64,000 bases of DNA from Pseudomonadota bacterium (lineage in GTDB: Bacteria; Pseudomonadota; Gammaproteobacteria; Burkholderiales; Burkholderiaceae_C): the NCBI GenBank assembly GCA_029779845.1, contig JAKOZT010000134.1:40448-104447 (forward strand). The letters are read 5' to 3'. The notes beneath the pieces are model-generated. The model was given only the letters and a program-made list of their open reading frames with translations, did not search any database and had not been told where the DNA came from. Made by a program: the position numbers and the translations under genes. Below are positions 1-64,000 of this stretch, in pieces (within the stretch, counting starts at the first letter, position 1; every line of letters starts with the position of its first letter).

Positions 1-2
1 CC

Positions 3-719
3 GCGATGGTGTCGCAAGGCGTGCATGCGACCACCGGCTGGGCGGTGTTCGCGCTGCTGGCCGCGCTGCTGACCGCGATCGCCTGGCCGCAGCTGCGTGG
101 CGCGGTGGCCGCGCCGGCGGCGTCCGACATCCACGACGCCGCGCCGCCGCGCGGCACCATCACGGCCTTCACGCTCGCCTACGGCCTGGCGGGCTTCGGC
201 TACATCGTCACCGCGACCTTCCTGCCGGTGATCGCGCGCCAGGCCTTGCCGGGCTCGGTGTGGCTGGACCTGTTCTGGCCGCTGTTCGGCTTCGGCGTCG
301 CGCTCGGCGCGCTGATCACGGTGCGCCTGCCGCCGCGCATCGACCGCCGTCACCTGCTGATGGCCTGCTACGCGATGCAGGCGGCCGGCGTGCTCTTGAG
401 CGTGTGGCTGCCCACGCGCGCCGGCTTCGCCTTCGGCAGCCTGCTGCTGGGCCTGCCCTTCACCGCGATCACGCTGTTCGCGATGCAGGAGGCGCGGCGC
501 CTGCAGCCGCACGGAACCTCGGCGCTGATCGGCCTGCTGACGGCCGCCTACGGCCTGGGCCAGATCGCGGGTCCGCCGATGGTGGCCTGGCTGCTGACGC
601 GCACCGCCAGCGCGGCCGAAGGCTTCGCGCTCGCGCTGCAGACCGCCGCGGCGGCATTGCTCGCCGGGCTGGTGATCTACGGGGTGCTGGCGCGGCGCCA
701 GCCGCTCAGCGCCGCGTAG
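3..719 (+). CDS. YbfB/YjiJ-family MFS transporter, C-terminal part (5' end outside window)
   Basis: The reading frame is open to the first base of the window, so the ATG at base 6 is probably internal and the N-terminal half is missing. The visible 237 residues form about seven hydrophobic helices separated by short basic loops such as [10 protein letters not shown], as in the second half of a 12-helix major facilitator. Spacing and sequence resemble the YbfB/YjiJ group of small-molecule exporters in the inner membrane; the substrate cannot be read from sequence. The last bases overlap the 3' end of infA on the opposite strand by 14 bases. Family call is from recognition, not a search. Confidence 0.75.
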
Positions 720-960
720 CGCCGGCCGGCGGGCCGCGCCGCTCGAGGTGGCGGAAGGTGATGCGGCCCTTCGACAGATCGTAGGGCGAGAGTTCCAGCG
801 ACACGTTGTCGCCGGCCAGCACGCGGATGTGGTGCTTGCGCATCTTGCCGCCGGCGTAGGCGATCAGCTGGTGGCCGTTGTCCAGCGTCACGCGAAAACG
901 CGAGTCGGGCAGGACTTCGTTGACGACGCCGTGCATCTCGATGAGTTCTTCCTTGGCCAT
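706..960 (-). CDS. infA: Translation initiation factor IF-1
   Basis: The 84-residue protein starts [20 protein letters not shown] and carries the S1/OB-fold signature of IF-1 throughout, including [23 protein letters not shown] and [18 protein letters not shown]-1 binds the ribosomal A site with IF-2 and IF-3 during initiation. The C-terminus is about ten residues longer than the usual 72-residue form, ending in a basic tail ([12 protein letters not shown]). Burkholderiales often carry a second, longer infA away from the ribosomal protein operon, and this copy, next to an unknown small gene, looks like that type. Its 3' end overlaps the convergent MFS gene. Confidence 0.93.
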
Positions 961-967
961 GCGGTGT

Positions 968-1240
968 TCACTCCGGGGAGGTGGTGGATGGGTCGAATGC
1001 GGGCACGGGCCGGCCGATCCAGGCCAGCGCCTGCTCGGTGGCGAAGCGAGTCGCCTGCTCGTGGCTGTCGAAGGCGGGCACGAAGCGCATCACGCGGTCG
1101 TGCGTCATGCTGCCGCGGCCGCTGCGGATGGAAACGGCGGCGGCATAGCGGCCGCAGCCCAGGGGACGGGTCAGGGGAGAAACGAGGTACTTCCCGATCT
1201 GGAGGGAGGATTGAATGGAGATTCCTTGTCGGGCCGGCAT
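968..1240 (-). CDS. Conserved small protein of unknown function, upstream of infA
   Basis: This 90-residue reading frame ends 7 bases before the infA start, so the two are probably co-transcribed. The middle and C-terminal part ([20 protein letters not shown], then [20 protein letters not shown]) looks like a real folded domain. It resembles small proteins I have seen next to infA or cold-shock genes in Burkholderiales, but I cannot assign a function. There is no signal peptide or membrane segment. The N-terminal 20 residues are less convincing and the true start may lie further in. A link to translation or cold response is only inferred from the neighbour. Confidence 0.6.
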
Positions 1241-1398
1241 GCCGCAGCGCGGGGCTGCTGACGGGTCGGCGTGAATGGCGCGCGTTCAGCGCGCGCGGGG
1301 CGCGGAGACCAGCTCGTGATCCCGGCGATGGGCTTCATGCTTCACAGCAGATGCAGCCATCGCGATGAGTTGCGCAGTTTAACACGAGGGCTCATCGC

Positions 1399-1872
1399 TC
1401 AGCCGCCCGCCTCCAGATTGGCGCGCATGCGCTCGAGCAGCGAGCGCAGCTGCGCGCGCTCGGCCGCGGCCAGCCCGGCCAGCGAGGCTTCGGCAAGGCG
1501 GCGCCGCTCGCGCTGCACCGCCTGGTGCTGGGCGCGCGCGCGTTCGCTCAGGTGCAGTCGCGTGACGCGGCGGTCGTTTTCGTCGGCGTGAGCCTCCAGC
1601 CAGCCGCGCTCGCGCAGCGCGTTGACGATGCGCGCCAGCTGGCCTTTGTCGCGCCCCGAATGCTCGGCCAGCTCGCTCTGCGTGGCGCCGGGGCGGCGCG
1701 CGAAGAAGCCGAGCACGCGCGCCTCCAGCGGCGTCAGGTCCTGCTCGCCGTCGCGCAGCGCCTGATGCTGGCGCGCGCGCAGCAGGTGCATCAGCGCGTG
1801 CAGGGCGTCGAACAGGTCGTCCGCGCCGGCAGGTTTGTCCGATTGGTTGACATGGTCAAGTGTTTTACGCAT
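1399..1872 (-). CDS. MarR-family transcriptional regulator
   Basis: The 157-residue protein has the MarR winged-helix layout: an N-terminal dimer helix (DDLFDALHALMHLLRARQHQ), a DNA-binding centre (TQSELAEHSGRDKGQLARIVNALRERGWL), the wing (DENDRRVTRLHLSERA) and a C-terminal helix rich in Arg and Leu. The start is the ATG at 1872; the ORF track runs 257 residues further upstream only because the antisense frame of the next gene is open. An in-frame ATG at 1884 is an alternative start. It is divergent from the siderophore-interacting protein gene with only about 33 bases between starts, so it very likely represses that gene and itself. The ligand is unknown. Confidence 0.85.
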   Translation of the reverse strand: MRKTLDHVNQSDKPAGADDLFDALHALMHLLRARQHQALRDGEQDLTPLEARVLGFFARRPGATQSELAEHSGRDKGQLARIVNALRERGWLEAHADENDRRVTRLHLSERARAQHQAVQRERRRLAEASLAGLAAAERAQLRSLLERMRANLEAGG

Positions 1873-1896
1873 GATGGGTGACATTATCAACCAATC
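1841..1896. promoter_or_regulatory. Inverted repeats between marR and the siderophore-interacting gene (candidate MarR operator)
   Basis: A perfect 10-base inverted repeat, GATTGGTTGA at 1841-1850 and TCAACCAATC at 1887-1896, brackets the shared control region. Inside it TTGACATGGTCAA (1847-1859) is a second palindrome with 5-base arms. Part of both lies within the first codons of marR. Repeats of the TTG...CAA kind are typical MarR operators; which of the two is the actual site is not decided by sequence. Confidence 0.55.
1847..1875 (+). promoter_or_regulatory. Predicted sigma-70 promoter of the siderophore-interacting gene
   Basis: TTGACA at 1847-1852 is followed after exactly 17 bases by CATGAT (4 of 6 matches to TATAAT). 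Transcription would start near 1882, about 24 bases before the ATG. The -35 box is embedded in the palindrome TTGACATGGTCAA, so a bound MarR protein would block polymerase. Predicted from consensus only. Confidence 0.5.
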
Positions 1897-1905
1897 CGGT
1901 TTTCC

Positions 1906-2661
1906 ATGACGCCTTACGACTCCCCTGCCCCCGTGTCCGCGCGCCGCATCGAGCGCGTGCGTTTCGAGCTGCGCCGCCGCGACCTGCGCGTGGCGCGCGT
2001 CGAGCGCGTCGGCAGCGGCTTCGCGCGCATCGTCTTCACGGGCGACGCGCTGGCCGATTTCCAGTCGCTCTCCTTCGACGACCACGTCAAGTTCATCTTC
2101 GCCGATGCGCAGGGCGAGACGCTGATGCGCGACTACACGCCGCGGCGCTTCGACGCGCAGCGCCGCGAGCTCGCCATCGAGTTCGCGCTGCACGGCCACG
2201 GCCCCGCCGCCGAATGGGCGCGCCAGGCCGCGCCCGGGCAGGCGGCGACGATCGGCGGGCCGCGCGGCTCGATGATCATCCCGATGGACTACGACTGGCA
2301 CCTGCTGGCCGGCGACGCCTGCGCGCTGCCGGCGATCGCGCGCCGCCTCGAAGAGCTGCCCGCCGGCACGCCGGTGCGCGTGCTGGTGCAGATCGACGAC
2401 GCGGCCGACGAGCGCCGCCTGGCCACCGCCGCGGCCGCGCAGGTGCAGTGGGTGCGCACAGAGGAGGAATGGCTGGCGGCGCTGCGCGCGATGCCGCTGC
2501 CGCGCGGCGAGGGCTTCGTCTGGTGCGCCGGCGAGGCCGCCGCGATGCGCGCGGCACGCGACATGCTGATCGCCAAACACCGCCACCCGCGCGAGGCGAT
2601 GCGCGTGGCCGCCTACTGGAAGCGCGGCGCGGCGGATTTCCACGAGCGGCTGGACGGCTGA
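1906..2661 (+). CDS. Siderophore-interacting protein (FAD-dependent ferric reductase, ViuB/SIP family)
   Basis: The 251-residue protein has the two-domain SIP layout. An N-terminal FAD-binding barrel carries the signature RDYTPR (residues 75-80) and HGHGPAAEWA, and a C-terminal NAD(P)H-binding domain contains GDACALPAIARRL and WCAGEAAAMRAARDML. The family strips iron from imported ferric siderophores by reduction in the cytoplasm. Length is normal. A MarR regulator is transcribed divergently from the same control region; most SIP genes are controlled by Fur, so MarR control would be a small departure. No siderophore receptor or synthesis gene lies in the window. Confidence 0.9.
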   Translation: MTPYDSPAPVSARRIERVRFELRRRDLRVARVERVGSGFARIVFTGDALADFQSLSFDDHVKFIFADAQGETLMRDYTPRRFDAQRRELAIEFALHGHGPAAEWARQAAPGQAATIGGPRGSMIIPMDYDWHLLAGDACALPAIARRLEELPAGTPVRVLVQIDDAADERRLATAAAAQVQWVRTEEEWLAALRAMPLPRGEGFVWCAGEAAAMRAARDMLIAKHRHPREAMRVAAYWKRGAADFHERLDG

Positions 2662-2706
2662 GCCGGCATCGACGCGGCCGTCTCCACCAGCGCAGACATC
2701 AGGCCC

Positions 2707-5700
2707 TCATCCACATTGCCCCACGTACCCGCAGGCCGTGCAGAAATCGCAGCCGTCCTTGTGGATCACCGTCGGGTTGCCGCACTCCGGGCACACCGAG
2801 CCGGCCTGCAAGGGCGGCGTGGTGACGGCGCTGGCGCCGGCCTTGGGCGTCTCCAGCACGCCCATGTCGCGCAGCGGGAAGCCCTGCTCGTCGAGCACGC
2901 CCAGCATCGCGTAGCGGTGGATGATCAGCCGCGCCAGATACGCCACGGTCGACGGCCACACCTGCTGGCGGCGCTCGCCGTGCGGCAGGCCCGGCACGAA
3001 AGCCATGAAGTGGCCGAGCGGCTCGGCGTAGTTCAGCAGCTTGCGCAGCTTCATGCCGATCCAGGCCGGGTCGATGACGCGCATGTCGAGCGAGAGGATG
3101 CGCGCCAGCCCGTCCATCGCGCGCGGGTAGTTGCCGGAGAAGCCCACCGCGCAGGGGCGCGTCACCGTGCCGCCGGAACCGCTGTCCGGGCCGGGCAGCG
3201 TGACTTCCTTGAGCGTCAGCGTGAAGTTTTCGCCGGTGGCGGGGTTGTCGACATCCACCGACCAGGCCAGCGTGCCCGAGGGCCCGGTGCGCGGCTCGTC
3301 GCGGCTGAACATCGCGTCGATCACCGGCGTGGGCGCCTTGCTTCCCAGGCGCGGCAGCGCCTTGAGCTGCTCGCAGCGCCAGCGCACCACCGCCGCGGTG
3401 GCCGCCACCACACCGGGGAACAGCCGCTTCTCGCCGTGCGGCGGGAAGGCCATCTCGAACGCGCGCTCCTCGGCCACCGTCGCCAGCGCGTCGAGCTTCA
3501 GTTGCAGCCAGGCCGGGTCGTTGGCGCGCAAGTCCATCGACAGCGTCTTGGCCATCGCGCCCAGGCCGCGCGGCTGCTCGGCGCCGTTCACCCACACCTC
3601 AAAGGGCTGGGGTGAGCCGCCGCCTTCCGGCGCGAGTTCGCCGACGAAAAGGGCGAAGCTGCCGAACGGGTGGTTGATCATGTAGGTCCACGCCGGGTTG
3701 CCGCCGGGCAGTTCGGGGCGGCCCGGCCAGCGCAGCGAGGACAGCACCGGCGCCGGCAGGCGGTCGAGCGCGAGGCGGCGGTTCTTGTCGTCGATCTGCA
3801 AGGGCGCGGCGGCGGTCGGCGTGACGCTCAGCACCGAGCCCAGCACCGCGTTGGGCCGGTAGGTCGCGAGGCCCTTCAGGCCCGACTGCCAGGCTTCCAG
3901 GTAGAGGTGCTGGAAGTCCTCGTACGGGTAATCGGCCGGCACGTTGACGGTCTTGCTGATCGCGGTGTCGATGCACGGCGCGACTGCGGCCACCATCGCC
4001 TCGTGCGCCTTGGCGCTCATCTCCAGCGCGGTGACGAAGGCCTCGGTCAGCGGCGCCTTCTCGCCCTTCAGATGGCGGTACAGGCGCCAGGCGTGGTCCT
4101 CGACCGCGTACTCCTTGAAGCCGCCGTCGGGCATGCGCTTCTTGCGCGTGTAGGTCCAGCTGAAGGCCGGCTCGATGCCGTTGCTGGCGTTGTCGGCGAA
4201 GGCCAGGCTGATGGTGCCGGTGGGCGCGATCGACAGCAGGTGCGAGTTGCGCAGGCCGTGGGCGCGGATGCGGTCCTTCAGCGGCTGCGGCAGGCGCGAG
4301 GCGAAGGTGCTGCCGCTCAAATACAGGTCGGCATTGAAGAGCGGGAACGCGCCGCGCTCGCGCGCCAGGTCGCTGGACGCCTCGTAGGCCGCGTCGCGCA
4401 TCACCTCGCTGATGCGGCGCGCCATCGCGCGCGCTTCCGGCGTGTCGTAGCGCAGGTTCAGCATCACCAGCGCATCGCCCAGCCCGGTGAAGCCCAGGCC
4501 GATGCGGCGCTTGTTGCGCGCCTCCTGCTGCTGCTGCGGCAGCGGCCAGACGGTGACGTCGAGCACGTTGTCGAGCATGCGCGTCGCGACCCTGGCGACC
4601 TTGACGAAGGCCGCGTCGTCGAACGAGGCGTGGGGCTCGAAGGGATCGCGCACGAAGCGCGTCAGGTCGATGGAGCCGAGGCAGCAGCAGCCGTAGGGCG
4701 GGAGCGGTTGCTCGGCGCACTGTCCGGTAACCAGGCCGTTGAAGATCACCGTGTTGTGATCGGCCTGCGTCGTGTCGTAGACCGGCTGGCGACCGATCGG
4801 CTCGATGGCCGCAATACGCGCCGTGAAGCGCTGATGCTTGTACAAGGCCTTTCCGGCGAGCCATTCCTCGTACTTCGTACGCTTGGCCGGCAACAGGAAC
4901 CCGACTTCGCGCATGAAGGCATCGCGCGATTCACCGTCGATGATCAACTCGTGCAGATCTTGGCAGGCGTACTCGCGCAAGCCGCCGCGCCCGTCCGGGA
5001 GCGGTCGCGCGCCCGCGGCACGTCGCCGATGGATGCGCGCGAAGACACCGAAGTTGGCGAGCAGCACCTGCACGTCCTGCAACAAGGGTCGATGCACGGA
5101 GCTGAGCCGGATCGAGCAGGTCTGCCGCGAAGACGACACGTTGACGGTTCCGTCGGTCTGGAACAGCGCCTGCAAATAGGCCCGGACGCATGCTTCGCTG
5201 CCGCGCCAGACGACTTCGGGCACGCGCAGCTTCGTCTCGCGCGTGAAGCCGAGCGCGACCAGCGCGCGCGCCAGCAGCACCGAGCGGAGAGAGACCTGAT
5301 TGCGGGCCGGAACCGCCACCGGGGCCACGGTGTAGTTCCGCGGCCTCTCCGCCAGCCCGGCGATCAGCAGGTTGATCGCCGCAGCGGCCGTGTCCGCCAG
5401 CGCACGCTCCTCGTTCCACAAGGTGAGGACCGCCGCCTCCTGCCCTCGGCCCCGGTTCGTGAAGTGGCCATCGCCGGTGATCAGCCCGAGCAGCAGGCCC
5501 AGTTGCGCGCTGCCCTGGTCGCCGAATTGGCCCTTCGCGCACTGCACCCAGAGTTCGTCGCCCGCCCGCAGATCGGCGAGCCGCAGCTTCCCGCGCGCCG
5601 TGTAGAACTCGTGCCACGCGGTCGCCTCGATCTCGTAACCCTCGGCCGTCGACACGCGGAACACCTCCGCATCCGCGGACGTCATGAAGGCGGGCACGGC

Positions 5701-6759
5701 ATCACGGACTTCGGTGCCGCGATCCGACATGCCGAGCGCGCGCCGGTCGACCGTCACCTGCAACGGCGCTCCGGCCCGATACAGCTCGCCGATCGGCACG
5801 AGACCATGTTGCGTGGCGAGCCGCGTCCCTGCCGTCACGCACGGGTTGGTGCTGGCGATCGTCTCGCAGTAGCTCAGGTTGTTGTCGCGATTGATGTGAT
5901 CCAGGAACAGCACGCCCGGCTCGGCGTGGTCGTAGGTCGAGCGCATGATCTGTTCCCACAGGTCGCGCGCGCGGATCTTGCGATAGACCCACAGCCCGTG
6001 ACCGTGCGCATCGGCCTTCTGGTAGGCGCCCGCGGCCTTCTGCGCGGCGCCGGGCTCGGCGCGGTGCACCAGCTCGAAATCGGCGTCGGCCTGCACCGCC
6101 TCCATGAAGGCGTCGGTCACGCCCACCGAGATGTTGAAGTTCTTCAGGTCGCCGCCGTCCTTGGCGTGGATGAATTCCTCCACGTCGGGGTGGTCGCAGC
6201 GCAGCACGCCCATCTGCGCGCCGCGCCGCGCGCCGGCGCTCTCCACCGTCTCGCAGCTGCGGTCGAACACGCGCATGTAGCTCACCGGACCGGAGGCGCT
6301 GCTCTGCGTGCTGCCGACCCACGCGCCGCGCGGGCGGATGCGGCTGAAGTCGTAGCCGACGCCGCCGCCGCGGCGCATCGTCTCGGCGGCTTCGGTCAGC
6401 GCGGTGTAGATGCCGGGGTGGCCTTCATCGTCGTGCGCGATCGAGTCGCCCACCGGCTGCACGAAGCAGTTGATCAGCGTGGCCGACAGCTCGGTGCCGG
6501 CGGCCGACTGGATGCGCCCGGCCGGCACGAAGCCGGCATCGAGCGCGGCGGCGAAGCGCTCTTCCCACTGCTTGCGCTGCTCGGGCGGCTCGGCCTGCGC
6601 GAGCGCGCGCGCCACGCGCGCATGCACCGCGGCGATCGAGCGCTCGCCGCCCTTGGCGTACTTCTCGATCAGCACCTCTTCGCTGATCGGCTGGGCGGGC
6701 AGGTTGTGCGCGGTGGGGGGAACGGCGGCGGCGTCGGGGCTCTTGCGGGCTTCTTGCAT
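2707..6759 (-). CDS. nrdJ: Adenosylcobalamin-dependent (class II) ribonucleotide reductase, interrupted by an intein
   Basis: The gene encodes 1350 residues, of which residues 307-680 are an intein; the spliced enzyme would have 976. It reduces ribonucleotides to deoxyribonucleotides with a cobalamin-derived thiyl radical, with or without oxygen. Host motifs are TLINCFVQP (N-terminal redox cysteine), the active site [12 protein letters not shown] split by the intein, and [12 protein letters not shown]. The C-terminal third has a TSCPD-like region and a zinc ribbon, CPECG followed by [11 protein letters not shown]. The start ATG has GGAG about ten bases upstream. No cobalamin riboswitch is visible in the 150 bases before it. 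The next gene upstream is a chemoreceptor on the same strand. Confidence 0.95.
4720..5841 (-). mobile_element. Intein with LAGLIDADG homing endonuclease inside NrdJ (374 residues)
   Basis: Removing the segment restores [18 protein letters not shown], the unbroken class II reductase active site. It begins [20 protein letters not shown] (splicing block A), has [11 protein letters not shown] with the block B threonine and histidine, and ends [20 protein letters not shown] before the +1 cysteine. The centre carries two LAGLIDADG-like helices, [11 protein letters not shown] and [11 protein letters not shown], so an endonuclease is present. The last two residues are Gly-Gln rather than the usual His-Asn. 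The +1 residue is the catalytic radical cysteine, so unspliced protein should be inactive. Confidence 0.93.
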
Positions 6760-6910
6760 GGGGGCGGTCTCCGGGGCGAGGGCGCACGGTAGCCGGGTGG
6801 CCCGCGCACGCCCTTAACCTAGATGAAACCTGGATGAAAAGACAGCCCCGCATGGTGCCCGATCGCGGCACCCTGCTGCGCACCAAACCCCTGCCGCCGG
6901 CAGGCCGATG

Positions 6911-8935
6911 TCAGAGTCCGCGCTTGGCGCGCGTCAGCAGCGTCGCCACCTCGCTGGACACGCGCGCGAACGCCGAGCCGGAGCCGATCAGCCGCTCGGC
7001 ATCGGCGTAGGCGCCCGCGTTGATCTGGCGCGCCACCGCGCCGGCCGCGCTGTGGAATTCGGCGTGCTTGTCCAGCAGCGCCGTGAAGCCCGGCCGCGTG
7101 CCCCAGCGCTGGCCGCCGCTGCCGTGCAGCCACTGGCCGAGCGGGCAGCGGTCGTCGCGGCAGAGGGTGTCGGCGTCGAGCTGCGCATGCTCGGCGATCG
7201 CCTTGCGCAGCGTCACCTTCCACTGGCGGTGCGCGGCTATCGCCTTGTCGAAATCGAAGTCGTCGGCGCGCGCATCGGCAGCCGCCGCGTCGTCGAGCCG
7301 CGCGCCGGCCGGCAGGCGGAAGCGGTCCACCTCGTGGGCGAGCGCGCTGGCCTGGTCCTTCATCGCCGACGAGGCGGCCGCGGTCTGCTCCACCAGCGCG
7401 GCGTTCTGCTGCGTCATGTGGTCGAGTTCCTGCACCGCCGCGCCGATCTGCGCGATGCCCAGGCTCTGCTCGCGCGCGCCGTTGGCGATCTCGCCGAGCA
7501 GGTCGTTGACGCGCTGCGAGGCGCCGACGATGTCGTGCATCGTCTCGCCGGCGCGCTGCACGATGCCGGCGCCGGCTTCCACCTCGCCGACACTGCGGCC
7601 GATCAGCGCCTTGATCTCGCGCGCCGCGTCGGCGCTGCGCTGCGCCAGCGTGCGCACCTCGCCGGCCACCACCGCGAAGCCGCGCCCCTGCTCTCCGGCT
7701 CGCGCCGCTTCCACCGCCGCGTTCAGCGCCAGGATGTTGGTCTGGAACGCGATGCCGTCGATGGTGCCGATGATCTCGGCGATGCGTCGCGACGAATCGC
7801 GGATGCTGTTCATCGTCTGCACCACCTCGTCCATCACGCGCCCGCCGGCGCCGGCGATCTCGGCGTTTTGCGCGGCGACGCGCGAGGCCTCGTCGGTGTG
7901 GTCGGCGCTGCTCTGGACGGTCGACGAGATCTCCTCCATCGACGCGGCCGATTGCTCCAGGTTGGCGGCGGCCTGCTCGGTGCGCGAGGACAGGTCCATC
8001 GCGCCGCTGGCGATCTCGCTGCTCGAATGCACGATCTCGTCGCTGGAGCGGCGCACGCGCAGCACCATCGTGCGCAGCGAGTCCTGCATCGCGCGCAGCT
8101 CGAACATCAGCTGCGCGGCCTCGTCGTGGCCCCAGGGCGAAGGCGAGGTGGTCAGGTCGCCCGCGGTCATCGCGCGCAGGTGGCGGCGCGTCTCGCGCAG
8201 GCCGCCGTCCATCACGCGGTAGAAGCTCAGGAACAGGTAGCCGGCCAGCAGCAGCGAGACCGCCACCACGCCGGCGTCGATCAGCAGATGGCGCTGCGTC
8301 GCCTCGCGCACATCGCCGACGTAGATGCCCGAGCCGATCACCCAGCCCCAGGGCTCGAAGCCCTGCACGTAGGAGATCTTGTCGACCGGCCGCTCGCTGC
8401 CCGGCTTGGGCCACTGGTAGGCGACGAAGCCCTTGCCGCTTTCGCGCACCTTGGCAACGAAGGCCTTGAACAGGTGCAGGCCGTTCGGATCCTTCGTGTC
8501 GGAGACGTCCTTGCCGTCCAGCTCGGGCTTGATCGGGTGCATCACGACGCGCGGCTGCATGTCGTTGATCCAGAAGTACTCGCTGCCCTCGTAGCGCAGC
8601 CCCGCGATGGCCTCGCGCGCGAGGCGCTGCGCCTGCTCGCGGTCGAGCTTGCCGCTGGCCTCCTGCGCGTGCGCCCAGACGACGATGCCGTGCGCCACCT
8701 CGACGTGCTGGCGCGTCGCGTCCTGGCGCGATTGCATCGCCTGCTCGGCCTGCGCCTTGAACTGCCAGCCGATCAGGCCGAGCAGCGGCACGACGAAGGC
8801 CGCCGAGATGATCATCGCCTTGACGTTGAAGCGCAGCGCGCGGAACAGGCGCACGCCGGGCGCCCAGATGCCGTGGTAGGCGAAGAAGCCGGCGTCGGAC
8901 GACGGCGCGGCGGTGCGCAGGGAGATGGCTGTCAT
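6911..8935 (-). CDS. Methyl-accepting chemotaxis protein with Cache sensor and CZB zinc-binding domain
   Basis: The ORF track starts at a TTG; the ATG at 8935 ([13 protein letters not shown]) is the better start, giving 674 residues. Order: a cytoplasmic leader, a membrane helix ([18 protein letters not shown]), a periplasmic single Cache domain ([32 protein letters not shown]), a second helix, HAMP, the kinase-control hairpin tip ([20 protein letters not shown]), and a C-terminal CZB domain with HRQW, CPLGQWL and H..FH. CZB domains bind zinc through a Cys-His set and respond to zinc or oxidants. No other chemotaxis gene is nearby. It stands upstream of nrdJ and after nnrS on the same strand, with 114 bases before it. 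Confidence 0.9.
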
Positions 8936-9049
8936 GGTGGTACTTCTTGGTTCTTGTGGGGCGGACAGGCGCAAGCCGCGCTCGCGCGCGACGCTTCCAT
9001 CACCTATTTCGGCGCAACAAAGCGGAACTTGATATCTGACGCGCGCAAA

Positions 9050-10234
9050 TCACTTGTGGGCGCGCGACCGGCCGAGCCAGACCAGCAGCCGCCCCGCCCA
9101 GCCCAGCATCGCCAGCGCGAACAGCGCCGCCGCGGCCGCCAGCAGGCCCGCCGGCTCGCCGTACAGCGCCGCCGCGACGCGCAGCAGCACCGCGACTTGC
9201 AGCACGACGAACAAGGCCCACGCCGGGCCGTCGGCGGCGATCGAGCGGCCCGCCTGAGCGCTGGCCACGCGCGTGACCATCGCCACCATCGTCGTCGCCA
9301 GAAAGCCGGCCGTGAAGGCATGCTGCGCGGCGCGCGGCTGCGCCAGCGCGGCCAGCGCGAAGGCCGTCGCCAGCCAGACGATGCCGGCTTGCAGCATCAC
9401 GATCAGCTTGAGCCGCGCGCCGCCTTGCAGGCGCAGCCAGCGCGCGGCGAGCGCGCCGAGCAGCAGCGCGGCGCCGCCGTCGACGCCGATGCGCAGCGCG
9501 CGCGCCGGCTCGATCACCGCGAACACGCCTTGCAGCAGGCACAGCGCCACCAGCGCCGCCAGCAGCCAGTGCGGCGAGCGCGCGGCCAGGCGCGGCGCGA
9601 CGTCGTCGTCGAACACCGGCAGCATGCGGTGCAGCGCGGCGATGAACACGGGCGCGACGAAGCCCCACAGGCCGAACAGCAGCGCGGCGCGGGCGAGGTC
9701 GGCGCGGCCGGCGGCGAGCGCGGCCGCCGCCAGCAGTTGCAGCGCGCCGCCCAGCCACGAGGCCGCGGCGATGAGGCGCAGGTGGAGCCGGTCGGGCGCC
9801 GGCGAGCGGCGCAGCAGTCCGGTGAAGCGCAGCACCAGCACGAGCCACGCCGACGCCGCGAGCGCGAGGCCGAAGGCGGCCAGCCCGGCCTGCCGGTGAA
9901 CGCCGGCCAGGAAGACGAACCAGCCCAGCACCTGCGCCGCCACCGGCAGGCGCAGCGCTCGCGCCGGCAGCGCCGCCACGCGCAGCCACTTCGGCCCGGC
10001 GGTGAACAGGAAGCCGGCGAAGAACAGCGGCATGAAGCCGAAGCCGAACAGCAGCCCATGCGCCAGACCGGCCGCCACCGCCCAGGGCCACGGCCACACG
10101 ATGCCCGCCGCGCGCGCCAGCAGCCAGGCGAACCACCAGAGGCAGGCGCAGGCCAGCACGATCGCGGCGGCGCCGAAGCCGAGCCCATGCGGCGCTTCGA
10201 GCAGCGCCCGCCAGCGCCGGCGCCCGGCGGCCAT
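9050..10234 (-). CDS. nnrS: NnrS family membrane protein (nitrosative stress)
   Basis: The start is the ATG at 10234, 8 bases after the stop of the nitronate monooxygenase gene; the 832-residue line in the ORF track is this gene plus an antisense run. The 394-residue protein is almost entirely hydrophobic with about 12 helices, including FGFMPLFFAGFLFTAGPKWL near the N-terminus and FTAGFLATTMVAMVTRV near the C-terminus, both typical of NnrS. Family members are haem- and copper-containing inner membrane proteins that protect against nitric oxide during denitrification. It is probably co-transcribed with the upstream monooxygenase from an FNR-type promoter, and lies next to the nap cluster. Confidence 0.88.
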   Translation of the reverse strand: MAAGRRRWRALLEAPHGLGFGAAAIVLACACLWWFAWLLARAAGIVWPWPWAVAAGLAHGLLFGFGFMPLFFAGFLFTAGPKWLRVAALPARALRLPVAAQVLGWFVFLAGVHRQAGLAAFGLALAASAWLVLVLRFTGLLRRSPAPDRLHLRLIAAASWLGGALQLLAAAALAAGRADLARAALLFGLWGFVAPVFIAALHRMLPVFDDDVAPRLAARSPHWLLAALVALCLLQGVFAVIEPARALRIGVDGGAALLLGALAARWLRLQGGARLKLIVMLQAGIVWLATAFALAALAQPRAAQHAFTAGFLATTMVAMVTRVASAQAGRSIAADGPAWALFVVLQVAVLLRVAAALYGEPAGLLAAAAALFALAMLGWAGRLLVWLGRSRAHK

Positions 10235-10242
10235 CGTCGTCC

Positions 10243-11478
10243 TCAGGCCGGCTGCAGCGCCTCGGCGCGCGTCAGCAGCCGCTCCATCAGCTCGCGCACG
10301 CTCTTGATCTGCTCGCCGAAGGGCAGCGCGCCGGCGCCGCGGAAGAACAGGCCCTTCTTCAGGTCGCCACGCAGCGCGGCGGCGAGCTGGTTGTCGATGC
10401 AGAACTGGCCCCAGCCCTTCAGCCCGTCGCGCAGCCCGCACTGCGCCAGGCAGTCGAAGGCCTTGGTGCAGCGCGTCTTGACGTGCGTGACGGCCTGCAG
10501 CTTGTGCTCGATCTTCAGGTAGGCGCGCAGCCAGGGCGTGCCCACCGCGCGCGCGGGCAGGCCGGCGACGCTGGTGAACTCGACCATGTCCTCCTCCTTC
10601 GCGCCGGCCAGCACCTGCTTGAAGGCGTTGCTGGCGTCGCTCTCGGTGGTGACGGCGAAGGCCGAACCGAGCTGCACCGCGGCCGCGCCGAGCGACTGCA
10701 GCCGCGCGATGTCCTCGAAGCTGCGGATGCCGCCGGCGGCGATCAGCGGAATGTCGCGCTCGATGCCGGCGCTGCGGAGGAACTCGCGCGACGCCGGGAT
10801 CACGTTCTCGAAATCGAAGCGCGAGTCGTTGACGTCGGCGATCTTCGCCGCGCCGAGGTGGCCGCCGGCCAGGCGCGGATGCTCGATGACGATGGCGTCG
10901 GGCAGGCGCTTCTTGCGCTCCCACTTCTTGACGATCAGCTGCACGCCGCGCGCGTCCGACAGGATGGGCACCAGCAGCGCATCGGGGTGCTCGGCGGCGA
11001 GCTCGGGCAGGTCCAGCGGCAGGCCGGCGCCGACCACGACGGCGTCGATGCCTGCCTCCAGCGCGCGCTTCACCGACGCGGCGTACTCGGCCACCGCGCG
11101 CATCACGTTGATCGCCACCAGCCCGCGGCCCTGCGACAGCCGGCGCGCGGCGACGATCTCGCGCTCGATCGCTTCGAGGTTGGCGGCGTCGATCCGCGCC
11201 TTGGTGTCGGCGTCCATGCCGGGGCGCGAGGCCAGGCCTTGCGTGCGCTCCATCAGGTCGGGGTGATGGCGGCGCAGGTCCACCGACGAGATCGTGCCCA
11301 CGCCGCCGAGCGCGGCCACGCTGCCGGCCAGCTTGTGCGCCGACACGCCCACGCCCATGCCGCCCTGCACCACCGGCAGCAGCGCGCGGCCGCGCAGGCG
11401 CAGCGCGGCCAGGCCGCTGCGCTCGAAATGCGACCGCATGCGCGGGTCGATGGCGTCGGCGTCGGTCTTCAAGAGCAT
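10243..11478 (-). CDS. Nitronate monooxygenase / FMN-dependent NAD(P)H oxidoreductase
   Basis: The start is the ATG at 11478 (MLLKTDADAID) because GGAGGA lies about nine bases before it. The 411-residue TIM barrel contains VVQGGMGVGVSAHKLAGSVA, the AGGHLG loop carrying the histidine that is catalytic in nitronate monooxygenases, and IPLIAAGGIRSFEDIARL for FMN phosphate. These enzymes oxidise toxic nitronates such as propionate-3-nitronate. The C-terminus has four cysteines in the pattern C-x5-C-x3-C-x12-C, which is unlike the short classical enzymes and could hold a metal cluster. It is followed by nnrS, so a role in handling nitrogen oxides is inferred. Confidence 0.88.
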   Translation of the reverse strand: MLLKTDADAIDPRMRSHFERSGLAALRLRGRALLPVVQGGMGVGVSAHKLAGSVAALGGVGTISSVDLRRHHPDLMERTQGLASRPGMDADTKARIDAANLEAIEREIVAARRLSQGRGLVAINVMRAVAEYAASVKRALEAGIDAVVVGAGLPLDLPELAAEHPDALLVPILSDARGVQLIVKKWERKKRLPDAIVIEHPRLAGGHLGAAKIADVNDSRFDFENVIPASREFLRSAGIERDIPLIAAGGIRSFEDIARLQSLGAAAVQLGSAFAVTTESDASNAFKQVLAGAKEEDMVEFTSVAGLPARAVGTPWLRAYLKIEHKLQAVTHVKTRCTKAFDCLAQCGLRDGLKGWGQFCIDNQLAAALRGDLKKGLFFRGAGALPFGEQIKSVRELMERLLTRAEALQPA

Positions 11479-11502
11479 GGGCACGAATCCTCCGAGGCTG
11501 CG

Positions 11503-11544
11503 ACTGTCGGGGTGAAGAGGGCAACTCAGGTTGACAGTCATCAA
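11503..11544 (-). promoter_or_regulatory. FNR/DNR-type promoter of the nitronate monooxygenase-nnrS operon
   Basis: TTGACAGTCATCAA at 11531-11544 matches the FNR consensus TTGAT-N4-ATCAA in 9 of 10 fixed positions. If the start site is 41.5 bases from its centre, the -10 box falls on GACAGT (11508-11503) and the mRNA begins near 11496, leaving an 18-base leader with GGAGGA. The same spacing is found before napD. The box also lies about 31 bases from the mobB start, so it could affect that gene too. Confidence 0.6.
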
Positions 11545-11568
11545 GCACGGCTCACGCACAATGGCGCG

Positions 11569-12081
11569 ATGAACGTCTTCGGCATCGCCGGCCACTCCGG
11601 CATGGGCAAGACCACGCTGCTGGAGCGGCTCGTGCCGCTGCTGACCGCGCGCGGCCTGGTGATCTCGCTCGTCAAGCACAGCCACAAGGCGATCGAGGTC
11701 GACCGCCCCGGCAAGGACTCGTACCGCCTGCGCGAAGCGGGCTGCCAGGAGGTGCTGCTGCTCGGCGAGAGCCGCTGGGCGCTGATGCACGAACTGCGCG
11801 GCGCGCAGGAGCCGCCGCTGCCCTACCTGCTCGGCCGCCTTCAGCACTGCGACCTGGTGCTGATCGAGGGCTTCAAGTCGGGCGATTTCCCGAAGCTCGA
11901 AATCTGGCGCCCGTCGCTGGGCCGCGAGATGCTGTGGCCGAACTGGCCGGGCATCGTCGGCATCGCCTCCGATGCGCCGCGGCCCGAGGGCGCGGCCGCC
12001 GGCCTGCCGTGGCTGGACCTGCACGACGCCGGCGCGCTGGCCGACTTCGTGCTGGCCCACGCGCAGGTGCGCTCAGGCTGA
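11569..12081 (+). CDS. mobB: Molybdopterin-guanine dinucleotide biosynthesis protein B
   Basis: The 170-residue protein starts MNVFGIAGHSGMGKTTLLER with a clear Walker A loop and continues with VKHSHKAIEVDRPGKDSYRLREAG and the family motif LVLIEGFKSGDFPKLEIWR. MobB is a GTP-binding partner of MobA in attaching GMP to the molybdenum cofactor, the form NapA needs. It lies tail to tail with napC, two bases apart, which fits its job. The ORF track buries it in a 532-residue antisense extension. The ATG follows CACAAT by 6 bases, suggesting a very short or absent leader. Confidence 0.92.
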   Translation: MNVFGIAGHSGMGKTTLLERLVPLLTARGLVISLVKHSHKAIEVDRPGKDSYRLREAGCQEVLLLGESRWALMHELRGAQEPPLPYLLGRLQHCDLVLIEGFKSGDFPKLEIWRPSLGREMLWPNWPGIVGIASDAPRPEGAAAGLPWLDLHDAGALADFVLAHAQVRSG

Positions 12082-12083
12082 GA

Positions 12084-12719
12084 TCACTTCGACGCCGCCT
12101 CCGACGCCGCCGGCAGCGTCGCCGCGCCTTCCTTCTCGGCCCCGATGAACTGCTCGATCGGCGGCAGCGTGTGGGCGATGCCCTTGTGGCAGTCGATGCA
12201 GGTCTTGCCCTCGTTGAAGGCCTGCTGGTGCGTGTTGGCCGCGCGCCGGTTCTGCTCGGCGTAGTCCATCGAGTTGAAGTTGTGGCAGTTGCGGCATTCC
12301 TGGCTGTTGTTCTTCTTCATGCGGTCCCACTCGTGCTGGGCCAGCACCGCGCGCTTGGCGTTGAACTTCTCGGGCGTGTCGATCGTGCCCAGCACCTTGT
12401 GCAGCACCTCGTTGCTCGCCTGGACCTTGCGGATGATCTTCGGCACCCACTCCCTGGGCACGTGGCAGTCGGGGCAGGTGGCGCGCACGCCGGTGCGGTT
12501 CTGGTAGTGCACCGTGTTGCGGTACTCGACGTAGACGTTCTCCTTCATCTCGTGGCACGAGATGCAGAACTCCTCGCGGTTGGTCCATTCCAGCACGGTG
12601 TTGAAACCGCCCCAGAACAGGATGCCGAACACGAAGGCGATGCCCACCGCGCCGGTGGCCAGCCCCCACACCCACCCGCCCAGGCGGCGGACGCGCCCCT
12701 TGTTGTTGTTCTCGGCCAT
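12084..12719 (-). CDS. napC: Tetrahaem cytochrome c NapC (quinol dehydrogenase of nitrate reductase)
   Basis: The protein has one N-terminal membrane anchor ([20 protein letters not shown]) and four CxxCH haem sites: CISCH, CPDCH, CRNCH and CIDCH, as in the NapC/NirT family. It passes electrons from the quinol pool to periplasmic NapB/NapA. The start chosen is the ATG at 12719 (MAENNNKG, 211 residues) because GAGGTG lies at ribosome-binding distance; the ORF track begins three codons earlier at a GTG. It is the last gene of napDAGHBC and ends two bases from mobB on the other strand. Confidence 0.96.
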
Positions 12720-12729
12720 GCGATTCACC

Positions 12730-13185
12730 TCACTGCAGCCCGCGGGCGCGCTTGAAGCTGTTGTCCACCAGCGGCTTGGCGTCGGTCTGCGGCACGTGGC
12801 ACTGGGTGCAGAAGTAGCGCCGCGGGCTGATGTTGTCCAGCTCCTGCCCTTCGCGCGTGCGGAAGTGCGTGACGCTCACCTTGGTCGCGCCGCTCGCCTT
12901 GGCCTTCTGCCAGGCGTGGCAGTCCATGCACTTGTTGTAGTTCTTGGTGATCTGGTAGCCGGCGGTGTTGTGCGGGATCAGCGGCGGCTGCTGCACGAAG
13001 TCGCGGTCAGCCACCGGGTGGTCGCGCTCCTGGTGCGAGGCGGTCGGCGCGTTGTCCTGCGTCACCGGCGTGCCGTCGCGCAGGCTGCGCAGCTTCACCG
13101 GCTCGTCGGCGGCGGGGGCGAGCTGGGTGCCGAGCGCGAAGATGCCGGCGGCCAGTGCGTACTTGAGGAGATCGCGGACTCTCAT
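12730..13185 (-). CDS. napB: Dihaem cytochrome c NapB (small subunit of periplasmic nitrate reductase)
   Basis: The 151-residue protein starts [20 protein letters not shown], a Sec signal peptide ending near APAADEP. Two haem sites, CMDCH and CTQCH, and the region [22 protein letters not shown] are typical of NapB. It is the periplasmic electron donor that docks on NapA. AAGGGA lies before the ATG. The ORF track fuses it with an out-of-phase stretch of napH. It lies 2 bases after napH and 10 before napC, so the three are translated as a unit. Confidence 0.95.
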
Positions 13186-13187
13186 GG

Positions 13188-14090
13188 TCAGTCCCTTCGG
13201 GTGTCGAATCGGTGGGTAAAGCGGAAGACGTCGGGGCCGCACACGTCGATGCAGCGGCCGCAGTTGGTGCATTCGCGCTCGGTGATCACGGGCGCTGCGC
13301 CGTCCTTGCCCTTCAGCGGGATCACGATGACCTGCGGCTCGGGGCACACGGCGTAGCAGTCGGCGCAGTCGTTGCAGCGGCTCGAATGCGCGGCGCTGAC
13401 GCGCAGCAGGCTCTTGCTGCCGATCAGCGAATAGGCGGCGCCGGCCGGGCACAGGTGGCCGCACCAGCCGCGCGGCGCGATCAGCAGGTCGAACAGGAAC
13501 ACCGCCGCCGCCGCGCCCCAGGCGAGCGTGCCGCCGAAGATCAGCGCGCGCTGCGTCATCGAGACCGGGTTGACGCTCTCCCACACCGTCTGGCCGGCGA
13601 TCGCGCTGGCCGCCAGCACGGCGGCCAGCAGCCAGTAGCGCAGCGTGCCGCGCGGCGCGCGGCCGGTGGTGATGCGCAGGCGGCGGCGCAGCCACGAAGC
13701 CGAATCGGTGACCACGTTGACCGGGCACACCCAGCTGCAGAACACCCGGCCGCCGACGAGCGCGTAGAAGACGATCACGATCGCCACGCCGGTCAGCGCC
13801 GCGGCTTCGGGCCAGTGGCGCGCGGCCAGCGACTGCGCCAGCACGAAGGGGTCGGTGAGCGGCAGCACGCCGAGCGTCAGGCTGGCGGCGAGGTTGCCCT
13901 TGACGATCCAGATGCCGGCCAGCGGCCCGAGCAGGAACAGCGCGAGGACGGACAGCTGCGACAGGCGGCGCAGCACCAGGAAGCGGTGCGCGAGCCACCA
14001 GCCCTTGTCGCGCACGGCCTCGCGGCCGGGCGTCTTGACGGCGCTGGCGCGGTGCAGGCCGAAGCTGCGGCTGCTCACGGACGCGCTCAC
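13188..14090 (-). CDS. napH: Membrane ferredoxin NapH (quinol dehydrogenase component)
   Basis: A GTG start at 14090 overlaps the napG stop as GTGA and gives 300 residues. The protein has four membrane helices, two cytoplasmic CxxxCP motifs (CSWVCPVNV and CGHLCPAGA) and a C-terminal ferredoxin domain with [12 protein letters not shown] and [12 protein letters not shown]. With NapG it forms a second route from quinol to the Nap enzyme. The 511-residue version in the ORF track contains an upstream run antisense to nothing real and in another frame of napG. Ferredoxin spacing ends CGPD rather than CPxx in the last cluster. Confidence 0.95.
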
Positions 14091-14902
14091 TTCGCCGCTC
14101 CCGAGGCCGGCTGCGACGGCGCCTGGCGATACGGATCGCGCCCCGAACGCAGCGGCACGATGTCGCCCGGCACGGCCTGCTCGGGCAGGTTCTGCACCGG
14201 CTGCTCGAAGGTCGGCCGCCCGGCCTGGTTGCCGGCCTCCCAGCCCTTGCGGTAGTGGTGGCCCAGCTCGCCGCGCGCGATCTGGATCGGCAGCACCTTG
14301 ATCGCCGCCTGCTCGAGCACGCAGCTCTTCTCGCACTTGCCGCAGCCGGTGCAGGCGTCGGCGTGCACTGTGGGCAGCAGCATCGCGTGGCGGTCGCTGC
14401 GCGGGTTGCTGATCTTCTCCAGCGTGATCGCCTTGTCGATCACCGGGCAGACGCGGTAGCACACGTCGCAGCGCAGCCCGAGGAAGTTCAAACAGTTCTC
14501 CTCGTCGATCAGCACCGCCACGCCCATCTTCGCCTGGCCGATGTCGGTCAGCGCGTGGTCGAGCGCGCCGGTCGGGCAGGCCTTGACGCAGGGGATGTCC
14601 TCGCACATCTCGCAGGGGATGTCGCGCGCCTCGAAGTAGGGCGTGCCGATCGCCACGTCGCGCGCGAGGCCGTCGCCCCAGCGCGAGAGCTTGAGGTTCT
14701 GCGGCGGGCAGTCGCGCACGCACAGGCCGCAGCGGATGCAGGCGCCGAGGAAGCGGTCTTCGGCGATCGCGCCGGGCGGCCGCAGCGCCTGCGCCGGCCG
14801 CGCCTGCGCGCCGCGGCCGACCAGCGCCGCACCGCCGGCGATCATCGCGGCGGTGGTGGCGCTGGCGCCGGCTTGCAGCAGGCTGCGGCGGGAGAGGTCC
14901 AT
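14087..14902 (-). CDS. napG: Periplasmic ferredoxin-type protein NapG
   Basis: The 271-residue protein begins with a twin-arginine signal ([20 protein letters not shown]), so it is exported folded with its clusters. Four [4Fe-4S] binding groups are visible: [35 protein letters not shown] and [12 protein letters not shown]. It carries electrons from the NapH membrane module toward NapA. Presence of napG and napH together with napC gives the cell two quinol entry points, for ubiquinol and possibly menaquinol. It sits 16 bases after napA and overlaps napH by 4. Confidence 0.95.
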
Positions 14903-14918
14903 CGTGCCCGGCTCCCGA

Positions 14919-17468
14919 TCAGGCGCGCGTGACCTTCACGGCGCACTTCTTGAAGTCGGTCTCCTTCGAGATCGGGCAGGTCGCGTCCAGCGTCAGCTTG
15001 TTGACCAGCCGGCCCTCGTCGAAGAACGGGATGAACACCAGCCCGCGCGGCACCTTGTTGCGGCCCTTGGTCTCGACGTTGGCGGTGATCTCGCCGCGCC
15101 GCGAGGCCAGCTTGACCTGCATGCCACGCTGGATGCCGCGCGCCTTGGCGTCGTCGGGGTGCATGAACACCACCGCCTCGGGCACCGCGCGGTGCAGCTC
15201 GCCGACGCGGCGCGTCATCGAGCCGGTGTGCCAGTGCTCCAGCACGCGGCCGGTGCACAGCCACAGGTCGTAGTCCTTGTCGGGGCTCTCGGCGGCGGGC
15301 TGGTAGGGCAGCGCGAAGATCACCGCCTTGCCGTCCTTGTGGCCGTAGAACTGCACGCCCGCGCCCTTCTTCACGTACGGGTCGTAGCCCTCGCGGAAGC
15401 GCCACAGCGTCTCCTTGCCGTCGACCACCGGCCAGCGCAGGCCGCGCACCTCGTGGTAGGCGTCGAAGGGCGCGAGGTCGTGGCCGTGGCCGCGGCCGAA
15501 CTCGGCGTACTCCTCGAACAGGCCCTTGTGCAGGTAGAAGCCCAGCTCCTTGCTCTCGGCGTTGCTGTAGTCCTTGATGTACTTGGCGTTGACGCGGGTG
15601 AGGTCGGCCAGCGGGTACTTGTTGACCTTGCCGTTCCTGTAGAGCACGTCGAAGAGGGTCTTGCCCTTGTACTCGGGCTTCCTGGCGAGCAGCTCGGCCG
15701 GCCACACCTCCTCGACCTTGAAGCGCTTGCTGAACTCGACGTACTGCCACAGGTCGCTCTTCGCCTGGCCGGGCGCATTGACCTGCTGGCGCCAGAACTG
15801 CGTGCGGCGCTCGGCGTTGCCGAAGGCGCCTTCCTTCTCGACCCACATCGCCGAGGGCAGGATCAGGTCGGCGGCCATCGCGCTGACGGTCGGGTAGGCG
15901 TCGCTGACCACCACGAAGGTGGCCGGGTTGCGCCAGCCGGGCAGGATCTCGCCGTTGATGTTCGGCCCGGCCTGCATGTTGTTGGTCGTGCTGGTCCAGT
16001 AGCACTTGAGCTTGCCGTCCTTCAGCGCGCGGCTCTGCGCCACGGCGTGCAGGCCGATCTTGTCGGGCAGCGTGCCTTCGGGCAGCAGCCAGATCTCCTC
16101 GGTGTGCTTGCGGTGCTCGGGGTTGGTGACCACCATGTCGGCGGGCAGGCGGTGCGCGAAGGTGCCCACCTCGCGCGCGGTGCCGCAGGCGCTGGGCTGG
16201 CCGGTCAGCGAGAACGGGCTGTTGCCCGGCTGGCTGATCTTGCCGGTCAGCAGGTGGATGTTGTAGACCATGTTGTTGGCCCAGGTGCCGCGCGTGTGCT
16301 GGTTGAAGCCCATCGTCCACAGCGACATCACCTTGACCTTCGGGTCGGCGTAGAGCTTGGCCAGGTCCTCGAGCTGCTTGACCGGCACGCCGGAGAGCTT
16401 GCTGACCTTCTCGGCGGTGTACTCGCTGACGAACTTGGCGAACTCGTCGAAGCTGCTCGGCGTCGCGTCGTTCGGGTTGCCCTTGGGCTTGCCGTCGGCG
16501 CCCGGGTAGCCGTTGCTCTTGGCGTCCTTCTCCAGCGCGTGCGCCGGGCGCAGGCCGTAGCCGATGTCGTCGGCGCCCTTCTTGAAGTTGACATGCTTCT
16601 TGACGAAGTCCATGTCCACCTTCTTGTTGCTGATCAGGTAGTGCGCGATGTAGTTGAGGATCGCCAGATCCGTCTGCGGCGCGAAGATGATCGGCTGGTC
16701 GGCCAGGTCGAAGCTGCGGTGCTCGAAGGTCGACAGCACCGCCACCCTGACGTTCGGGTTCGACAGCCGCCGGTCGGTGATGCGGCTCCACAGCACCGGG
16801 TGCATCTCGGCCATGTTCGAGCCCCACAGCACGAAGGCGTCGGCCTGCTCGATGTCGTCGTAGCAGCCCATCGGCTCGTCGATGCCGAAGGTGCGCATGA
16901 AGCCGGCCACCGCGCTGGCCATGCAGTGGCGCGCGTTCGGGTCGAGGTTGTTGGAGCGGAAGCCCGCCTTCCACAGCTTGGCCGCCGCGTAGCCCTCGAA
17001 GATCGTCCACTGCCCGGAGCCGAACATGCCCACGCCCGCCGGGCCGTCGCTCTTGAGCGCTTCCTTCCACTTCGCGGCCATCAGGTCGAAGGCCTCGTCC
17101 CAGCTCACCGCGACGAACTCGCCGTTCTTGTCGTACTTGCCGTCCTTCTTGCGCATCAGCGGCGTGGTCAGGCGATCCTTGCCGTACATGATCTTGGACA
17201 GGAAGTAGCCCTTGATGCAGTTCAGCCCGCGGTTGACCGGCGCGTCGGGATCGCCCTGCGTGGCGACGACGCGGCCGTCCTGCACGCCCACCATCACCGC
17301 GCAGCCGGTGCCGCAGAAGCGGCACGGCGCCTTGTCCCAGCGCACCGCGGCGTCGTTCGGCGCCGGCGCCGCGGCGGGCGCGCCGAGCGCGGTGATCGGG
17401 ATGCCGGCCGCGGCGGCGCTGGCGGTCAGGGCCTGGGTCTTGAGGAAGTCACGGCGGGTCGGTTGCAT
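14919..17468 (-). CDS. napA: Periplasmic nitrate reductase catalytic subunit NapA
   Basis: The 849-residue molybdoenzyme starts with a twin-arginine signal ([20 protein letters not shown]). The single [4Fe-4S] cluster motif [17 protein letters not shown]...[11 protein letters not shown] follows, then the molybdopterin domains with [28 protein letters not shown] (containing the cysteine that ligates molybdenum) and [16 protein letters not shown]. It reduces nitrate to nitrite in the periplasm. Length and order match NapA rather than cytoplasmic Nas or NarG. GGAG lies before the ATG. It is 95 bases downstream of napD, a gap with no gene and no clear terminator. Confidence 0.97.
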
Positions 17469-17562
17469 CTGGCGTTCTCCATGCGGCGCAGGCAGCGCCG
17501 GTTCGGTTCTCTTTGTCTGTCGAGATCCTGTTCCGGGATCAGGGTCTTGTCCTTGAAGCGGT

Positions 17563-17901
17563 TCAAGATCCGCCGGACTTGGTGTTGCTTGCCCACTCCT
17601 TCAGGCTGCCGCGCCAGGCGCGGTAGTCCTCCACCGCGCCGGAGCCGGCGGGCGGCGCATCGGGGCCGGAGTATTCGTAGACCAGCGAGGTGCCCAGCAC
17701 CTCGGGCCACAGCGCGATCGCGGCGAGCGTCGCAGCAGCGCTGTGCACGACGCCCTCGACCTCGGCGTCTTCGAGCACCATCACCAGCCGGCCGTCGCCG
17801 GGGTTGAGCGCGACGTCCACGCCCGGCAGCGCGGCGGCGCGCGGCAGCACCGCATCGAGATGCTGCGGGCGGACCCGCACGACTGCGCCGAGAATGCTCA
17901 C
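17563..17901 (-). CDS. napD: NapA-specific chaperone NapD
   Basis: A GTG start at 17901, eight bases after AGGAG, gives 112 residues beginning [20 protein letters not shown]. The start in the ORF track at 17979 would run across the FNR-type box and lacks family similarity. NapD binds the twin-arginine signal of NapA and holds back export until the cofactor is inserted. The ferredoxin-like fold is visible in [21 protein letters not shown] and LGTSLVYEY. The C-terminal 25 residues are an extra tail. It is the first gene of the operon, with an FNR-type promoter upstream. Confidence 0.9.
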
Positions 17902-17930
17902 CCACGACTCCTGTTTGGAAACGAGGCCGC

Positions 17931-17972
17931 ACTGTGCGTGCGCCACAGCGGGTCGCGATTGAGCACCATCAA
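17931..17972 (-). promoter_or_regulatory. FNR/DNR-type promoter of the napDAGHBC operon
   Basis: TTGAGCACCATCAA at 17959-17972 matches TTGAT-N4-ATCAA in 9 of 10 fixed positions. A start site 41.5 bases away, near 17924, places the -10 box on CACAGT (17936-17931) and leaves a 23-base leader with AGGAG before napD. For the divergent napF the same geometry would put the start past its ATG, so the box appears to serve napD. Predicted from consensus only. Confidence 0.6.
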
Positions 17973-18002
17973 ACGACATACCCCGAGGAGTTCCCGCCCA
18001 AG

Positions 18003-18497
18003 ATGGATCCGCGCCGAAGGTCGTTTCTTCGCGGCAAGCTCGCGGACGTCGGCGCGCGGGAAGTCCCCCCGCCGCCGCGCCCGCCCTGGTCGCTGCACCC
18101 CGACGCGCAGTTCACGTCGCGCTGCACGCGCTGCGGCGACTGCGTACGCGGCTGCCCGCGCGGCGTGCTGCACGCCCGCGGCGGCGGCTATCCGCAGATC
18201 CGCTTCGACGCGGCAGGCTGCAGCCTGTGCGGCGAGTGCGCGAGTGCCTGCCAAAGCGGCGCGATCGACCGCGCGACGATGGCGCAGGCCTTCGAGTGGC
18301 GCGTCGACATCGGCGCGGCCTGCCTGAACCGGCGCGGCGTCGAGTGCCGCGTCTGCGGCGATGCCTGCGAGGCGCGCGCGCTGCGCTTCGTGCCCGCGCG
18401 CGGCGGCATCGCGCAATTGCGCGTCGACACCGAGGCCTGCACCGGCTGCGGCGAGTGTGTCAGCGTCTGCCCGGTGGCGGTGATCAGCCTGCGCTGA
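18003..18497 (+). CDS. napF: Ferredoxin-type protein NapF
   Basis: The start is the ATG at 18003 (MDPRRRSFLRGKLADV), which matches the usual NapF opening and has GAGGAG about 12 bases before. The 164-residue cytoplasmic protein carries three ferredoxin-type groups, CTRCGDCVRGCPRG, CSLCGECASACQSG and CTGCGECVSVCPVA, plus CRVCGDACEARA in the middle. NapF is thought to help mature NapA. Here it is transcribed away from the rest of the cluster, whereas in enteric bacteria it leads it. Its 3' end overlaps the sensor kinase gene on the other strand by 14 bases. Confidence 0.92.
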   Translation: MDPRRRSFLRGKLADVGAREVPPPPRPPWSLHPDAQFTSRCTRCGDCVRGCPRGVLHARGGGYPQIRFDAAGCSLCGECASACQSGAIDRATMAQAFEWRVDIGAACLNRRGVECRVCGDACEARALRFVPARGGIAQLRVDTEACTGCGECVSVCPVAVISLR

Positions 18498-19806
18498 GCG
18501 TGTCGACCGCCGGCGGCCACCAGCGCATCACCACGCGCAGGCCCGGCGCGGCGTTGGCGATGCGCAGCTCGCCGCCATGCGCCTGCGCGACCAGCCGGCA
18601 CAGGTAGAGCCCGAGGCCGACGCCGCCGGCGCCGCGCGTGCGCGCGCTGTCGGCGCGGAAGAACGGCTCGGCCAGCTGCGGCAGCTGTTCGTCGGCGACG
18701 CCGGGGCCGTGGTCGCGCACGCCGAGTTCGAGCCCGCCGTCGGCGCCGCGCGCGAGGAACACCTCCGGCGGCTCGGCCGACGCGGGGCTGTGGCGCAGCG
18801 CGTTGGCGATCAGGTTGCGCAGCAGCAGGCGCAGCCGGGCCGGATCGGCGTGCACGCGGCCGGCCTCGTCGTCCAGATCGAGCCGCAGCGCGCGCGCCGC
18901 GAAGCCGTTGCTTGCGGCCACCTCGCGCACCAGCGCCGCCACGTCGACACGCTCGGTCTGCAAGGCGGCGTGGCCGGCGGCGAGGCGCTCGCTTTCGAGC
19001 AGGTCGGTGATCAGGTCGCGCATCTCGCCGAGGTCGCGCAGCAGCGCGTCGCGGTGCTCGCCCTCGCCCACCAGCTCGGCGTTCAGGCGCGCGCGCGTCA
19101 GCGGGCTGCGCAGCTCGTGGCTGATCGCCAGCAGCAGCGCGCGCTTGGCGTCGAGCATGCCGCGCAGGCTGGCGGCCATGCGGTTGATGCGTTCGGCCAG
19201 GTCGCCCAGCTCGTCATCGTGCCGGCTCGCGATGGGCTGCGCGAACTCGCCGCGGCCGAAGCGCGCCACGCCGGCGCCGATCGCCTCCAGCGGCTTCAAC
19301 AGATGGCGCACGTAGGCATAGGCCAGCGCGGTGAGCAGCAGCAGCGCGGCGAGCGTGAACCAGCCGAACAGGCGCGGCTGCGCCTGCGGCGGCGGGGCGG
19401 CCAGGCCGAAGGCGATGCGGTGGCCGTCGGCGCTGTGGCGCACCAGGCTCCATTGCGAGGGGCCGAAGCGGTGTTCGTGCGCTGAAGCCTCCTCGTCGTG
19501 CGGATGCGAGTCGTAGTGCAGCAACGGGCCGTCGATGCGAATCGTCACCGGCAGCCGCGCGGCGATCGCAGCGGCGCGGACGGCGTCGGGCGGCGCGCCG
19601 ATCTCGGCCACCAGCCGGTCGGCGTAGTCGGCCACGATGGGCTGCACCCAGCCCTGCCAGCCGGCGCGCAGCGCGCGCTGCGTGCCGAACATGAACACGC
19701 CCGAGGTCGCCAGCGCGAGCAGCAGGAACAGCGTGACCAGGCGCCACTTCAGCGAATGGCGCCAGCGCCGCCGCGCTTCCTTCCAACGGCCGTGGCGGCG
19801 CTTCAT
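18484..19806 (-). CDS. Sensor histidine kinase (CpxA/RstB-like)
   Basis: The ATG at 19806 (MKRRHGRWKEARRR) gives 440 residues; the longer ORF runs through an intergenic repeat. A membrane helix (WRLVTLFLLLALATSGVFMF), a periplasmic loop with a histidine-rich patch (HPHDEEASAHEHRFGP), a second helix, HAMP (LKPLEAIGAGVARFGRGEF) and a HisKA domain with ISHELRSPLTR are visible, then an ATPase domain with N box LIANALRHSP and DHGPG. It probably senses envelope or metal stress. The response regulator gene lies upstream with a Spy-like gene before it. The start codon overlaps a small frame as ATGA. Confidence 0.9.
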   Translation of the reverse strand: MKRRHGRWKEARRRWRHSLKWRLVTLFLLLALATSGVFMFGTQRALRAGWQGWVQPIVADYADRLVAEIGAPPDAVRAAAIAARLPVTIRIDGPLLHYDSHPHDEEASAHEHRFGPSQWSLVRHSADGHRIAFGLAAPPPQAQPRLFGWFTLAALLLLTALAYAYVRHLLKPLEAIGAGVARFGRGEFAQPIASRHDDELGDLAERINRMAASLRGMLDAKRALLLAISHELRSPLTRARLNAELVGEGEHRDALLRDLGEMRDLITDLLESERLAAGHAALQTERVDVAALVREVAASNGFAARALRLDLDDEAGRVHADPARLRLLLRNLIANALRHSPASAEPPEVFLARGADGGLELGVRDHGPGVADEQLPQLAEPFFRADSARTRGAGGVGLGLYLCRLVAQAHGGELRIANAAPGLRVVMRWWPPAVDTLSAG

Positions 19807-19810
19807 GAGG

Positions 19811-19895
19811 CGGGCCGAGCGCCGGGCCGCTCCCAAGCCGGCCCGCATCCCCGCGGGGGATCGGCCGACGTACCCGGCGGCCGAGGGGCAGTCAT
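19811..19895 (-). repeat. 85-base dispersed repeat, copy 1 (between response regulator and kinase)
   Basis: The sequence matches copy 2 at 25612-25696 in 82 of 85 bases, read from the minus strand here. It starts on the stop codon of the response regulator gene (TTATGACTGCC). Read in frame it forms a 30-codon frame whose start overlaps the regulator stop as ATGA and whose TGA overlaps the kinase ATG in the same way. It contains three hairpins: CGGCCG/CGGCCG arms around GGTACG, CCCC/GGGG, and GGGCCG/CGGCCC. Whether the frame is translated is unknown. Confidence 0.85.
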
Positions 19896-20581
19896 AAACG
19901 TACTCCGGCGAAGGTGTAGCCGGCGTTGCGCAGCGTCTTGATGCAGTGCAGCGGCTCGAGCTTGCGGCGCAGCCGGCTGACCAGGATGTCGACCGCGCGG
20001 GTGTGGATGTCTTCGGCGGCCTGGCCGCGCAGCCGCTCGAGGATGTCGTCGCGGTGGAACACCTTGTTCGGCGTGCCGGCCAGCAGCGCGAGCAATTCGA
20101 ACTCGGTGCCGGTCAGCTCGACGGCCTCGCCGCGGCGCTCGACGCTGCGCCGGTCGAGGTCGATCACCAGGCCGTCGAAACGCCAGACACGCGATGCCGA
20201 TGCGGGTGCGTGCGCTGCCGGCACCGCGCGCCGCAGCACCGTCTGCAAGCGCGCCAGCAGCTCGCGCGGCTCGAAGGGCTTGGGCAGGTAGTCGTCGGCG
20301 CCGAGCTCGAGGCCGACCACGCGGTCCATCACGTCGCCGCGCGCGGTCAGCATCACGATCGGCAGCGTGCTCTCCTTGCGGATCGTGCGGCACAGCTCGA
20401 AGCCATCCATCTCGGGCAGCATCACGTCGAGGATCGCCGCGTCGAAACCGCCGCCGCGCAGCAGCGCCAGCCCTTCGCTCGGCCGCGTCGCATGCACCAG
20501 CTCGAAGCCCGAGCGCGCCAGGTAGGCGCGCAGCGGCGGCCCGAGGGCTTCGTCGTCATCGATCAGCAGCAGGCGCGGCAT
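19892..20581 (-). CDS. OmpR-family response regulator (CpxR/RstA-like)
   Basis: The 229-residue protein has a receiver domain with the acidic pair (LLIDDDEA), the phosphorylated aspartate in AAILDVMLPEMDG, the conserved threonine in IVMLTARGD and lysine in LPKPFEPREL. The C-terminal winged helix has VELTGTEFELLALLAGTPNKV and VDILVSRLRRKLEP. It should bind DNA as a dimer after phosphorylation by the neighbouring kinase. It is 21 bases after the Spy-like gene, so the order spy-regulator-kinase on one transcript fits a stress circuit that feeds back on a periplasmic chaperone. Confidence 0.93.
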   Translation of the reverse strand: MPRLLLIDDDEALGPPLRAYLARSGFELVHATRPSEGLALLRGGGFDAAILDVMLPEMDGFELCRTIRKESTLPIVMLTARGDVMDRVVGLELGADDYLPKPFEPRELLARLQTVLRRAVPAAHAPASASRVWRFDGLVIDLDRRSVERRGEAVELTGTEFELLALLAGTPNKVFHRDDILERLRGQAAEDIHTRAVDILVSRLRRKLEPLHCIKTLRNAGYTFAGVRL

Positions 20582-20602
20582 CCAGCGATCTTCGCACCAG
20601 CT

Positions 20603-21076
20603 TCAACCGCGCCAGCCATGCCGCCCCCGGCGGTTCATGAACTCGCGCACCTTGGCCTGCTGCTCGGGCCGCAGGCTGTCGTAGAAGTCGCCGAAGGCGG
20701 CGATCAGCTCGGGGCTCTTGTCGTTGATCGCGGTGGTCTTGGGATCGACCAGCGCCTTGGCCTTGGCGCGGTCGAAGGTGCTGCCAGCCACCAGCGACTG
20801 CATTTCCTCGCGCGGGTTGCCGCCGGCCACCAGCGCATTGCGCTGCTCGCGCAGCTTGTCGGCCACGACGCCGAGCCTGGCCTTCTGCGCTTCGTCGAGG
20901 TCGAGCCGGCTGCCGACGCGCTCGACCAGCCGCGCCTTCATCTTCGCCGCGTCTTCTTCGCTCATCGCCTGCCAGCCCATGCCGGGGTGCATGCGGTGCG
21001 AGCAGGCGGCCAGGCCGCCGAACAGCACGCTGGCGCCGAACACGCCGATCAGGGTGCGCTTGATCCATCGCTTCAT
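20603..21076 (-). CDS. Spy/CpxP-like periplasmic protein
   Basis: The 157-residue protein has a signal peptide with a possible lipobox (FGGLAACSHRMHPGMGW), then an all-helical region rich in charged residues, ending SLRPEQQAKVREFMNRRG, the LTxxQ-like motif of the Spy/CpxP fold. Such proteins are periplasmic chaperones or sensors that bind the input domain of a Cpx-type kinase or hold metals. The CSHRMHPGMGW segment with Cys, His and Met could bind copper or zinc. It leads an operon with a Cpx-like regulator and kinase, which supports the call. GGAG precedes the ATG. Confidence 0.8.
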   Translation of the reverse strand: MKRWIKRTLIGVFGASVLFGGLAACSHRMHPGMGWQAMSEEDAAKMKARLVERVGSRLDLDEAQKARLGVVADKLREQRNALVAGGNPREEMQSLVAGSTFDRAKAKALVDPKTTAINDKSPELIAAFGDFYDSLRPEQQAKVREFMNRRGRHGWRG

Positions 21077-21175
21077 CTCAGTGCTCCGTCGTTGAGGGAT
21101 GAAGCGATGGTGCGAGCGGCGCGCTCGCGTGTCCTTTCGGCGCGGTATCGCCGCGTAACGTTTTTTGTCGTCACT

Positions 21176-21196
21176 CGCCGCCGGGGCCCGGCGGCG
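21176..21196. repeat. 21-base near-perfect GC palindrome in the rpe-spy gap
   Basis: Arms CGCCGCCGGG and CCCGGCGGCG are separated by one base. It lies in the 186-base gap between the ends of rpe and the Spy-like gene. There is no U-tract on the strand of transcription (the T-run lies on the wrong side), so it is not a standard terminator for rpe. It may be a hairpin that insulates or stabilises the mRNA. No gene is seen in this gap. Confidence 0.5.
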
Positions 21197-21262
21197 CGGC
21201 GGCGGGTCCGGCGCTCATGGGCGACATTCTGGGCCGCCGTGCCGGCCGCGCCGGCCTCAGGG

Positions 21263-21943
21263 TCAGCGCGCCAGCCGCGCTCGCATCGCGGCGATCACCG
21301 CCTTGTAGTCGCGCTGGCCGAAGATCGCGCTGCCGGCCACGAAGGTGTCGGCGCCGGCATCGGCCACCGCGCGGATGTTGTCGACCTTGATGCCGCCGTC
21401 GACCTCGAGGCGGATGTCGCGCCCGCTCGCGTCGATGAGCTTGCGCGCGCGCTCGATCTTCTTCAGCGCCGCCGGAATGAAGCTCTGCCCGCCGAAGCCC
21501 GGGTTGACGCTCATGATCAGCACCAGATCGACCTTGTCGATCACCCACTCCAGCGCGTCCAGCGGCGTGGCGGGGTTGAAGACGAGGCCGGCCTGGCAGC
21601 CTTCGGCCTTGATCAGCTGCAGCGTGCGGTCGACGTGCGCGCTCGCCTCGGGGTGGAAGCTGACCAGGTCGGCGCCGGCCTTCGCGAAGGCCTGCGCCAG
21701 CGCGTCGACCGGCTGCACCATCAGGTGCACGTCGATCGGCGCCTTGGCGCCGTCGGGCGTCACCGCGTGCTTGCGCAGCGCCTCGCAGACCATCGGGCCG
21801 AAGGTCAGGTTGGGCACGTAATGGTTGTCCATCACGTCGAAGTGGATCCAGTCGGCGCCGGCCGCGAGCACGTTGCGCACCTCTTCGCCGAGGCGGGCGA
21901 AGTCGGCGGAGAGGATGCTCGGTGCGATGCGGTAAGTGCTCAT
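21263..21943 (-). CDS. rpe: Ribulose-phosphate 3-epimerase
   Basis: The ATG at 21943 ([20 protein letters not shown]) gives 226 residues; the longer ORF is antisense to apaG. The TIM-barrel motifs are all there: [52 protein letters not shown] and [11 protein letters not shown]. It interconverts ribulose-5-phosphate and xylulose-5-phosphate in the pentose phosphate and Calvin pathways. No carbon-fixation gene is nearby. A TAGAAT box lies exactly 7 bases before the ATG, predicting a leaderless mRNA, and there is no ribosome binding site. Confidence 0.96.
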
Positions 21944-21950
21944 GGAAAGA

Positions 21951-21972
21951 ATTCTAGGTGCGCTCCTAGAAT
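21951..21972. promoter_or_regulatory. Overlapping divergent promoters of rpe and apaG in a 22-base near-palindrome
   Basis: Only 36 bases separate the two ATGs. Arms ATTCTAGG (21951-21958) and CCTAGAAT (21965-21972) face each other around TGCGCT. Each arm supplies a -10 box TAGAAT (5 of 6 matches), and each box is followed by exactly 7 bases and then an ATG: apaG on plus, rpe on minus. Both mRNAs would begin at or next to their start codons. The -35 regions are weak on both strands. Confidence 0.55.
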
Positions 21973-21979
21973 CGCCGTC

Positions 21980-22354
21980 ATGGCCCGGCCCGAGCTCACC
22001 AACACCGTCGTCGTGCGTCCGCTGCCCGAGCAGTCGGACCCGGCCGCAGGCCAGCACGCCTTCGCCTACACGATCACGATCCGCAACACCGGCGACATCG
22101 CCGCGCAGCTGATCGCGCGCCACTGGATCATCACCGACGCCGAGGGCCGCACCGAGGAAGTGCGCGGCCTCGCGGTGGTGGGCCACCAGCCGCTGCTGCA
22201 GCCCGGCGAGCGCTTCGAGTACACCAGCTGGACGCGCATCCCCACGCCGCACGGCAGCATGCGCGGCACCTTCTTCTGCATGACGGAAGACGCGCGGCCC
22301 TTCGACGCCCCGGTGCCGGAGTTCGCGCTGGCCGCCGCGGCGACACTGCATTGA
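21980..22354 (+). CDS. apaG: ApaG domain protein (DUF525)
   Basis: The 124-residue protein matches ApaG along its whole length: [55 protein letters not shown] and [13 protein letters not shown]. The fold is a fibronectin-like sandwich. E. coli ApaG is linked to cobalt and magnesium tolerance, but its chemistry is not established. The start lacks a ribosome binding site and follows a TAGAAT box by 7 bases. The stop overlaps the TTG start of the next gene as TTGA, so translation is coupled. Confidence 0.93.
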
Positions 22355-24369
22355 GCGCCGGCGCCGCGATCGCCGGCCGCGCCCGCGCCGCCGGCTGGGA
22401 CCTGACCGCGCTGCTCAACGCCGCCGATCCGAAAGCCTCGCTGGCCGAGCGCCAGCTCTGGCTGGTGCGCCTGATGGAGTGGCTGCGCCGCGCGCCGCTG
22501 GAAGGCGAGGCCGAGCGCGCCACGCCGCTGCCGGTGCTGCGCCTGAAGCACCTGCTCAACGTGCTGCAGCGCCACGACGAGCACCGCCTCGCGGTCGGCG
22601 CGCTGCTGGCGCGCTTCTGGCGCGAGGTCGACACCGTCGCGCTGCTGGCCGACTTCGGCTTCGCGCCGCGCACCAACTTCTTCGGCGAGCTGGGCCAGCG
22701 CCTGCGCTTGCGCCTCTTGCCGATCACGCCCGAGACGCAGGACCTGGGCGAACTGTTCGCGCTGCTGTTCCCGAGCGAGCGCGACGCGCAGTGGCTGGCC
22801 GCGATCGACGACGACACGCTGGCGCGCCTCGTCGACGCGCTGGCGCCGCTGGCCGCGCAGGCCGGCGACTGGCGCGAACCGCTGGTCGAGGGCATCGCCT
22901 ACCTCGCCGCGGCAGTGCGCGCCTCGGGCCACTCGGGCGCCTTGCGCCAGCGCATGAGCGCCGAGCTGCTCGCCGACGACCCGTTCCGCCAGCTCGCCAG
23001 CAGCGCCGAGCGGCTAGGCGGGCACACGCGCTCGGGCAACGACGCAGCCTTGCTGCAGGAAGCGCAGTACCTGCGCGCGCTGCTCGACGCCTGCCGGCGC
23101 GCCGCGGCCAGCGTGCGCGCGCACCTGGAGCAGTACGGCGTGTCGGTCGGCATCGTCTTCGAGACCGACCAGCTGCGCGCGCGCTGCGAGCGCATCGAGG
23201 CGCTGCTGAACACGCTGCTCGCACCGCAGCCGGCGCGCGAGCTGCTGCGCCTGATCGCCGACCTGGCGCAGCAGGCGCAGGCGCGGCGCGGCATCCGCAG
23301 CCTGTTCGCGCGCCACTACTCGCTGCTGGCGCGCAAGGTGGCCGAGCGCAGCGCCGAGACCGGCGAGCACTACATCACGCGCGACCGCGCCGAGTACCGC
23401 GCGATGCTGCGCGCCGCGGCCGGCGGCGGCGCGGTGATCGTGCTCACCACCTTCATCAAGTTCGGCATCGGCGCGCTCGCCCTGGCGGCGTTCTGGTCCG
23501 GCTTCGCGGCCGGCATCAACTACGCGGCGAGCTTCGTGCTGATCCATCTGATGCACTGGACGGTGGCGACCAAGCAGCCGGCGATGACCGCGCCGGCGAT
23601 GGCGGAGAAGCTGAACGACGTCAGCGACGACGCGCGCGTCGAGGCCTTCGTCGACGAGGTGGCGCACCTGATCCGCTCGCAGGCCGCCGGCATCTTCGGC
23701 AACCTGATGCTGGCCGGGCCGGTGGTGCTGGCGGTTCAGCTCGCCGCGCAGGCCGCCTTCGGTGCGCCGCCGGTGGGCGCGGCGCAGGCCGGGTACGTGC
23801 TGCACTCGCTCACGCTGCTCGGGCCGACCGCGCTGTACGCGGCGTTCACCGGCGTGCTGCTGTTCGCCAGCTCGATCATCGCCGGCTGGGCCGAGAACTG
23901 GTTCGTCTGGCACCGGCTCGACAGCGCGATCGCCTGGAACCCGCGCTCGATCGCGCTGCTCGGCGCGGCGCGCGCGCGGCGCTGGGCGGCGTGGTGGCGC
24001 GCCAACGTGTCGGGCCTCGCGGCCAACATTTCGCTCGGCCTGATGCTCGGGCTGGCGCCGGCGATCGCGGGCTTCTTCGCGCTGCCGATCGAGGTGCGCC
24101 ACGTCACGCTGTCCACCGGCCAGCTCGCCGCCGCCTTGGGCGCGCTCGGCTTCGGGCTGCTGCGCGAGGGCGCGTTCTGGTGGTGCGTGGCCGGCATCGC
24201 CGTCACCGGCGTGCTCAACCTGACGGTCAGCTTCGCGCTCGCCTTCAAGGTGGCGCTGCGCTCGCGCGGTATCCGCCTGGCCGATCGCAGCCGCATCTAC
24301 CGCGCGATCCGCGCGCGGCTGCGGACCCAGCCTTTGTCGTTCGTGTTCCCGCCGAAGGACTCAGCCTGA
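22351..24369 (+). CDS. Gcr/COG4389-type membrane protein, usually labelled site-specific recombinase
   Basis: The 672-residue protein starts with TTG overlapping the apaG stop. The N-terminal 320 residues are helical and soluble-looking, rich in Leu and Arg ([21 protein letters not shown]). The second half has about six membrane helices, such as [22 protein letters not shown] and [20 protein letters not shown]. Proteins of this family carry a database label of recombinase, but I see no serine or tyrosine recombinase motif and the membrane layout argues against one. The true function is unknown; [20 protein letters not shown] is its most conserved-looking part. Confidence 0.7.
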
Positions 24370-24486
24370 ATCGCGCTCGTCGTCGCGACGGCGCTCGCCC
24401 TTCCTGCGCCCGGAGAACATCGTCCACCACACGATCAGCAGCAGGACGGCGAGCGCGCCTAGCGCTTCCAGCAGAATCAATCCCAT
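24361..24486 (-). CDS. Small single-helix membrane protein of unknown function (41 residues)
   Basis: The protein starts MGLILLEALGALAVLLLIVW, one hydrophobic helix, then [21 protein letters not shown], a strongly basic and then charged cytoplasmic tail. I recall similar tiny proteins with the WWTMFSGRR core in other Burkholderiales, so it is probably a real gene, although it is hidden at the end of a longer frame in the track. Its start codon overlaps the divergent mltA start (CATGA), and its 3' end overlaps the end of the Gcr gene by 9 bases. Function is not known. Confidence 0.6.
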   Translation of the reverse strand: MGLILLEALGALAVLLLIVWWTMFSGRRKGERRRDDERDSG

Positions 24487-25612
24487 GACGATGTCTCGAT
24501 GCCGCGCGTTGATGGGCGCGGCGATTCTAGGAGGGCTGGCGGCCTGCGCCGTGGTGCCGCCGCCCGAAGCTCCCCCCACCCCCGTCCCCTCGGCCACGCC
24601 GGGCGCCGCGACGCCCATCGTGCGCCACCGTGCGCGCTGGCTGCCCGCCGACTGGAGCGAGCTGCCCGGTTGGGCCGGCGACGCGACGCGCGAGCTGTGG
24701 CCCGCCTTGCAACGCGGCTGCGAGAGGCCGGCGCCGGGTTGGGAGAGCGTCTGCCTCGCGGCGCGCGCCATCACCCCGGCCGGCGACGCCGAGGCGCGCG
24801 CCTGGCTGCAGCAGCGTTTGCGGCCCTACCGCGTCGAGAGCCTGGAAGGCAGCGCCGAAGGCCTGGCCACCGGCTACTTCGAGCCGCTGGTGGCGGCGCA
24901 GCGCGAGAAGCGCGCGCCGTACCAGGTGCCGCTGCACGCGCTGCCCGACGACCTCGCCGCGCGCAAGCCGTGGTGGACACGCCGCCAGATCGACACGCTG
25001 CCCGCCGCGCAGGCCGCCCTGCGCGGGCGCGAACTCGCCTTCGTGGCCGACCCGCTCGACGCGCTGCTGCTGCAGGTGCAGGGCTCGGGCCGGCTGCTGA
25101 TGAATGAAGCCAACGGCAGCAAGCGCCAGGTGCGCGTGGCCTACGCCGGCCACAACGACCAGCCCTACAAGTCGGTGGGCCGCTGGCTGATCGAGCAGGG
25201 CGAGCTGAAGCCCGGCGAGGCCTCGTGGCCGGCGATCAAGGCCTGGGCGCGCGCGAACCCGAAGCGCCTCAACGAGCTGCTGTGGAGCAACCCGCGCTAC
25301 GTGTTCTTCAAGGAGGAGGCGCTGCCCGATCCGGGCGTCGGCCCCAGGGGCGCGCAGGCCGTGCCGCTGACGCCGGGGCGCTCGATCGCCGTCGACCCGC
25401 AGGCCGTGCCCTACGGCACGCCGGTGTGGCTGGACACCACCGAACCGCTGTCGAGCACGCCGCTGCGCCGCCTCGTGATGGCGCAGGACACCGGCAGCGC
25501 GATCACCGGCGCGGTGCGCGCCGACTACTTCTGGGGCTGGGGCGAAGACGCCGAGGCGCAGGCCGGGCGCATGAAGCAGCCCTTGCGCATGTGGGTGCTC
25601 TGGCCGCGGTGA
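24485..25612 (+). CDS. mltA: Membrane-bound lytic murein transglycosylase A
   Basis: The 375-residue protein begins with a short leader and lipobox (GAAILGGLAACAVV), so it is an outer membrane lipoprotein. The double-psi barrel motifs are present: LATGYFEPLVAAQREKR, DALLLQVQGSGRLL, YAGHNDQPYKSVGRWL, NPRYVFFKEE, and the catalytic region MAQDTGSAITGAVRADYFWG containing the essential aspartate. It cleaves peptidoglycan glycan chains to anhydro-muropeptides. The first two ATGs (24485, 24491) are both possible. The stop codon is the first base pair of repeat copy 2. Confidence 0.94.
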   Translation: MTMSRCRALMGAAILGGLAACAVVPPPEAPPTPVPSATPGAATPIVRHRARWLPADWSELPGWAGDATRELWPALQRGCERPAPGWESVCLAARAITPAGDAEARAWLQQRLRPYRVESLEGSAEGLATGYFEPLVAAQREKRAPYQVPLHALPDDLAARKPWWTRRQIDTLPAAQAALRGRELAFVADPLDALLLQVQGSGRLLMNEANGSKRQVRVAYAGHNDQPYKSVGRWLIEQGELKPGEASWPAIKAWARANPKRLNELLWSNPRYVFFKEEALPDPGVGPRGAQAVPLTPGRSIAVDPQAVPYGTPVWLDTTEPLSSTPLRRLVMAQDTGSAITGAVRADYFWGWGEDAEAQAGRMKQPLRMWVLWPR

Positions 25613-25696
25613 TGTCTGCCCCTCGGCCGACGGGTACGTCGGCCGATCCCCCGAGGGGATGCGGGCCGGCTTGGGAGCGGCCCGGCGCTCGGCCCG
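25612..25696 (+). repeat. 85-base dispersed repeat, copy 2 (between mltA and diguanylate cyclase)
   Basis: It matches copy 1 (19811-19895, minus) in 82 of 85 bases and begins on the mltA stop codon (TGATGTCTGCC). It fills nearly the whole 90-base convergent gap up to the end of the diguanylate cyclase gene. In this copy the first hairpin is perfect: CGGCCGAC and GTCGGCCG around GGGTAC. Hairpins CCCC/GGGG and GGGCCG/CGGCCC follow. It has no U-tract. Orientation relative to the upstream gene is the same as for copy 1. Confidence 0.85.
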
Positions 25697-25702
25697 GAGA
25701 AA

Positions 25703-26809
25703 TCAGCCGGAAACCACCTTGTTGCGCCCCTGCTGCTTGGCCTCGTAGAGCGCGCGGTCGGCGCGCGCGATCGCCTCCACCGGCGATTCGCCCCCGGCCA
25801 CTTCCACCAGCCCGGCCGAGAGCGTGAAGGCCAGCTCGGCCGCACCGTGCGCGACGCGCAGCGCCTCGACGCGCGTGCGCAGCCGCTCCAGGCCGAGGCG
25901 CGCGGCGGTGAGGCCGGTGTCGGGCAGCATCAGCATGAACTCCTCGCCGCCCCAGCGCGCCAGCACGTCGGCCTCGCGGATCGCCGCCAGCGCCTCGGCG
26001 GCGAAGACTTCCAGTACGCGGTCGCCCGCCGGGTGGCCATGCGCGTCGTTGATGCGCTTGAAGCGGTCGATGTCGAGCACCGCGAGGCAGAAGCGGCCGC
26101 CGCCGCGCACGCAGCGCGCGCGCTCGGCCTCGATCAGCGCGGCCATGTGGCGGCGGTTGGCCAGGCCGGTCAGCTCGTCGCGCTGCGCCAGCGCCTCGTT
26201 GCGCGCCAGCGCCTCGCGCAGCTCGGCCTTCTGGCGCTTGAGCGCATCGCGCAGCAGCCCGAGCTGGCCGGCCAGGATGGACACCGCCGGCAGGAAGATC
26301 GCGATGACGAGGAAGTGCGCGAACTCCACCTCGGGCGGGTAGACCAGCGGATCGCGCCAGGCCATCACGCCCATCGCGGTGCCGAACAGCTGCAGCGCCA
26401 GCCAGCTCATCAGCCGCACCTGGCGCGGGCTCAGCGAGTACAGGCCGAACATCAGTACCACCATCATGATCGGGAACACCGCGCCGCGGCCGCGCCCGGC
26501 CAGCATGTAGGCGAGCGCCCCCACCACCAGCGAGAAGCTCATCTGCGCCAGCGTCAGCGAGGGGTCGCTCCAGCGCTCGCTGAGGCCGCTGCGGATCGCC
26601 GCGTAGAAGCCCAGCATGCCGCCCATGCCGAACAGCGCCAGCGCCAGCATCGGCCCGGGCGCGGCCAGGCCCGCGCCGACCAGGTAGCCCATGCTCGCCA
26701 CGCTGTAGGCCATCAGCGCGCAGGCGAGCAGGCAGCGCGCGCTGCGCAGGCGCAAGCGCCGCTCGCGGCCGAGCAGCGCATCGACCAGGGCTCGCCAGCG
26801 CGCGCTCAT
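25703..26809 (-). CDS. Diguanylate cyclase with N-terminal membrane sensor
   Basis: The 368-residue protein has about six membrane helices in the first 190 residues, a short coiled linker (KRQKAELREALARNEALAQ) and a C-terminal GGDEF domain. That domain has DELTGLANRRH, FCLAVLDIDRFKRINDAHGH and the active-site loop RWGGEEFMLMLP, so it should make cyclic di-GMP. READ lies five residues before the loop and fits an RxxD product-inhibition site. The start overlaps the Lrp-type regulator stop as ATGA, making a two-gene operon. The signal sensed is unknown. Confidence 0.92.
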   Translation of the reverse strand: MSARWRALVDALLGRERRLRLRSARCLLACALMAYSVASMGYLVGAGLAAPGPMLALALFGMGGMLGFYAAIRSGLSERWSDPSLTLAQMSFSLVVGALAYMLAGRGRGAVFPIMMVVLMFGLYSLSPRQVRLMSWLALQLFGTAMGVMAWRDPLVYPPEVEFAHFLVIAIFLPAVSILAGQLGLLRDALKRQKAELREALARNEALAQRDELTGLANRRHMAALIEAERARCVRGGGRFCLAVLDIDRFKRINDAHGHPAGDRVLEVFAAEALAAIREADVLARWGGEEFMLMLPDTGLTAARLGLERLRTRVEALRVAHGAAELAFTLSAGLVEVAGGESPVEAIARADRALYEAKQQGRNKVVSG

Positions 26810-27378
26810 CGCGGCCGATCACCCGCAGGCGCCTCGCCCGCGGCGCGCAAGTGGCCCAGCGGCAGCGCGCCGCCCGACTTCACCTCGCCGAGCGAGAAGC
26901 TGGTGTGCACGTCCTTCACGTGCGGCAGGCTCATCAGCGCGTCGAGCGCGAAGCGCGAGAAGGCGTCGAGGTCGGTGGCCATCACCTGCAGCTCGAAGGT
27001 GCCCGAGCCCGAGATGTAGTGGCAGGAGATCACCTCCGGCTGGCGGCGGATCGCCTCCTCCAGCACGCGCGTGGCCTCGGCGGTGTTGCGGTCGGCGTCG
27101 ATGCGCACGAAGGCCAGCACGCCCAGGCCGATCTTGCGCCGGTCGATCTCGGCGCGGTAGCCGGTGATGAAACCCTGCTCCTCCAGCCAGCGCATGCGCC
27201 GCCAGGTCGGCGCGGCCGACAGCCCGATGCGCGAGGCCAGCTCGGCGTTGGACAGGCGCGCATCCTGCTGCAACTCGCGCAGGATGGCGATGTCGTAGCG
27301 ATCGAGGCTCGCGCCGTGCGCATCGGCGGCTTCGCCGGTTGCGGAGGTCGGAGCTGGGGTTTTCCCTTGAATGGGCAT
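26806..27378 (-). CDS. Lrp/AsnC-family transcriptional regulator
   Basis: The 190-residue protein has an N-terminal helix-turn-helix (DIAILRELQQDARLSNAELASRIGLS, then RRMRWLEEQGFITGYRAEID) and a C-terminal amino-acid-binding domain with LAFVRIDADRNTAEATRVLE and PEVISCHYISGSGTFELQVMA. Such proteins sense amino acids as octamers. It is divergent from the indolepyruvate oxidoreductase gene, which acts on products of aromatic amino acid transamination, so control of that gene is the simplest guess. The first 20 residues and the last 15 are poorly conserved tails. Confidence 0.9.
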   Translation of the reverse strand: MPIQGKTPAPTSATGEAADAHGASLDRYDIAILRELQQDARLSNAELASRIGLSAAPTWRRMRWLEEQGFITGYRAEIDRRKIGLGVLAFVRIDADRNTAEATRVLEEAIRRQPEVISCHYISGSGTFELQVMATDLDAFSRFALDALMSLPHVKDVHTSFSLGEVKSGGALPLGHLRAAGEAPAGDRPR

Positions 27379-27386
27379 TTCGAGCG

Positions 27387-27423
27387 CGATTTTGCTTGTT
27401 CTTCACTATCAAACGCAAGATCG
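27387..27423. promoter_or_regulatory. Inverted repeat before the indolepyruvate oxidoreductase gene (candidate Lrp-type site)
   Basis: CGATTTTGC at 27387-27395 and GCAAGATCG at 27415-27423 are complementary in 8 of 9 positions with 19 bases between. They lie just beyond the start of the Lrp-type regulator, in the 139-base gap shared with the oxidoreductase. AAGGAG before that gene's ATG is its ribosome binding site. AT-rich spaced repeats suit Lrp-type proteins, but this is only a candidate. Confidence 0.35.
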
Positions 27424-27517
27424 TTTCTCGACCGTGCCTTGATCCGGCAATGAAAGAAAGCACTTCACCGCAGCGAATCCCTACACTCGTCCGAGCCCAC
27501 CCAAGGAGCGACGCCCC

Positions 27518-30500
27518 ATGAACGCACCCCTGCCCGAGGCCGTCCGCAAGGCCATCGAAAGCGCCTCGCTCGACGACAAGTACAGCCTGGACCACGGCCG
27601 CGCCTTCATGAGCGGCGTGCAGGCGCTGGTGCGGCTGCCGATGCTGCAGCGCCAGCGCGACCTCGCAGCCGGGCTGAACACCGGCGGCTTCGTCAGCGGC
27701 TACCGCGGCAGCCCGCTCGGCGGCTACGACCAGGCGCTGATGGCGGCGAAGAAGCACCTGGAAGCCAACCACATCGTCTTCCAGCCCGGCGTCAACGAGG
27801 AACTCGGCGCGACGGCCGTGTGGGGCACGCAGCAGCTCGACCTCTATCCGCAGGCGAAGAAGTACGACGGCGTGTTCGGCATCTGGTACGGCAAGGGCCC
27901 GGGCGTGGACCGCTGCTCCGACGTCTTCAAGCACGCCAACATGGCGGGCACCGCGAAGCATGGCGGCGTGATCGCGATCGCCGGCGACGACCACGTCGCC
28001 AAGAGCAGCACCGCCGCGCACCAGAGCGACCACATCTTCAAGGCCTGCGGGCTGCCGGTGTTCTTCCCGTCGAGCGTGCAGGACATCCTCGACATGGGCC
28101 TGCACGCCTTCGCGATGAGCCGCTATGCCGGCGTGTGGACCGGCATGAAGACGATCCAGGAGGTGGTGGAGTCGAGCGCCTCGGTGAGCGTCGACCCGGG
28201 GCGCGTGAAGATCGCGCTGCCCGAGGACTTCACGATGCCGCCCGGCGGCGTGCACATCCGCTGGCCGGATGCGGCGCTGGCGCAGGAGGCGCGCCTGTTC
28301 GACCACAAGTGGTACGCGGCGCTGGCCTACGTGCGCGCGAACCGGCTCAACCACAACGTGATCGAAGGCCCGAACGACCGCTTCGGCATCATCGCCAGCG
28401 GCAAGGCCTACAACGACACGCGCCAGGCGCTGGCGGATCTGGGCCTGAGCGACGAGCGCTGCCGCGCGCTGGGCATCCGGCTGCACAAGGTCAACGTGGT
28501 GTGGCCGCTGGAGGCGACCATCACGCGCGAGTTCGCGCAGGGGCTGCAGGAGATCCTGGTCGTCGAGGAGAAGCGCCAGGTCATCGAATACCAGATCAAG
28601 GAAGAGCTGTACAACTGGCGCGCCGACGTGCGGCCCAACGTGCTGGGCAAGTTCGACGAACCCGAGGGCGACCTCTCCGGCGGCGAATGGTCGATGCCGA
28701 ACCCGGGCGGCAACTGGCTGCTGCGCGCCAAGGCCGACCTGACGCCGGCGATCATCGCCAAGGCGATCGCGCGGCGGCTGAAGAAGCTCGGCTTCGCGCC
28801 CGAAGGCAGCGAGACGGCGGCGCGCATGGACGCGCGGCTCGACGTGATCGCCGCGCGCGAACGCGCGATGGCGACGATGAAGTCGGACACCGGCGACCGC
28901 GCGCCCTGGTTCTGCAGCGGCTGCCCGCACAACACCAGCACGCGCGTGCCGGAAGGCTCGCGCGCGATGGCCGGCATCGGCTGCCACTTCATGTCGGTGT
29001 GGATGGACCGCAGCACCAGCACCTTCAGCCAGATGGGCGGCGAAGGCGTGGCCTGGGTCGGGCAGGCGCCGTTCACGAAAGACGCGCACGTCTTCGCCAA
29101 CCTCGGCGACGGCACCTACTTCCACAGCGGCCTGCTGGCGATCCGCCAGGCGATCGCGGCGGGCGTGAACATCACCTACAAGATCCTCTACAACGACGCG
29201 GTCGCGATGACCGGCGGGCAGCAGGTGGGCGAGCGCCCCGAGGGCCACTCGGTGATGCAGATCCAGAAGAGCCTGACCGCCGAGGGCGTGAAGAAGATCG
29301 TCATCGTCAGCGACGAACCCGAGAAGTACGACGGAGCCGCGCTGGAGCCCGGCATCACCGTGCACCACCGCGACGAGCTGGACGCGATCCAGCGCCGGTT
29401 CCGCGAGATCCCCGGCACCACCGCGATCATCTACGACCAGACCTGCGCCACCGAGAAGCGCCGCCGCCGCAAGCGCGGCAAGCTGGCCACGCCGGCGAAG
29501 ACGGTGGTGATCAACGAGCTGGTGTGCGAAGGCTGCGGCGACTGCTCGGTGCAATCGAACTGCCTGTCCGTCGAGCCGGTCGAGACCGAGTTCGGCCGCA
29601 AGCGCCGCATCAACCAGAACACCTGCAACAAGGACTTCTCCTGCCTGAAGGGCTTCTGCCCGAGCTTCGTCACCGTCGAAGGCGGCGCACTGAAGAAGGC
29701 GAAGAAGGAAATCCGCGGCGACCTGTCGTCGCTGCCGCCGCTGCCCGAGCCGTCGCTGCCGGTGACCGAGCAGCCCTGGGGCATCGTGGTCGGCGGCGTC
29801 GGCGGCACCGGCGTGATCACCATCGGCCAGCTGCTCGGCGTGGCCGCGCACCTGGAAGGCCGCGGCGTCGTCACGCAGGACGCCGGGGGTCTGGCGCAAA
29901 AGGGCGGCGCGACCTGGAGCCACATCCAGATCGCCAACCGGCCGGAGGCGATCCACACCACCAAGGTCGACACCGCCAAGGCGGACCTCGTGATCGCCTG
30001 CGACGCGATCGTCGGCGCCAACAAGTACACGATGAGCGTGATGCGCGAAGGCCGCACCTTCGTCGCGCTGAACACGCACGGCACGCCGACCGCCGCCTTC
30101 GTGCGCAACCCCGACTGGCAGTTCCCGGGCGGCAGCTGCGAGGCCGCGCTCGCCGCGGCGGTGGGCGCCGGCATGGTCGGAGGCTTCGACGCCGAGCAGG
30201 CCGCGGTGCAGCTGGTGGGCGACTCGATCTACACCAACCCGCTGCTGCTCGGTTATGCGTGGCAGAAGGGCCGCGTGCCGCTGAGCCACGCCGCGCTGAT
30301 GCGCGCCTTCGAACTGAACGGCGTGCAGGTGGAGAACAACCAGGCCGCCTTCGAATGGGGCCGGCGCTGCGCGCACGACCTCGCGGCGGTGCGCTCGCTG
30401 TTCGCGGCGGCGGCGGTGATCGAGTTCGTCAGGAAGCCCTCGCTCGACGAAGTGATCGGCAAGCGCGTCGAGTTCCTCACCGCGTACCAGAACGCGGCCT

Positions 30501-31084
30501 ACGCGGCGCAGTACCAGGCTTTCGTCGACAAGGTGCGGCAGGCCGAATCGGGTCTCGGCAGCACCAAGCTCGGCGAAGCGGTGGCGCGCTACCTCTTCAA
30601 GCTGATGGCCTACAAGGACGAGTACGAGGTCGCGCGGCTGCACACCGATGCCGCCTTCACGAAGAAACTCGCCGACATGTTCGAGGGCGACGTGAAGCTG
30701 GTGCACCACCTCGCGCCGCCGCTGCTGGCGAAGACGAACGCCCAGGGCGAGCCGGTCAAGCAGGCTTACGGGCCGTGGATGCGCTCGGCCTTCGGCGTGC
30801 TGGCGAAGCTGAAGGGCCTGCGCGGCACCGCGCTCGATCCCTTCGGCCGCAGCGAAGAGCGCAAGACCGAGCGCGCGCTGATCGGCGAATACCGCGAGTG
30901 CATCGAGGAGCTGCTGCGCACGCTGTCGGCAGCCAACCTCGCCCTGGCCGTGGAGATCGCCCGCATCCCGGAAGAGATCCGCGGCTACGGCCACGTCAAG
31001 GCGCGCCACCTCGCGGCGGCGCGCGCCAAGTGGGGCGGGCTGATGGCGCAGTGGCGCGGTGACCCGGCCCAGCGCGCCGCCTGA
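27518..31084 (+). CDS. Indolepyruvate ferredoxin oxidoreductase, fused alpha and beta/gamma form
   Basis: The 1188-residue protein oxidatively decarboxylates indolepyruvate and other aryl pyruvates to acyl-CoA, reducing ferredoxin. Order: pyrimidine domain (VSGYRGSPLGGYDQALMAAK), thiamine diphosphate domain (IGCHFMSVWMDRSTSTFSQM, NLGDGTYFHSGLLAIRQ, YNDAVAMTGGQ), an iron-sulfur segment (CEGCGDCSVQSNCLSVEP, NTCNKDFSCLKGFCPSF), then the gamma domain (VVGGVGGTGVITIGQLLGVA, QDAGGLAQKGGATWSH) and a long C-terminal helical part. The first half lacks a separate ferredoxin domain, as in other proteobacterial fusions. AAGGAG lies before the ATG. The divergent Lrp-type gene probably controls it. Confidence 0.94.
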   Translation: MNAPLPEAVRKAIESASLDDKYSLDHGRAFMSGVQALVRLPMLQRQRDLAAGLNTGGFVSGYRGSPLGGYDQALMAAKKHLEANHIVFQPGVNEELGATAVWGTQQLDLYPQAKKYDGVFGIWYGKGPGVDRCSDVFKHANMAGTAKHGGVIAIAGDDHVAKSSTAAHQSDHIFKACGLPVFFPSSVQDILDMGLHAFAMSRYAGVWTGMKTIQEVVESSASVSVDPGRVKIALPEDFTMPPGGVHIRWPDAALAQEARLFDHKWYAALAYVRANRLNHNVIEGPNDRFGIIASGKAYNDTRQALADLGLSDERCRALGIRLHKVNVVWPLEATITREFAQGLQEILVVEEKRQVIEYQIKEELYNWRADVRPNVLGKFDEPEGDLSGGEWSMPNPGGNWLLRAKADLTPAIIAKAIARRLKKLGFAPEGSETAARMDARLDVIAARERAMATMKSDTGDRAPWFCSGCPHNTSTRVPEGSRAMAGIGCHFMSVWMDRSTSTFSQMGGEGVAWVGQAPFTKDAHVFANLGDGTYFHSGLLAIRQAIAAGVNITYKILYNDAVAMTGGQQVGERPEGHSVMQIQKSLTAEGVKKIVIVSDEPEKYDGAALEPGITVHHRDELDAIQRRFREIPGTTAIIYDQTCATEKRRRRKRGKLATPAKTVVINELVCEGCGDCSVQSNCLSVEPVETEFGRKRRINQNTCNKDFSCLKGFCPSFVTVEGGALKKAKKEIRGDLSSLPPLPEPSLPVTEQPWGIVVGGVGGTGVITIGQLLGVAAHLEGRGVVTQDAGGLAQKGGATWSHIQIANRPEAIHTTKVDTAKADLVIACDAIVGANKYTMSVMREGRTFVALNTHGTPTAAFVRNPDWQFPGGSCEAALAAAVGAGMVGGFDAEQAAVQLVGDSIYTNPLLLGYAWQKGRVPLSHAALMRAFELNGVQVENNQAAFEWGRRCAHDLAAVRSLFAAAAVIEFVRKPSLDEVIGKRVEFLTAYQNAAYAAQYQAFVDKVRQAESGLGSTKLGEAVARYLFKLMAYKDEYEVARLHTDAAFTKKLADMFEGDVKLVHHLAPPLLAKTNAQGEPVKQAYGPWMRSAFGVLAKLKGLRGTALDPFGRSEERKTERALIGEYRECIEELLRTLSAANLALAVEIARIPEEIRGYGHVKARHLAAARAKWGGLMAQWRGDPAQRAA

Positions 31085-31123
31085 ACCCGGCCGCTCCTGG
31101 CCCTGAACGCCGCTGAGCGACGA

Positions 31124-32554
31124 ATGGCGGCGATGACCTTTTCGATCCTGCACGTGCTGGTGGTCGCGCTCCTGGGCGTGCGCATCCTGCTGCGCCCGCA
31201 CCGGCAGCCCGAATCGCGTGCCGCGTGGCTGATGGTGGTGATCGCCGCGCCCTTCGTCGGCGCCGTGCTGTACGCGCTGCTCGGCGAAACGGGCATCGGG
31301 CGCGAGCGCACGCGGCGCCTGCGCGAAGTGGCGCAGGCGCTTCCCCCACCGTGCGTCGGCGCGGCGGCGCACCTGCCCGACGCCGGCGAAGGCCGCGCCG
31401 CGCCGCTGTTCGCCGTGGGGTACGCGATCAGCGGCTATCCGGCCGTGAGCGGCAACAGCGCCGCGCTGATGGCCGATTCGGATGCGACCATCGCTTCGAT
31501 CGTCGCGGACATCGAGGCCGCCGCGCACAGCGCCCACCTGCTCTTCTACATCTGGCTGGACGACGGCAACGGCACGCGCGTGGCCGAGGCGCTGATGCGC
31601 GCGGCGCGCCGCGGCGTCGCCTGCCGCGCGATGGTCGACGACATCGGCTCGCGCGCGCTGGTGCGCGGCGCGCTGTGGAGCCGCATGCGCGAGGCCGGCG
31701 TCATGCTGCGCACCGCCCTGCCGGTGGGCAACCCGCTGGTGGAGATGGTGCGCGGGCGCATCGACCTGCGCGACCACCGCAAGATCGTGGTGATCGACAA
31801 CCGCATCACCTATTGCGGCAGCCAGAACTGCGCCGATGCGGCCTTCCTGCCCAAGAAGAAGTACGCGCCGTGGGTCGATGCGGTGATGCGTTTCGAAGGC
31901 CCCATCGTCCAGGAGAACCAGCACCTGTTTGCGCTGAACTGGACAGGCAACGGCGGCGACGACATCACCGGCCTGCTCGTCGCCTCGCCCGACGCGCCGA
32001 AGCCCGGCTTCAGCGCGCAGGTCATCGCCAGCGGGCCGACCTACAGCCCCTCGGCGGTGCCCGAGCTGTTCGCCACGCTGATCTACGCCGCGCGCCGCGA
32101 ACTGATCATCACCACGCCGTACTTCGTGCCGGTGCCCGAGCTGCTGTCCGCGCTGTGCGCGGCGGGCCACCGCGGCGTGGCCACGACGATCATCTTCCCG
32201 GCGCGCAACGACGACGCGGTGGTCGGCGCGATCTGCCGCAGCCACTATGCGGCGCTGCTCGACGCCCGGGTGCGGGTCTTCGAGTTCCAGCCCGGCCTGC
32301 TGCACACGAAATCGCTCACGCTGGACGGCGAGGTCACGCTGATCGGCTCGGCCAACCTGGACCGGCGCAGCTTCGAGTTGAACTACGAGAACAACATCCT
32401 GTTGCACGACGCCGCCTGCACGCAGCAGATGCGGGCGCGCCAGATGGCCTACCGGCAACAAAGCCGCGAGGTGACGCGCGCCGAGGTCGACGCCTGGCCC
32501 CTGCGCCGCCGGCTGCTCGACAACGCGCTGAGCCTGTTCGGGCCGATCCTCTGA
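31124..32554 (+). CDS. cls: Cardiolipin synthase (phospholipase D family)
   Basis: The 476-residue protein has two N-terminal membrane helices (SILHVLVVALLGVRILL, AAWLMVVIAAPFVGAVLYALL) and two HKD active-site motifs, DHRKIVVIDNRITYCGSQN and HTKSLTLDGEVTLIGSANLD. It joins two phosphatidylglycerols to cardiolipin and glycerol in the inner membrane. The glycine-asparagine residues after each HKD are intact. It follows the oxidoreductase by 39 bases on the same strand but no functional link is evident. The antisense strand carries an 1880-residue open frame that is an artefact of codon use. Confidence 0.93.
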   Translation: MAAMTFSILHVLVVALLGVRILLRPHRQPESRAAWLMVVIAAPFVGAVLYALLGETGIGRERTRRLREVAQALPPPCVGAAAHLPDAGEGRAAPLFAVGYAISGYPAVSGNSAALMADSDATIASIVADIEAAAHSAHLLFYIWLDDGNGTRVAEALMRAARRGVACRAMVDDIGSRALVRGALWSRMREAGVMLRTALPVGNPLVEMVRGRIDLRDHRKIVVIDNRITYCGSQNCADAAFLPKKKYAPWVDAVMRFEGPIVQENQHLFALNWTGNGGDDITGLLVASPDAPKPGFSAQVIASGPTYSPSAVPELFATLIYAARRELIITTPYFVPVPELLSALCAAGHRGVATTIIFPARNDDAVVGAICRSHYAALLDARVRVFEFQPGLLHTKSLTLDGEVTLIGSANLDRRSFELNYENNILLHDAACTQQMRARQMAYRQQSREVTRAEVDAWPLRRRLLDNALSLFGPIL

Positions 32555-32594
32555 ACCGGCCGCCTCTCGGCGCGGACCGTCCTGCCCTAAACAT

Positions 32595-32640
32595 TTGAAC
32601 GGTCACGTCAAGCGACGTGAAACTCCGTTGAATGGTCGCG
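32595..32640. promoter_or_regulatory. Direct repeats and palindrome before the cytochrome b561-YceI genes
   Basis: TTGAACGGTCACG (32595-32607) and TTGAATGGTCGCG (32628-32640) match in 11 of 13 bases with a 33-base period, three turns of helix. Between them TCACGTCAAGCGACGTGA (32603-32620) is a perfect palindrome with 7-base arms. They sit 42-87 bases before the cytochrome b561 start, a usual place for an operator. TAAAGT at 32643-32648 could be a -10 box. The regulator is unknown. Confidence 0.45.
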
Positions 32641-32681
32641 GCTAAAGTGCCGGGCATCGGCTCACGCCCTGCCCGACGACC

Positions 32682-33221
32682 ATGCCCGACACCTCCACCC
32701 GCTACACCCTGCCCGCCATCGCGCTGCACTGGCTGCTCGCGCTGGCGCTGATCGTTTCGTTCTGCGTCGGCGTCTACATGAGCAGCCTGCCGATCTCGCC
32801 GCAGCGCCTGAAGCTCTACAACTGGCACAAGTGGGCCGGCATCTGCATCCTGGCGCTGTCGGCGCTGCGCCTGCTGTGGCGAGCGACGCACCGCCCGCCC
32901 GAAGACGTGCCCATGCCCGCGTGGCAGCGCCGCGCGGCGCACGCCACCCACGTGCTGCTGTACGTGCTGTTCTTCGCCGTGCCGCTGGCCGGCTGGGCCT
33001 ACAGCTCGGCGGCGGGCTTCCCGGTGGTGCTGTTCGGCGTGCTGCCGCTGCCGGATTTTGTTTCACCCGACAAGGAACTCGCCGAGGCGATCAAGCCTCT
33101 TCACGGGATCCTCGCCTTCACGATGGCCGCGCTGGTGCTGGCCCACGTGGGTGCCGCGATCAAGCACCACTTCATCGACCGCGACGGCCTGCTGAATCGC
33201 ATGCGCCCCGGCCGCGCCTGA
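32682..33221 (+). CDS. Cytochrome b561 family membrane protein
   Basis: The 179-residue protein has four membrane helices and the haem-ligand histidines in the expected places: ALHWLLALAL near the N-terminus, YNWHKWAGICILALS, HATHVLLYVLFFAV and LAHVGAAIKHHFIDRDG. It is related to YceJ of E. coli and to CybB. It probably moves electrons from quinol in the inner membrane. It is followed within 23 bases by the first of three YceI genes, the same pairing as yceJ-yceI, so the group likely forms one operon. Confidence 0.93.
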   Translation: MPDTSTRYTLPAIALHWLLALALIVSFCVGVYMSSLPISPQRLKLYNWHKWAGICILALSALRLLWRATHRPPEDVPMPAWQRRAAHATHVLLYVLFFAVPLAGWAYSSAAGFPVVLFGVLPLPDFVSPDKELAEAIKPLHGILAFTMAALVLAHVGAAIKHHFIDRDGLLNRMRPGRA

Positions 33222-33244
33222 ACCGACGAGAAAGAACGACAGCC

Positions 33245-33811
33245 ATGAAAACCTACCTCGCCACCAGCACGCTCGCGCTGGCCGCCGCCTTCAACGCCGC
33301 GCCGGCCTGCGCGCAGCAGCTCGTGAGCGCCGGCAGCGAGATCGCCTTCACCAGCAAGCAGATGGGCGTGCCGGTGGACGGCAAGTTCCGCAAGTTCGAC
33401 GCCAAGGTCGCGTTCGATCCGAAGAAGCCCGAGGCCGCGGCCATCGCCTTCACGGTCGACCTCGCCAGCGTGTCGCTGGGCGCGGCCGAGACGGAGGCCG
33501 AGATCGTCAAGCCCGACTGGTTCGACACCAGGAAGTTTCCGCAGGCCACCTTCCAGAGCACGGCCGTCAAAGCCGCCGGCCCCGGCAAGTACGAAGTGGC
33601 CGGCAAGCTGACGATCAAGGGCACGGCGCAGAACGTGGTCGTGCCGGTGGCGCTGACGCAAGCCGGCGCCAGCACCACCGCGGCCGGCAGCTTCGTGCTC
33701 AAGCGCCTGGCCTTCCGCATCGGCGACGGCGACTGGAAGGACACCTCGATGGTCGCCGACGACGTGCAGGTGCGCTTCAAGCTCACGCTGACGGGCATCA
33801 ACGCCCTGTGA
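33245..33811 (+). CDS. YceI family periplasmic protein, copy 1
   Basis: The 188-residue protein has a Sec signal peptide ending near APACAQQ and the YceI lipocalin-like barrel: GSEIAFTSKQMGVPVDGKF, IAFTVDLASVSLGAAETEAE, PDWFDTRKFPQATFQSTAVK and KLTIKGTAQNVVVP. Family members bind isoprenoid lipids such as ubiquinone-8 derivatives in the periplasm. This copy resembles the FTSKQMGVPVDGKF subfamily and lacks the cysteine pair found in the next two. The track merges it with another frame. It lies 23 bases after the cytochrome b561 gene. Confidence 0.92.
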   Translation: MKTYLATSTLALAAAFNAAPACAQQLVSAGSEIAFTSKQMGVPVDGKFRKFDAKVAFDPKKPEAAAIAFTVDLASVSLGAAETEAEIVKPDWFDTRKFPQATFQSTAVKAAGPGKYEVAGKLTIKGTAQNVVVPVALTQAGASTTAAGSFVLKRLAFRIGDGDWKDTSMVADDVQVRFKLTLTGINAL

Positions 33812-33872
33812 CGCGCACTCTCTGAACATTTCCCCTTCCCCACAACCATCACTCCCAGGAGAGGACTCGCCC

Positions 33873-34442
33873 ATGACCCAGAAGACCCTGCTCGCCACGG
33901 CCCTGCTGGCCGCCGCCGGCTTCGCCCACGCGCAGAGCGCGACCTACCACGTCGAGCCGACGCACACCTTCGTCACCTTCGAGGCGAAGCACTTCGGCAC
34001 CTCGACGCTGCGCGGCCGCTTCGACAGGAAGGACGGCAGCGTGCAGATCGACCGCGCCGCCAAGACCGGCAAGGCCGAGATCACGATCGACATGAACTCG
34101 GTGAGCACCGGCGTCGGCCCGCTCGACGGCCACCTGAAGAGCAAGGACTTCTTCGACACCGCCGCCAACCCGAGCGCGAAGTTCGTCGCCGACAAGTTCG
34201 TCTTCGACGGCGACAAGGTCGCCGAGGTGTCGGGCGCGCTGACGCTGGCGGGCAAGACCAACCCGGTGACGCTCAAGGCCACCAACTTCAACTGCTACCA
34301 GAGCCCGATGCTCAAGCGCGAGGTGTGCGGCGGCGACTTCGAGACCACGCTGGTGCGCAGCCAGTACGGCATCGTCTACGGCCTGCCGGGCATTCCCGAC
34401 AACATCCGCCTGCTGATCCAGATCGAGGCGATCAAGCAGTAA
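33873..34442 (+). CDS. YceI family periplasmic protein, copy 2
   Basis: The 189-residue protein has a signal peptide (LLATALLAAAGFAHAQSA) and the YceI core: YHVEPTHTFVTFEAKHFGTS, MNSVSTGVGPLDGHLKSKDF and GALTLAGKTNPVTLKA. Two cysteines flank a loop, FNCYQSP and EVCGGDFE, and could form a disulfide. AGGAGAGG lies before the ATG. It is closer to copy 3 than to copy 1, so copies 2 and 3 look like a tandem duplication. The ligand is not shown by the sequence. Confidence 0.92.
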   Translation: MTQKTLLATALLAAAGFAHAQSATYHVEPTHTFVTFEAKHFGTSTLRGRFDRKDGSVQIDRAAKTGKAEITIDMNSVSTGVGPLDGHLKSKDFFDTAANPSAKFVADKFVFDGDKVAEVSGALTLAGKTNPVTLKATNFNCYQSPMLKREVCGGDFETTLVRSQYGIVYGLPGIPDNIRLLIQIEAIKQ

Positions 34443-34455
34443 GCGGATTGCCGCG

Positions 34456-35025
34456 ATGAAGCGCACCCTGGCCGCCGCGTTCGGGGCCGGGTGCGCACTG
34501 CTCGCCGGTGCGCAGCCGGTGAGCTACCGGCTCGATCCGGCGCACAGCTTCGTGCATTTCGAGGTGATGCACTTCGGCACCTCGACGCTGCGCGGGCGCT
34601 TCGGCCCGCTCGACGGCATCGTCGAATTCGATCGTTCGGCGCGGCGCGGCGAGGTGTCGGTGATCGTGCCGACGCGCATCGTCAGCACCGGCGTCGCGCC
34701 GCTCGACGGCCGGCTGCGCCAGGCCGACCTGCTCGCCAGCGACGCCTGGCCCGAGGCCTTCTTCGTCGCGCGGCAATTCGTCTTCGCGGGCGATGCGCTG
34801 CGCGAGCTGCGCGGCGAGCTGACGCTGCGCGGCATCAGCCGGCCGCTGGCCTTGCGCGCCGAGCGTTTTTCCTGCGGCGTACACCCGGTCGTCCAGCGCG
34901 ACTGGTGCGGCGGCGACTTCGAAGCCGAGCTGCGCCGCAGCGATTTCGGCATGGACTTCGGCCTGCCGCTGGTGGCCGACCGCGTGCGCCTGCGCGTGCA
35001 GGTGGAGGCGATCGCGCAGCGGTGA
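34456..35025 (+). CDS. YceI family periplasmic protein, copy 3
   Basis: The 189-residue protein lies 13 bases after copy 2. It keeps HFGTSTLRGRF, the family segment STGVAPLDGRLRQADLLAS and both cysteines (FSCGVHP and DWCGGDFE), but is more diverged: acidic and lysine residues are largely replaced by arginine and hydrophobic ones, and the signal peptide (FGAGCALLAGAQPV) is short. It may bind a different ligand or be under weaker constraint. It is the last gene of the cytochrome b561-YceI group; 128 bases with no gene follow. Confidence 0.9.
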   Translation: MKRTLAAAFGAGCALLAGAQPVSYRLDPAHSFVHFEVMHFGTSTLRGRFGPLDGIVEFDRSARRGEVSVIVPTRIVSTGVAPLDGRLRQADLLASDAWPEAFFVARQFVFAGDALRELRGELTLRGISRPLALRAERFSCGVHPVVQRDWCGGDFEAELRRSDFGMDFGLPLVADRVRLRVQVEAIAQR

Positions 35026-35153
35026 TACGCGCAACGCTGTTCATCTTCTGAACAAGCGTTCGAAGGGTTTTACCCACTTGATGCGACAGAGGTCGGACGA
35101 GAGAGTCAGGGCTCGTTCTTCCCGCGACCGCATTCACAACGGAGACCCCCTCG

Positions 35154-36266
35154 ATGAGCAAGTCCACGCCTGCCCCGCGCCGCCGATTCCTGAAGTCCGC
35201 CGCCACCACCACGGTGGCCGCCGGCGCGATGGCCGCGCCGATGGTGTCGAACGCGCAGACGACGACGCTGCGCTTCCAGAGCACCTGGCCCGCCAAGGAC
35301 ATCTTCCACGAGTACGCCAACGACTTCGCCAAGAAGGTCAACGACATGGCGGGCAACCGGCTGAAGATCGAGGTGCTGCCGGCCGGCGCGGTGGTGCCGG
35401 CCTTCCAGCTGCTCGAGGCGGTGGCCAAGGGCACGCTCGACGGCGGCCACGGCGTGGTGGCCTACCACTACGGCAAGAACTCGGCGCTGGCGCTGTGGGG
35501 CTCGGGCCCGGCCTTCGGCATGGACCCGAACATGGTGCTCGCCTGGCACTACTACGGCGGCGGCGAGGCGCTGCTCGTCGAGATCTACAAGGCGCTCGGC
35601 CTGGACGTGAAGTCCTTCCTCTACGGCCCGATGCCGACGCAGCCGCTGGGCTGGTTCAAGAAGCCGATCGCGCGCGCCGACGACCTGAAGGGCCTGAAGT
35701 ACCGCACCGTCGGCCTGGCGGTCGACGTGTTCACCGAGCTGGGCGCGGCGGTCAACCCGCTGCCCGGCGGCGAGATCGTGCCGGCGCTGGATCGCGGCCT
35801 GATCGACGCGGCCGAGTTCAACAACGCCAGCTCCGACCGCGTGCTCGGCTTCCCCGACGTGGCCAAGAACTGCATGCTGCAGAGCTTCCACCAGTCGGGC
35901 GAGCAGTTCGAGATCCTGTTCAATGGCGCGAAGTACAACGGCCTGCCGGCCGAGCTGAAGAAGGCGATCGACGTCGCCGTCGAGGCCTCCAGCGCCGACA
36001 TGAGCTGGAAGGCCATCGAGCGCAACTCGAAGGACTACCAGGAGATGAAGAAGGCCGGCGTCAACTTCTACAAGACGCCCGACGCGATCCTGCGCGCGCA
36101 GCTCGACGCCTGGGACAAGGTGATCGCCAAGAAGGCCGGCGAGAACGCGATGTTCAAGAAGGTGCTCGACTCGCAGAAGGCCTATGCGCAGCGCGTGATC
36201 CCCTGGCAGAACGACTACATGGTCGACTACAAGATGGCCTACAACCACTACTTCGGCAAGAAGTAA
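35154..36266 (+). CDS. TRAP transporter substrate-binding protein (DctP family)
   Basis: The 370-residue protein starts with a twin-arginine-like signal (PRRRFLKSAATTTVAAGAMA) cut near SNAQT. The mature part has LRFQSTWPAKDIFHEYANDF, KIEVLPAGAVVPAFQLLEAV and GLKYRTVGLAVDVFTELGA, the last carrying the arginine that usually grips the carboxylate of the ligand. The type is the mannitol/chloroaromatic subgroup, which mostly takes up organic acids. A terminator follows directly, then the two membrane subunits. GGAG lies before the ATG. Confidence 0.93.
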   Translation: MSKSTPAPRRRFLKSAATTTVAAGAMAAPMVSNAQTTTLRFQSTWPAKDIFHEYANDFAKKVNDMAGNRLKIEVLPAGAVVPAFQLLEAVAKGTLDGGHGVVAYHYGKNSALALWGSGPAFGMDPNMVLAWHYYGGGEALLVEIYKALGLDVKSFLYGPMPTQPLGWFKKPIARADDLKGLKYRTVGLAVDVFTELGAAVNPLPGGEIVPALDRGLIDAAEFNNASSDRVLGFPDVAKNCMLQSFHQSGEQFEILFNGAKYNGLPAELKKAIDVAVEASSADMSWKAIERNSKDYQEMKKAGVNFYKTPDAILRAQLDAWDKVIAKKAGENAMFKKVLDSQKAYAQRVIPWQNDYMVDYKMAYNHYFGKK

Positions 36267-36293
36267 GGCCACCCGAGCCGCTGCCTCCCCCAC

Positions 36294-36325
36294 GGCCATC
36301 CGCCACACCGGATGGCCGGTTTTTT
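36294..36325 (+). terminator. Intrinsic terminator between the TRAP binding protein and its membrane subunits
   Basis: GGCCATCCG and CGGATGGCC form a perfect 9-base stem with a 6-base loop, followed by GG and six T residues. It lies 28 bases after the binding protein stop and 13 bases before the DctQ start. This is the clearest intrinsic terminator on the plus strand. Partial read-through would give excess binding protein over membrane subunits. Confidence 0.88.
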
Positions 36326-36337
36326 GTGCCCCTTCCG

Positions 36338-37000
36338 ATGAACCTCCAATCGCTCCTGCACACGGCGGACCGCATCAGCACCTGGGTCGGCAAGGCCGCC
36401 TCGTGGCTGATCGTCGCGCTGATGGTGGTGGTCTGCGCCGAGGTGTTCAAGCGCTATGCGCTGAACGCCCCGACGGCGTGGATCTTCGACGCCAACAACA
36501 TGATGTACGGCTCGCTGTTCATGCTGTGCGGCGCCTACGCGCTGGCGCACGACGGCCACGTGCGCGGCGACTTCCTGTACGGCAGCTTCAAGCCGCGCAC
36601 GCAGGCGGCGCTCGACCTGGTGCTGTACGGCGTCTTCTTCCTGCCCGGCGTGCTGGCGCTGACGATCTCGGGTTGGGACTACTTCGGCGACTCGCTGCGC
36701 ATCCGCGAGCAGACCTTCAACGCGACGCCGCTGCCGGTGTACCCGTTCAAGTTCGTGATCCCGGTGGCCGGCGCGATCCTGCTGATGCAGGGCATCGCCG
36801 AGATGATCCGCTGCGCGGCCTGCCTGAAGACCGGCCAGTGGACCGAGCGGCTGAAGGACGCCGAGGAGATCGACGTCGTCGAGCAGCAGCTCGCCAAGAG
36901 CGAGTACGTCGACGACGAGGCGCGCCGCGCGGCGATCGAGAGCGCCAGGCACATCGAGGAAACGGCCGCGCAGCAGCGCATCGGCGGAGCGAAATCATGA
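36338..37000 (+). CDS. TRAP transporter small membrane subunit (DctQ family)
   Basis: The 220-residue protein has four membrane helices, beginning WLIVALMVVVCAEVFKRYAL, with the family segment DANNMMYGSLFMLCGAYALA. The C-terminal 50 residues (LKDAEEIDVVEQQLAKSEYV and on) form a charged cytoplasmic tail longer than usual. The start is the ATG at 36338, right behind the terminator; no strong ribosome binding site is seen. The stop overlaps the large subunit ATG as ATGA. The track buries it in a frame opened at 35078. Confidence 0.92.
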   Translation: MNLQSLLHTADRISTWVGKAASWLIVALMVVVCAEVFKRYALNAPTAWIFDANNMMYGSLFMLCGAYALAHDGHVRGDFLYGSFKPRTQAALDLVLYGVFFLPGVLALTISGWDYFGDSLRIREQTFNATPLPVYPFKFVIPVAGAILLMQGIAEMIRCAACLKTGQWTERLKDAEEIDVVEQQLAKSEYVDDEARRAAIESARHIEETAAQQRIGGAKS

Positions 37001-38868
37001 GCAACGCCGCACTCGGCCTGACGATGCTCGGCCTCATCGTCGTCGTGATCCTGCTCGGCTTCCCGACGGCGTTCACGCTGATGGGGCTGGGCATGTTCTT
37101 CGGCTTCATCGCCTTCTACAACCCGCAGGTGCACTGGCTGGACAACCAGGTGTTCGACCTGATGGTGCAGCGCGCCTTCGGCGCGATGACCAACGAGACG
37201 CTGCTGTCGATCCCGCTGTTCGTGCTGATGGGCTACGTGATGGAGCGCGGCGCGCTGGTGGACAAGATGTTCCACAGCGTGCAGCTCGCGTTCCGCCGCG
37301 TGCCCGCCTCGCTGGCGGTGACCACGCTGATCGTCTGCACCTTCTGGGGCATCGCCAGCGGCCTGGTCGGCGCGGTGGTGGTGCTGATGGGCGTGATCGC
37401 CTTCCGGCCGATGCTCAAGGCCGGCTACGACACGCGGCTGGCGGCCGGCGTGATCACCGCCGGCGGCACGCTGGGCATCCTGATCCCGCCCTCGGTGATG
37501 ATCATCGTCTACGCGGCGGTGGCCGGGCAGTCGGTGGTCAAGCTCTACGCGGCGGCGATGTTCCCGGGCTTCTTCCTCGCACTGCTGTACCTCGTCTACA
37601 TCCTCGGCTGGGCGCTGATCAACCCGAAGGTGGCGCCCAAGCTGCCGCCCGAGCAGCTGGTGGTGCCGATCTCGCCGCTGGCGGCCTGGCTGCGCGAGCG
37701 CCACTCGCGCCTGATGCTGCCGGCGCTGCTGCGCGCGCTGGTCACGCCCTCGCGCGAAGGCGCGCCGGCCGGCACCGGCTTCGGCATGCTGCTGGCCAAC
37801 CTGGTGCGCGCGCTGGTGCCGCTGCTGCTGACGCTGGTGTGCCTGGGCACGGTGTGGTGGTACGTGACGATCTACTCGCTGAAGGACAACGTGCCGCAGG
37901 CCGCGCCGGCGGCGGTGTCGGCGCAGGCCGAGGCGCCGGCCACGGCCGGCGGCCTGCAGGAGCCGCCCGGCGCCGACAGCGGCGGCGGCGGCAGCGGCGG
38001 CCTGCAGGAACCGCCCGGCTCGGAGACCCCGGCGCGCAGCGGCGCCGAGGAAGGCGGCCTGCAGCAGCTCGGCACCGATGTCCAGGTCGACCAGCACATC
38101 ACGCTGGTGCCCGAGGGCTTCTACAGCGGCTTCGCGGCGGTGAGCGTGGCCACGCTGCTGCTGCTGGCGTACTACTACTGGAAGTTCGACGCCGAGCAGT
38201 TCGAGATCCTGCGCATGCTGATCACGTCTGTCATGCCGCTGACGGTGCTGACGCTGGTGGTGCTGGGCGTGATCCTGTTCGGCATCACCACCGCCACGGA
38301 GTCGGCCGCGGTGGGCGCGGCGGGCGCCTTCCTGATGGCCTGGCAGGCGCGCACGCTGACCTTCCAGCGCATCAAGGAGGCGGTGTTCCTGACCGCCAAG
38401 ACCACCGCGATGGTGTGCTGGCTGTTCGTCGGCTCGGCGCTGTTCTCGGCGGTGTTCGCCATCCTCGGCGGGCAGAGCCTGGTGGAGCAGTGGATCATGG
38501 CGATGGACCTGTCGCCGCTGCAGTTCCTGATGCTGTCGCAGGCGATCATCTTCGTGCTCGGCTGGCCGCTGGAGTGGACCGAGATCATCGTGATCTTCGT
38601 GCCGATCTTCCTGCCGCTGCTGTCGCACTTCCAGATCGACCCGCTGCTGTTCGGCACGCTGGTGTTCGTCAACCTGCAGGCAGCCTTCCTGTCGCCGCCG
38701 GTGGCGATGTCGGCCTTCTACCTGAAGGGCGTGAGCCCGCCGCACGTGACGCTCAACCAGATCTTCGCGGGCATGATGCCGTACATGCTGATCGTGATCC
38801 TGTGCATGGCGATCATGTACGTGTGGCCGGGCCTGACGCTCTGGCTGCCGAACTACCTGTACGGCTGA
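36997..38868 (+). CDS. TRAP transporter large membrane subunit (DctM family) with a central insert
   Basis: The 623-residue protein is about 190 longer than a standard DctM. The first 200 residues have the transport core (FWGIASGLVGAVVVLMGVIA, GGTLGILIPPSVMIIVYAAV) and the end has ITTATESAAVGAAGAFLMAW and EWTEIIVIFVPIFLPLLSHF. Between them lies an insert with two extra helices and a low-complexity linker that repeats GGLQEPPG twice and GGLQQLG once. The two exact peptide repeats are coded by DNA copies that differ in one base (37948-37971 and 37996-38019). Substrate is unknown. Confidence 0.9.
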   Translation: MSNAALGLTMLGLIVVVILLGFPTAFTLMGLGMFFGFIAFYNPQVHWLDNQVFDLMVQRAFGAMTNETLLSIPLFVLMGYVMERGALVDKMFHSVQLAFRRVPASLAVTTLIVCTFWGIASGLVGAVVVLMGVIAFRPMLKAGYDTRLAAGVITAGGTLGILIPPSVMIIVYAAVAGQSVVKLYAAAMFPGFFLALLYLVYILGWALINPKVAPKLPPEQLVVPISPLAAWLRERHSRLMLPALLRALVTPSREGAPAGTGFGMLLANLVRALVPLLLTLVCLGTVWWYVTIYSLKDNVPQAAPAAVSAQAEAPATAGGLQEPPGADSGGGGSGGLQEPPGSETPARSGAEEGGLQQLGTDVQVDQHITLVPEGFYSGFAAVSVATLLLLAYYYWKFDAEQFEILRMLITSVMPLTVLTLVVLGVILFGITTATESAAVGAAGAFLMAWQARTLTFQRIKEAVFLTAKTTAMVCWLFVGSALFSAVFAILGGQSLVEQWIMAMDLSPLQFLMLSQAIIFVLGWPLEWTEIIVIFVPIFLPLLSHFQIDPLLFGTLVFVNLQAAFLSPPVAMSAFYLKGVSPPHVTLNQIFAGMMPYMLIVILCMAIMYVWPGLTLWLPNYLYG

Positions 38869-38934
38869 AACGGCGGCCCGTCGGCGCGGCGCGCAGCCTG
38901 TCGCCGCGCGCTCGCGCGCGGCGCGCCGCGGCCG

Positions 38935-38940
38935 TACAGT
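38935..38940 (+). promoter_or_regulatory. Predicted leaderless -10 box of the LytS-type kinase gene
   Basis: TACAGT is followed by 7 bases (CGCCGCG) and the ATG, so transcription should start at or next to the first codon. A strong hairpin (GCCGCGCG and CGCGCGGC, 38903-38922) without U-tract lies just upstream, in the 79-base gap after the TRAP operon. The -35 region is weak. Confidence 0.45.
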
Positions 38941-38947
38941 CGCCGCG

Positions 38948-40219
38948 ATGACGAGCCCCTCCGACCCCGGCCGCTGGGCCGCCTTCAAGGCGTCCGTGGT
39001 GCGCGGCTACCACGCCTACGGCGGCTGGCTGGTGACGATCAGCTGGTGGAAGTTCATCGCGCTGTCGGTGCTGCTGCTGGTGGTCAGCGGCGTCGCGCAG
39101 AAGCTGCCGCCGTTCAACCTGCGCATCCCGCTGTGGACGCAGCTCGACGGCGTGCCGTTGCCGCCCGAGCCGCCCAAGCCCGTCGTGCACATCGAGCGCA
39201 GCCGCAAGGCGGCCCCGGCGAGCGCGGCAAGCTCGGCGAGCGGCGCCTCCGCGCCTGCCTCGGCGCCCGGCACCGAGATCGAGATCCGCCTGCCCGCCGG
39301 CGCCGACGGCGAGGCCGTGCGCGAAGCGGTGCGCGAGGCACGCGAGCAGATCAAGGAGGCGATCGAAGCCGCCGGCGACGCCGCCGAGGAAGCCGCCGAA
39401 GCCCAGCGCGACATCACCGTGAACATCACGCCGCACCGCCGGCGCGACTACTTCACGCTCGGCGACGAGCTGCCCACCATCGCCTTCCTGTGGATCGCGA
39501 TGTCGATCATCCTGAAGATCACCTACAAGGGCCGCCTGCAGGCCGAGGTGAAGGCGGCGCAGGCCACCGAGACGGCCGAGGCCGAGCAGCTCAAGCGCCA
39601 GGTGGTGGAGGCGCGCATGGCGGCGATGCAGGCGCAGGTGGAGCCGCATTTCCTGTTCAACACGCTGGCCTCGATCGACCACCTGATCGAGACCGATCCG
39701 GCGCGCGCCTCGACGATGCAGAAGAACCTGATCGCGCTGCTGCGCGCCAGCATGCCGACGATGCGCGAGGCCGGCGGCACCGGCGGCGCGCACGACCTCG
39801 GCCGCGAGATGGCGGTGATCACGCCCTACCTCGAGATCCTCAAGGTGCGCATGGAAGACCGCCTGGCCACCGAGATCGACGTGCCCGAGGGCCTGCGCTC
39901 GGCGGCCTTCCCGCCGATGATGATCCAGAGCCTGGTCGAGAACGCGATCAAGCACGGCCTCGAGCCCAAGCCGGAGGGCGGGCGCCTGTCGGTGAAGGCG
40001 CAGATCGTGCACGGCAAGCTGGCGGTGACGGTGTCCGACAGCGGCGTCGGCTTCGGCCGCGCCGCCACCGCGGGCACCGGCATAGGCCTCACCAACATCC
40101 GCGAGCGCCTCGCGCTGCTGTACGGCGCGAAGGCCGCGCTCGCGGTGGCACAGAACCCCGGCGGCGGCACGCAGGCGACCATCACCGTGCCCTACGAAGC
40201 GAGGATGCCCACGCCATGA
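38948..40219 (+). CDS. LytS-type sensor histidine kinase (His_kinase family)
   Basis: The 423-residue protein has a membrane helix (FIALSVLLLVVSGVAQKL), a large extracytoplasmic segment made of an Ala/Ser-rich linker and a charged helix (REAVREAREQIKEAIEAAGD), a second helix (PTIAFLWIAMSIILKITY), a coiled linker, then the kinase box VEPHFLFNTLASIDHLIETD with its phosphorylated histidine and the ATPase segment SLVENAIKHGLEP and DSGVGFGRA. The unusual sensor part gives no clue to its signal. The stop overlaps the next gene as ATGA, so it works with that LytTR regulator. Confidence 0.92.
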   Translation: MTSPSDPGRWAAFKASVVRGYHAYGGWLVTISWWKFIALSVLLLVVSGVAQKLPPFNLRIPLWTQLDGVPLPPEPPKPVVHIERSRKAAPASAASSASGASAPASAPGTEIEIRLPAGADGEAVREAVREAREQIKEAIEAAGDAAEEAAEAQRDITVNITPHRRRDYFTLGDELPTIAFLWIAMSIILKITYKGRLQAEVKAAQATETAEAEQLKRQVVEARMAAMQAQVEPHFLFNTLASIDHLIETDPARASTMQKNLIALLRASMPTMREAGGTGGAHDLGREMAVITPYLEILKVRMEDRLATEIDVPEGLRSAAFPPMMIQSLVENAIKHGLEPKPEGGRLSVKAQIVHGKLAVTVSDSGVGFGRAATAGTGIGLTNIRERLALLYGAKAALAVAQNPGGGTQATITVPYEARMPTP

Positions 40220-41019
40220 AAGCCCTCATCGCCGACGACGAGCGCCTGATGCGCGAGCAGCTGCGCGCGCGCCTCGCGGAAGCCTGGCCCGGGCTGGACA
40301 TCGTCGCCGAGGCGAAGAACGGCGCCGAGGCGGTGCAGCTGACCGAGCAGTTGCACCCCGACATCGTCTTCCTCGACATCCGCATGCCGGGCATGACCGG
40401 CGTCGAGGCGGCGCGCGCGATCGCGCAGCTGCCGGTGGGCGACGAGGCCGCCGACGGCTGGAGCGGCTGCGAGATCGTCTTCATCACCGCCTACGACGAA
40501 TACGCGGTCGAGGCCTTCGAGCAGGGCGCGGCCGACTACGTGCTCAAGCCGGCCGAGCGCGAGCGCCTGGCGCGCACCGCCGAGCGCATCCGCCGCCGCA
40601 CCGCGCAGCGCGGGCGCGGCGAAGGCCCCTCGCTGGCCGGCCTGCAGCCGCTGCTGCAGAAACTCTCCGCGCACATGAACCCGGGCGCGCCGGCCCGGCT
40701 GAAGTGGATCCAGGCGAGCGTCGGCCAGAGCATCCAGATGATCCCGGTCGAAGACGTGCTGTTCTTCATCTCCGACGAGAAGTACACGCGCGTGCAGACC
40801 GCGAGCCTCGAAGCGCTGATCCGCAAGCCGATCAAGGAGCTGGTGGAGGAGCTGGACGCCGAGCAGTTCTGGCAGATCCACCGCTCGACGCTGGTCAACG
40901 TGCAGGCGATCGCCGGCGTGAGCCGCGACCTGCGCGGGCGCCAGCTCGTCAGCGTCAAGGGCCACCCGCAGAAGCTCGAGGTGAGCCGCAGCTTCACGGG
41001 GCTGTTCAAGGGCATGTGA
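40216..41019 (+). CDS. LytTR-family response regulator
   Basis: The 267-residue protein has a receiver domain (ALIADDERLMREQL, phosphorylated aspartate in DIVFLDIRMPGMTG, KPAE near residue 116) and a C-terminal LytTR DNA-binding domain (VEDVLFFISDEKYTRVQT, FWQIHRSTLVNVQAIAGV, LEVSRSFTGLFKGM). The receiver carries a short insert (VGDEAADGWSGCE) before its fourth strand. Targets of LytTR proteins are usually secreted or surface functions; the lipoprotein gene downstream, or the TRAP operon upstream, are possible. It overlaps the kinase gene by 4 bases. Confidence 0.94.
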   Translation: MKALIADDERLMREQLRARLAEAWPGLDIVAEAKNGAEAVQLTEQLHPDIVFLDIRMPGMTGVEAARAIAQLPVGDEAADGWSGCEIVFITAYDEYAVEAFEQGAADYVLKPAERERLARTAERIRRRTAQRGRGEGPSLAGLQPLLQKLSAHMNPGAPARLKWIQASVGQSIQMIPVEDVLFFISDEKYTRVQTASLEALIRKPIKELVEELDAEQFWQIHRSTLVNVQAIAGVSRDLRGRQLVSVKGHPQKLEVSRSFTGLFKGM

Positions 41020-41089
41020 GGCGGCGGCGGAATAGCGGCGCGGCCTGCCGCGTACACGCTTCGTCCATCCACCTCACGAGGAACAGCCC

Positions 41090-41476
41090 ATGCGCTTCGC
41101 TCTCCTGCCGGCCGCCACGGCCCTGCTGCTCGCCGCCTGCTCGCACATGCCGATGTCGATGACGGGCAAGGCGCCCGCCAGCGCCGTCGACGGCGTGCTC
41201 GTCGGCCCCACCCAGATGACGCTCTACACCTTCGACCGCGACGCCGCCGGCTCCGGCAAGAGCGTGTGCAACGGCCCCTGCGCCGCCAACTGGCCGCCGC
41301 TGGCGGCCGGCGCCGACGCCGCCGCGAGCGGCGACTGGAGCGTGGTGACACGCGACGACGGCAGCCGCCAGTGGGCCTACAAGGGCAAGCCGCTGTACCA
41401 CTGGGTGAAGGACCAGAAGCCCGGCGACCGCAGCGGCGACGGCTTCAACAACGCCTGGCGGCTGGCGCGGCCTTAA
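41090..41476 (+). CDS. Small lipoprotein with COG4315-type secreted repeats
   Basis: The 128-residue protein has a lipoprotein signal (LLPAATALLLAACSHMP). The mature part holds two copies of the family motif: MTLYTFDRDAAGSGKSVCNG followed by CAANWPPL, and QWAYKGKPLYHWVKDQKPGD. This family is common but has no established biochemistry. The two cysteines around NGPC may form a disulfide. Its last codon overlaps the convergent rep gene by 4 bases. A start 70 bases after the LytTR gene on the same strand makes joint transcription possible. Confidence 0.88.
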   Translation: MRFALLPAATALLLAACSHMPMSMTGKAPASAVDGVLVGPTQMTLYTFDRDAAGSGKSVCNGPCAANWPPLAAGADAAASGDWSVVTRDDGSRQWAYKGKPLYHWVKDQKPGDRSGDGFNNAWRLARP

Positions 41477-43512
41477 GCCTTCGCAGGCGCTGCCGCCGCG
41501 CGCGCGGCAGCGGCCTCGCGCAGCGCCTTCAGCTTGGCGCGCGGGTCTTCCTTCTGCTGCACCTCGTGCAGCTTCATCTCGGCGATGAAGCGGCTGGGCA
41601 CGCCGGCCACCGTCTCGCGGCCGCGCTTGCGGCGGCGCAGCGTGCTGACGGCGAGCGTCTGGCGCGCGCGCGTGATGCCCACGTACATCAGGCGGCGCTC
41701 TTCTTCGAGGCGCTGCGGCGTCATCTCGTCGGTTTCGCTTCGGAACGGCAGCAGCCCTTCGTTGATGCCGGCCAGCAGCACGTGCGGCCACTCCAGGCCC
41801 TTGGCGGCATGCAGCGTCGACAGCGTCACCACATCCTGCTCGTCGCCGCGCTCGGCCAGGCTGATGATCACCGAGATGGTCTGCGCGATGTCGAGCACGC
41901 TCTTCTTCTCGGTCTCGACCGCGACGCCGCCGTCGTTCTCGATCTCGCCGCCGCAGCGCTTGGCGATCCAGTCGACGAAGTCGAGCACGTTGGTCCAGCG
42001 CGCGGCGGCGAGCTTCTCGCTGTCTTCGCCGTCGTGCAGGTGCTGCTCGTAGGCGATGTCCTTCAGCCAGCCCATCAGCAGCGTGCGCGCGTCCTCGGCG
42101 CCGACGGTGTGGCGCGCGCGGTATTCGAGGTCGTTCACGTAGCGGCCGAACTCGTGCAGCGAGCCGACCGTGCGCGCGTTCAGCACCGTGCCCAGGCTCT
42201 CGGCGAAGAGCGCTTCGTACAGGCTCGTCTTCCACTTCGCGGCGAACTCGCCCAGGCTCGCCAGCGTCTGGTGGCCGATGCCGCGCTTGGGCGTGGTCAC
42301 CGCGCGCAGGAAGGCCGGGTCGTCGTCGTTGTTGACCAGCAGGCGCAGCCAGGCGCACAGGTCCTTGATCTCGGCGCGGTCGAAGAAGCTCTGCCCGCCC
42401 GACACCTTGTAGGGAATGCTCGCGCGGCGCAGCGCCTGCTCGAACACCCTGGCCTGGTGATTGGCGCGGTACAGCACCGCGAAGTCCTTGAACGCGACGC
42501 TGCCGCCCTGGCCGCGCTGGCCCTGGATGAAGGCCACCGCGCGCTCGGCCTCGTGCTCCTCGCCGTCGCACTCCATCACGCGCACCGGCTCGCCGTCGCC
42601 GAAGGCGCTCCACAGCTTCTTCTCGAACAGCTTGGGGTTGTGCGCGATCACCGCGTTGGCGGCGCGCAGGATGTGGCCGGTGGAGCGGTAGTTCTGCTCC
42701 AGCGGAATCACCTTCAGCGCCGGGTACTCGGCCGGCAGGCGGCGCAGGTTCTCGACCGTCGCGCCGCGCCAGCCGTAGATGCTCTGGTCATCGTCGCCCA
42801 CCGCGGTGAACATCGCGCCCTCGCCGGCCAGCAGCTTGAGCATCTCGTACTGCACGGCGTTGGTGTCCTGGTACTCGTCGACCAGCAGGTAGCGCAGCTG
42901 CTGCTGCCACTTGGCGCGCGCCTCGGCGTCGCGGCGCAGCAGCGCCACCGGCAGGCCGATCAGGTCGTCGAAGTCGACCGCCTGGAAGGCCGCGAGGCGC
43001 TCCTCGTAGCGCTGCATCACCTGGCGCGCGACGCGCTGGTCGTCGTCCTCGGGCTCGACCTGCGCGCTGTTCAGGCCCTGGTTCTTCCACAGGCTGATCG
43101 CCCACTGCCAGCGCCGCGCCAGCGCGTTGTCGGTGCTGCCGCCGGCGTCCTTCAGGATCGCCAGCACGTCGTCTGAATCGAGGATGCTGAACTGCGGCTT
43201 CAGGCCGATGCGCGCGCCGTCCTCGCGCAGCAGGCGCACGCCCAGCGAGTGGAAGGTGCTGACCACCAGCGGCTTGGCGGCGCGCGCGCCGATCAGCGCC
43301 TTGGCGCGCTCGCGCATCTCGGCGGCGGCCTTGTTGGTGAAGGTGATCGCGGCGATCTGCGCCGGCGCGTAACCCGCCCGCAGCAGCCGCGCGATCTTGT
43401 GTGTGATCACGCGCGTCTTGCCCGAGCCGGCGCCGGCCAGCACCAGGCAGGGGCCGCCGAGGTGGTGCACCGCCTCCATCTGGGCCGGGTTGAGCGAGGC
43501 GGGTTCGGACAC
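41473..43512 (-). CDS. rep: ATP-dependent DNA helicase Rep (UvrD/Rep family)
   Basis: The superfamily 1A motifs are complete: LNPAQMEAVHHLGG (Q motif), LVLAGAGSGKTRVITHK (Walker A), LLVDEYQDTNAVQYE (Walker B), TAVGDDDQSIYGWRGA, LEQNYRST and TLHAAKGLEWPHV. Rep unwinds 3' to 5' and helps forks past bound proteins. The GTG at 43512 gives 679 residues and begins VSEPASLNPAQ, matching the length of E. coli Rep; an ATG at 43560 would add 16 unlikely residues and no start has a good ribosome binding site. The AEC transporter gene is divergent. Confidence 0.92.
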   Translation of the reverse strand: MSEPASLNPAQMEAVHHLGGPCLVLAGAGSGKTRVITHKIARLLRAGYAPAQIAAITFTNKAAAEMRERAKALIGARAAKPLVVSTFHSLGVRLLREDGARIGLKPQFSILDSDDVLAILKDAGGSTDNALARRWQWAISLWKNQGLNSAQVEPEDDDQRVARQVMQRYEERLAAFQAVDFDDLIGLPVALLRRDAEARAKWQQQLRYLLVDEYQDTNAVQYEMLKLLAGEGAMFTAVGDDDQSIYGWRGATVENLRRLPAEYPALKVIPLEQNYRSTGHILRAANAVIAHNPKLFEKKLWSAFGDGEPVRVMECDGEEHEAERAVAFIQGQRGQGGSVAFKDFAVLYRANHQARVFEQALRRASIPYKVSGGQSFFDRAEIKDLCAWLRLLVNNDDDPAFLRAVTTPKRGIGHQTLASLGEFAAKWKTSLYEALFAESLGTVLNARTVGSLHEFGRYVNDLEYRARHTVGAEDARTLLMGWLKDIAYEQHLHDGEDSEKLAAARWTNVLDFVDWIAKRCGGEIENDGGVAVETEKKSVLDIAQTISVIISLAERGDEQDVVTLSTLHAAKGLEWPHVLLAGINEGLLPFRSETDEMTPQRLEEERRLMYVGITRARQTLAVSTLRRRKRGRETVAGVPSRFIAEMKLHEVQQKEDPRAKLKALREAAAARAAAAPAKA

Positions 43513-43569
43513 GGAGGACGAGGGCGGCAATGGGGCGCGCCATGATAGCGGCGCCCTCATTCGCGCTGC

Positions 43570-43575
43570 GATACT
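43570..43575 (+). promoter_or_regulatory. Predicted leaderless -10 box of the AEC transporter gene
   Basis: GATACT (4 of 6 matches) is followed by 7 bases (CGGCGCC) and the ATG. This repeats the spacing seen before apaG, rpe and the LytS-type gene. No ribosome binding site or -35 box is visible. Confidence 0.4.
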
Positions 43576-43582
43576 CGGCGCC

Positions 43583-44575
43583 ATGCAGGCGATCCTGGCC
43601 GTCACCTTCCCCTTCTTCGCACTCGTCCTGCTCGGCTACCTCGCGGTGCAGCGCGGCTACCTGCCCGAATCGGCGATCCCCGGCCTGAACGGCTTCGTGC
43701 TGTTCTTCGCGCTGCCGTGCATGCTGTTCCGCTTCGGCGCGAGCATGCCCTTCGCGCAATTGATCGACCCGGTGCTGATCGTGATCTGGGGCGGCAGCGC
43801 CGCGCTGATGGTGCTGTTCACGATCGCGCTGACGCTGCGCCGCACACCCGAGAGCGCCGGCGTGGCCATGAAGGACGCGGCCTTCGGCGCGCTGGTCGCG
43901 GCCTTCCCGAACTCGGGCTTCATGGGCTTCCCGCTTTTGATCGGCCTGCTCGGCGAGAAGACCGCCGGGCCGCTGATCGGCTGCATCCTGATCGACATCG
44001 TCTTCACCAGCTCGCTGTGCCTGGCGCTGGCGCAGCTGCGCCCGGCCAGCGAGACGGCCACGCAGCACGGCATCGTCGCGCCCTTCCTGCGCGCGCTGCG
44101 CGGCGCGCTGACGAACCCGCTGCCCTGGGCGATCGCGCTCGGCGCGCTGGTGGCGGCCACCGGCGTGAGCCAGCCCGGGCCGTTCAAGGACATCGTTCGC
44201 ATGCTGGGCGACTCGGCGACGCCGGTGGCCCTCTTCACCATCGGCGCGGTGCTGTGGCGCGCGCAGCAGCACGCGCACAGCCGCACGCCGCTGCGCGACT
44301 TCCTGCCGGTGGCGCTGGTCAAGCTGTTCGTGCACCCGCTCTTGGTGCTCAGCGGCGGCGTGGTGGCCAACGCGCTGGGCGCGGGCGTCTCGCCCTTCGC
44401 GCTGACGGTGCTGGTGCTCAACGCCGCGCTGCCGAGCGCGAGCAACGTGGCGATCCTCGCCGAGCGCTACGGCGCCGACAACGGCCGCGTGACGCGCATC
44501 ATCATGGTCAGCACAGCGCTGGCGTTCGTCAGCTTCTCGCTGATCGCGTGGCTGTTCGGCGTGCGCAAGGACTGA
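43583..44575 (+). CDS. AEC family transporter (auxin efflux carrier type)
   Basis: The 330-residue protein has about ten membrane helices. Features of the family are FLPESAIPGLNGFVLFFALP-like start (LNGFVLFFALPCMLFRFGAS), the discontinuous helix region FPNSGFMGFPLLIGLLGEK and a mirrored second half ending LNAALPSASNVAILAERYGA. Bacterial members export or import small organic acids such as malate or malonate; the substrate here is open. The track hides the start in a longer frame; the ATG at 43583 fits the family. The terminator of the convergent atp operon follows. Confidence 0.9.
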   Translation: MQAILAVTFPFFALVLLGYLAVQRGYLPESAIPGLNGFVLFFALPCMLFRFGASMPFAQLIDPVLIVIWGGSAALMVLFTIALTLRRTPESAGVAMKDAAFGALVAAFPNSGFMGFPLLIGLLGEKTAGPLIGCILIDIVFTSSLCLALAQLRPASETATQHGIVAPFLRALRGALTNPLPWAIALGALVAATGVSQPGPFKDIVRMLGDSATPVALFTIGAVLWRAQQHAHSRTPLRDFLPVALVKLFVHPLLVLSGGVVANALGAGVSPFALTVLVLNAALPSASNVAILAERYGADNGRVTRIIMVSTALAFVSFSLIAWLFGVRKD

Positions 44576-44583
44576 GCGCCGAA

Positions 44584-44618
44584 AGAAAAACCCGCCGGGC
44601 GTCGCCGCCGGGCGGGTT
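44584..44618 (-). terminator. Intrinsic terminator of the atp operon
   Basis: Read on the minus strand, AACCCGCC and GGCGGGTT form an 8-base stem around a GC-rich inner part, followed by TTTTTCTTTC. It starts 20 bases after the atpC stop. It lies between convergent atpC and the AEC gene and could also weakly stop the latter, though no T-run follows on the plus strand. Confidence 0.85.
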
Positions 44619-44637
44619 CTCGCGATCGCGCGGGCGA

Positions 44638-45054
44638 CTACTTCCTGCGCAGCTTCTGGATCGCCGCGAGCTGCGCAGCCATCGTCGCGAACTCGCTTTG
44701 CGCGGCGGCGAAGTCGATGTCGCTCTTGGCGTTTTTCATCGCTTCCTCGGCGAGCTTCTTCGCCTCGGTGGCCTTGGCCTCGTCGAGGTCGTGGCCGCGG
44801 ATCGCGGTGTCGGCGAGCACCGTCACGCAGTTGGGCTGCACCTCGAGGATGCCGCCGGCGACGAAGACGAACTCTTCCTGGCCGTTGTCGGCGCGCTCGA
44901 TGCGCACCGCGCCCGGCTTGATGCGCGTGATCAGCGGCGTGTGGCGCGGCAGGATGCCGAGCTCGCCGGCTTCGCCCGGCAGCGCGACGAACTTCGCCTC
45001 GCCGGAGAAGATGCTCTCTTCGGCGGAGACGACGTCGACGTGGATGGTGGCCAT
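44638..45054 (-). CDS. atpC: ATP synthase F1 subunit epsilon
   Basis: The 138-residue protein has the N-terminal beta sandwich ([60 protein letters not shown]) and the C-terminal helical hairpin ([20 protein letters not shown]). It joins the rotor c-ring to gamma and its hairpin inhibits idle ATP hydrolysis. It is the last gene of the operon, 11 bases after atpD and followed by a terminator. Confidence 0.96.
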
Positions 45055-45065
45055 CGTGCGGCTCC

Positions 45066-47401
<2,336 letters not shown>

Positions 47402-47425
47402 GGTCAGGACTCCTTGGGCTGGGGC

Positions 47426-48979
<1,554 letters not shown>

Positions 48980-49007
48980 GTCTTTCTCCGGGACGACCTG
49001 GCCACGC

Positions 49008-49541
49008 TCACGCGGACAGCACCGCCTTCATTTGTTCCAGACGGGCCTTGACCGAGGTGTCGAGCACCTCGTCGCCGACCGCCACGCGGATGCCACCGAT
49101 CAGCGACGGGTCGACCGCGACGCTCGCCTTGAGCTTGCGGCCGAAGCGCTTCTCCAGCGAAGCCACCACCTGCTGGAGCTGCGCGGCGTCGATCGGGAAG
49201 GCGCTGAGCACCATGGCGTCGGACACGCCGGAGCGGGCGTTGACGAGCGCGTGGAACTGCGCGGCGATCTCCGGCAGCGCGGCGAGGCGGCCGTTGTCGA
49301 TCACGGTGCGCAGCAGGTTCTTCGCGCCCTCGCCGAACGTGGCCTTGGCCGCGGCGGTGATCAGCTCGAACACCTGCTGCGGCGGCACCTTCGGGTTGTC
49401 GGCGAACTGGCGCACCTGCTCGTTGCCGGCGACCGCGGCGAGCGCGTTCACCTGCTCGGAGACGGCCGCCGCGTCGTTCGGCGCGATCGCCTTGAACAAG
49501 GCTTCGGCATACGGCCGGGCGATGGTTGCCAGCTCGGCCAT
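49008..49541 (-). CDS. atpH: ATP synthase F1 subunit delta
   Basis: The ATG at 49541 ([20 protein letters not shown]) gives 177 residues; the track extends it through an unrelated frame of atpF. The N-terminal six-helix bundle ([40 protein letters not shown]) and the C-terminal motif [20 protein letters not shown] are typical. It clamps the stator stalk b-dimer to the top of F1. It is 2 bases after the end of atpF. Confidence 0.96.
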
Positions 49542-49543
49542 GC

Positions 49544-50014
49544 TCAGAGCTCCGCTTTCAGGCGATTCAGCAGCTCGGCGTGCACGGAGGGGTTGACCTC
49601 CTTGCGCAGGATCTGCTCGGCGCCCTTGACCGCCAGCGCGGCGACCTGGTCGCGCAGCGCCTCGCGGGCCTTGACGGCTTCCTGCTCGGCCTCGGCGCGC
49701 GCGGCGGCGATGATCTTGGCGCCCTCGTCGGACGCGCGGCCCTTGGCCTCCTCGATCATCTGCTGCGCCAGGCGCTCGGCGTCGGCCAGGCGCTGCTGGG
49801 CGTCGTTGCGGGCGGCGGAGAGCTGCTCCTCGACACGCTTGTTGGCGGCGGCGAGGTCGGCCTTCGCCTTGTCGGCGGCCGACAGGCCGTCGGCGATCTT
49901 CTGCGCACGCTCGTCGAGCGCCTTCGTGATCGGCGGCCACACGAACTTCATCGTGAACCACACCAGGATCAGGAAGACGATCAGCTGCGCAATCAGCGTA
50001 GCGTTGATGCTCAC
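49544..50014 (-). CDS. atpF: ATP synthase F0 subunit b
   Basis: The 156-residue protein has one N-terminal membrane helix ([20 protein letters not shown]) and a long charged helix that dimerises as the outer stalk ([40 protein letters not shown]). Only one b gene is present, so the stalk is a homodimer rather than the b/b' form of photosynthetic bacteria. It lies between atpE and atpH, 53 bases after atpE. Confidence 0.96.
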
Positions 50015-50067
50015 GTTGTTGCCTCTGAAACGTCAGGGGGATGTCGCGCTGCGGCAGCGGCGACGGC

Positions 50068-51239
<1,172 letters not shown>

Positions 51240-51264
51240 GAACGTCTTCTCGATTCGTTGCGTT

Positions 51265-51753
51265 TCAACGGGCGCGCCACAACAGCGCGACCCAGTTCAC
51301 TTTCATGCACACCACCATCGTGATCAGCAGCGTGGGCCAGCTCAAGCCGGGCACCACCTTCGCCGCGATCACGAGCATGGCGATGGCCACCCCGATCTTC
51401 AGCATCTCCCAGAACAGGAACCCCGCGGCCGCGGCCACCGGGGAACCCGCCCCTCTTCTTCTTGTCATGCCGCGCGCCAGCAAGGCGCCCGGCAAGGCCA
51501 CGGCCAGCGCGCCGTAGAGCGCCGACCAGGCGGCCCCGCTGCGTTGCGTGACCAGCCAGACGACGGCCGTGCACAACAACCCCGCCGCGGCCTGCGCCGC
51601 GACGACCCGCCAGGGCGAGACCTGCGGGAGACGCGCCCTCAAGGCCTGCGCTTCTTCGCGCGACAGCGTCTTGAAAGGCTCGTCCCGTGCCTCATCTGCA
51701 CAGCCTTCGTGTCCTGCGAGGTACTTCGCACCGTGGTCGATCGTGTCGGTCAT
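51265..51753 (-). CDS. atpI: ATP synthase protein I (assembly factor)
   Basis: The 162-residue protein has a soluble N-terminus of 50 residues and four membrane helices ([76 protein letters not shown]). It matches AtpI in size and place; family members help c-ring assembly and magnesium uptake and are not needed for catalysis. It is the first gene of the operon behind a TATAAT promoter. Confidence 0.9.
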
Positions 51754-51790
51754 GGTGCGCGGTCACGTCTGCTTGCAGCAAAGCCTCGGA

Positions 51791-51796
51791 ATTATA
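51791..51796 (-). promoter_or_regulatory. Predicted promoter of the atp operon
   Basis: On the minus strand the perfect -10 box TATAAT lies 38 bases before the atpI ATG. Sixteen bases upstream is TCGAAA, a partial -35 match. The RNA would begin near 51784 and carry a leader of about 30 bases. A GGTC/GACC hairpin around GAAAA overlaps the -35 region. The remaining 190 bases to the DsbD-like gene hold no other clear feature; GACAAT (51908) may be that gene's -10 box. Confidence 0.65.
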
Positions 51797-51943
51797 CGTG
51801 GTTACCCGGTCTTTTCGACCGCCCCCGGTTCCGACATGTGCCGGCCCGGCTGCGGCGCGCATGGTGGGGCGGTTGCCTTACGTCACGCTTGACGATTCCT
51901 TCGGATCGACAATCGCGGCTCGTTCAGCCTTCCGCCTCCTCCC

Positions 51944-54049
51944 ATGCGTCTGCCGCGCGCACTGCTCGCCGCCCTGCTCTCGATGCCGCTCGTGGCCTTC
52001 GCGCTGCCCGGCGGCAGCGCCGTCGTCACCACCGAGCAGGTGCGCGCCGAACTGGTGGCGCACGCGCCGCAGGGCGTGCAGCCGGGCCAGCCGCTGTGGC
52101 TGGCCCTGGCGATCGAACATCGGCCGCACTGGCACACCTACTGGAAGAACCCCGGCGACTCGGGCCTGCCGACCACCTTGCAATGGACGCTGCCGCCCGG
52201 CTTCGCGGCCGGCGAGATCGACTGGCCGACGCCGCAGCGGCTGCCGATCGGCCCGCTGGTGAACCACGGCTACGAAGGCCGGCTGCTGCTGCCGGTGAAG
52301 GTCGAGGTTCCATCCGGTTACGGCGGCGACACGCTCAGCGTGAAGCTGCGCGCCGACTGGCTGGTGTGCAAGGACGTCTGCATTCCCGAAGGCGGCGACT
52401 TCGCGCTCGACATCCCGGCACGCTCGGCCTTCGCGGCGCACGCGGCCGATTTCGACGCGGCGCTGGCCGCGCGGCCGCGCGCGCTGCCCGACGCGAAGGC
52501 GTCCGCGACGGTGGGCAACGACGGGCTGGCGCTGGAAGTCGCCGGCCTGCCTGCCGCCTGGGCCGGCAAGGCGGTCGAGTTCTTCCCCGAAGCGATCGGC
52601 GTGCTCGACAACGCGCTGCCGCGAAAAGCCGAATGGGACGGCGCGCGCTGGCGCGTGCGCGTGCCCTTGTCCGACCAGCGCAGCGACGCGCCGGCGCACA
52701 TGGACGCGGTGCTGGTCGCCCCCGGCGAGAAGGCCGGCGTGCGCATCGGCTTCGACATCGCCGGCAGCTGGCCCGCGCCGGGCAGCACCCCGGCCCCGGC
52801 ACCCGCCGCCGCGCCGGGGGGCAACCCCGCCTCCCCCGGCCTCGCCCTCGCGCTGCTGTTCGCGCTGCTCGGCGGCGCGCTGCTCAACCTGATGCCCTGC
52901 GTGTTCCCGGTGCTGTCGCTGAAGGTGCTGGGCTTCGCCGCGCATGCGAGCGACCGGCGCGCGCTCGCGCTCGGCGGCATCGCCTACACGCTCGGCGTGG
53001 TGCTGTCCTTCGTCGCGCTGGCCGGCGCGCTGCTCGCGCTGCGCGCCGGCGGCGAGCAGCTCGGCTGGGGCTTCCAGCTGCAGTCGCCGGCGGTGATCGC
53101 GCTGCTGGCCGCACTCTTCACGCTGATCGGCCTGAACCTCGCCGGCGTGTTCGAGTTCGGCTCGGTGCTGCCCAGCAGCCTGGCCAGCCTGCAGGCGCGC
53201 CACCCGGCGGTCGATGCGCTGCTCACCGGCGTGCTCGCGGTGGCGGTCGCCTCGCCCTGCACCGCGCCCTTCATGGGCGCGTCGCTCGGCCTGGCGGTCA
53301 CGCTGCCGGCGGCGCAGGCGCTGGCGGTGTTCGCCGCGCTCGGGCTGGGCATGGCGCTGCCTTACCTGGCCGCCAGCCTGTGGCCGGCGCTGGCGCGCGC
53401 GCTGCCGCGGCCCGGCGCGTGGATGGCGCGCTTCAAGGTGCTGATGGCCTTCCCGATGTTCGCCACGGTGATCTGGCTGGTGTGGGTGATCGGCCAGCAG
53501 ACCGGCATCGACGGCGCCGCCGCGCTGCTGGCCGTGCTGCTCGCGCTCGCCTTCATCGCCTGGGCGCTGGGCACGCCGGGCATCGGCCGCATCGCACGCG
53601 CCAGCTTCGGCGTGCTGGGCGCACTCGCCTTCGCCGCGGCGCTGTCATGGATGCTGCCGGCCTTCCAGGCCTCGGCGGCGACCGGGCCGGCGCGCAGCGG
53701 CGCGGCGGAAACGCACTGGCAGCCGTGGAGCGAGCAGCGCGTCGCCGAGCTGCGCGCCGCCGGCACGCCGGTGTTCGTCGACTTCACCGCCGCGTGGTGC
53801 GTGACCTGCCAGTACAACAAGCGCACCACGCTGGTGGATGCGCAGGTGCTGGCCGACTTCGCCGCGCGCGGCGTGGTGCTGCTGCGCGCCGACTGGACGC
53901 GCCGCGACGCCGCGATCACCGCCGCGCTAGCCGCCTTCGGCCGCAACGGCGTGCCGGTGTACGCGCTCTACGGCCGCGACGGCGCGCCGCAGATCCTGAG
54001 CGAGATCCTCAGCGTGCGCGAGGTGCGCGACGCGCTGTCCCGCCTGTGA
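51944..54049 (+). CDS. DsbD-like thiol:disulfide interchange protein (ScsB/DsbD type)
   Basis: The 701-residue protein brings reducing power from cytoplasmic thioredoxin to the periplasm. It has a signal peptide, a periplasmic domain with the pair CKDVC (LVCKDVCIPEGG), an eight-helix membrane domain with the redox cysteines in NLMPCVFPVLSLK and ASPCTAPFMG, and a C-terminal thioredoxin domain with FTAAWCVTCQYNK. All six relay cysteines are present. The large N-terminal domain resembles ScsB more than classical DsbD. It is followed after 17 bases by a periplasmic thioredoxin-like gene, its probable client. Confidence 0.92.
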   Translation: MRLPRALLAALLSMPLVAFALPGGSAVVTTEQVRAELVAHAPQGVQPGQPLWLALAIEHRPHWHTYWKNPGDSGLPTTLQWTLPPGFAAGEIDWPTPQRLPIGPLVNHGYEGRLLLPVKVEVPSGYGGDTLSVKLRADWLVCKDVCIPEGGDFALDIPARSAFAAHAADFDAALAARPRALPDAKASATVGNDGLALEVAGLPAAWAGKAVEFFPEAIGVLDNALPRKAEWDGARWRVRVPLSDQRSDAPAHMDAVLVAPGEKAGVRIGFDIAGSWPAPGSTPAPAPAAAPGGNPASPGLALALLFALLGGALLNLMPCVFPVLSLKVLGFAAHASDRRALALGGIAYTLGVVLSFVALAGALLALRAGGEQLGWGFQLQSPAVIALLAALFTLIGLNLAGVFEFGSVLPSSLASLQARHPAVDALLTGVLAVAVASPCTAPFMGASLGLAVTLPAAQALAVFAALGLGMALPYLAASLWPALARALPRPGAWMARFKVLMAFPMFATVIWLVWVIGQQTGIDGAAALLAVLLALAFIAWALGTPGIGRIARASFGVLGALAFAAALSWMLPAFQASAATGPARSGAAETHWQPWSEQRVAELRAAGTPVFVDFTAAWCVTCQYNKRTTLVDAQVLADFAARGVVLLRADWTRRDAAITAALAAFGRNGVPVYALYGRDGAPQILSEILSVREVRDALSRL

Positions 54050-54066
54050 TGCCGGAAGGAGTTGCC

Positions 54067-54678
54067 ATGAAGACATCGTCGATCCGCTTCATTGCCGCCG
54101 CGGCCACGCTGGCTGCCTCCGCCTCGGCCTTCGCGGTCGCGGTGGGCCAGATCGCGCCCGCCTTCAGCGCCGTCGACACCGCCGGCAAGACCGTCTCGCT
54201 GGCCGACTTCAAGGGCAAGGTGGTGGTGCTCGAATGGGTCAACCCCGGCTGCCCGTTCGTGCGCAAGCACTACGAGAGCGCCAACATGCCGGCGACGCAG
54301 AAGAGCGCGCTGGCGCAGGGCGCGGTGTGGCTGGCGATCAACTCGACGCATACCGGCTCGGGCGACTACCTGCAGCCCGCCGCGCTGGCCGCGTGGATCA
54401 AGGACAAGGGCGGCGTGCCCAGCGCGACGCTGATGGACGCCGACGGCAAGATCGGCCGCGCCTACGGCGCTCGCACGACGCCGCACATGTACATCATCGA
54501 CACGAAGGGCACGCTGGTCTACGCCGGCGCGATCGACAGCAAGCCGACCGCGAACCCGGCCGACATCGCCACCGCCACCAACCACGTCAGGCAGGCGCTC
54601 GCCGAGGTGGCGGCCGGCAAGCCGGTGAGCCAGCCGGTCACGCAGGCCTACGGCTGCTCGATCAAGTACGGCGACTGA
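54067..54678 (+). CDS. Periplasmic thioredoxin-like (AhpC/TSA type) protein
   Basis: The ATG at 54067 has GGAAGGAG just before it and gives 203 residues. A signal peptide (AAAATLAASASAFAVAVG) precedes a thioredoxin fold: FSAVDTAGKTVSLADFKGKV, LEWVNPGCPFVRKHYESANM with a single peroxidatic-type cysteine, TTPHMYIIDTKGTLVYAGAI and a second cysteine near the end (YGCSIKYGD). It probably acts as a peroxide reductase or thiol transfer protein reduced by the DsbD-like partner next to it. The exact substrate is unknown. Confidence 0.9.
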   Translation: MKTSSIRFIAAAATLAASASAFAVAVGQIAPAFSAVDTAGKTVSLADFKGKVVVLEWVNPGCPFVRKHYESANMPATQKSALAQGAVWLAINSTHTGSGDYLQPAALAAWIKDKGGVPSATLMDADGKIGRAYGARTTPHMYIIDTKGTLVYAGAIDSKPTANPADIATATNHVRQALAEVAAGKPVSQPVTQAYGCSIKYGD

Positions 54679-54693
54679 TCGGCCGATCAGCCA

Positions 54694-55596
54694 TCAGCCC
54701 ACCGCGAAGTTGACCGGCAGCCCCGGCACGTCGACCTCGAAGGCGAGCACGCAGCCCGCCGCCGGCTGTGCGGCCAGTTCGCTTTCCGGCCGCTTGTCGC
54801 GCGCGGTGGTCACATAGATCGTCTTCAGGTCGGCGCCGCCGAAGCAGGGCATGGTCGCGCAGCGCACCGGCAGCGCCAGCTCGCGCACGGTCTCGCCGCT
54901 CGGCGAAAGACGCAGCAGGCGCTGGCCCTCGAACATCGCCACCCAGTAGCAGCCTTCGGCGTCCACCGCCGCGCCGTCGGGGCGGCCGCCGTAACTCTCC
55001 AGCGGCTGTCCGGCCTGCTTGAGCGGAAAGCGCGCGAACACGCGCCGGCTGCTGAGCTCGCCGGTCGAGGGCTCGAAATCGAAGGCGTGGATGGTGTGGG
55101 CCGTGGTGTCGGTCCAGTACATCGTGCGGCCGTCCGGGCTCCAGGCCAGGCCGTTGGCGACGGTGGCCTCGCCGGCGCGCTTGGCCAGCTTGCCGCCGGC
55201 CCAGCAGTGCAGCGTCGCCTTCGCCGCATCGCGCGGCTCGTAGATCGTGCCGGCCCAGAAGCGCCCTTGCGGATCGCACTTGCCGTCGTTGAAGCGCTCG
55301 TGCGCCGGGTCGTAGGGCGGCTCGGCGAGCCGCGTGCGTTCGCCGCTGGCAGGGTCGAAGCGGAACAGGCCGTCGCGCATCGCCAGCAGCAGCGTGCCGT
55401 CCAGGCAGGGCGCGCAGCTGCCGGGTTCGGACTCCAGCTCCCAGTGCTTCAGTTCGCCGCTCGCCGGATCGAAACGGTTCAGCCGCCGGCCCGGAATGTC
55501 GACGTAGTAGAGCGCCGCTTCGCGCGGATGCCAGAACGGCGATTCGCCGAGCCGCGCGGGGGAAGCGACGGCGACGCGGATCTCCGGCTCGTTCAC
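54694..55596 (-). CDS. SMP-30/gluconolactonase family lactonase
   Basis: The GTG at 55596 overlaps the aldose epimerase stop as GTGA and gives 300 residues. The six-bladed propeller motifs are ARLGESPFWHPREAALYYVD (metal-binding glutamate), ERFNDGKCDPQGRFWAGTIY, TVANGLAWSPDGRTMYWTDT and GRPDGAAVDAEGCYWVAMFE (metal-binding Asn and Asp). It hydrolyses sugar lactones to sugar acids. It is the last gene of a sugar-acid set with an epimerase and an aldolase. It lies 15 bases from the convergent thioredoxin-like gene. Confidence 0.91.
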   Translation of the reverse strand: MNEPEIRVAVASPARLGESPFWHPREAALYYVDIPGRRLNRFDPASGELKHWELESEPGSCAPCLDGTLLLAMRDGLFRFDPASGERTRLAEPPYDPAHERFNDGKCDPQGRFWAGTIYEPRDAAKATLHCWAGGKLAKRAGEATVANGLAWSPDGRTMYWTDTTAHTIHAFDFEPSTGELSSRRVFARFPLKQAGQPLESYGGRPDGAAVDAEGCYWVAMFEGQRLLRLSPSGETVRELALPVRCATMPCFGGADLKTIYVTTARDKRPESELAAQPAAGCVLAFEVDVPGLPVNFAVG

Positions 55597-56459
55597 AGCA
55601 CGCCCACGTCGAGCTGCATCCACGCGCGCGTGCTCTCGCCCGGCGCGAGGCTGCGCAGGCCGTGGGCGAGCGGATCGGCCATGTGGATCGCGTTGCTGAC
55701 GTGGCTGACCGGCTCGACGCAGAAGTAGTCCTTGGTCTGCGGCGTGTAGACCACCAGCCGGTCGAGCGAGGAGGTGAGCTGCAGCGAGAAGCGCTCGTCG
55801 CGGATGCGCGCCGCGCCGCGCCAGCCGTCGAAGCAGTGGTCGAAGTCGAGGTGCGCCACGTCGCCGTCGATGCCGGGCTGCGCCACCTTGCGCACCGGCA
55901 GCTGCAGCGCGTCCTTGTCCCAGCGGCCCGCGACTTCGGCATGCAGCCGGCTGCGCGCGCGCTTGGGGAAGTACGGGTGCCAGCCCAGGCCGACGGGCTG
56001 CGCGGCTTCGGCGAGACTGGTCAGCACCATCTCGACGTGCAGCGACTGCGGGCCGAGCGTGAAGTACTGGCTGGCCTCGAAGGCGAACGGCCAGTCGGCG
56101 TCGGGCGCATGGCGGTAGCGCAGCACCACTTCGAGCGCGCTCGACGACACCGTCTCCCAGGGGCGCTGCCAGCCGACGCCGTGCAGCGAGTGCGGCCCGT
56201 CGTCGGCGCTGGCGCGCGTCGTGTAGTCGTGCCCCTTCCAGCGAAAGCGGGCGTGGCCGAGGCGGTTGGAATACGGCAGCAGCGGGTAGCAGGCGGAGGC
56301 GCGCGAACCCGCCAGCTCGACCGGCTCGCTGCTGCGCAGGATCGGCGTCTCGCCGTGCCAGAGGCCTGCGATGCAGCCGCCGAGGTCGGGGCGCAGCGCC
56401 AGGCGCAGCGCGCCGGCGTGGAGTTCGAAGCTGTGGGTGGTGGAGGCGTGGGATGTCAT
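55593..56459 (-). CDS. Aldose 1-epimerase family protein
   Basis: The ATG at 56459 (MTSHASTTHSFELHAGALRL) gives 288 residues. Family motifs are GGCIAGLWHGETPILR, CYPLLPYSNRLGHARFRWKG, PHSLHGVGWQRPWETV (catalytic histidine), PVGLGWHPYFP (second histidine) and FCVEPVSHVSNAIHM (catalytic glutamate). It interconverts anomers of an aldose. The next gene downstream overlaps it by 4 bases and the aldolase gene ends 7 bases upstream, so all three act together on one sugar, possibly a pentose or deoxy sugar. Confidence 0.92.
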   Translation of the reverse strand: MTSHASTTHSFELHAGALRLALRPDLGGCIAGLWHGETPILRSSEPVELAGSRASACYPLLPYSNRLGHARFRWKGHDYTTRASADDGPHSLHGVGWQRPWETVSSSALEVVLRYRHAPDADWPFAFEASQYFTLGPQSLHVEMVLTSLAEAAQPVGLGWHPYFPKRARSRLHAEVAGRWDKDALQLPVRKVAQPGIDGDVAHLDFDHCFDGWRGAARIRDERFSLQLTSSLDRLVVYTPQTKDYFCVEPVSHVSNAIHMADPLAHGLRSLAPGESTRAWMQLDVGVL

Positions 56460-56466
56460 GCGGGAA

Positions 56467-57273
56467 TCAGTAGCCTTGGGTTCCGGACGACACCGAGTGC
56501 ACATGCTCGCTGCCCGAGGTGCGCAATGCGGCGATGGCGGCGCGCGCGCCCTGCATGTACAGCCCGAGGTCGGAGCCGACCGCGACGAAGTCGAAACCCG
56601 CCGCGCGGTACTGCGCCACCGCCTCCGGGCTGCCGCCGATCGTGCCGACCGGTATGCCGATCGCCTTGCAGCGCAGCACGGCCTGCGACATCAGGTCCAT
56701 CACCGCCGGGTGGGTCAGGTGGCCCACGTGGCCCATCGAGGCCGACAGGTCGCTCGGCCCGATGAACAGGCCGTCGACGCCGTCGACCGAGGCGATCGCC
56801 TCGAGCTGCCGCACCGCCTGCACGGTCTCGAGCTGCGCGATCACGCCCATGCCCTTGTTCGCGTTGGAGATGTAGTTCGGCAGCGTGCCGAAGCGGCTGG
56901 CGCGGCTCATCGTCGAGATGCCGCGCAGGCCCTGCGGCGGGTAGCGCGTGGCGGCCACCGCGCGCGCCGCCTCGTCGGCGTTCTGCACGAAGGGGAACAT
57001 CACCGTGGTCGCGCCGGCGTCGAGCACGCGCTTGACCAGCACCGCGTCGTTCCAGGCCACGCGCACGATGGGCACCATCTTCGTGGCCGACAGCGCCTGC
57101 AGCATCTGCACGACGTCCATCATGTCGACCGGCGAGTGCTCCATGTCGAGCACCGCCCAGTCGAAGCCGGCATGGCCGGTGGCCTCGGCCACCAGCGGAC
57201 TGGCCGACATCACCCAGGTGCCCACCGGCGGGTGGCCGCCGGCGGACTTGAGCAGTTGCCGGAAAGGATTCAT
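56467..57273 (-). CDS. HpcH/HpaI family aldolase (2-keto-3-deoxy acid class II type)
   Basis: The 268-residue protein is a TIM barrel with GTWVMSASPLVAEATGHAGF, DWAVLDMEHSPVDMMDVVQM (metal-site region), VKRVLDAGATTVMFPFVQNA and LFIGPSDLSASMGHVGH. These cleave 2-keto-3-deoxy acids to pyruvate and an aldehyde; related names are HpaI and YfaU. With the lactonase and epimerase beside it, a non-phosphorylating sugar-acid route is plausible. No dehydrogenase or dehydratase for such a route is in the window. Confidence 0.92.
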   Translation of the reverse strand: MNPFRQLLKSAGGHPPVGTWVMSASPLVAEATGHAGFDWAVLDMEHSPVDMMDVVQMLQALSATKMVPIVRVAWNDAVLVKRVLDAGATTVMFPFVQNADEAARAVAATRYPPQGLRGISTMSRASRFGTLPNYISNANKGMGVIAQLETVQAVRQLEAIASVDGVDGLFIGPSDLSASMGHVGHLTHPAVMDLMSQAVLRCKAIGIPVGTIGGSPEAVAQYRAAGFDFVAVGSDLGLYMQGARAAIAALRTSGSEHVHSVSSGTQGY

Positions 57274-57295
57274 GGCGTGCTCCTTCTTCTCTTCG

Positions 57296-57820
57296 TCAGT
57301 AGCGGCTCGGGCTGTCCGCGAGGTCGGCGCGCAGGTAGTGCGCGCCGGGCAGGGGGTTGAAGTAGTAGGGCGCGGTCTCGGCGAAGCCCAGCGAGGCGTA
57401 CAGCTCGCGCGCGGCCTCCATGTCGTCGAGCGTGTCGAGCAGCATCACCGAGTAGCCGCAGCGGCGCGCCTCGTCCATCAGCGCCTCGGCGAGACGGCGG
57501 CCGAGGCCGAAGCGGCGGAACGCGGGGCGCACGTAGAGGCGCTTCATCTCGCAGGCGTTGGCGTGGTCGACGTCGTGCAGCGCGCGCATCGCGCCGCAGC
57601 CGGCCACCTCGCCGTCGACCAGCGCCAGCAGCAGCTGCCCGGCCGGCGCGGCGTAGTCGCCCGGCAGCGTGGCCAGTTCTTCCTCGAAGCCCTGGAAGCA
57701 CAGGTCCACGCCCAGGCCTTCGGCGTATTCGCGGAAGATCGCGCGCACGGCGTCGATCGCTTCTGCCCCTTCGGGTACGACGAGGCGGATGTCGGGGCCG
57801 ATGTCGGCGGTCATGGGCAT
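57296..57820 (-). CDS. GNAT family N-acetyltransferase
   Basis: The 174-residue protein has the GNAT fold: VVPEGAEAIDAVRAIFREYA near the start, MKRLYVRPAFRRFGLGRRLA with the acetyl-CoA loop, ARRCGYSVMLLDTLDDMEAA and the C-terminal YASLGFAETAPYYFNP. The substrate cannot be told; the family also includes amino-acid acetyltransferases that detoxify intermediates. Two in-frame ATGs (57820, 57814) are close. It lies between the aldolase and the dehydratase genes, 22 and 60 bases from them. Confidence 0.9.
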   Translation of the reverse strand: MPMTADIGPDIRLVVPEGAEAIDAVRAIFREYAEGLGVDLCFQGFEEELATLPGDYAAPAGQLLLALVDGEVAGCGAMRALHDVDHANACEMKRLYVRPAFRRFGLGRRLAEALMDEARRCGYSVMLLDTLDDMEAARELYASLGFAETAPYYFNPLPGAHYLRADLADSPSRY

Positions 57821-57880
57821 GTCGTCGGGTCTGCAAGGCCGACGATAACGCCTCCGGCGCCCACCGGGGCGCGACCCCGG

Positions 57881-58852
57881 TCAAGCGCCCGTCAGCACCC
57901 GCGCGAACAGCGCGCTGTCGACGTTGCCGCCGCTGAGCGCGAGGCCGACGCGCCGGCCCGCCCAGCGCTCGCGCTGCTGCAGCAGCGCGGCGAGCGCGGC
58001 GGCTCCCGCGCCTTCGGCGACGTTGTGGGTGTCGGCGAACAGCGCGCGCATCGCGTGAGCGACTTCGTCGTCGGTGACGCTCACGATCTCATCGACCTCG
58101 CGGCGGATGATCGCCAGCGCCTGCGGCTCCGGCACGCGGCAGGCCATGCCGTCGGCGAGCTGCGTGCTGACCGGCGCCTCGATGGCGCGGCCGGCCTCGA
58201 ACGACAGGCGGTAGGCCGGCGCGTGCGCCGACACCACGCCGACGATGCGCGTGGCCACGCCGCTGGCGGCGCGCGCCGCGGCGCAGGCGCAGATGCCGGA
58301 GCCCAGGCCGATGGGCACGAACACCGCCTCGGGCGCCTTGCCGGGCGCGAAGTGGCCGAAGAACTCCATCCAGTACGTCGCGACGCCGCGCACCAGATCG
58401 ATGTCGAACGACGGCACCATCAGCGCGCCGCGCTCGGCGGCCAGCGTCGCGGCATGCTCGCGCGCGGCCTGGAAATCCTCGCCGTGTTCGATCAGCTCGG
58501 CGCCGAGCGCGTGCATCGCGGCGTTCTTCTCCCGCGAGTTGCCGTGCGGCACGACGATGATCGAGCGCAGGCCGTGGCGCGCCGCGGCGTAGGCGATCGA
58601 CTGGCCGTGGTTGCCGCGCGTCGCGCTGATCACGGCGCGCACGTTCGGCTCGCGGCGCGTCAGCGCATCCATGTAGACCAGCCCGCCGCGCAGCTTGAAG
58701 GCGCCCACCGGCGTGTGGTTCTCGTGCTTGACCCACACCTGCGCGCCGCAGCGCGCATCGAGCAGCGGCCAGCGCTGCTGCGGCGTCGGCGGCATGGCCT
58801 GGCGAACGATTTCGAGCGCGCCGAGCAGCGAGTCGCGGTTTGGCAGGGTCAT
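57881..58852 (-). CDS. Threonine/serine dehydratase family enzyme (PLP fold type II)
   Basis: The ATG at 58852 (MTLPNRDSLLGALEIVRQAM) gives 323 residues. The PLP lysine is in VKHENHTPVGAFKLRGGLVY, phosphate grips are SATRGNHGQSIAYAAA and IGLGSGICACAAA, and ALSGGNVDSALFARVL closes the barrel. The family deaminates threonine, serine or related hydroxy amino acids; the HTPVGAFKLRGG motif is nearer hydroxy-aspartate and threonine dehydratases than to biosynthetic IlvA, and there is no regulatory domain. The start overlaps the VOC gene stop as ATGA. Confidence 0.9.
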   Translation of the reverse strand: MTLPNRDSLLGALEIVRQAMPPTPQQRWPLLDARCGAQVWVKHENHTPVGAFKLRGGLVYMDALTRREPNVRAVISATRGNHGQSIAYAAARHGLRSIIVVPHGNSREKNAAMHALGAELIEHGEDFQAAREHAATLAAERGALMVPSFDIDLVRGVATYWMEFFGHFAPGKAPEAVFVPIGLGSGICACAAARAASGVATRIVGVVSAHAPAYRLSFEAGRAIEAPVSTQLADGMACRVPEPQALAIIRREVDEIVSVTDDEVAHAMRALFADTHNVAEGAGAAALAALLQQRERWAGRRVGLALSGGNVDSALFARVLTGA

Positions 58853-59445
58853 GCGATGAATCCTTCGAGGCGGATGCGGCCGTTGGGGGAATCGATCTGC
58901 GCGACGCAGGCCTTCGCGTCGAACGCGGCCAGCCGCAGCGGGCTGGCCGGCAGCTGATCGGCCGGGTGCACATCGCCCCATTCGATCAGCGTCGGCAGCG
59001 CGCCGCCGCCCGGGCGGCGGCCGTCCGCGCGCACCGCGATGCGCCAGCGCAGCAGGCCCTGCGGCGTGGCGCGTTCGGCGGCGAGGATCTCGCCACGGTC
59101 GACGCCGGCCGCAGCCGACGCCGCGCATTCGGCCGCGAGGTCGTCGCAGCGCGCCACCCAGTGGATCAGGCGCGGTTGTTCGGCGAGCGCCGCTTGCAGC
59201 ACGGGGTCGTCCAGTTCGAACCAGCGCCGGCGCGAAGGCGCAGGCGCCTCGGGGTCGATCGCGATGACCTCGAGGTAGCAACGCGGAAAGGCTTGCGACG
59301 ACAGCGACAGCAGCCGGTTGTGCGTGCCCATCAGCGCATGCTTGCCGCCGGGGCCGGGCGCGACGCCGAAGGTGGCTTCGCACCAGGCCGCGCCTTGGTC
59401 CAGCGTGGCCGCGCCGATCACGAGGTGGTCGATCTGCCGGCTCAC
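58849..59445 (-). CDS. VOC/glyoxalase-like domain protein
   Basis: The GTG at 59445 (VSRQIDHLVIGAATLDQGAA) overlaps the PhzF-family stop as GTGA and gives 198 residues; the longer track start lacks family similarity. Glyoxalase-like features are HLVIGAATLDQGAAWCEATF, GTHNRLLSLSSQAFPRCYLE and the second half IHWVARCDDLAAECAASAAA. It matches the glyoxalase-like domain family seen beside PhzF genes; the reaction is unknown. It is tied by overlaps to the genes on both sides, so all three are made together. Confidence 0.85.
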   Translation of the reverse strand: MSRQIDHLVIGAATLDQGAAWCEATFGVAPGPGGKHALMGTHNRLLSLSSQAFPRCYLEVIAIDPEAPAPSRRRWFELDDPVLQAALAEQPRLIHWVARCDDLAAECAASAAAGVDRGEILAAERATPQGLLRWRIAVRADGRRPGGGALPTLIEWGDVHPADQLPASPLRLAAFDAKACVAQIDSPNGRIRLEGFIA

Positions 59446-60278
59446 AGCGAGACGCGCCCGTCGATCAGCACCACGCTGTCGCCGCCGATCCAGACCTCGC
59501 CGTCGCGCTGTTCGACATGCACGCGCCCGGCGCGGCCCATCGCCGTGCCCTGGGAGGCGACGTAACGCGGCGGCAGCATGCCCGCCCCGATCAGCCACTG
59601 CGCCAGCCCGGCGTTCAGGCTGCCGGTGACCGGATCCTCCTGCACGCCCAGCGTCGGCACGAAGGCGCGCACCTCGATGTCCGCCGCGCCGCCCGGCCAG
59701 GGCGCGGCGACGCCCAGTTCCAGCGCGTCCATCGCGGCGAAGTCGGGTTGCAGCGCCAGCAGCTCGTTGCGCGAGCCGAGCATCACCGCGATGAAGTTCG
59801 GCCCGTTGGCGACCCAGTTCGACGCGCGGATCGCGTCGCGCGGGATCTTCAGGCAGCGCGCGATCTGCGCCAGCGTCGCTTCATCGACCGCGCCGCTGCG
59901 CCGCAAGGGCGGCGCGGCGAACGCCAGGCGCGTGCCGTCGCGGCGCACGCGCACCAGGCCGACGCCGCATTCCTGCACCACTTCGTCGTCGCGCCAAGCG
60001 CGCCCGCCGGCGGCAAGCCAGGCGTGGCAGCTGCCCAGCGTCGGGTGGCCGGCGAAGGGCAGTTCGCGGTCCGGCGTGAAGATACGCACGCGGTAGTCGG
60101 CGCCGGCTTGCGTGGGCGGCAGCAGGAAGGTGGTTTCGCTGAGGTTGGTCCAGCGCGCGAAGGCGGCCATCTGCGCATCGCTCAGGCCCTGCGCGTCGTG
60201 CACCACGGCGAGCGGGTTGCCCTTCAGCGGCTGGTCGCTGAAGACGTCGAGCTGGGTGAACTTCCTCGCCGTGCTCAT
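59442..60278 (-). CDS. PhzF family isomerase-like protein
   Basis: The ATG at 60278 (MSTARKFTQLDVFSDQPLKG) gives 278 residues. PhzF hallmarks are NPLAVVHDAQGLSDAQMAAF, RWTNLSETTFLLPP (catalytic glutamate), RIFTPDRELPFAGHPTLGSC and the second half VPTLGVQEDPVTGSLNAGLA. Members isomerise or epimerise small acids; most outside phenazine clusters have unknown substrates. No phenazine gene is present here. It overlaps the aminotransferase gene as ATGA and the VOC gene as GTGA. Confidence 0.92.
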   Translation of the reverse strand: MSTARKFTQLDVFSDQPLKGNPLAVVHDAQGLSDAQMAAFARWTNLSETTFLLPPTQAGADYRVRIFTPDRELPFAGHPTLGSCHAWLAAGGRAWRDDEVVQECGVGLVRVRRDGTRLAFAAPPLRRSGAVDEATLAQIARCLKIPRDAIRASNWVANGPNFIAVMLGSRNELLALQPDFAAMDALELGVAAPWPGGAADIEVRAFVPTLGVQEDPVTGSLNAGLAQWLIGAGMLPPRYVASQGTAMGRAGRVHVEQRDGEVWIGGDSVVLIDGRVSL

Positions 60279-61441
60279 GCGTGCTCCTTCAAGGTCTTCG
60301 CCAGCAGCGCGACGCCGCGTGCGATGTCGTCCGGCGGCACGGTGACGAAGCTCAGCCGCAGCGTGTTGGCCTTGGCATGGTCGGCGAAGAAGGCCGCGCC
60401 GGGCACGTAGGCCATGCCGTTGTCCACCGCCTTGGGCAGCAGCGCGGTGGCGTCCATGCCCTCGGGCAGTTCGACCCAGAAGAACATGCCGCCGGCCGGC
60501 ACCTGCCAGCGGCAGCCGGCCGGCAGGTGATGTTCGAGCGCCGTGCGCATCGCATCGCGCTGCGCCTTGTAGCGCGCGCGCACCGTCGGCACGTGGTCGC
60601 GCAGGAAGCCGTCGCGGATCACCTCGTGCACCACGCGCTGGTTGAAGCCGGGCGTGTGCAGGTCGGCGGCCTGCTTGGCCTGCAAGAGCTTGGAGAAGAT
60701 CGCCTCCGGTGCGACCACGTAGCCGAGGCGCAGCCCCGGCGCCAGCACCTTGGAGAACGAGCCGAGGTAGATGCTGTTGCCCGGCGCGCGCGCCGACAGC
60801 GGCGGCGGCGGCGCGGCGTCGAACCACAGCTCGCCGTAGGGGTTGTCCTCGACGACCGGCAGGCCCATCGCCAGTGCCTTGTCGGCCAGCACGAGGCGCC
60901 GCGCCGCGCTCATGCAGCGTCCGCTCGGGTTCTGGAAATTCGGCAGCAGGTAGACGAAGCGCGCGCCGCGCGCGGCGTCCAGCGCCTCGGGCAGCGGGCC
61001 GTCGTCGTCGCCCTCGACCGAGATCACCTCCGGCTCGTAGGGCGCGAAGGCCTGCAAGGCGCCCAGGTAGGTGGGCCGCTCGACCGCCACGCCGCTGCCG
61101 GCGTCGATCAGCACCTTGCCGACCAGGTCCAGCCCCTGCTGCGAGCCGGTGGTGATCAGCACCTGCGAGGCGTCGCAGGCCAGCCCCTGCGCGCCCATCT
61201 CGGCGGCCACCCACTCGCGCAGCGGGCCGAAGCCCTCGCTGGCGGCGTATTGCAGCGCCTCGCGCGGCGTGTCGCGCAGCACGCGCTCGCAGGCGGCGCG
61301 CATCGCCTCGACCGGGAAGCTCTCCGGCGCCGGCAGGCCGCCGGCCAGCGAGACGATGCCGGGCTTCTCGGTGACCTTGAGGATCTCGCGGATCACCGAG
61401 GGGTTCATGCGTTCGGCGCGGCGGGCGAGGACGAAGCTCAT
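60275..61441 (-). CDS. PLP-dependent aminotransferase (2-aminoadipate/LysN-like)
   Basis: The 388-residue protein starts MSFVLARRAERMNPSVIREI at the ATG at 61441. Fold type I motifs: VSLAGGLPAPESFPVEAMRA, LITTGSQQGLDLVGKVLIDA, VYLLPNFQNPSGRCMSAARR and SIYLGSFSKVLAPGLRLGYV with the PLP lysine. The family includes 2-aminoadipate and kynurenine aminotransferases that act on branched or aromatic amino acids. It heads a run of eight minus-strand genes and is divergent from a MocR regulator that probably controls it. Confidence 0.92.
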   Translation of the reverse strand: MSFVLARRAERMNPSVIREILKVTEKPGIVSLAGGLPAPESFPVEAMRAACERVLRDTPREALQYAASEGFGPLREWVAAEMGAQGLACDASQVLITTGSQQGLDLVGKVLIDAGSGVAVERPTYLGALQAFAPYEPEVISVEGDDDGPLPEALDAARGARFVYLLPNFQNPSGRCMSAARRLVLADKALAMGLPVVEDNPYGELWFDAAPPPPLSARAPGNSIYLGSFSKVLAPGLRLGYVVAPEAIFSKLLQAKQAADLHTPGFNQRVVHEVIRDGFLRDHVPTVRARYKAQRDAMRTALEHHLPAGCRWQVPAGGMFFWVELPEGMDATALLPKAVDNGMAYVPGAAFFADHAKANTLRLSFVTVPPDDIARGVALLAKTLKEHA

Positions 61442-61502
61442 GCGGGGGTTCTCCGAGGAACGGGGCGATGCCCGCAGTCTAGGCACACCACCAGCACAGT
61501 GG

Positions 61503-61539
61503 CAGTACACTTTGCCGGATCTGATCTCGCACTGTACTG
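61503..61539. promoter_or_regulatory. Candidate MocR operator between the aminotransferase and its regulator
   Basis: CAGTACA (61503-61509) and TGTACTG (61533-61539) form a perfect 7-base inverted repeat with 23 bases between, directly before the regulator ATG. CACAGTGGCAGT and GCACTGTACTG carry related half-sites. MocR proteins usually bind spaced repeats in the shared promoter region. The 98-base gap holds no gene; TACACT (61506) may be the -10 box of the regulator. Confidence 0.5.
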
Positions 61540-62997
61540 ATGAGCCGGCCAGCACACGCCCTGCCCGCCGCGCCGCTTTCGCGCGGCGCCGACAGCACGC
61601 TCACCGAGCAGCTCGCGGCGCGTTTCGCCGAGCGCATCCGCGCCCGGCTGCTGGCGCCCGGCGCGAGGCTGCCCTCGGTGCGCGAGTGCGCACGCCGCCA
61701 CGCGGTGAGCCCGACCACGGTGGTTTCCGCCTACGACCAGCTGCTCGCCCAAGGGCTGGTGGAAGCGCGCGCGCAGCGCGGCTTCTTCGTGCGCGCGCCG
61801 CTGGGCGAAGCGGCCGCCGGTCCGGCCCGCAGCGCCGCGGCCGCACCGCGCGCGCCGGTGCCGATCAGCGCCACCACGCTGATCCGCGGCATGTTCCAGC
61901 CGCCCGGCGCGCAGCCGATGCCGGGCCTGGGCACGCTGCCGGTGGAGTGGCTCGACGCCCCGCTGCTGGCCGCCGCGATGCGCAAGGCCGGCGCCCAGCT
62001 CGGCCGCGGCGCCCTGCAGTACGGCGAGCCGGCCGGCGAGGCGCGCCTGCGCCGCGCGCTGGCGGCGCGGCTGGCCGAACACGGCATCAATGCCGGCAGC
62101 GAGCAGATCGTCACCACCATGGGCGCGACGCACGCGCTGGACATCGTCACACGCACGCTGCTCAAGCCGGGCGAATCGGTGCTGGTCGACGAGCCGGGCT
62201 GGTCGGTGGAGTACGCGCGGCTGGCGGCGCTGGGCATGCGCGTGCTGCCGGTGCCGCGCGGCCCCGAGGGGCCGGACCTGGCCGCGATGCAGCGCCTGAT
62301 CGAGGCCCAGCCGGAGGCGGCGCGGCCGCGCCTGTACGTCACCGTCTCGGTGCTGCACAACCCGACCGGCGCGTCGCTGAGCCTGCAATCGGCGCACAAG
62401 GTCTTGCAGCTGGCGCAGGCGCACGACTTCGCGATCGTCGAGGACGACACCTACGCGCACATCGCGCCGGCGCACCTGCCGCGCCTGGCGGCGCTGGACG
62501 CGCTGGAGCGCACCGTCTACGTCGGCGGCTTCTCGAAGATCCTCACGCCGAGCTGGCGCGTCGGCTACATCGCCGCGCCGGCGCGCTGGGTCGATCGCCT
62601 GATCGACACCAAGCTGCTGGGCACGCTGACCACGCCGTCCATGACGGAGTTGGCGCTGGCTCACTGCCTGGAGCAAGGCCTGCTGCGCCGCCACGCCGAG
62701 CGCGTGCAGCGGCTGCTGGCGGCGGCGCGGGAGCGCTCGGTGGCGCTGGCGCGCGCCCACGGCTGCCGCTTCGCCGCCGAGCCGCGCGGGCTGTTCGGCT
62801 GGGTCGACACCGGCGTGGACACCGAGCGCCTCGCCCAGGCGATGCACGACGACGGCTGGCTGATCGCGCCCGGCGCGCTGTTCCACGCCACGCACCGGCC
62901 GACCACCCTGATGCGCATCAACTTCGCGACCACCCAGAACGCCCGCTTCTGGCAGGCCCTGGACGGCGCGCGGAGTGCGCTGCGGCCTCTTTCGTAA
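61540..62997 (+). CDS. MocR-family transcriptional regulator (GntR helix-turn-helix fused to aminotransferase fold)
   Basis: The 485-residue protein has an N-terminal GntR winged helix (LTEQLAARFAERIRARLLAP, RLPSVRECARRHAVSPTTVV, LVEARAQRGFFVRAPL), then a full aminotransferase fold with VTTMGATHALDIVTRTLLKP, PTGASLSLQSAHKVLQLAQA and YVGGFSKILTPSWRVGYIAA containing the PLP lysine. MocR proteins use PLP or a PLP-amino acid adduct as signal. The divergent aminotransferase operon is its likely target; the protein may sense the same substrate. The start ATG follows the operator directly. Confidence 0.93.
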   Translation: MSRPAHALPAAPLSRGADSTLTEQLAARFAERIRARLLAPGARLPSVRECARRHAVSPTTVVSAYDQLLAQGLVEARAQRGFFVRAPLGEAAAGPARSAAAAPRAPVPISATTLIRGMFQPPGAQPMPGLGTLPVEWLDAPLLAAAMRKAGAQLGRGALQYGEPAGEARLRRALAARLAEHGINAGSEQIVTTMGATHALDIVTRTLLKPGESVLVDEPGWSVEYARLAALGMRVLPVPRGPEGPDLAAMQRLIEAQPEAARPRLYVTVSVLHNPTGASLSLQSAHKVLQLAQAHDFAIVEDDTYAHIAPAHLPRLAALDALERTVYVGGFSKILTPSWRVGYIAAPARWVDRLIDTKLLGTLTTPSMTELALAHCLEQGLLRRHAERVQRLLAAARERSVALARAHGCRFAAEPRGLFGWVDTGVDTERLAQAMHDDGWLIAPGALFHATHRPTTLMRINFATTQNARFWQALDGARSALRPLS

Positions 62998-63028
62998 CGA
63001 CCGGTAACGAGAGAGAATCGCCGCTGCG

Positions 63029-63769
63029 ATGGACAGCGAACTCTTCCAACCCACGTTGCCGCTCGGCGAGCCCGAGCTGATGCGCGCCAGCGCCTACCAG
63101 CGCTACCTCGACGAGCTGCGCAGCAGCTCGGGCGGCATCAGCACGCGCATCTCGCAGCTGAGCCCCTCGCTGAAGGCCGACCTGCTGCGCTTCGGCGACG
63201 ACGGCGGCGCCTCCGAAGTCGTCGAGGTGATGGCCGCCTGCGTGCGCCACGGCAAGCGCGTGACCATCCACATCCAGAGCGACGAGCGCGTCGTGCCGCT
63301 GACGGTGTTCGCGCAGGAGCGGCTGGTGCACTGCCCGGTGTCGCCGGAGGAGCTGTTGGGCAAACCCATGCTCGACCTGAAGGTGATGCACGTGGAGCCG
63401 GCGCTGCTGCAACCGCCCAGCGAGCCGGGCGCGACGCTGGTCGGCGACGCCGACGCGCACTACCCGCTCGCGCCGCTGCTGTGGGAGCTGGCGATGCGCG
63501 GCCTGCGCCGCGAGCTGCTGCCCGAGATCGCCGGCCCGGCGGTGTACCGCGTGGCGCCGGGGCTGGACACCACCTCGCTGCCGGCCAGCGGCGCGGTGAT
63601 GGCCGCCATCCAGCGCCTGGCGCGCCAGGGCGCCTCGCTGAAGGAACTCGCCGACTGGCCCGGCATGGACCGCGAGCGCGCGACGCGGCTGCTCAATGCG
63701 CTGTACCTGCAAAGCGGGCTGATCGTCAGCCGCTCGCATCCCGACGCGGCGCGGGATGCGTGGTTCTGA
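63029..63769 (+). CDS. Conserved protein of unknown function, possible winged-helix tail
   Basis: The 246-residue soluble protein starts MDSELFQPTLPLGEPELMRA. I do not recognise a named family. The first two thirds include GGISTRISQLSPSLKADLLR and VVEVMAACVRHGKRVTIHIQ, with an acidic, mixed alpha-beta look. The end (MAAIQRLARQGASLKELADW, MDRERATRLLNALYLQSGLI) resembles the small winged-helix seen in some type IV secretion or PilZ-linked regulators; that is a guess. It is 31 bases after the MocR gene on the same strand and follows GAGAAT by 10 bases. Confidence 0.7.
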   Translation: MDSELFQPTLPLGEPELMRASAYQRYLDELRSSSGGISTRISQLSPSLKADLLRFGDDGGASEVVEVMAACVRHGKRVTIHIQSDERVVPLTVFAQERLVHCPVSPEELLGKPMLDLKVMHVEPALLQPPSEPGATLVGDADAHYPLAPLLWELAMRGLRRELLPEIAGPAVYRVAPGLDTTSLPASGAVMAAIQRLARQGASLKELADWPGMDRERATRLLNALYLQSGLIVSRSHPDAARDAWF

Positions 63770-64000
63770 TACCGACCAGCGATCAATCGTTCAGAAAGCC
63801 GGCAGCGTGGTCCAAGCGGCAAAGGGCCGTGCGGGCCGCCCGCGGCGCTTCGATGAGACGGTCGGCCCTGCGGGCCGACTGCCTTGCGCTGCTCGGTCTC
63901 GCGGCCCCGCCGCGGAACTCGCTTCGCGGGCTATCGCCCGCTGCGCTCAATCACCCGCGGCGAGCATGAGGACGAAGCGCGCGGGTACGCGCGCGGGCCA
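63770..64000. other. Hairpin-rich non-coding end of the window
   Basis: No convincing gene is seen in these 231 bases. GTCGGCCC and GGGCCGAC (63861-63879) form an 8-base stem with a 3-base loop, GCGGGC and GCCCGC (63926-63941) a second stem around TATC, and CGCGCG/CGCGCG around GGTA a third near 63980. They may be mobile palindromic elements or the leader of a gene beyond the window. The plus-strand frames here are shadows. Confidence 0.4.

Follow-up and report, generated by a model that had tools for sequence, protein, structure and literature searches.

An FNR-type box ahead of a ufaA/fabX-like gene and nnrS in a bacterium of the Burkholderiales: a candidate class II promoter for unsaturated fatty acid synthesis at low oxygen

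In a 64,000-nucleotide stretch of DNA from a bacterium of the Burkholderiales (hereafter the window), an FNR/DNR-type box lies between mobB and a divergent gene encoding a protein of the nitronate monooxygenase (NMO) superfamily, which raises the question of which gene this box serves and what the encoded enzyme does. A preliminary description had placed the box in class II position before a nitronate monooxygenase gene and nnrS, and had thereby tied a nitronate-oxidising enzyme and NnrS to control by oxygen or nitric oxide. The present analysis makes it likely that the box is part of a class II promoter of the FNR type that precedes a ufaA-nnrS operon, which would provide unsaturated fatty acids during low-oxygen growth.

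At low oxygen, or in response to NO via a DNR-like regulator, a dimer of the FNR/CRP family would bind at -41.5 and recruit RNA polymerase to the weak -10 element GACAGT, with transcription starting near 11496. The first gene product would be a UfaA/FabX-type acyl-ACP dehydrogenase/isomerase with FMN and a [4Fe-4S] cluster, supplying unsaturated fatty acids under conditions in which oxygen-dependent desaturases are unable to function; the genome has no FabA.

Promoter geometry at the locus and in related genomes

The features of the locus are collected in Table 1; the box, the GACAGT hexamer and the GGAGGA sequence have exactly the geometry that had been claimed for them. The minus-strand reading TTGATGACTGTCAA scores 9/10 against TTGAT-N4-ATCAA, and TTGAYNNNNRTCAA has a single match in the window, at the box itself, whereas dinucleotide-shuffled sequence contains 0.02 matches on average. 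The ufaA/fabX-like gene has an alternative start, GTG at 11484, and is probably co-transcribed with nnrS as a two-gene operon.

Table 1. Annotated and predicted features of the locus, with the second box of the window
Feature	Position	Strand	Remarks
FNR/DNR-type box TTGACAGTCATCAA	11531-11544		minus-strand reading TTGATGACTGTCAA; centre 11537.5, predicted at -41.5
Candidate -10 element GACAGT	11508-11503	-	22 bp past the box; conserved A (-11) and T (-7)
Predicted transcription start	11496	-	from class II geometry with the box centre at 11537.5
Shine-Dalgarno sequence GGAGGA	11493-11488	-	9 nt ahead of the ATG at 11478
ufaA/fabX-like gene, 411 aa	10243-11478	-	Pfam NMO superfamily; ATG at 11478
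nnrS, 394 aa	9050-10234	-	PF05940, 131 bits; 8 bp beyond ufaA
mobB	11569-12081	+	divergent; PF03205/TIGR00176; box centre 31.5 bp from the mobB ATG
Second FNR-type box TTGATGGTGCTCAA	17959-17972	-	22 bp, then CACAGT; before the nap operon

Taken by itself, GACAGT is a weak -10 element. It agrees with TATAAT at three of six positions, its first position being G in this genome, and a plain sigma-70 scan found no promoter at the box/GACAGT site. It is accepted as the -10 element because the register of box, 22 bp and xAxxxT is kept in relatives. For comparison, 121 genomes of the family were searched for the homologous gene, each genus being represented, with few exceptions, by a single genome, and the 30 best loci were examined. 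Of these, 25 have a box of at least 9/10 within 300 bp upstream, compared with 9 of 293 control windows (3%) from the same loci, and 24 of the 30 carry xAxxxT in the exact class II register. When the 30 loci are aligned on the box, only the box and a TAnnnT at +29.5 to +34.5 from its centre stand out, which are positions -12 to -7 if the site is centred at -41.5, while identity in the flanks and the spacer is no higher than background (the box and the A and T of the -10 element were selection criteria in this alignment). A second set of 78 loci from named genomes, whose taxa partly overlap with the first, contains the box in 47 cases (54 of 1809 control windows) and the box plus class II -10 element in 43 (5 of 1809 control windows); about 40% of this set has no 9/10 box within 300 bp. 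The class II position before the gene and nnrS, with a predicted start around 11496, is thus upheld by the conserved register in both sets.

A comparable promoter in a related bacterial group is that of cld in Ideonella dechloratans (PMC7349173), a class II FNR promoter with a 9/10 box. Its -10 element, GAAGAT, is likewise weak and has A at -11 and T at -7, with the transcription start at +41.5 (PMC7349173). The Ideonella promoter drives chlorite dismutase and was tested with a reporter (PMC7349173), whereas the one described here is predicted from sequence.

Regulon and acting regulator

The regulon was examined by pattern searches of the genome. TTGAYNNNNRTCAA has 14 matches there, compared with 7 for the reversed control. 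Most of the 14 are located at gene starts or in sequence that is not clearly coding, among them those at fnr/hemN, ccoN, a second nap operon, a DNR-like regulator gene, usp and hemA. The composite of box plus -10 element, with at most one mismatch, has 29 matches compared with 5 for the reversed pattern. Four are perfect and lie ahead of the ufaA-like gene, usp (universal stress protein), fnr and ccoN, while those with one mismatch include the nap operon of the window, the second napEDA operon, the DNR-like gene, hemA and hemerythrin-like genes. Judged from its box and hexamer (Table 1), the predicted promoter of the window's nap operon is of the same class II design as that of ufaA. The second periplasmic nitrate reductase operon, napE-napD-napA (L012, G000:C145), carries a perfect box as well, TTGACCGTGATCAA.

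The genome encodes a classical Fnr with the Cys cluster (PRK11161 subfamily match of 245 bits, cut-off 228) and further Fnr-like proteins. A less likely but possible reading is that the site mainly serves an NO sensor of the DNR/NnrR type, or some FNR-like regulator other than the oxygen-sensing FNR, and that it may also tune mobB. Candidates are a CRP/FNR protein without the N-terminal Cys cluster, whose gene adjoins a siroheme-type gene and itself has a perfect box (L001), and another Fnr-like protein encoded at L016; such paralogues have the box in common, and FNR and DNR/NnrR sites are indistinguishable by sequence. Against this stands the presence of fnr and ccoN, classical FNR targets, among the four perfect composite matches. 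The homologous gene of Neisseria gonorrhoeae is anaerobically induced (PMC3032703), which alone does not separate the two types of regulator.

The first gene product and its probable function

The 411-aa protein matches the Pfam family NMO (PF03060) at 3.4e-34, but its best match in the PDB is FabX of Helicobacter pylori (7e1q; 177 bits, 35% identity), compared with 49 bits for the best true NMO (6bka), and the top five foldseek hits are all FabX entries. FabX (PDB 7E1Q, PMC8626469) and the 411-aa protein share an FMN-binding TIM barrel, the catalytic His, four Cys residues and a positive helix for ACP. In H. pylori FabX, C300, C304, C308 and C320 are the [4Fe-4S] ligands, H182 is used, and O2 is the electron acceptor; the cluster cysteines are said to be absent from other characterised members of the NMO family (PMC8626469).

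The corresponding residues of the 411-aa protein, the putative cluster ligands Cys337, Cys343, Cys347 and Cys360 and the catalytic His207, are invariant among 30 homologues, as are the FMN-binding residues N124, E199 and Q269. The first two Cys are two residues further apart than in H. pylori FabX, and the position corresponding to T243 is Ser in this protein and Thr in 29 of the 30 homologues. The positive, putatively ACP-docking helix is conserved, the charge being kept at R177, K184, K185 and R188. The protein differs from FabX, which needs O2, in that the ACP contact T130 and the tunnel residue Y277 are both replaced by Leu. The AlphaFold model has a usable barrel and low confidence at residues 329-359, the cysteine loop. 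By these sequence features, the protein falls into the FabX/UfaA branch of the NMO superfamily, and the label nitronate monooxygenase is probably wrong. The [4Fe-4S] cysteines and the conserved ACP-docking helix point to unsaturated fatty acid synthesis.

The same evidence bears on the proposal that the promoter is as described but serves a true nitronate monooxygenase whose role is to detoxify nitro compounds arising during denitrification. The Pfam match, the TIM-barrel fold common to NMOs, as seen in the fold search, and the genomic neighbours nap and nnrS are consistent with it. It nevertheless appears quite improbable in view of the bit scores, the first rank of FabX in the fold search, the retention of all four cysteines and the mutual exclusion of the gene and FabA; moreover, nitronate oxidation consumes O2, which would be odd for an anaerobically induced gene, as pointed out in PMC3032703. 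The earlier assignment of a nitronate-oxidising enzyme is therefore not sustained. Of the proposed control by oxygen or nitric oxide, the FNR-type promoter is strongly backed by comparative genomics, but its target is most likely membrane lipid synthesis.

The UfaA/FabX assignment has a precedent in N. gonorrhoeae, where the FabX homologue NGO1024 (UfaA) is reported to be indispensable for making unsaturated fatty acids anaerobically (PMC11300592); the source is Isabella and Clark 2011 (PMID 21895795), as cited in PMC11300592 and PMC4549310. A Ralstonia homologue shares 55% identity with gonococcal UfaA (PMC4549310). Gonococcal UfaA is also a betaproteobacterial FabX-related protein, anaerobically induced, from an organism without FabA; in contrast to the promoter proposed here, its regulation is tabulated as MtrR, and the cited part of PMC3032703 claims no FNR box. 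In a study of RegAB redox control in Burkholderia, a figure legend mentions a gene annotated in the same way (PMC8191878).

Among the 121 genomes, the ufaA-like gene occurs in 35 and FabA, above the curated cut-off, in 21, and none contains both (Fisher p 4e-4, with genomes counted irrespective of phylogeny). NnrS, a marker of denitrification, is encoded in 31 of the 35 genomes with the ufaA-like gene compared with 30 of the 86 without it, and either UfaA or FabA is present in 47 of 61 NnrS genomes compared with 9 of 60 others (both counted irrespective of phylogeny). Fatty acid desaturases are nearly universal and also present in the genome studied here, in which FabA was not found. This pattern fits an oxygen-independent backup for the desaturase. 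A more general proposal, to which we give about even chances, is that FNR-activated UfaA constitutes the general oxygen-independent route to unsaturated fatty acids in the desaturase-dependent, FabA-less Burkholderiales, that it was acquired or kept together with denitrification, and that its electrons go to an acceptor tied to anaerobic respiration instead of to O2.

In many Burkholderiales, genes that are annotated as nitronate monooxygenase and lie next to denitrification genes probably serve oxygen-independent lipid synthesis. Such a relabelling would explain how bacteria relying on O2-requiring desaturases keep a fluid membrane during nitrate respiration. The question of the anaerobic electron acceptor of UfaA becomes testable in non-pathogenic denitrifiers, and a candidate FNR-dependent promoter is supplied that is ready to test.

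The genome also encodes a second NMO-family protein of 422 aa (L146, G000:C142:31074-31964), which is 39% identical and has a different C-terminal part; no box of at least 9/10 was found around its gene (G000:C142:31074). Similar paralogues are present in about ten other genera.

Neighbouring genes

The sequence TTGACA (11531-11536, plus strand) within the box is a perfect -35 element, and with CACAAT at 11557-11562 as a possible -10 element it could be read as part of a mobB promoter in which the palindrome is incidental, but this is most improbable given the 20-bp spacing, the lack of a sigma-70 promoter in the scan, the occurrence of mobB next to the ufaA-like gene in 1 of 107 loci, and the same-genus locus L031, which keeps the box and an identical GACAGT with mobB more than 1 kb away. 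Because, among the 107 loci, mobB adjoins the gene in this genome alone, the box is assigned to the minus-strand gene, and mobB as its target is rejected on grounds of synteny. CACAAT is placed such that transcription would start at the A of the mobB ATG, and a leaderless mobB mRNA is possible.

In relatives, NnrS is the commonest neighbour family of the ufaA-like gene, further neighbours being ribonucleotide reductase, carbonic anhydrase, PpiC and nitrate reductase gamma. The window itself encodes, at 2707-6759, a ribonucleotide reductase large subunit with an intein-like insert containing a LAGLIDADG_3 domain (PF14528, residues 524-620); six neighbour proteins of ufaA in relatives belong to the same ribonucleotide reductase family.
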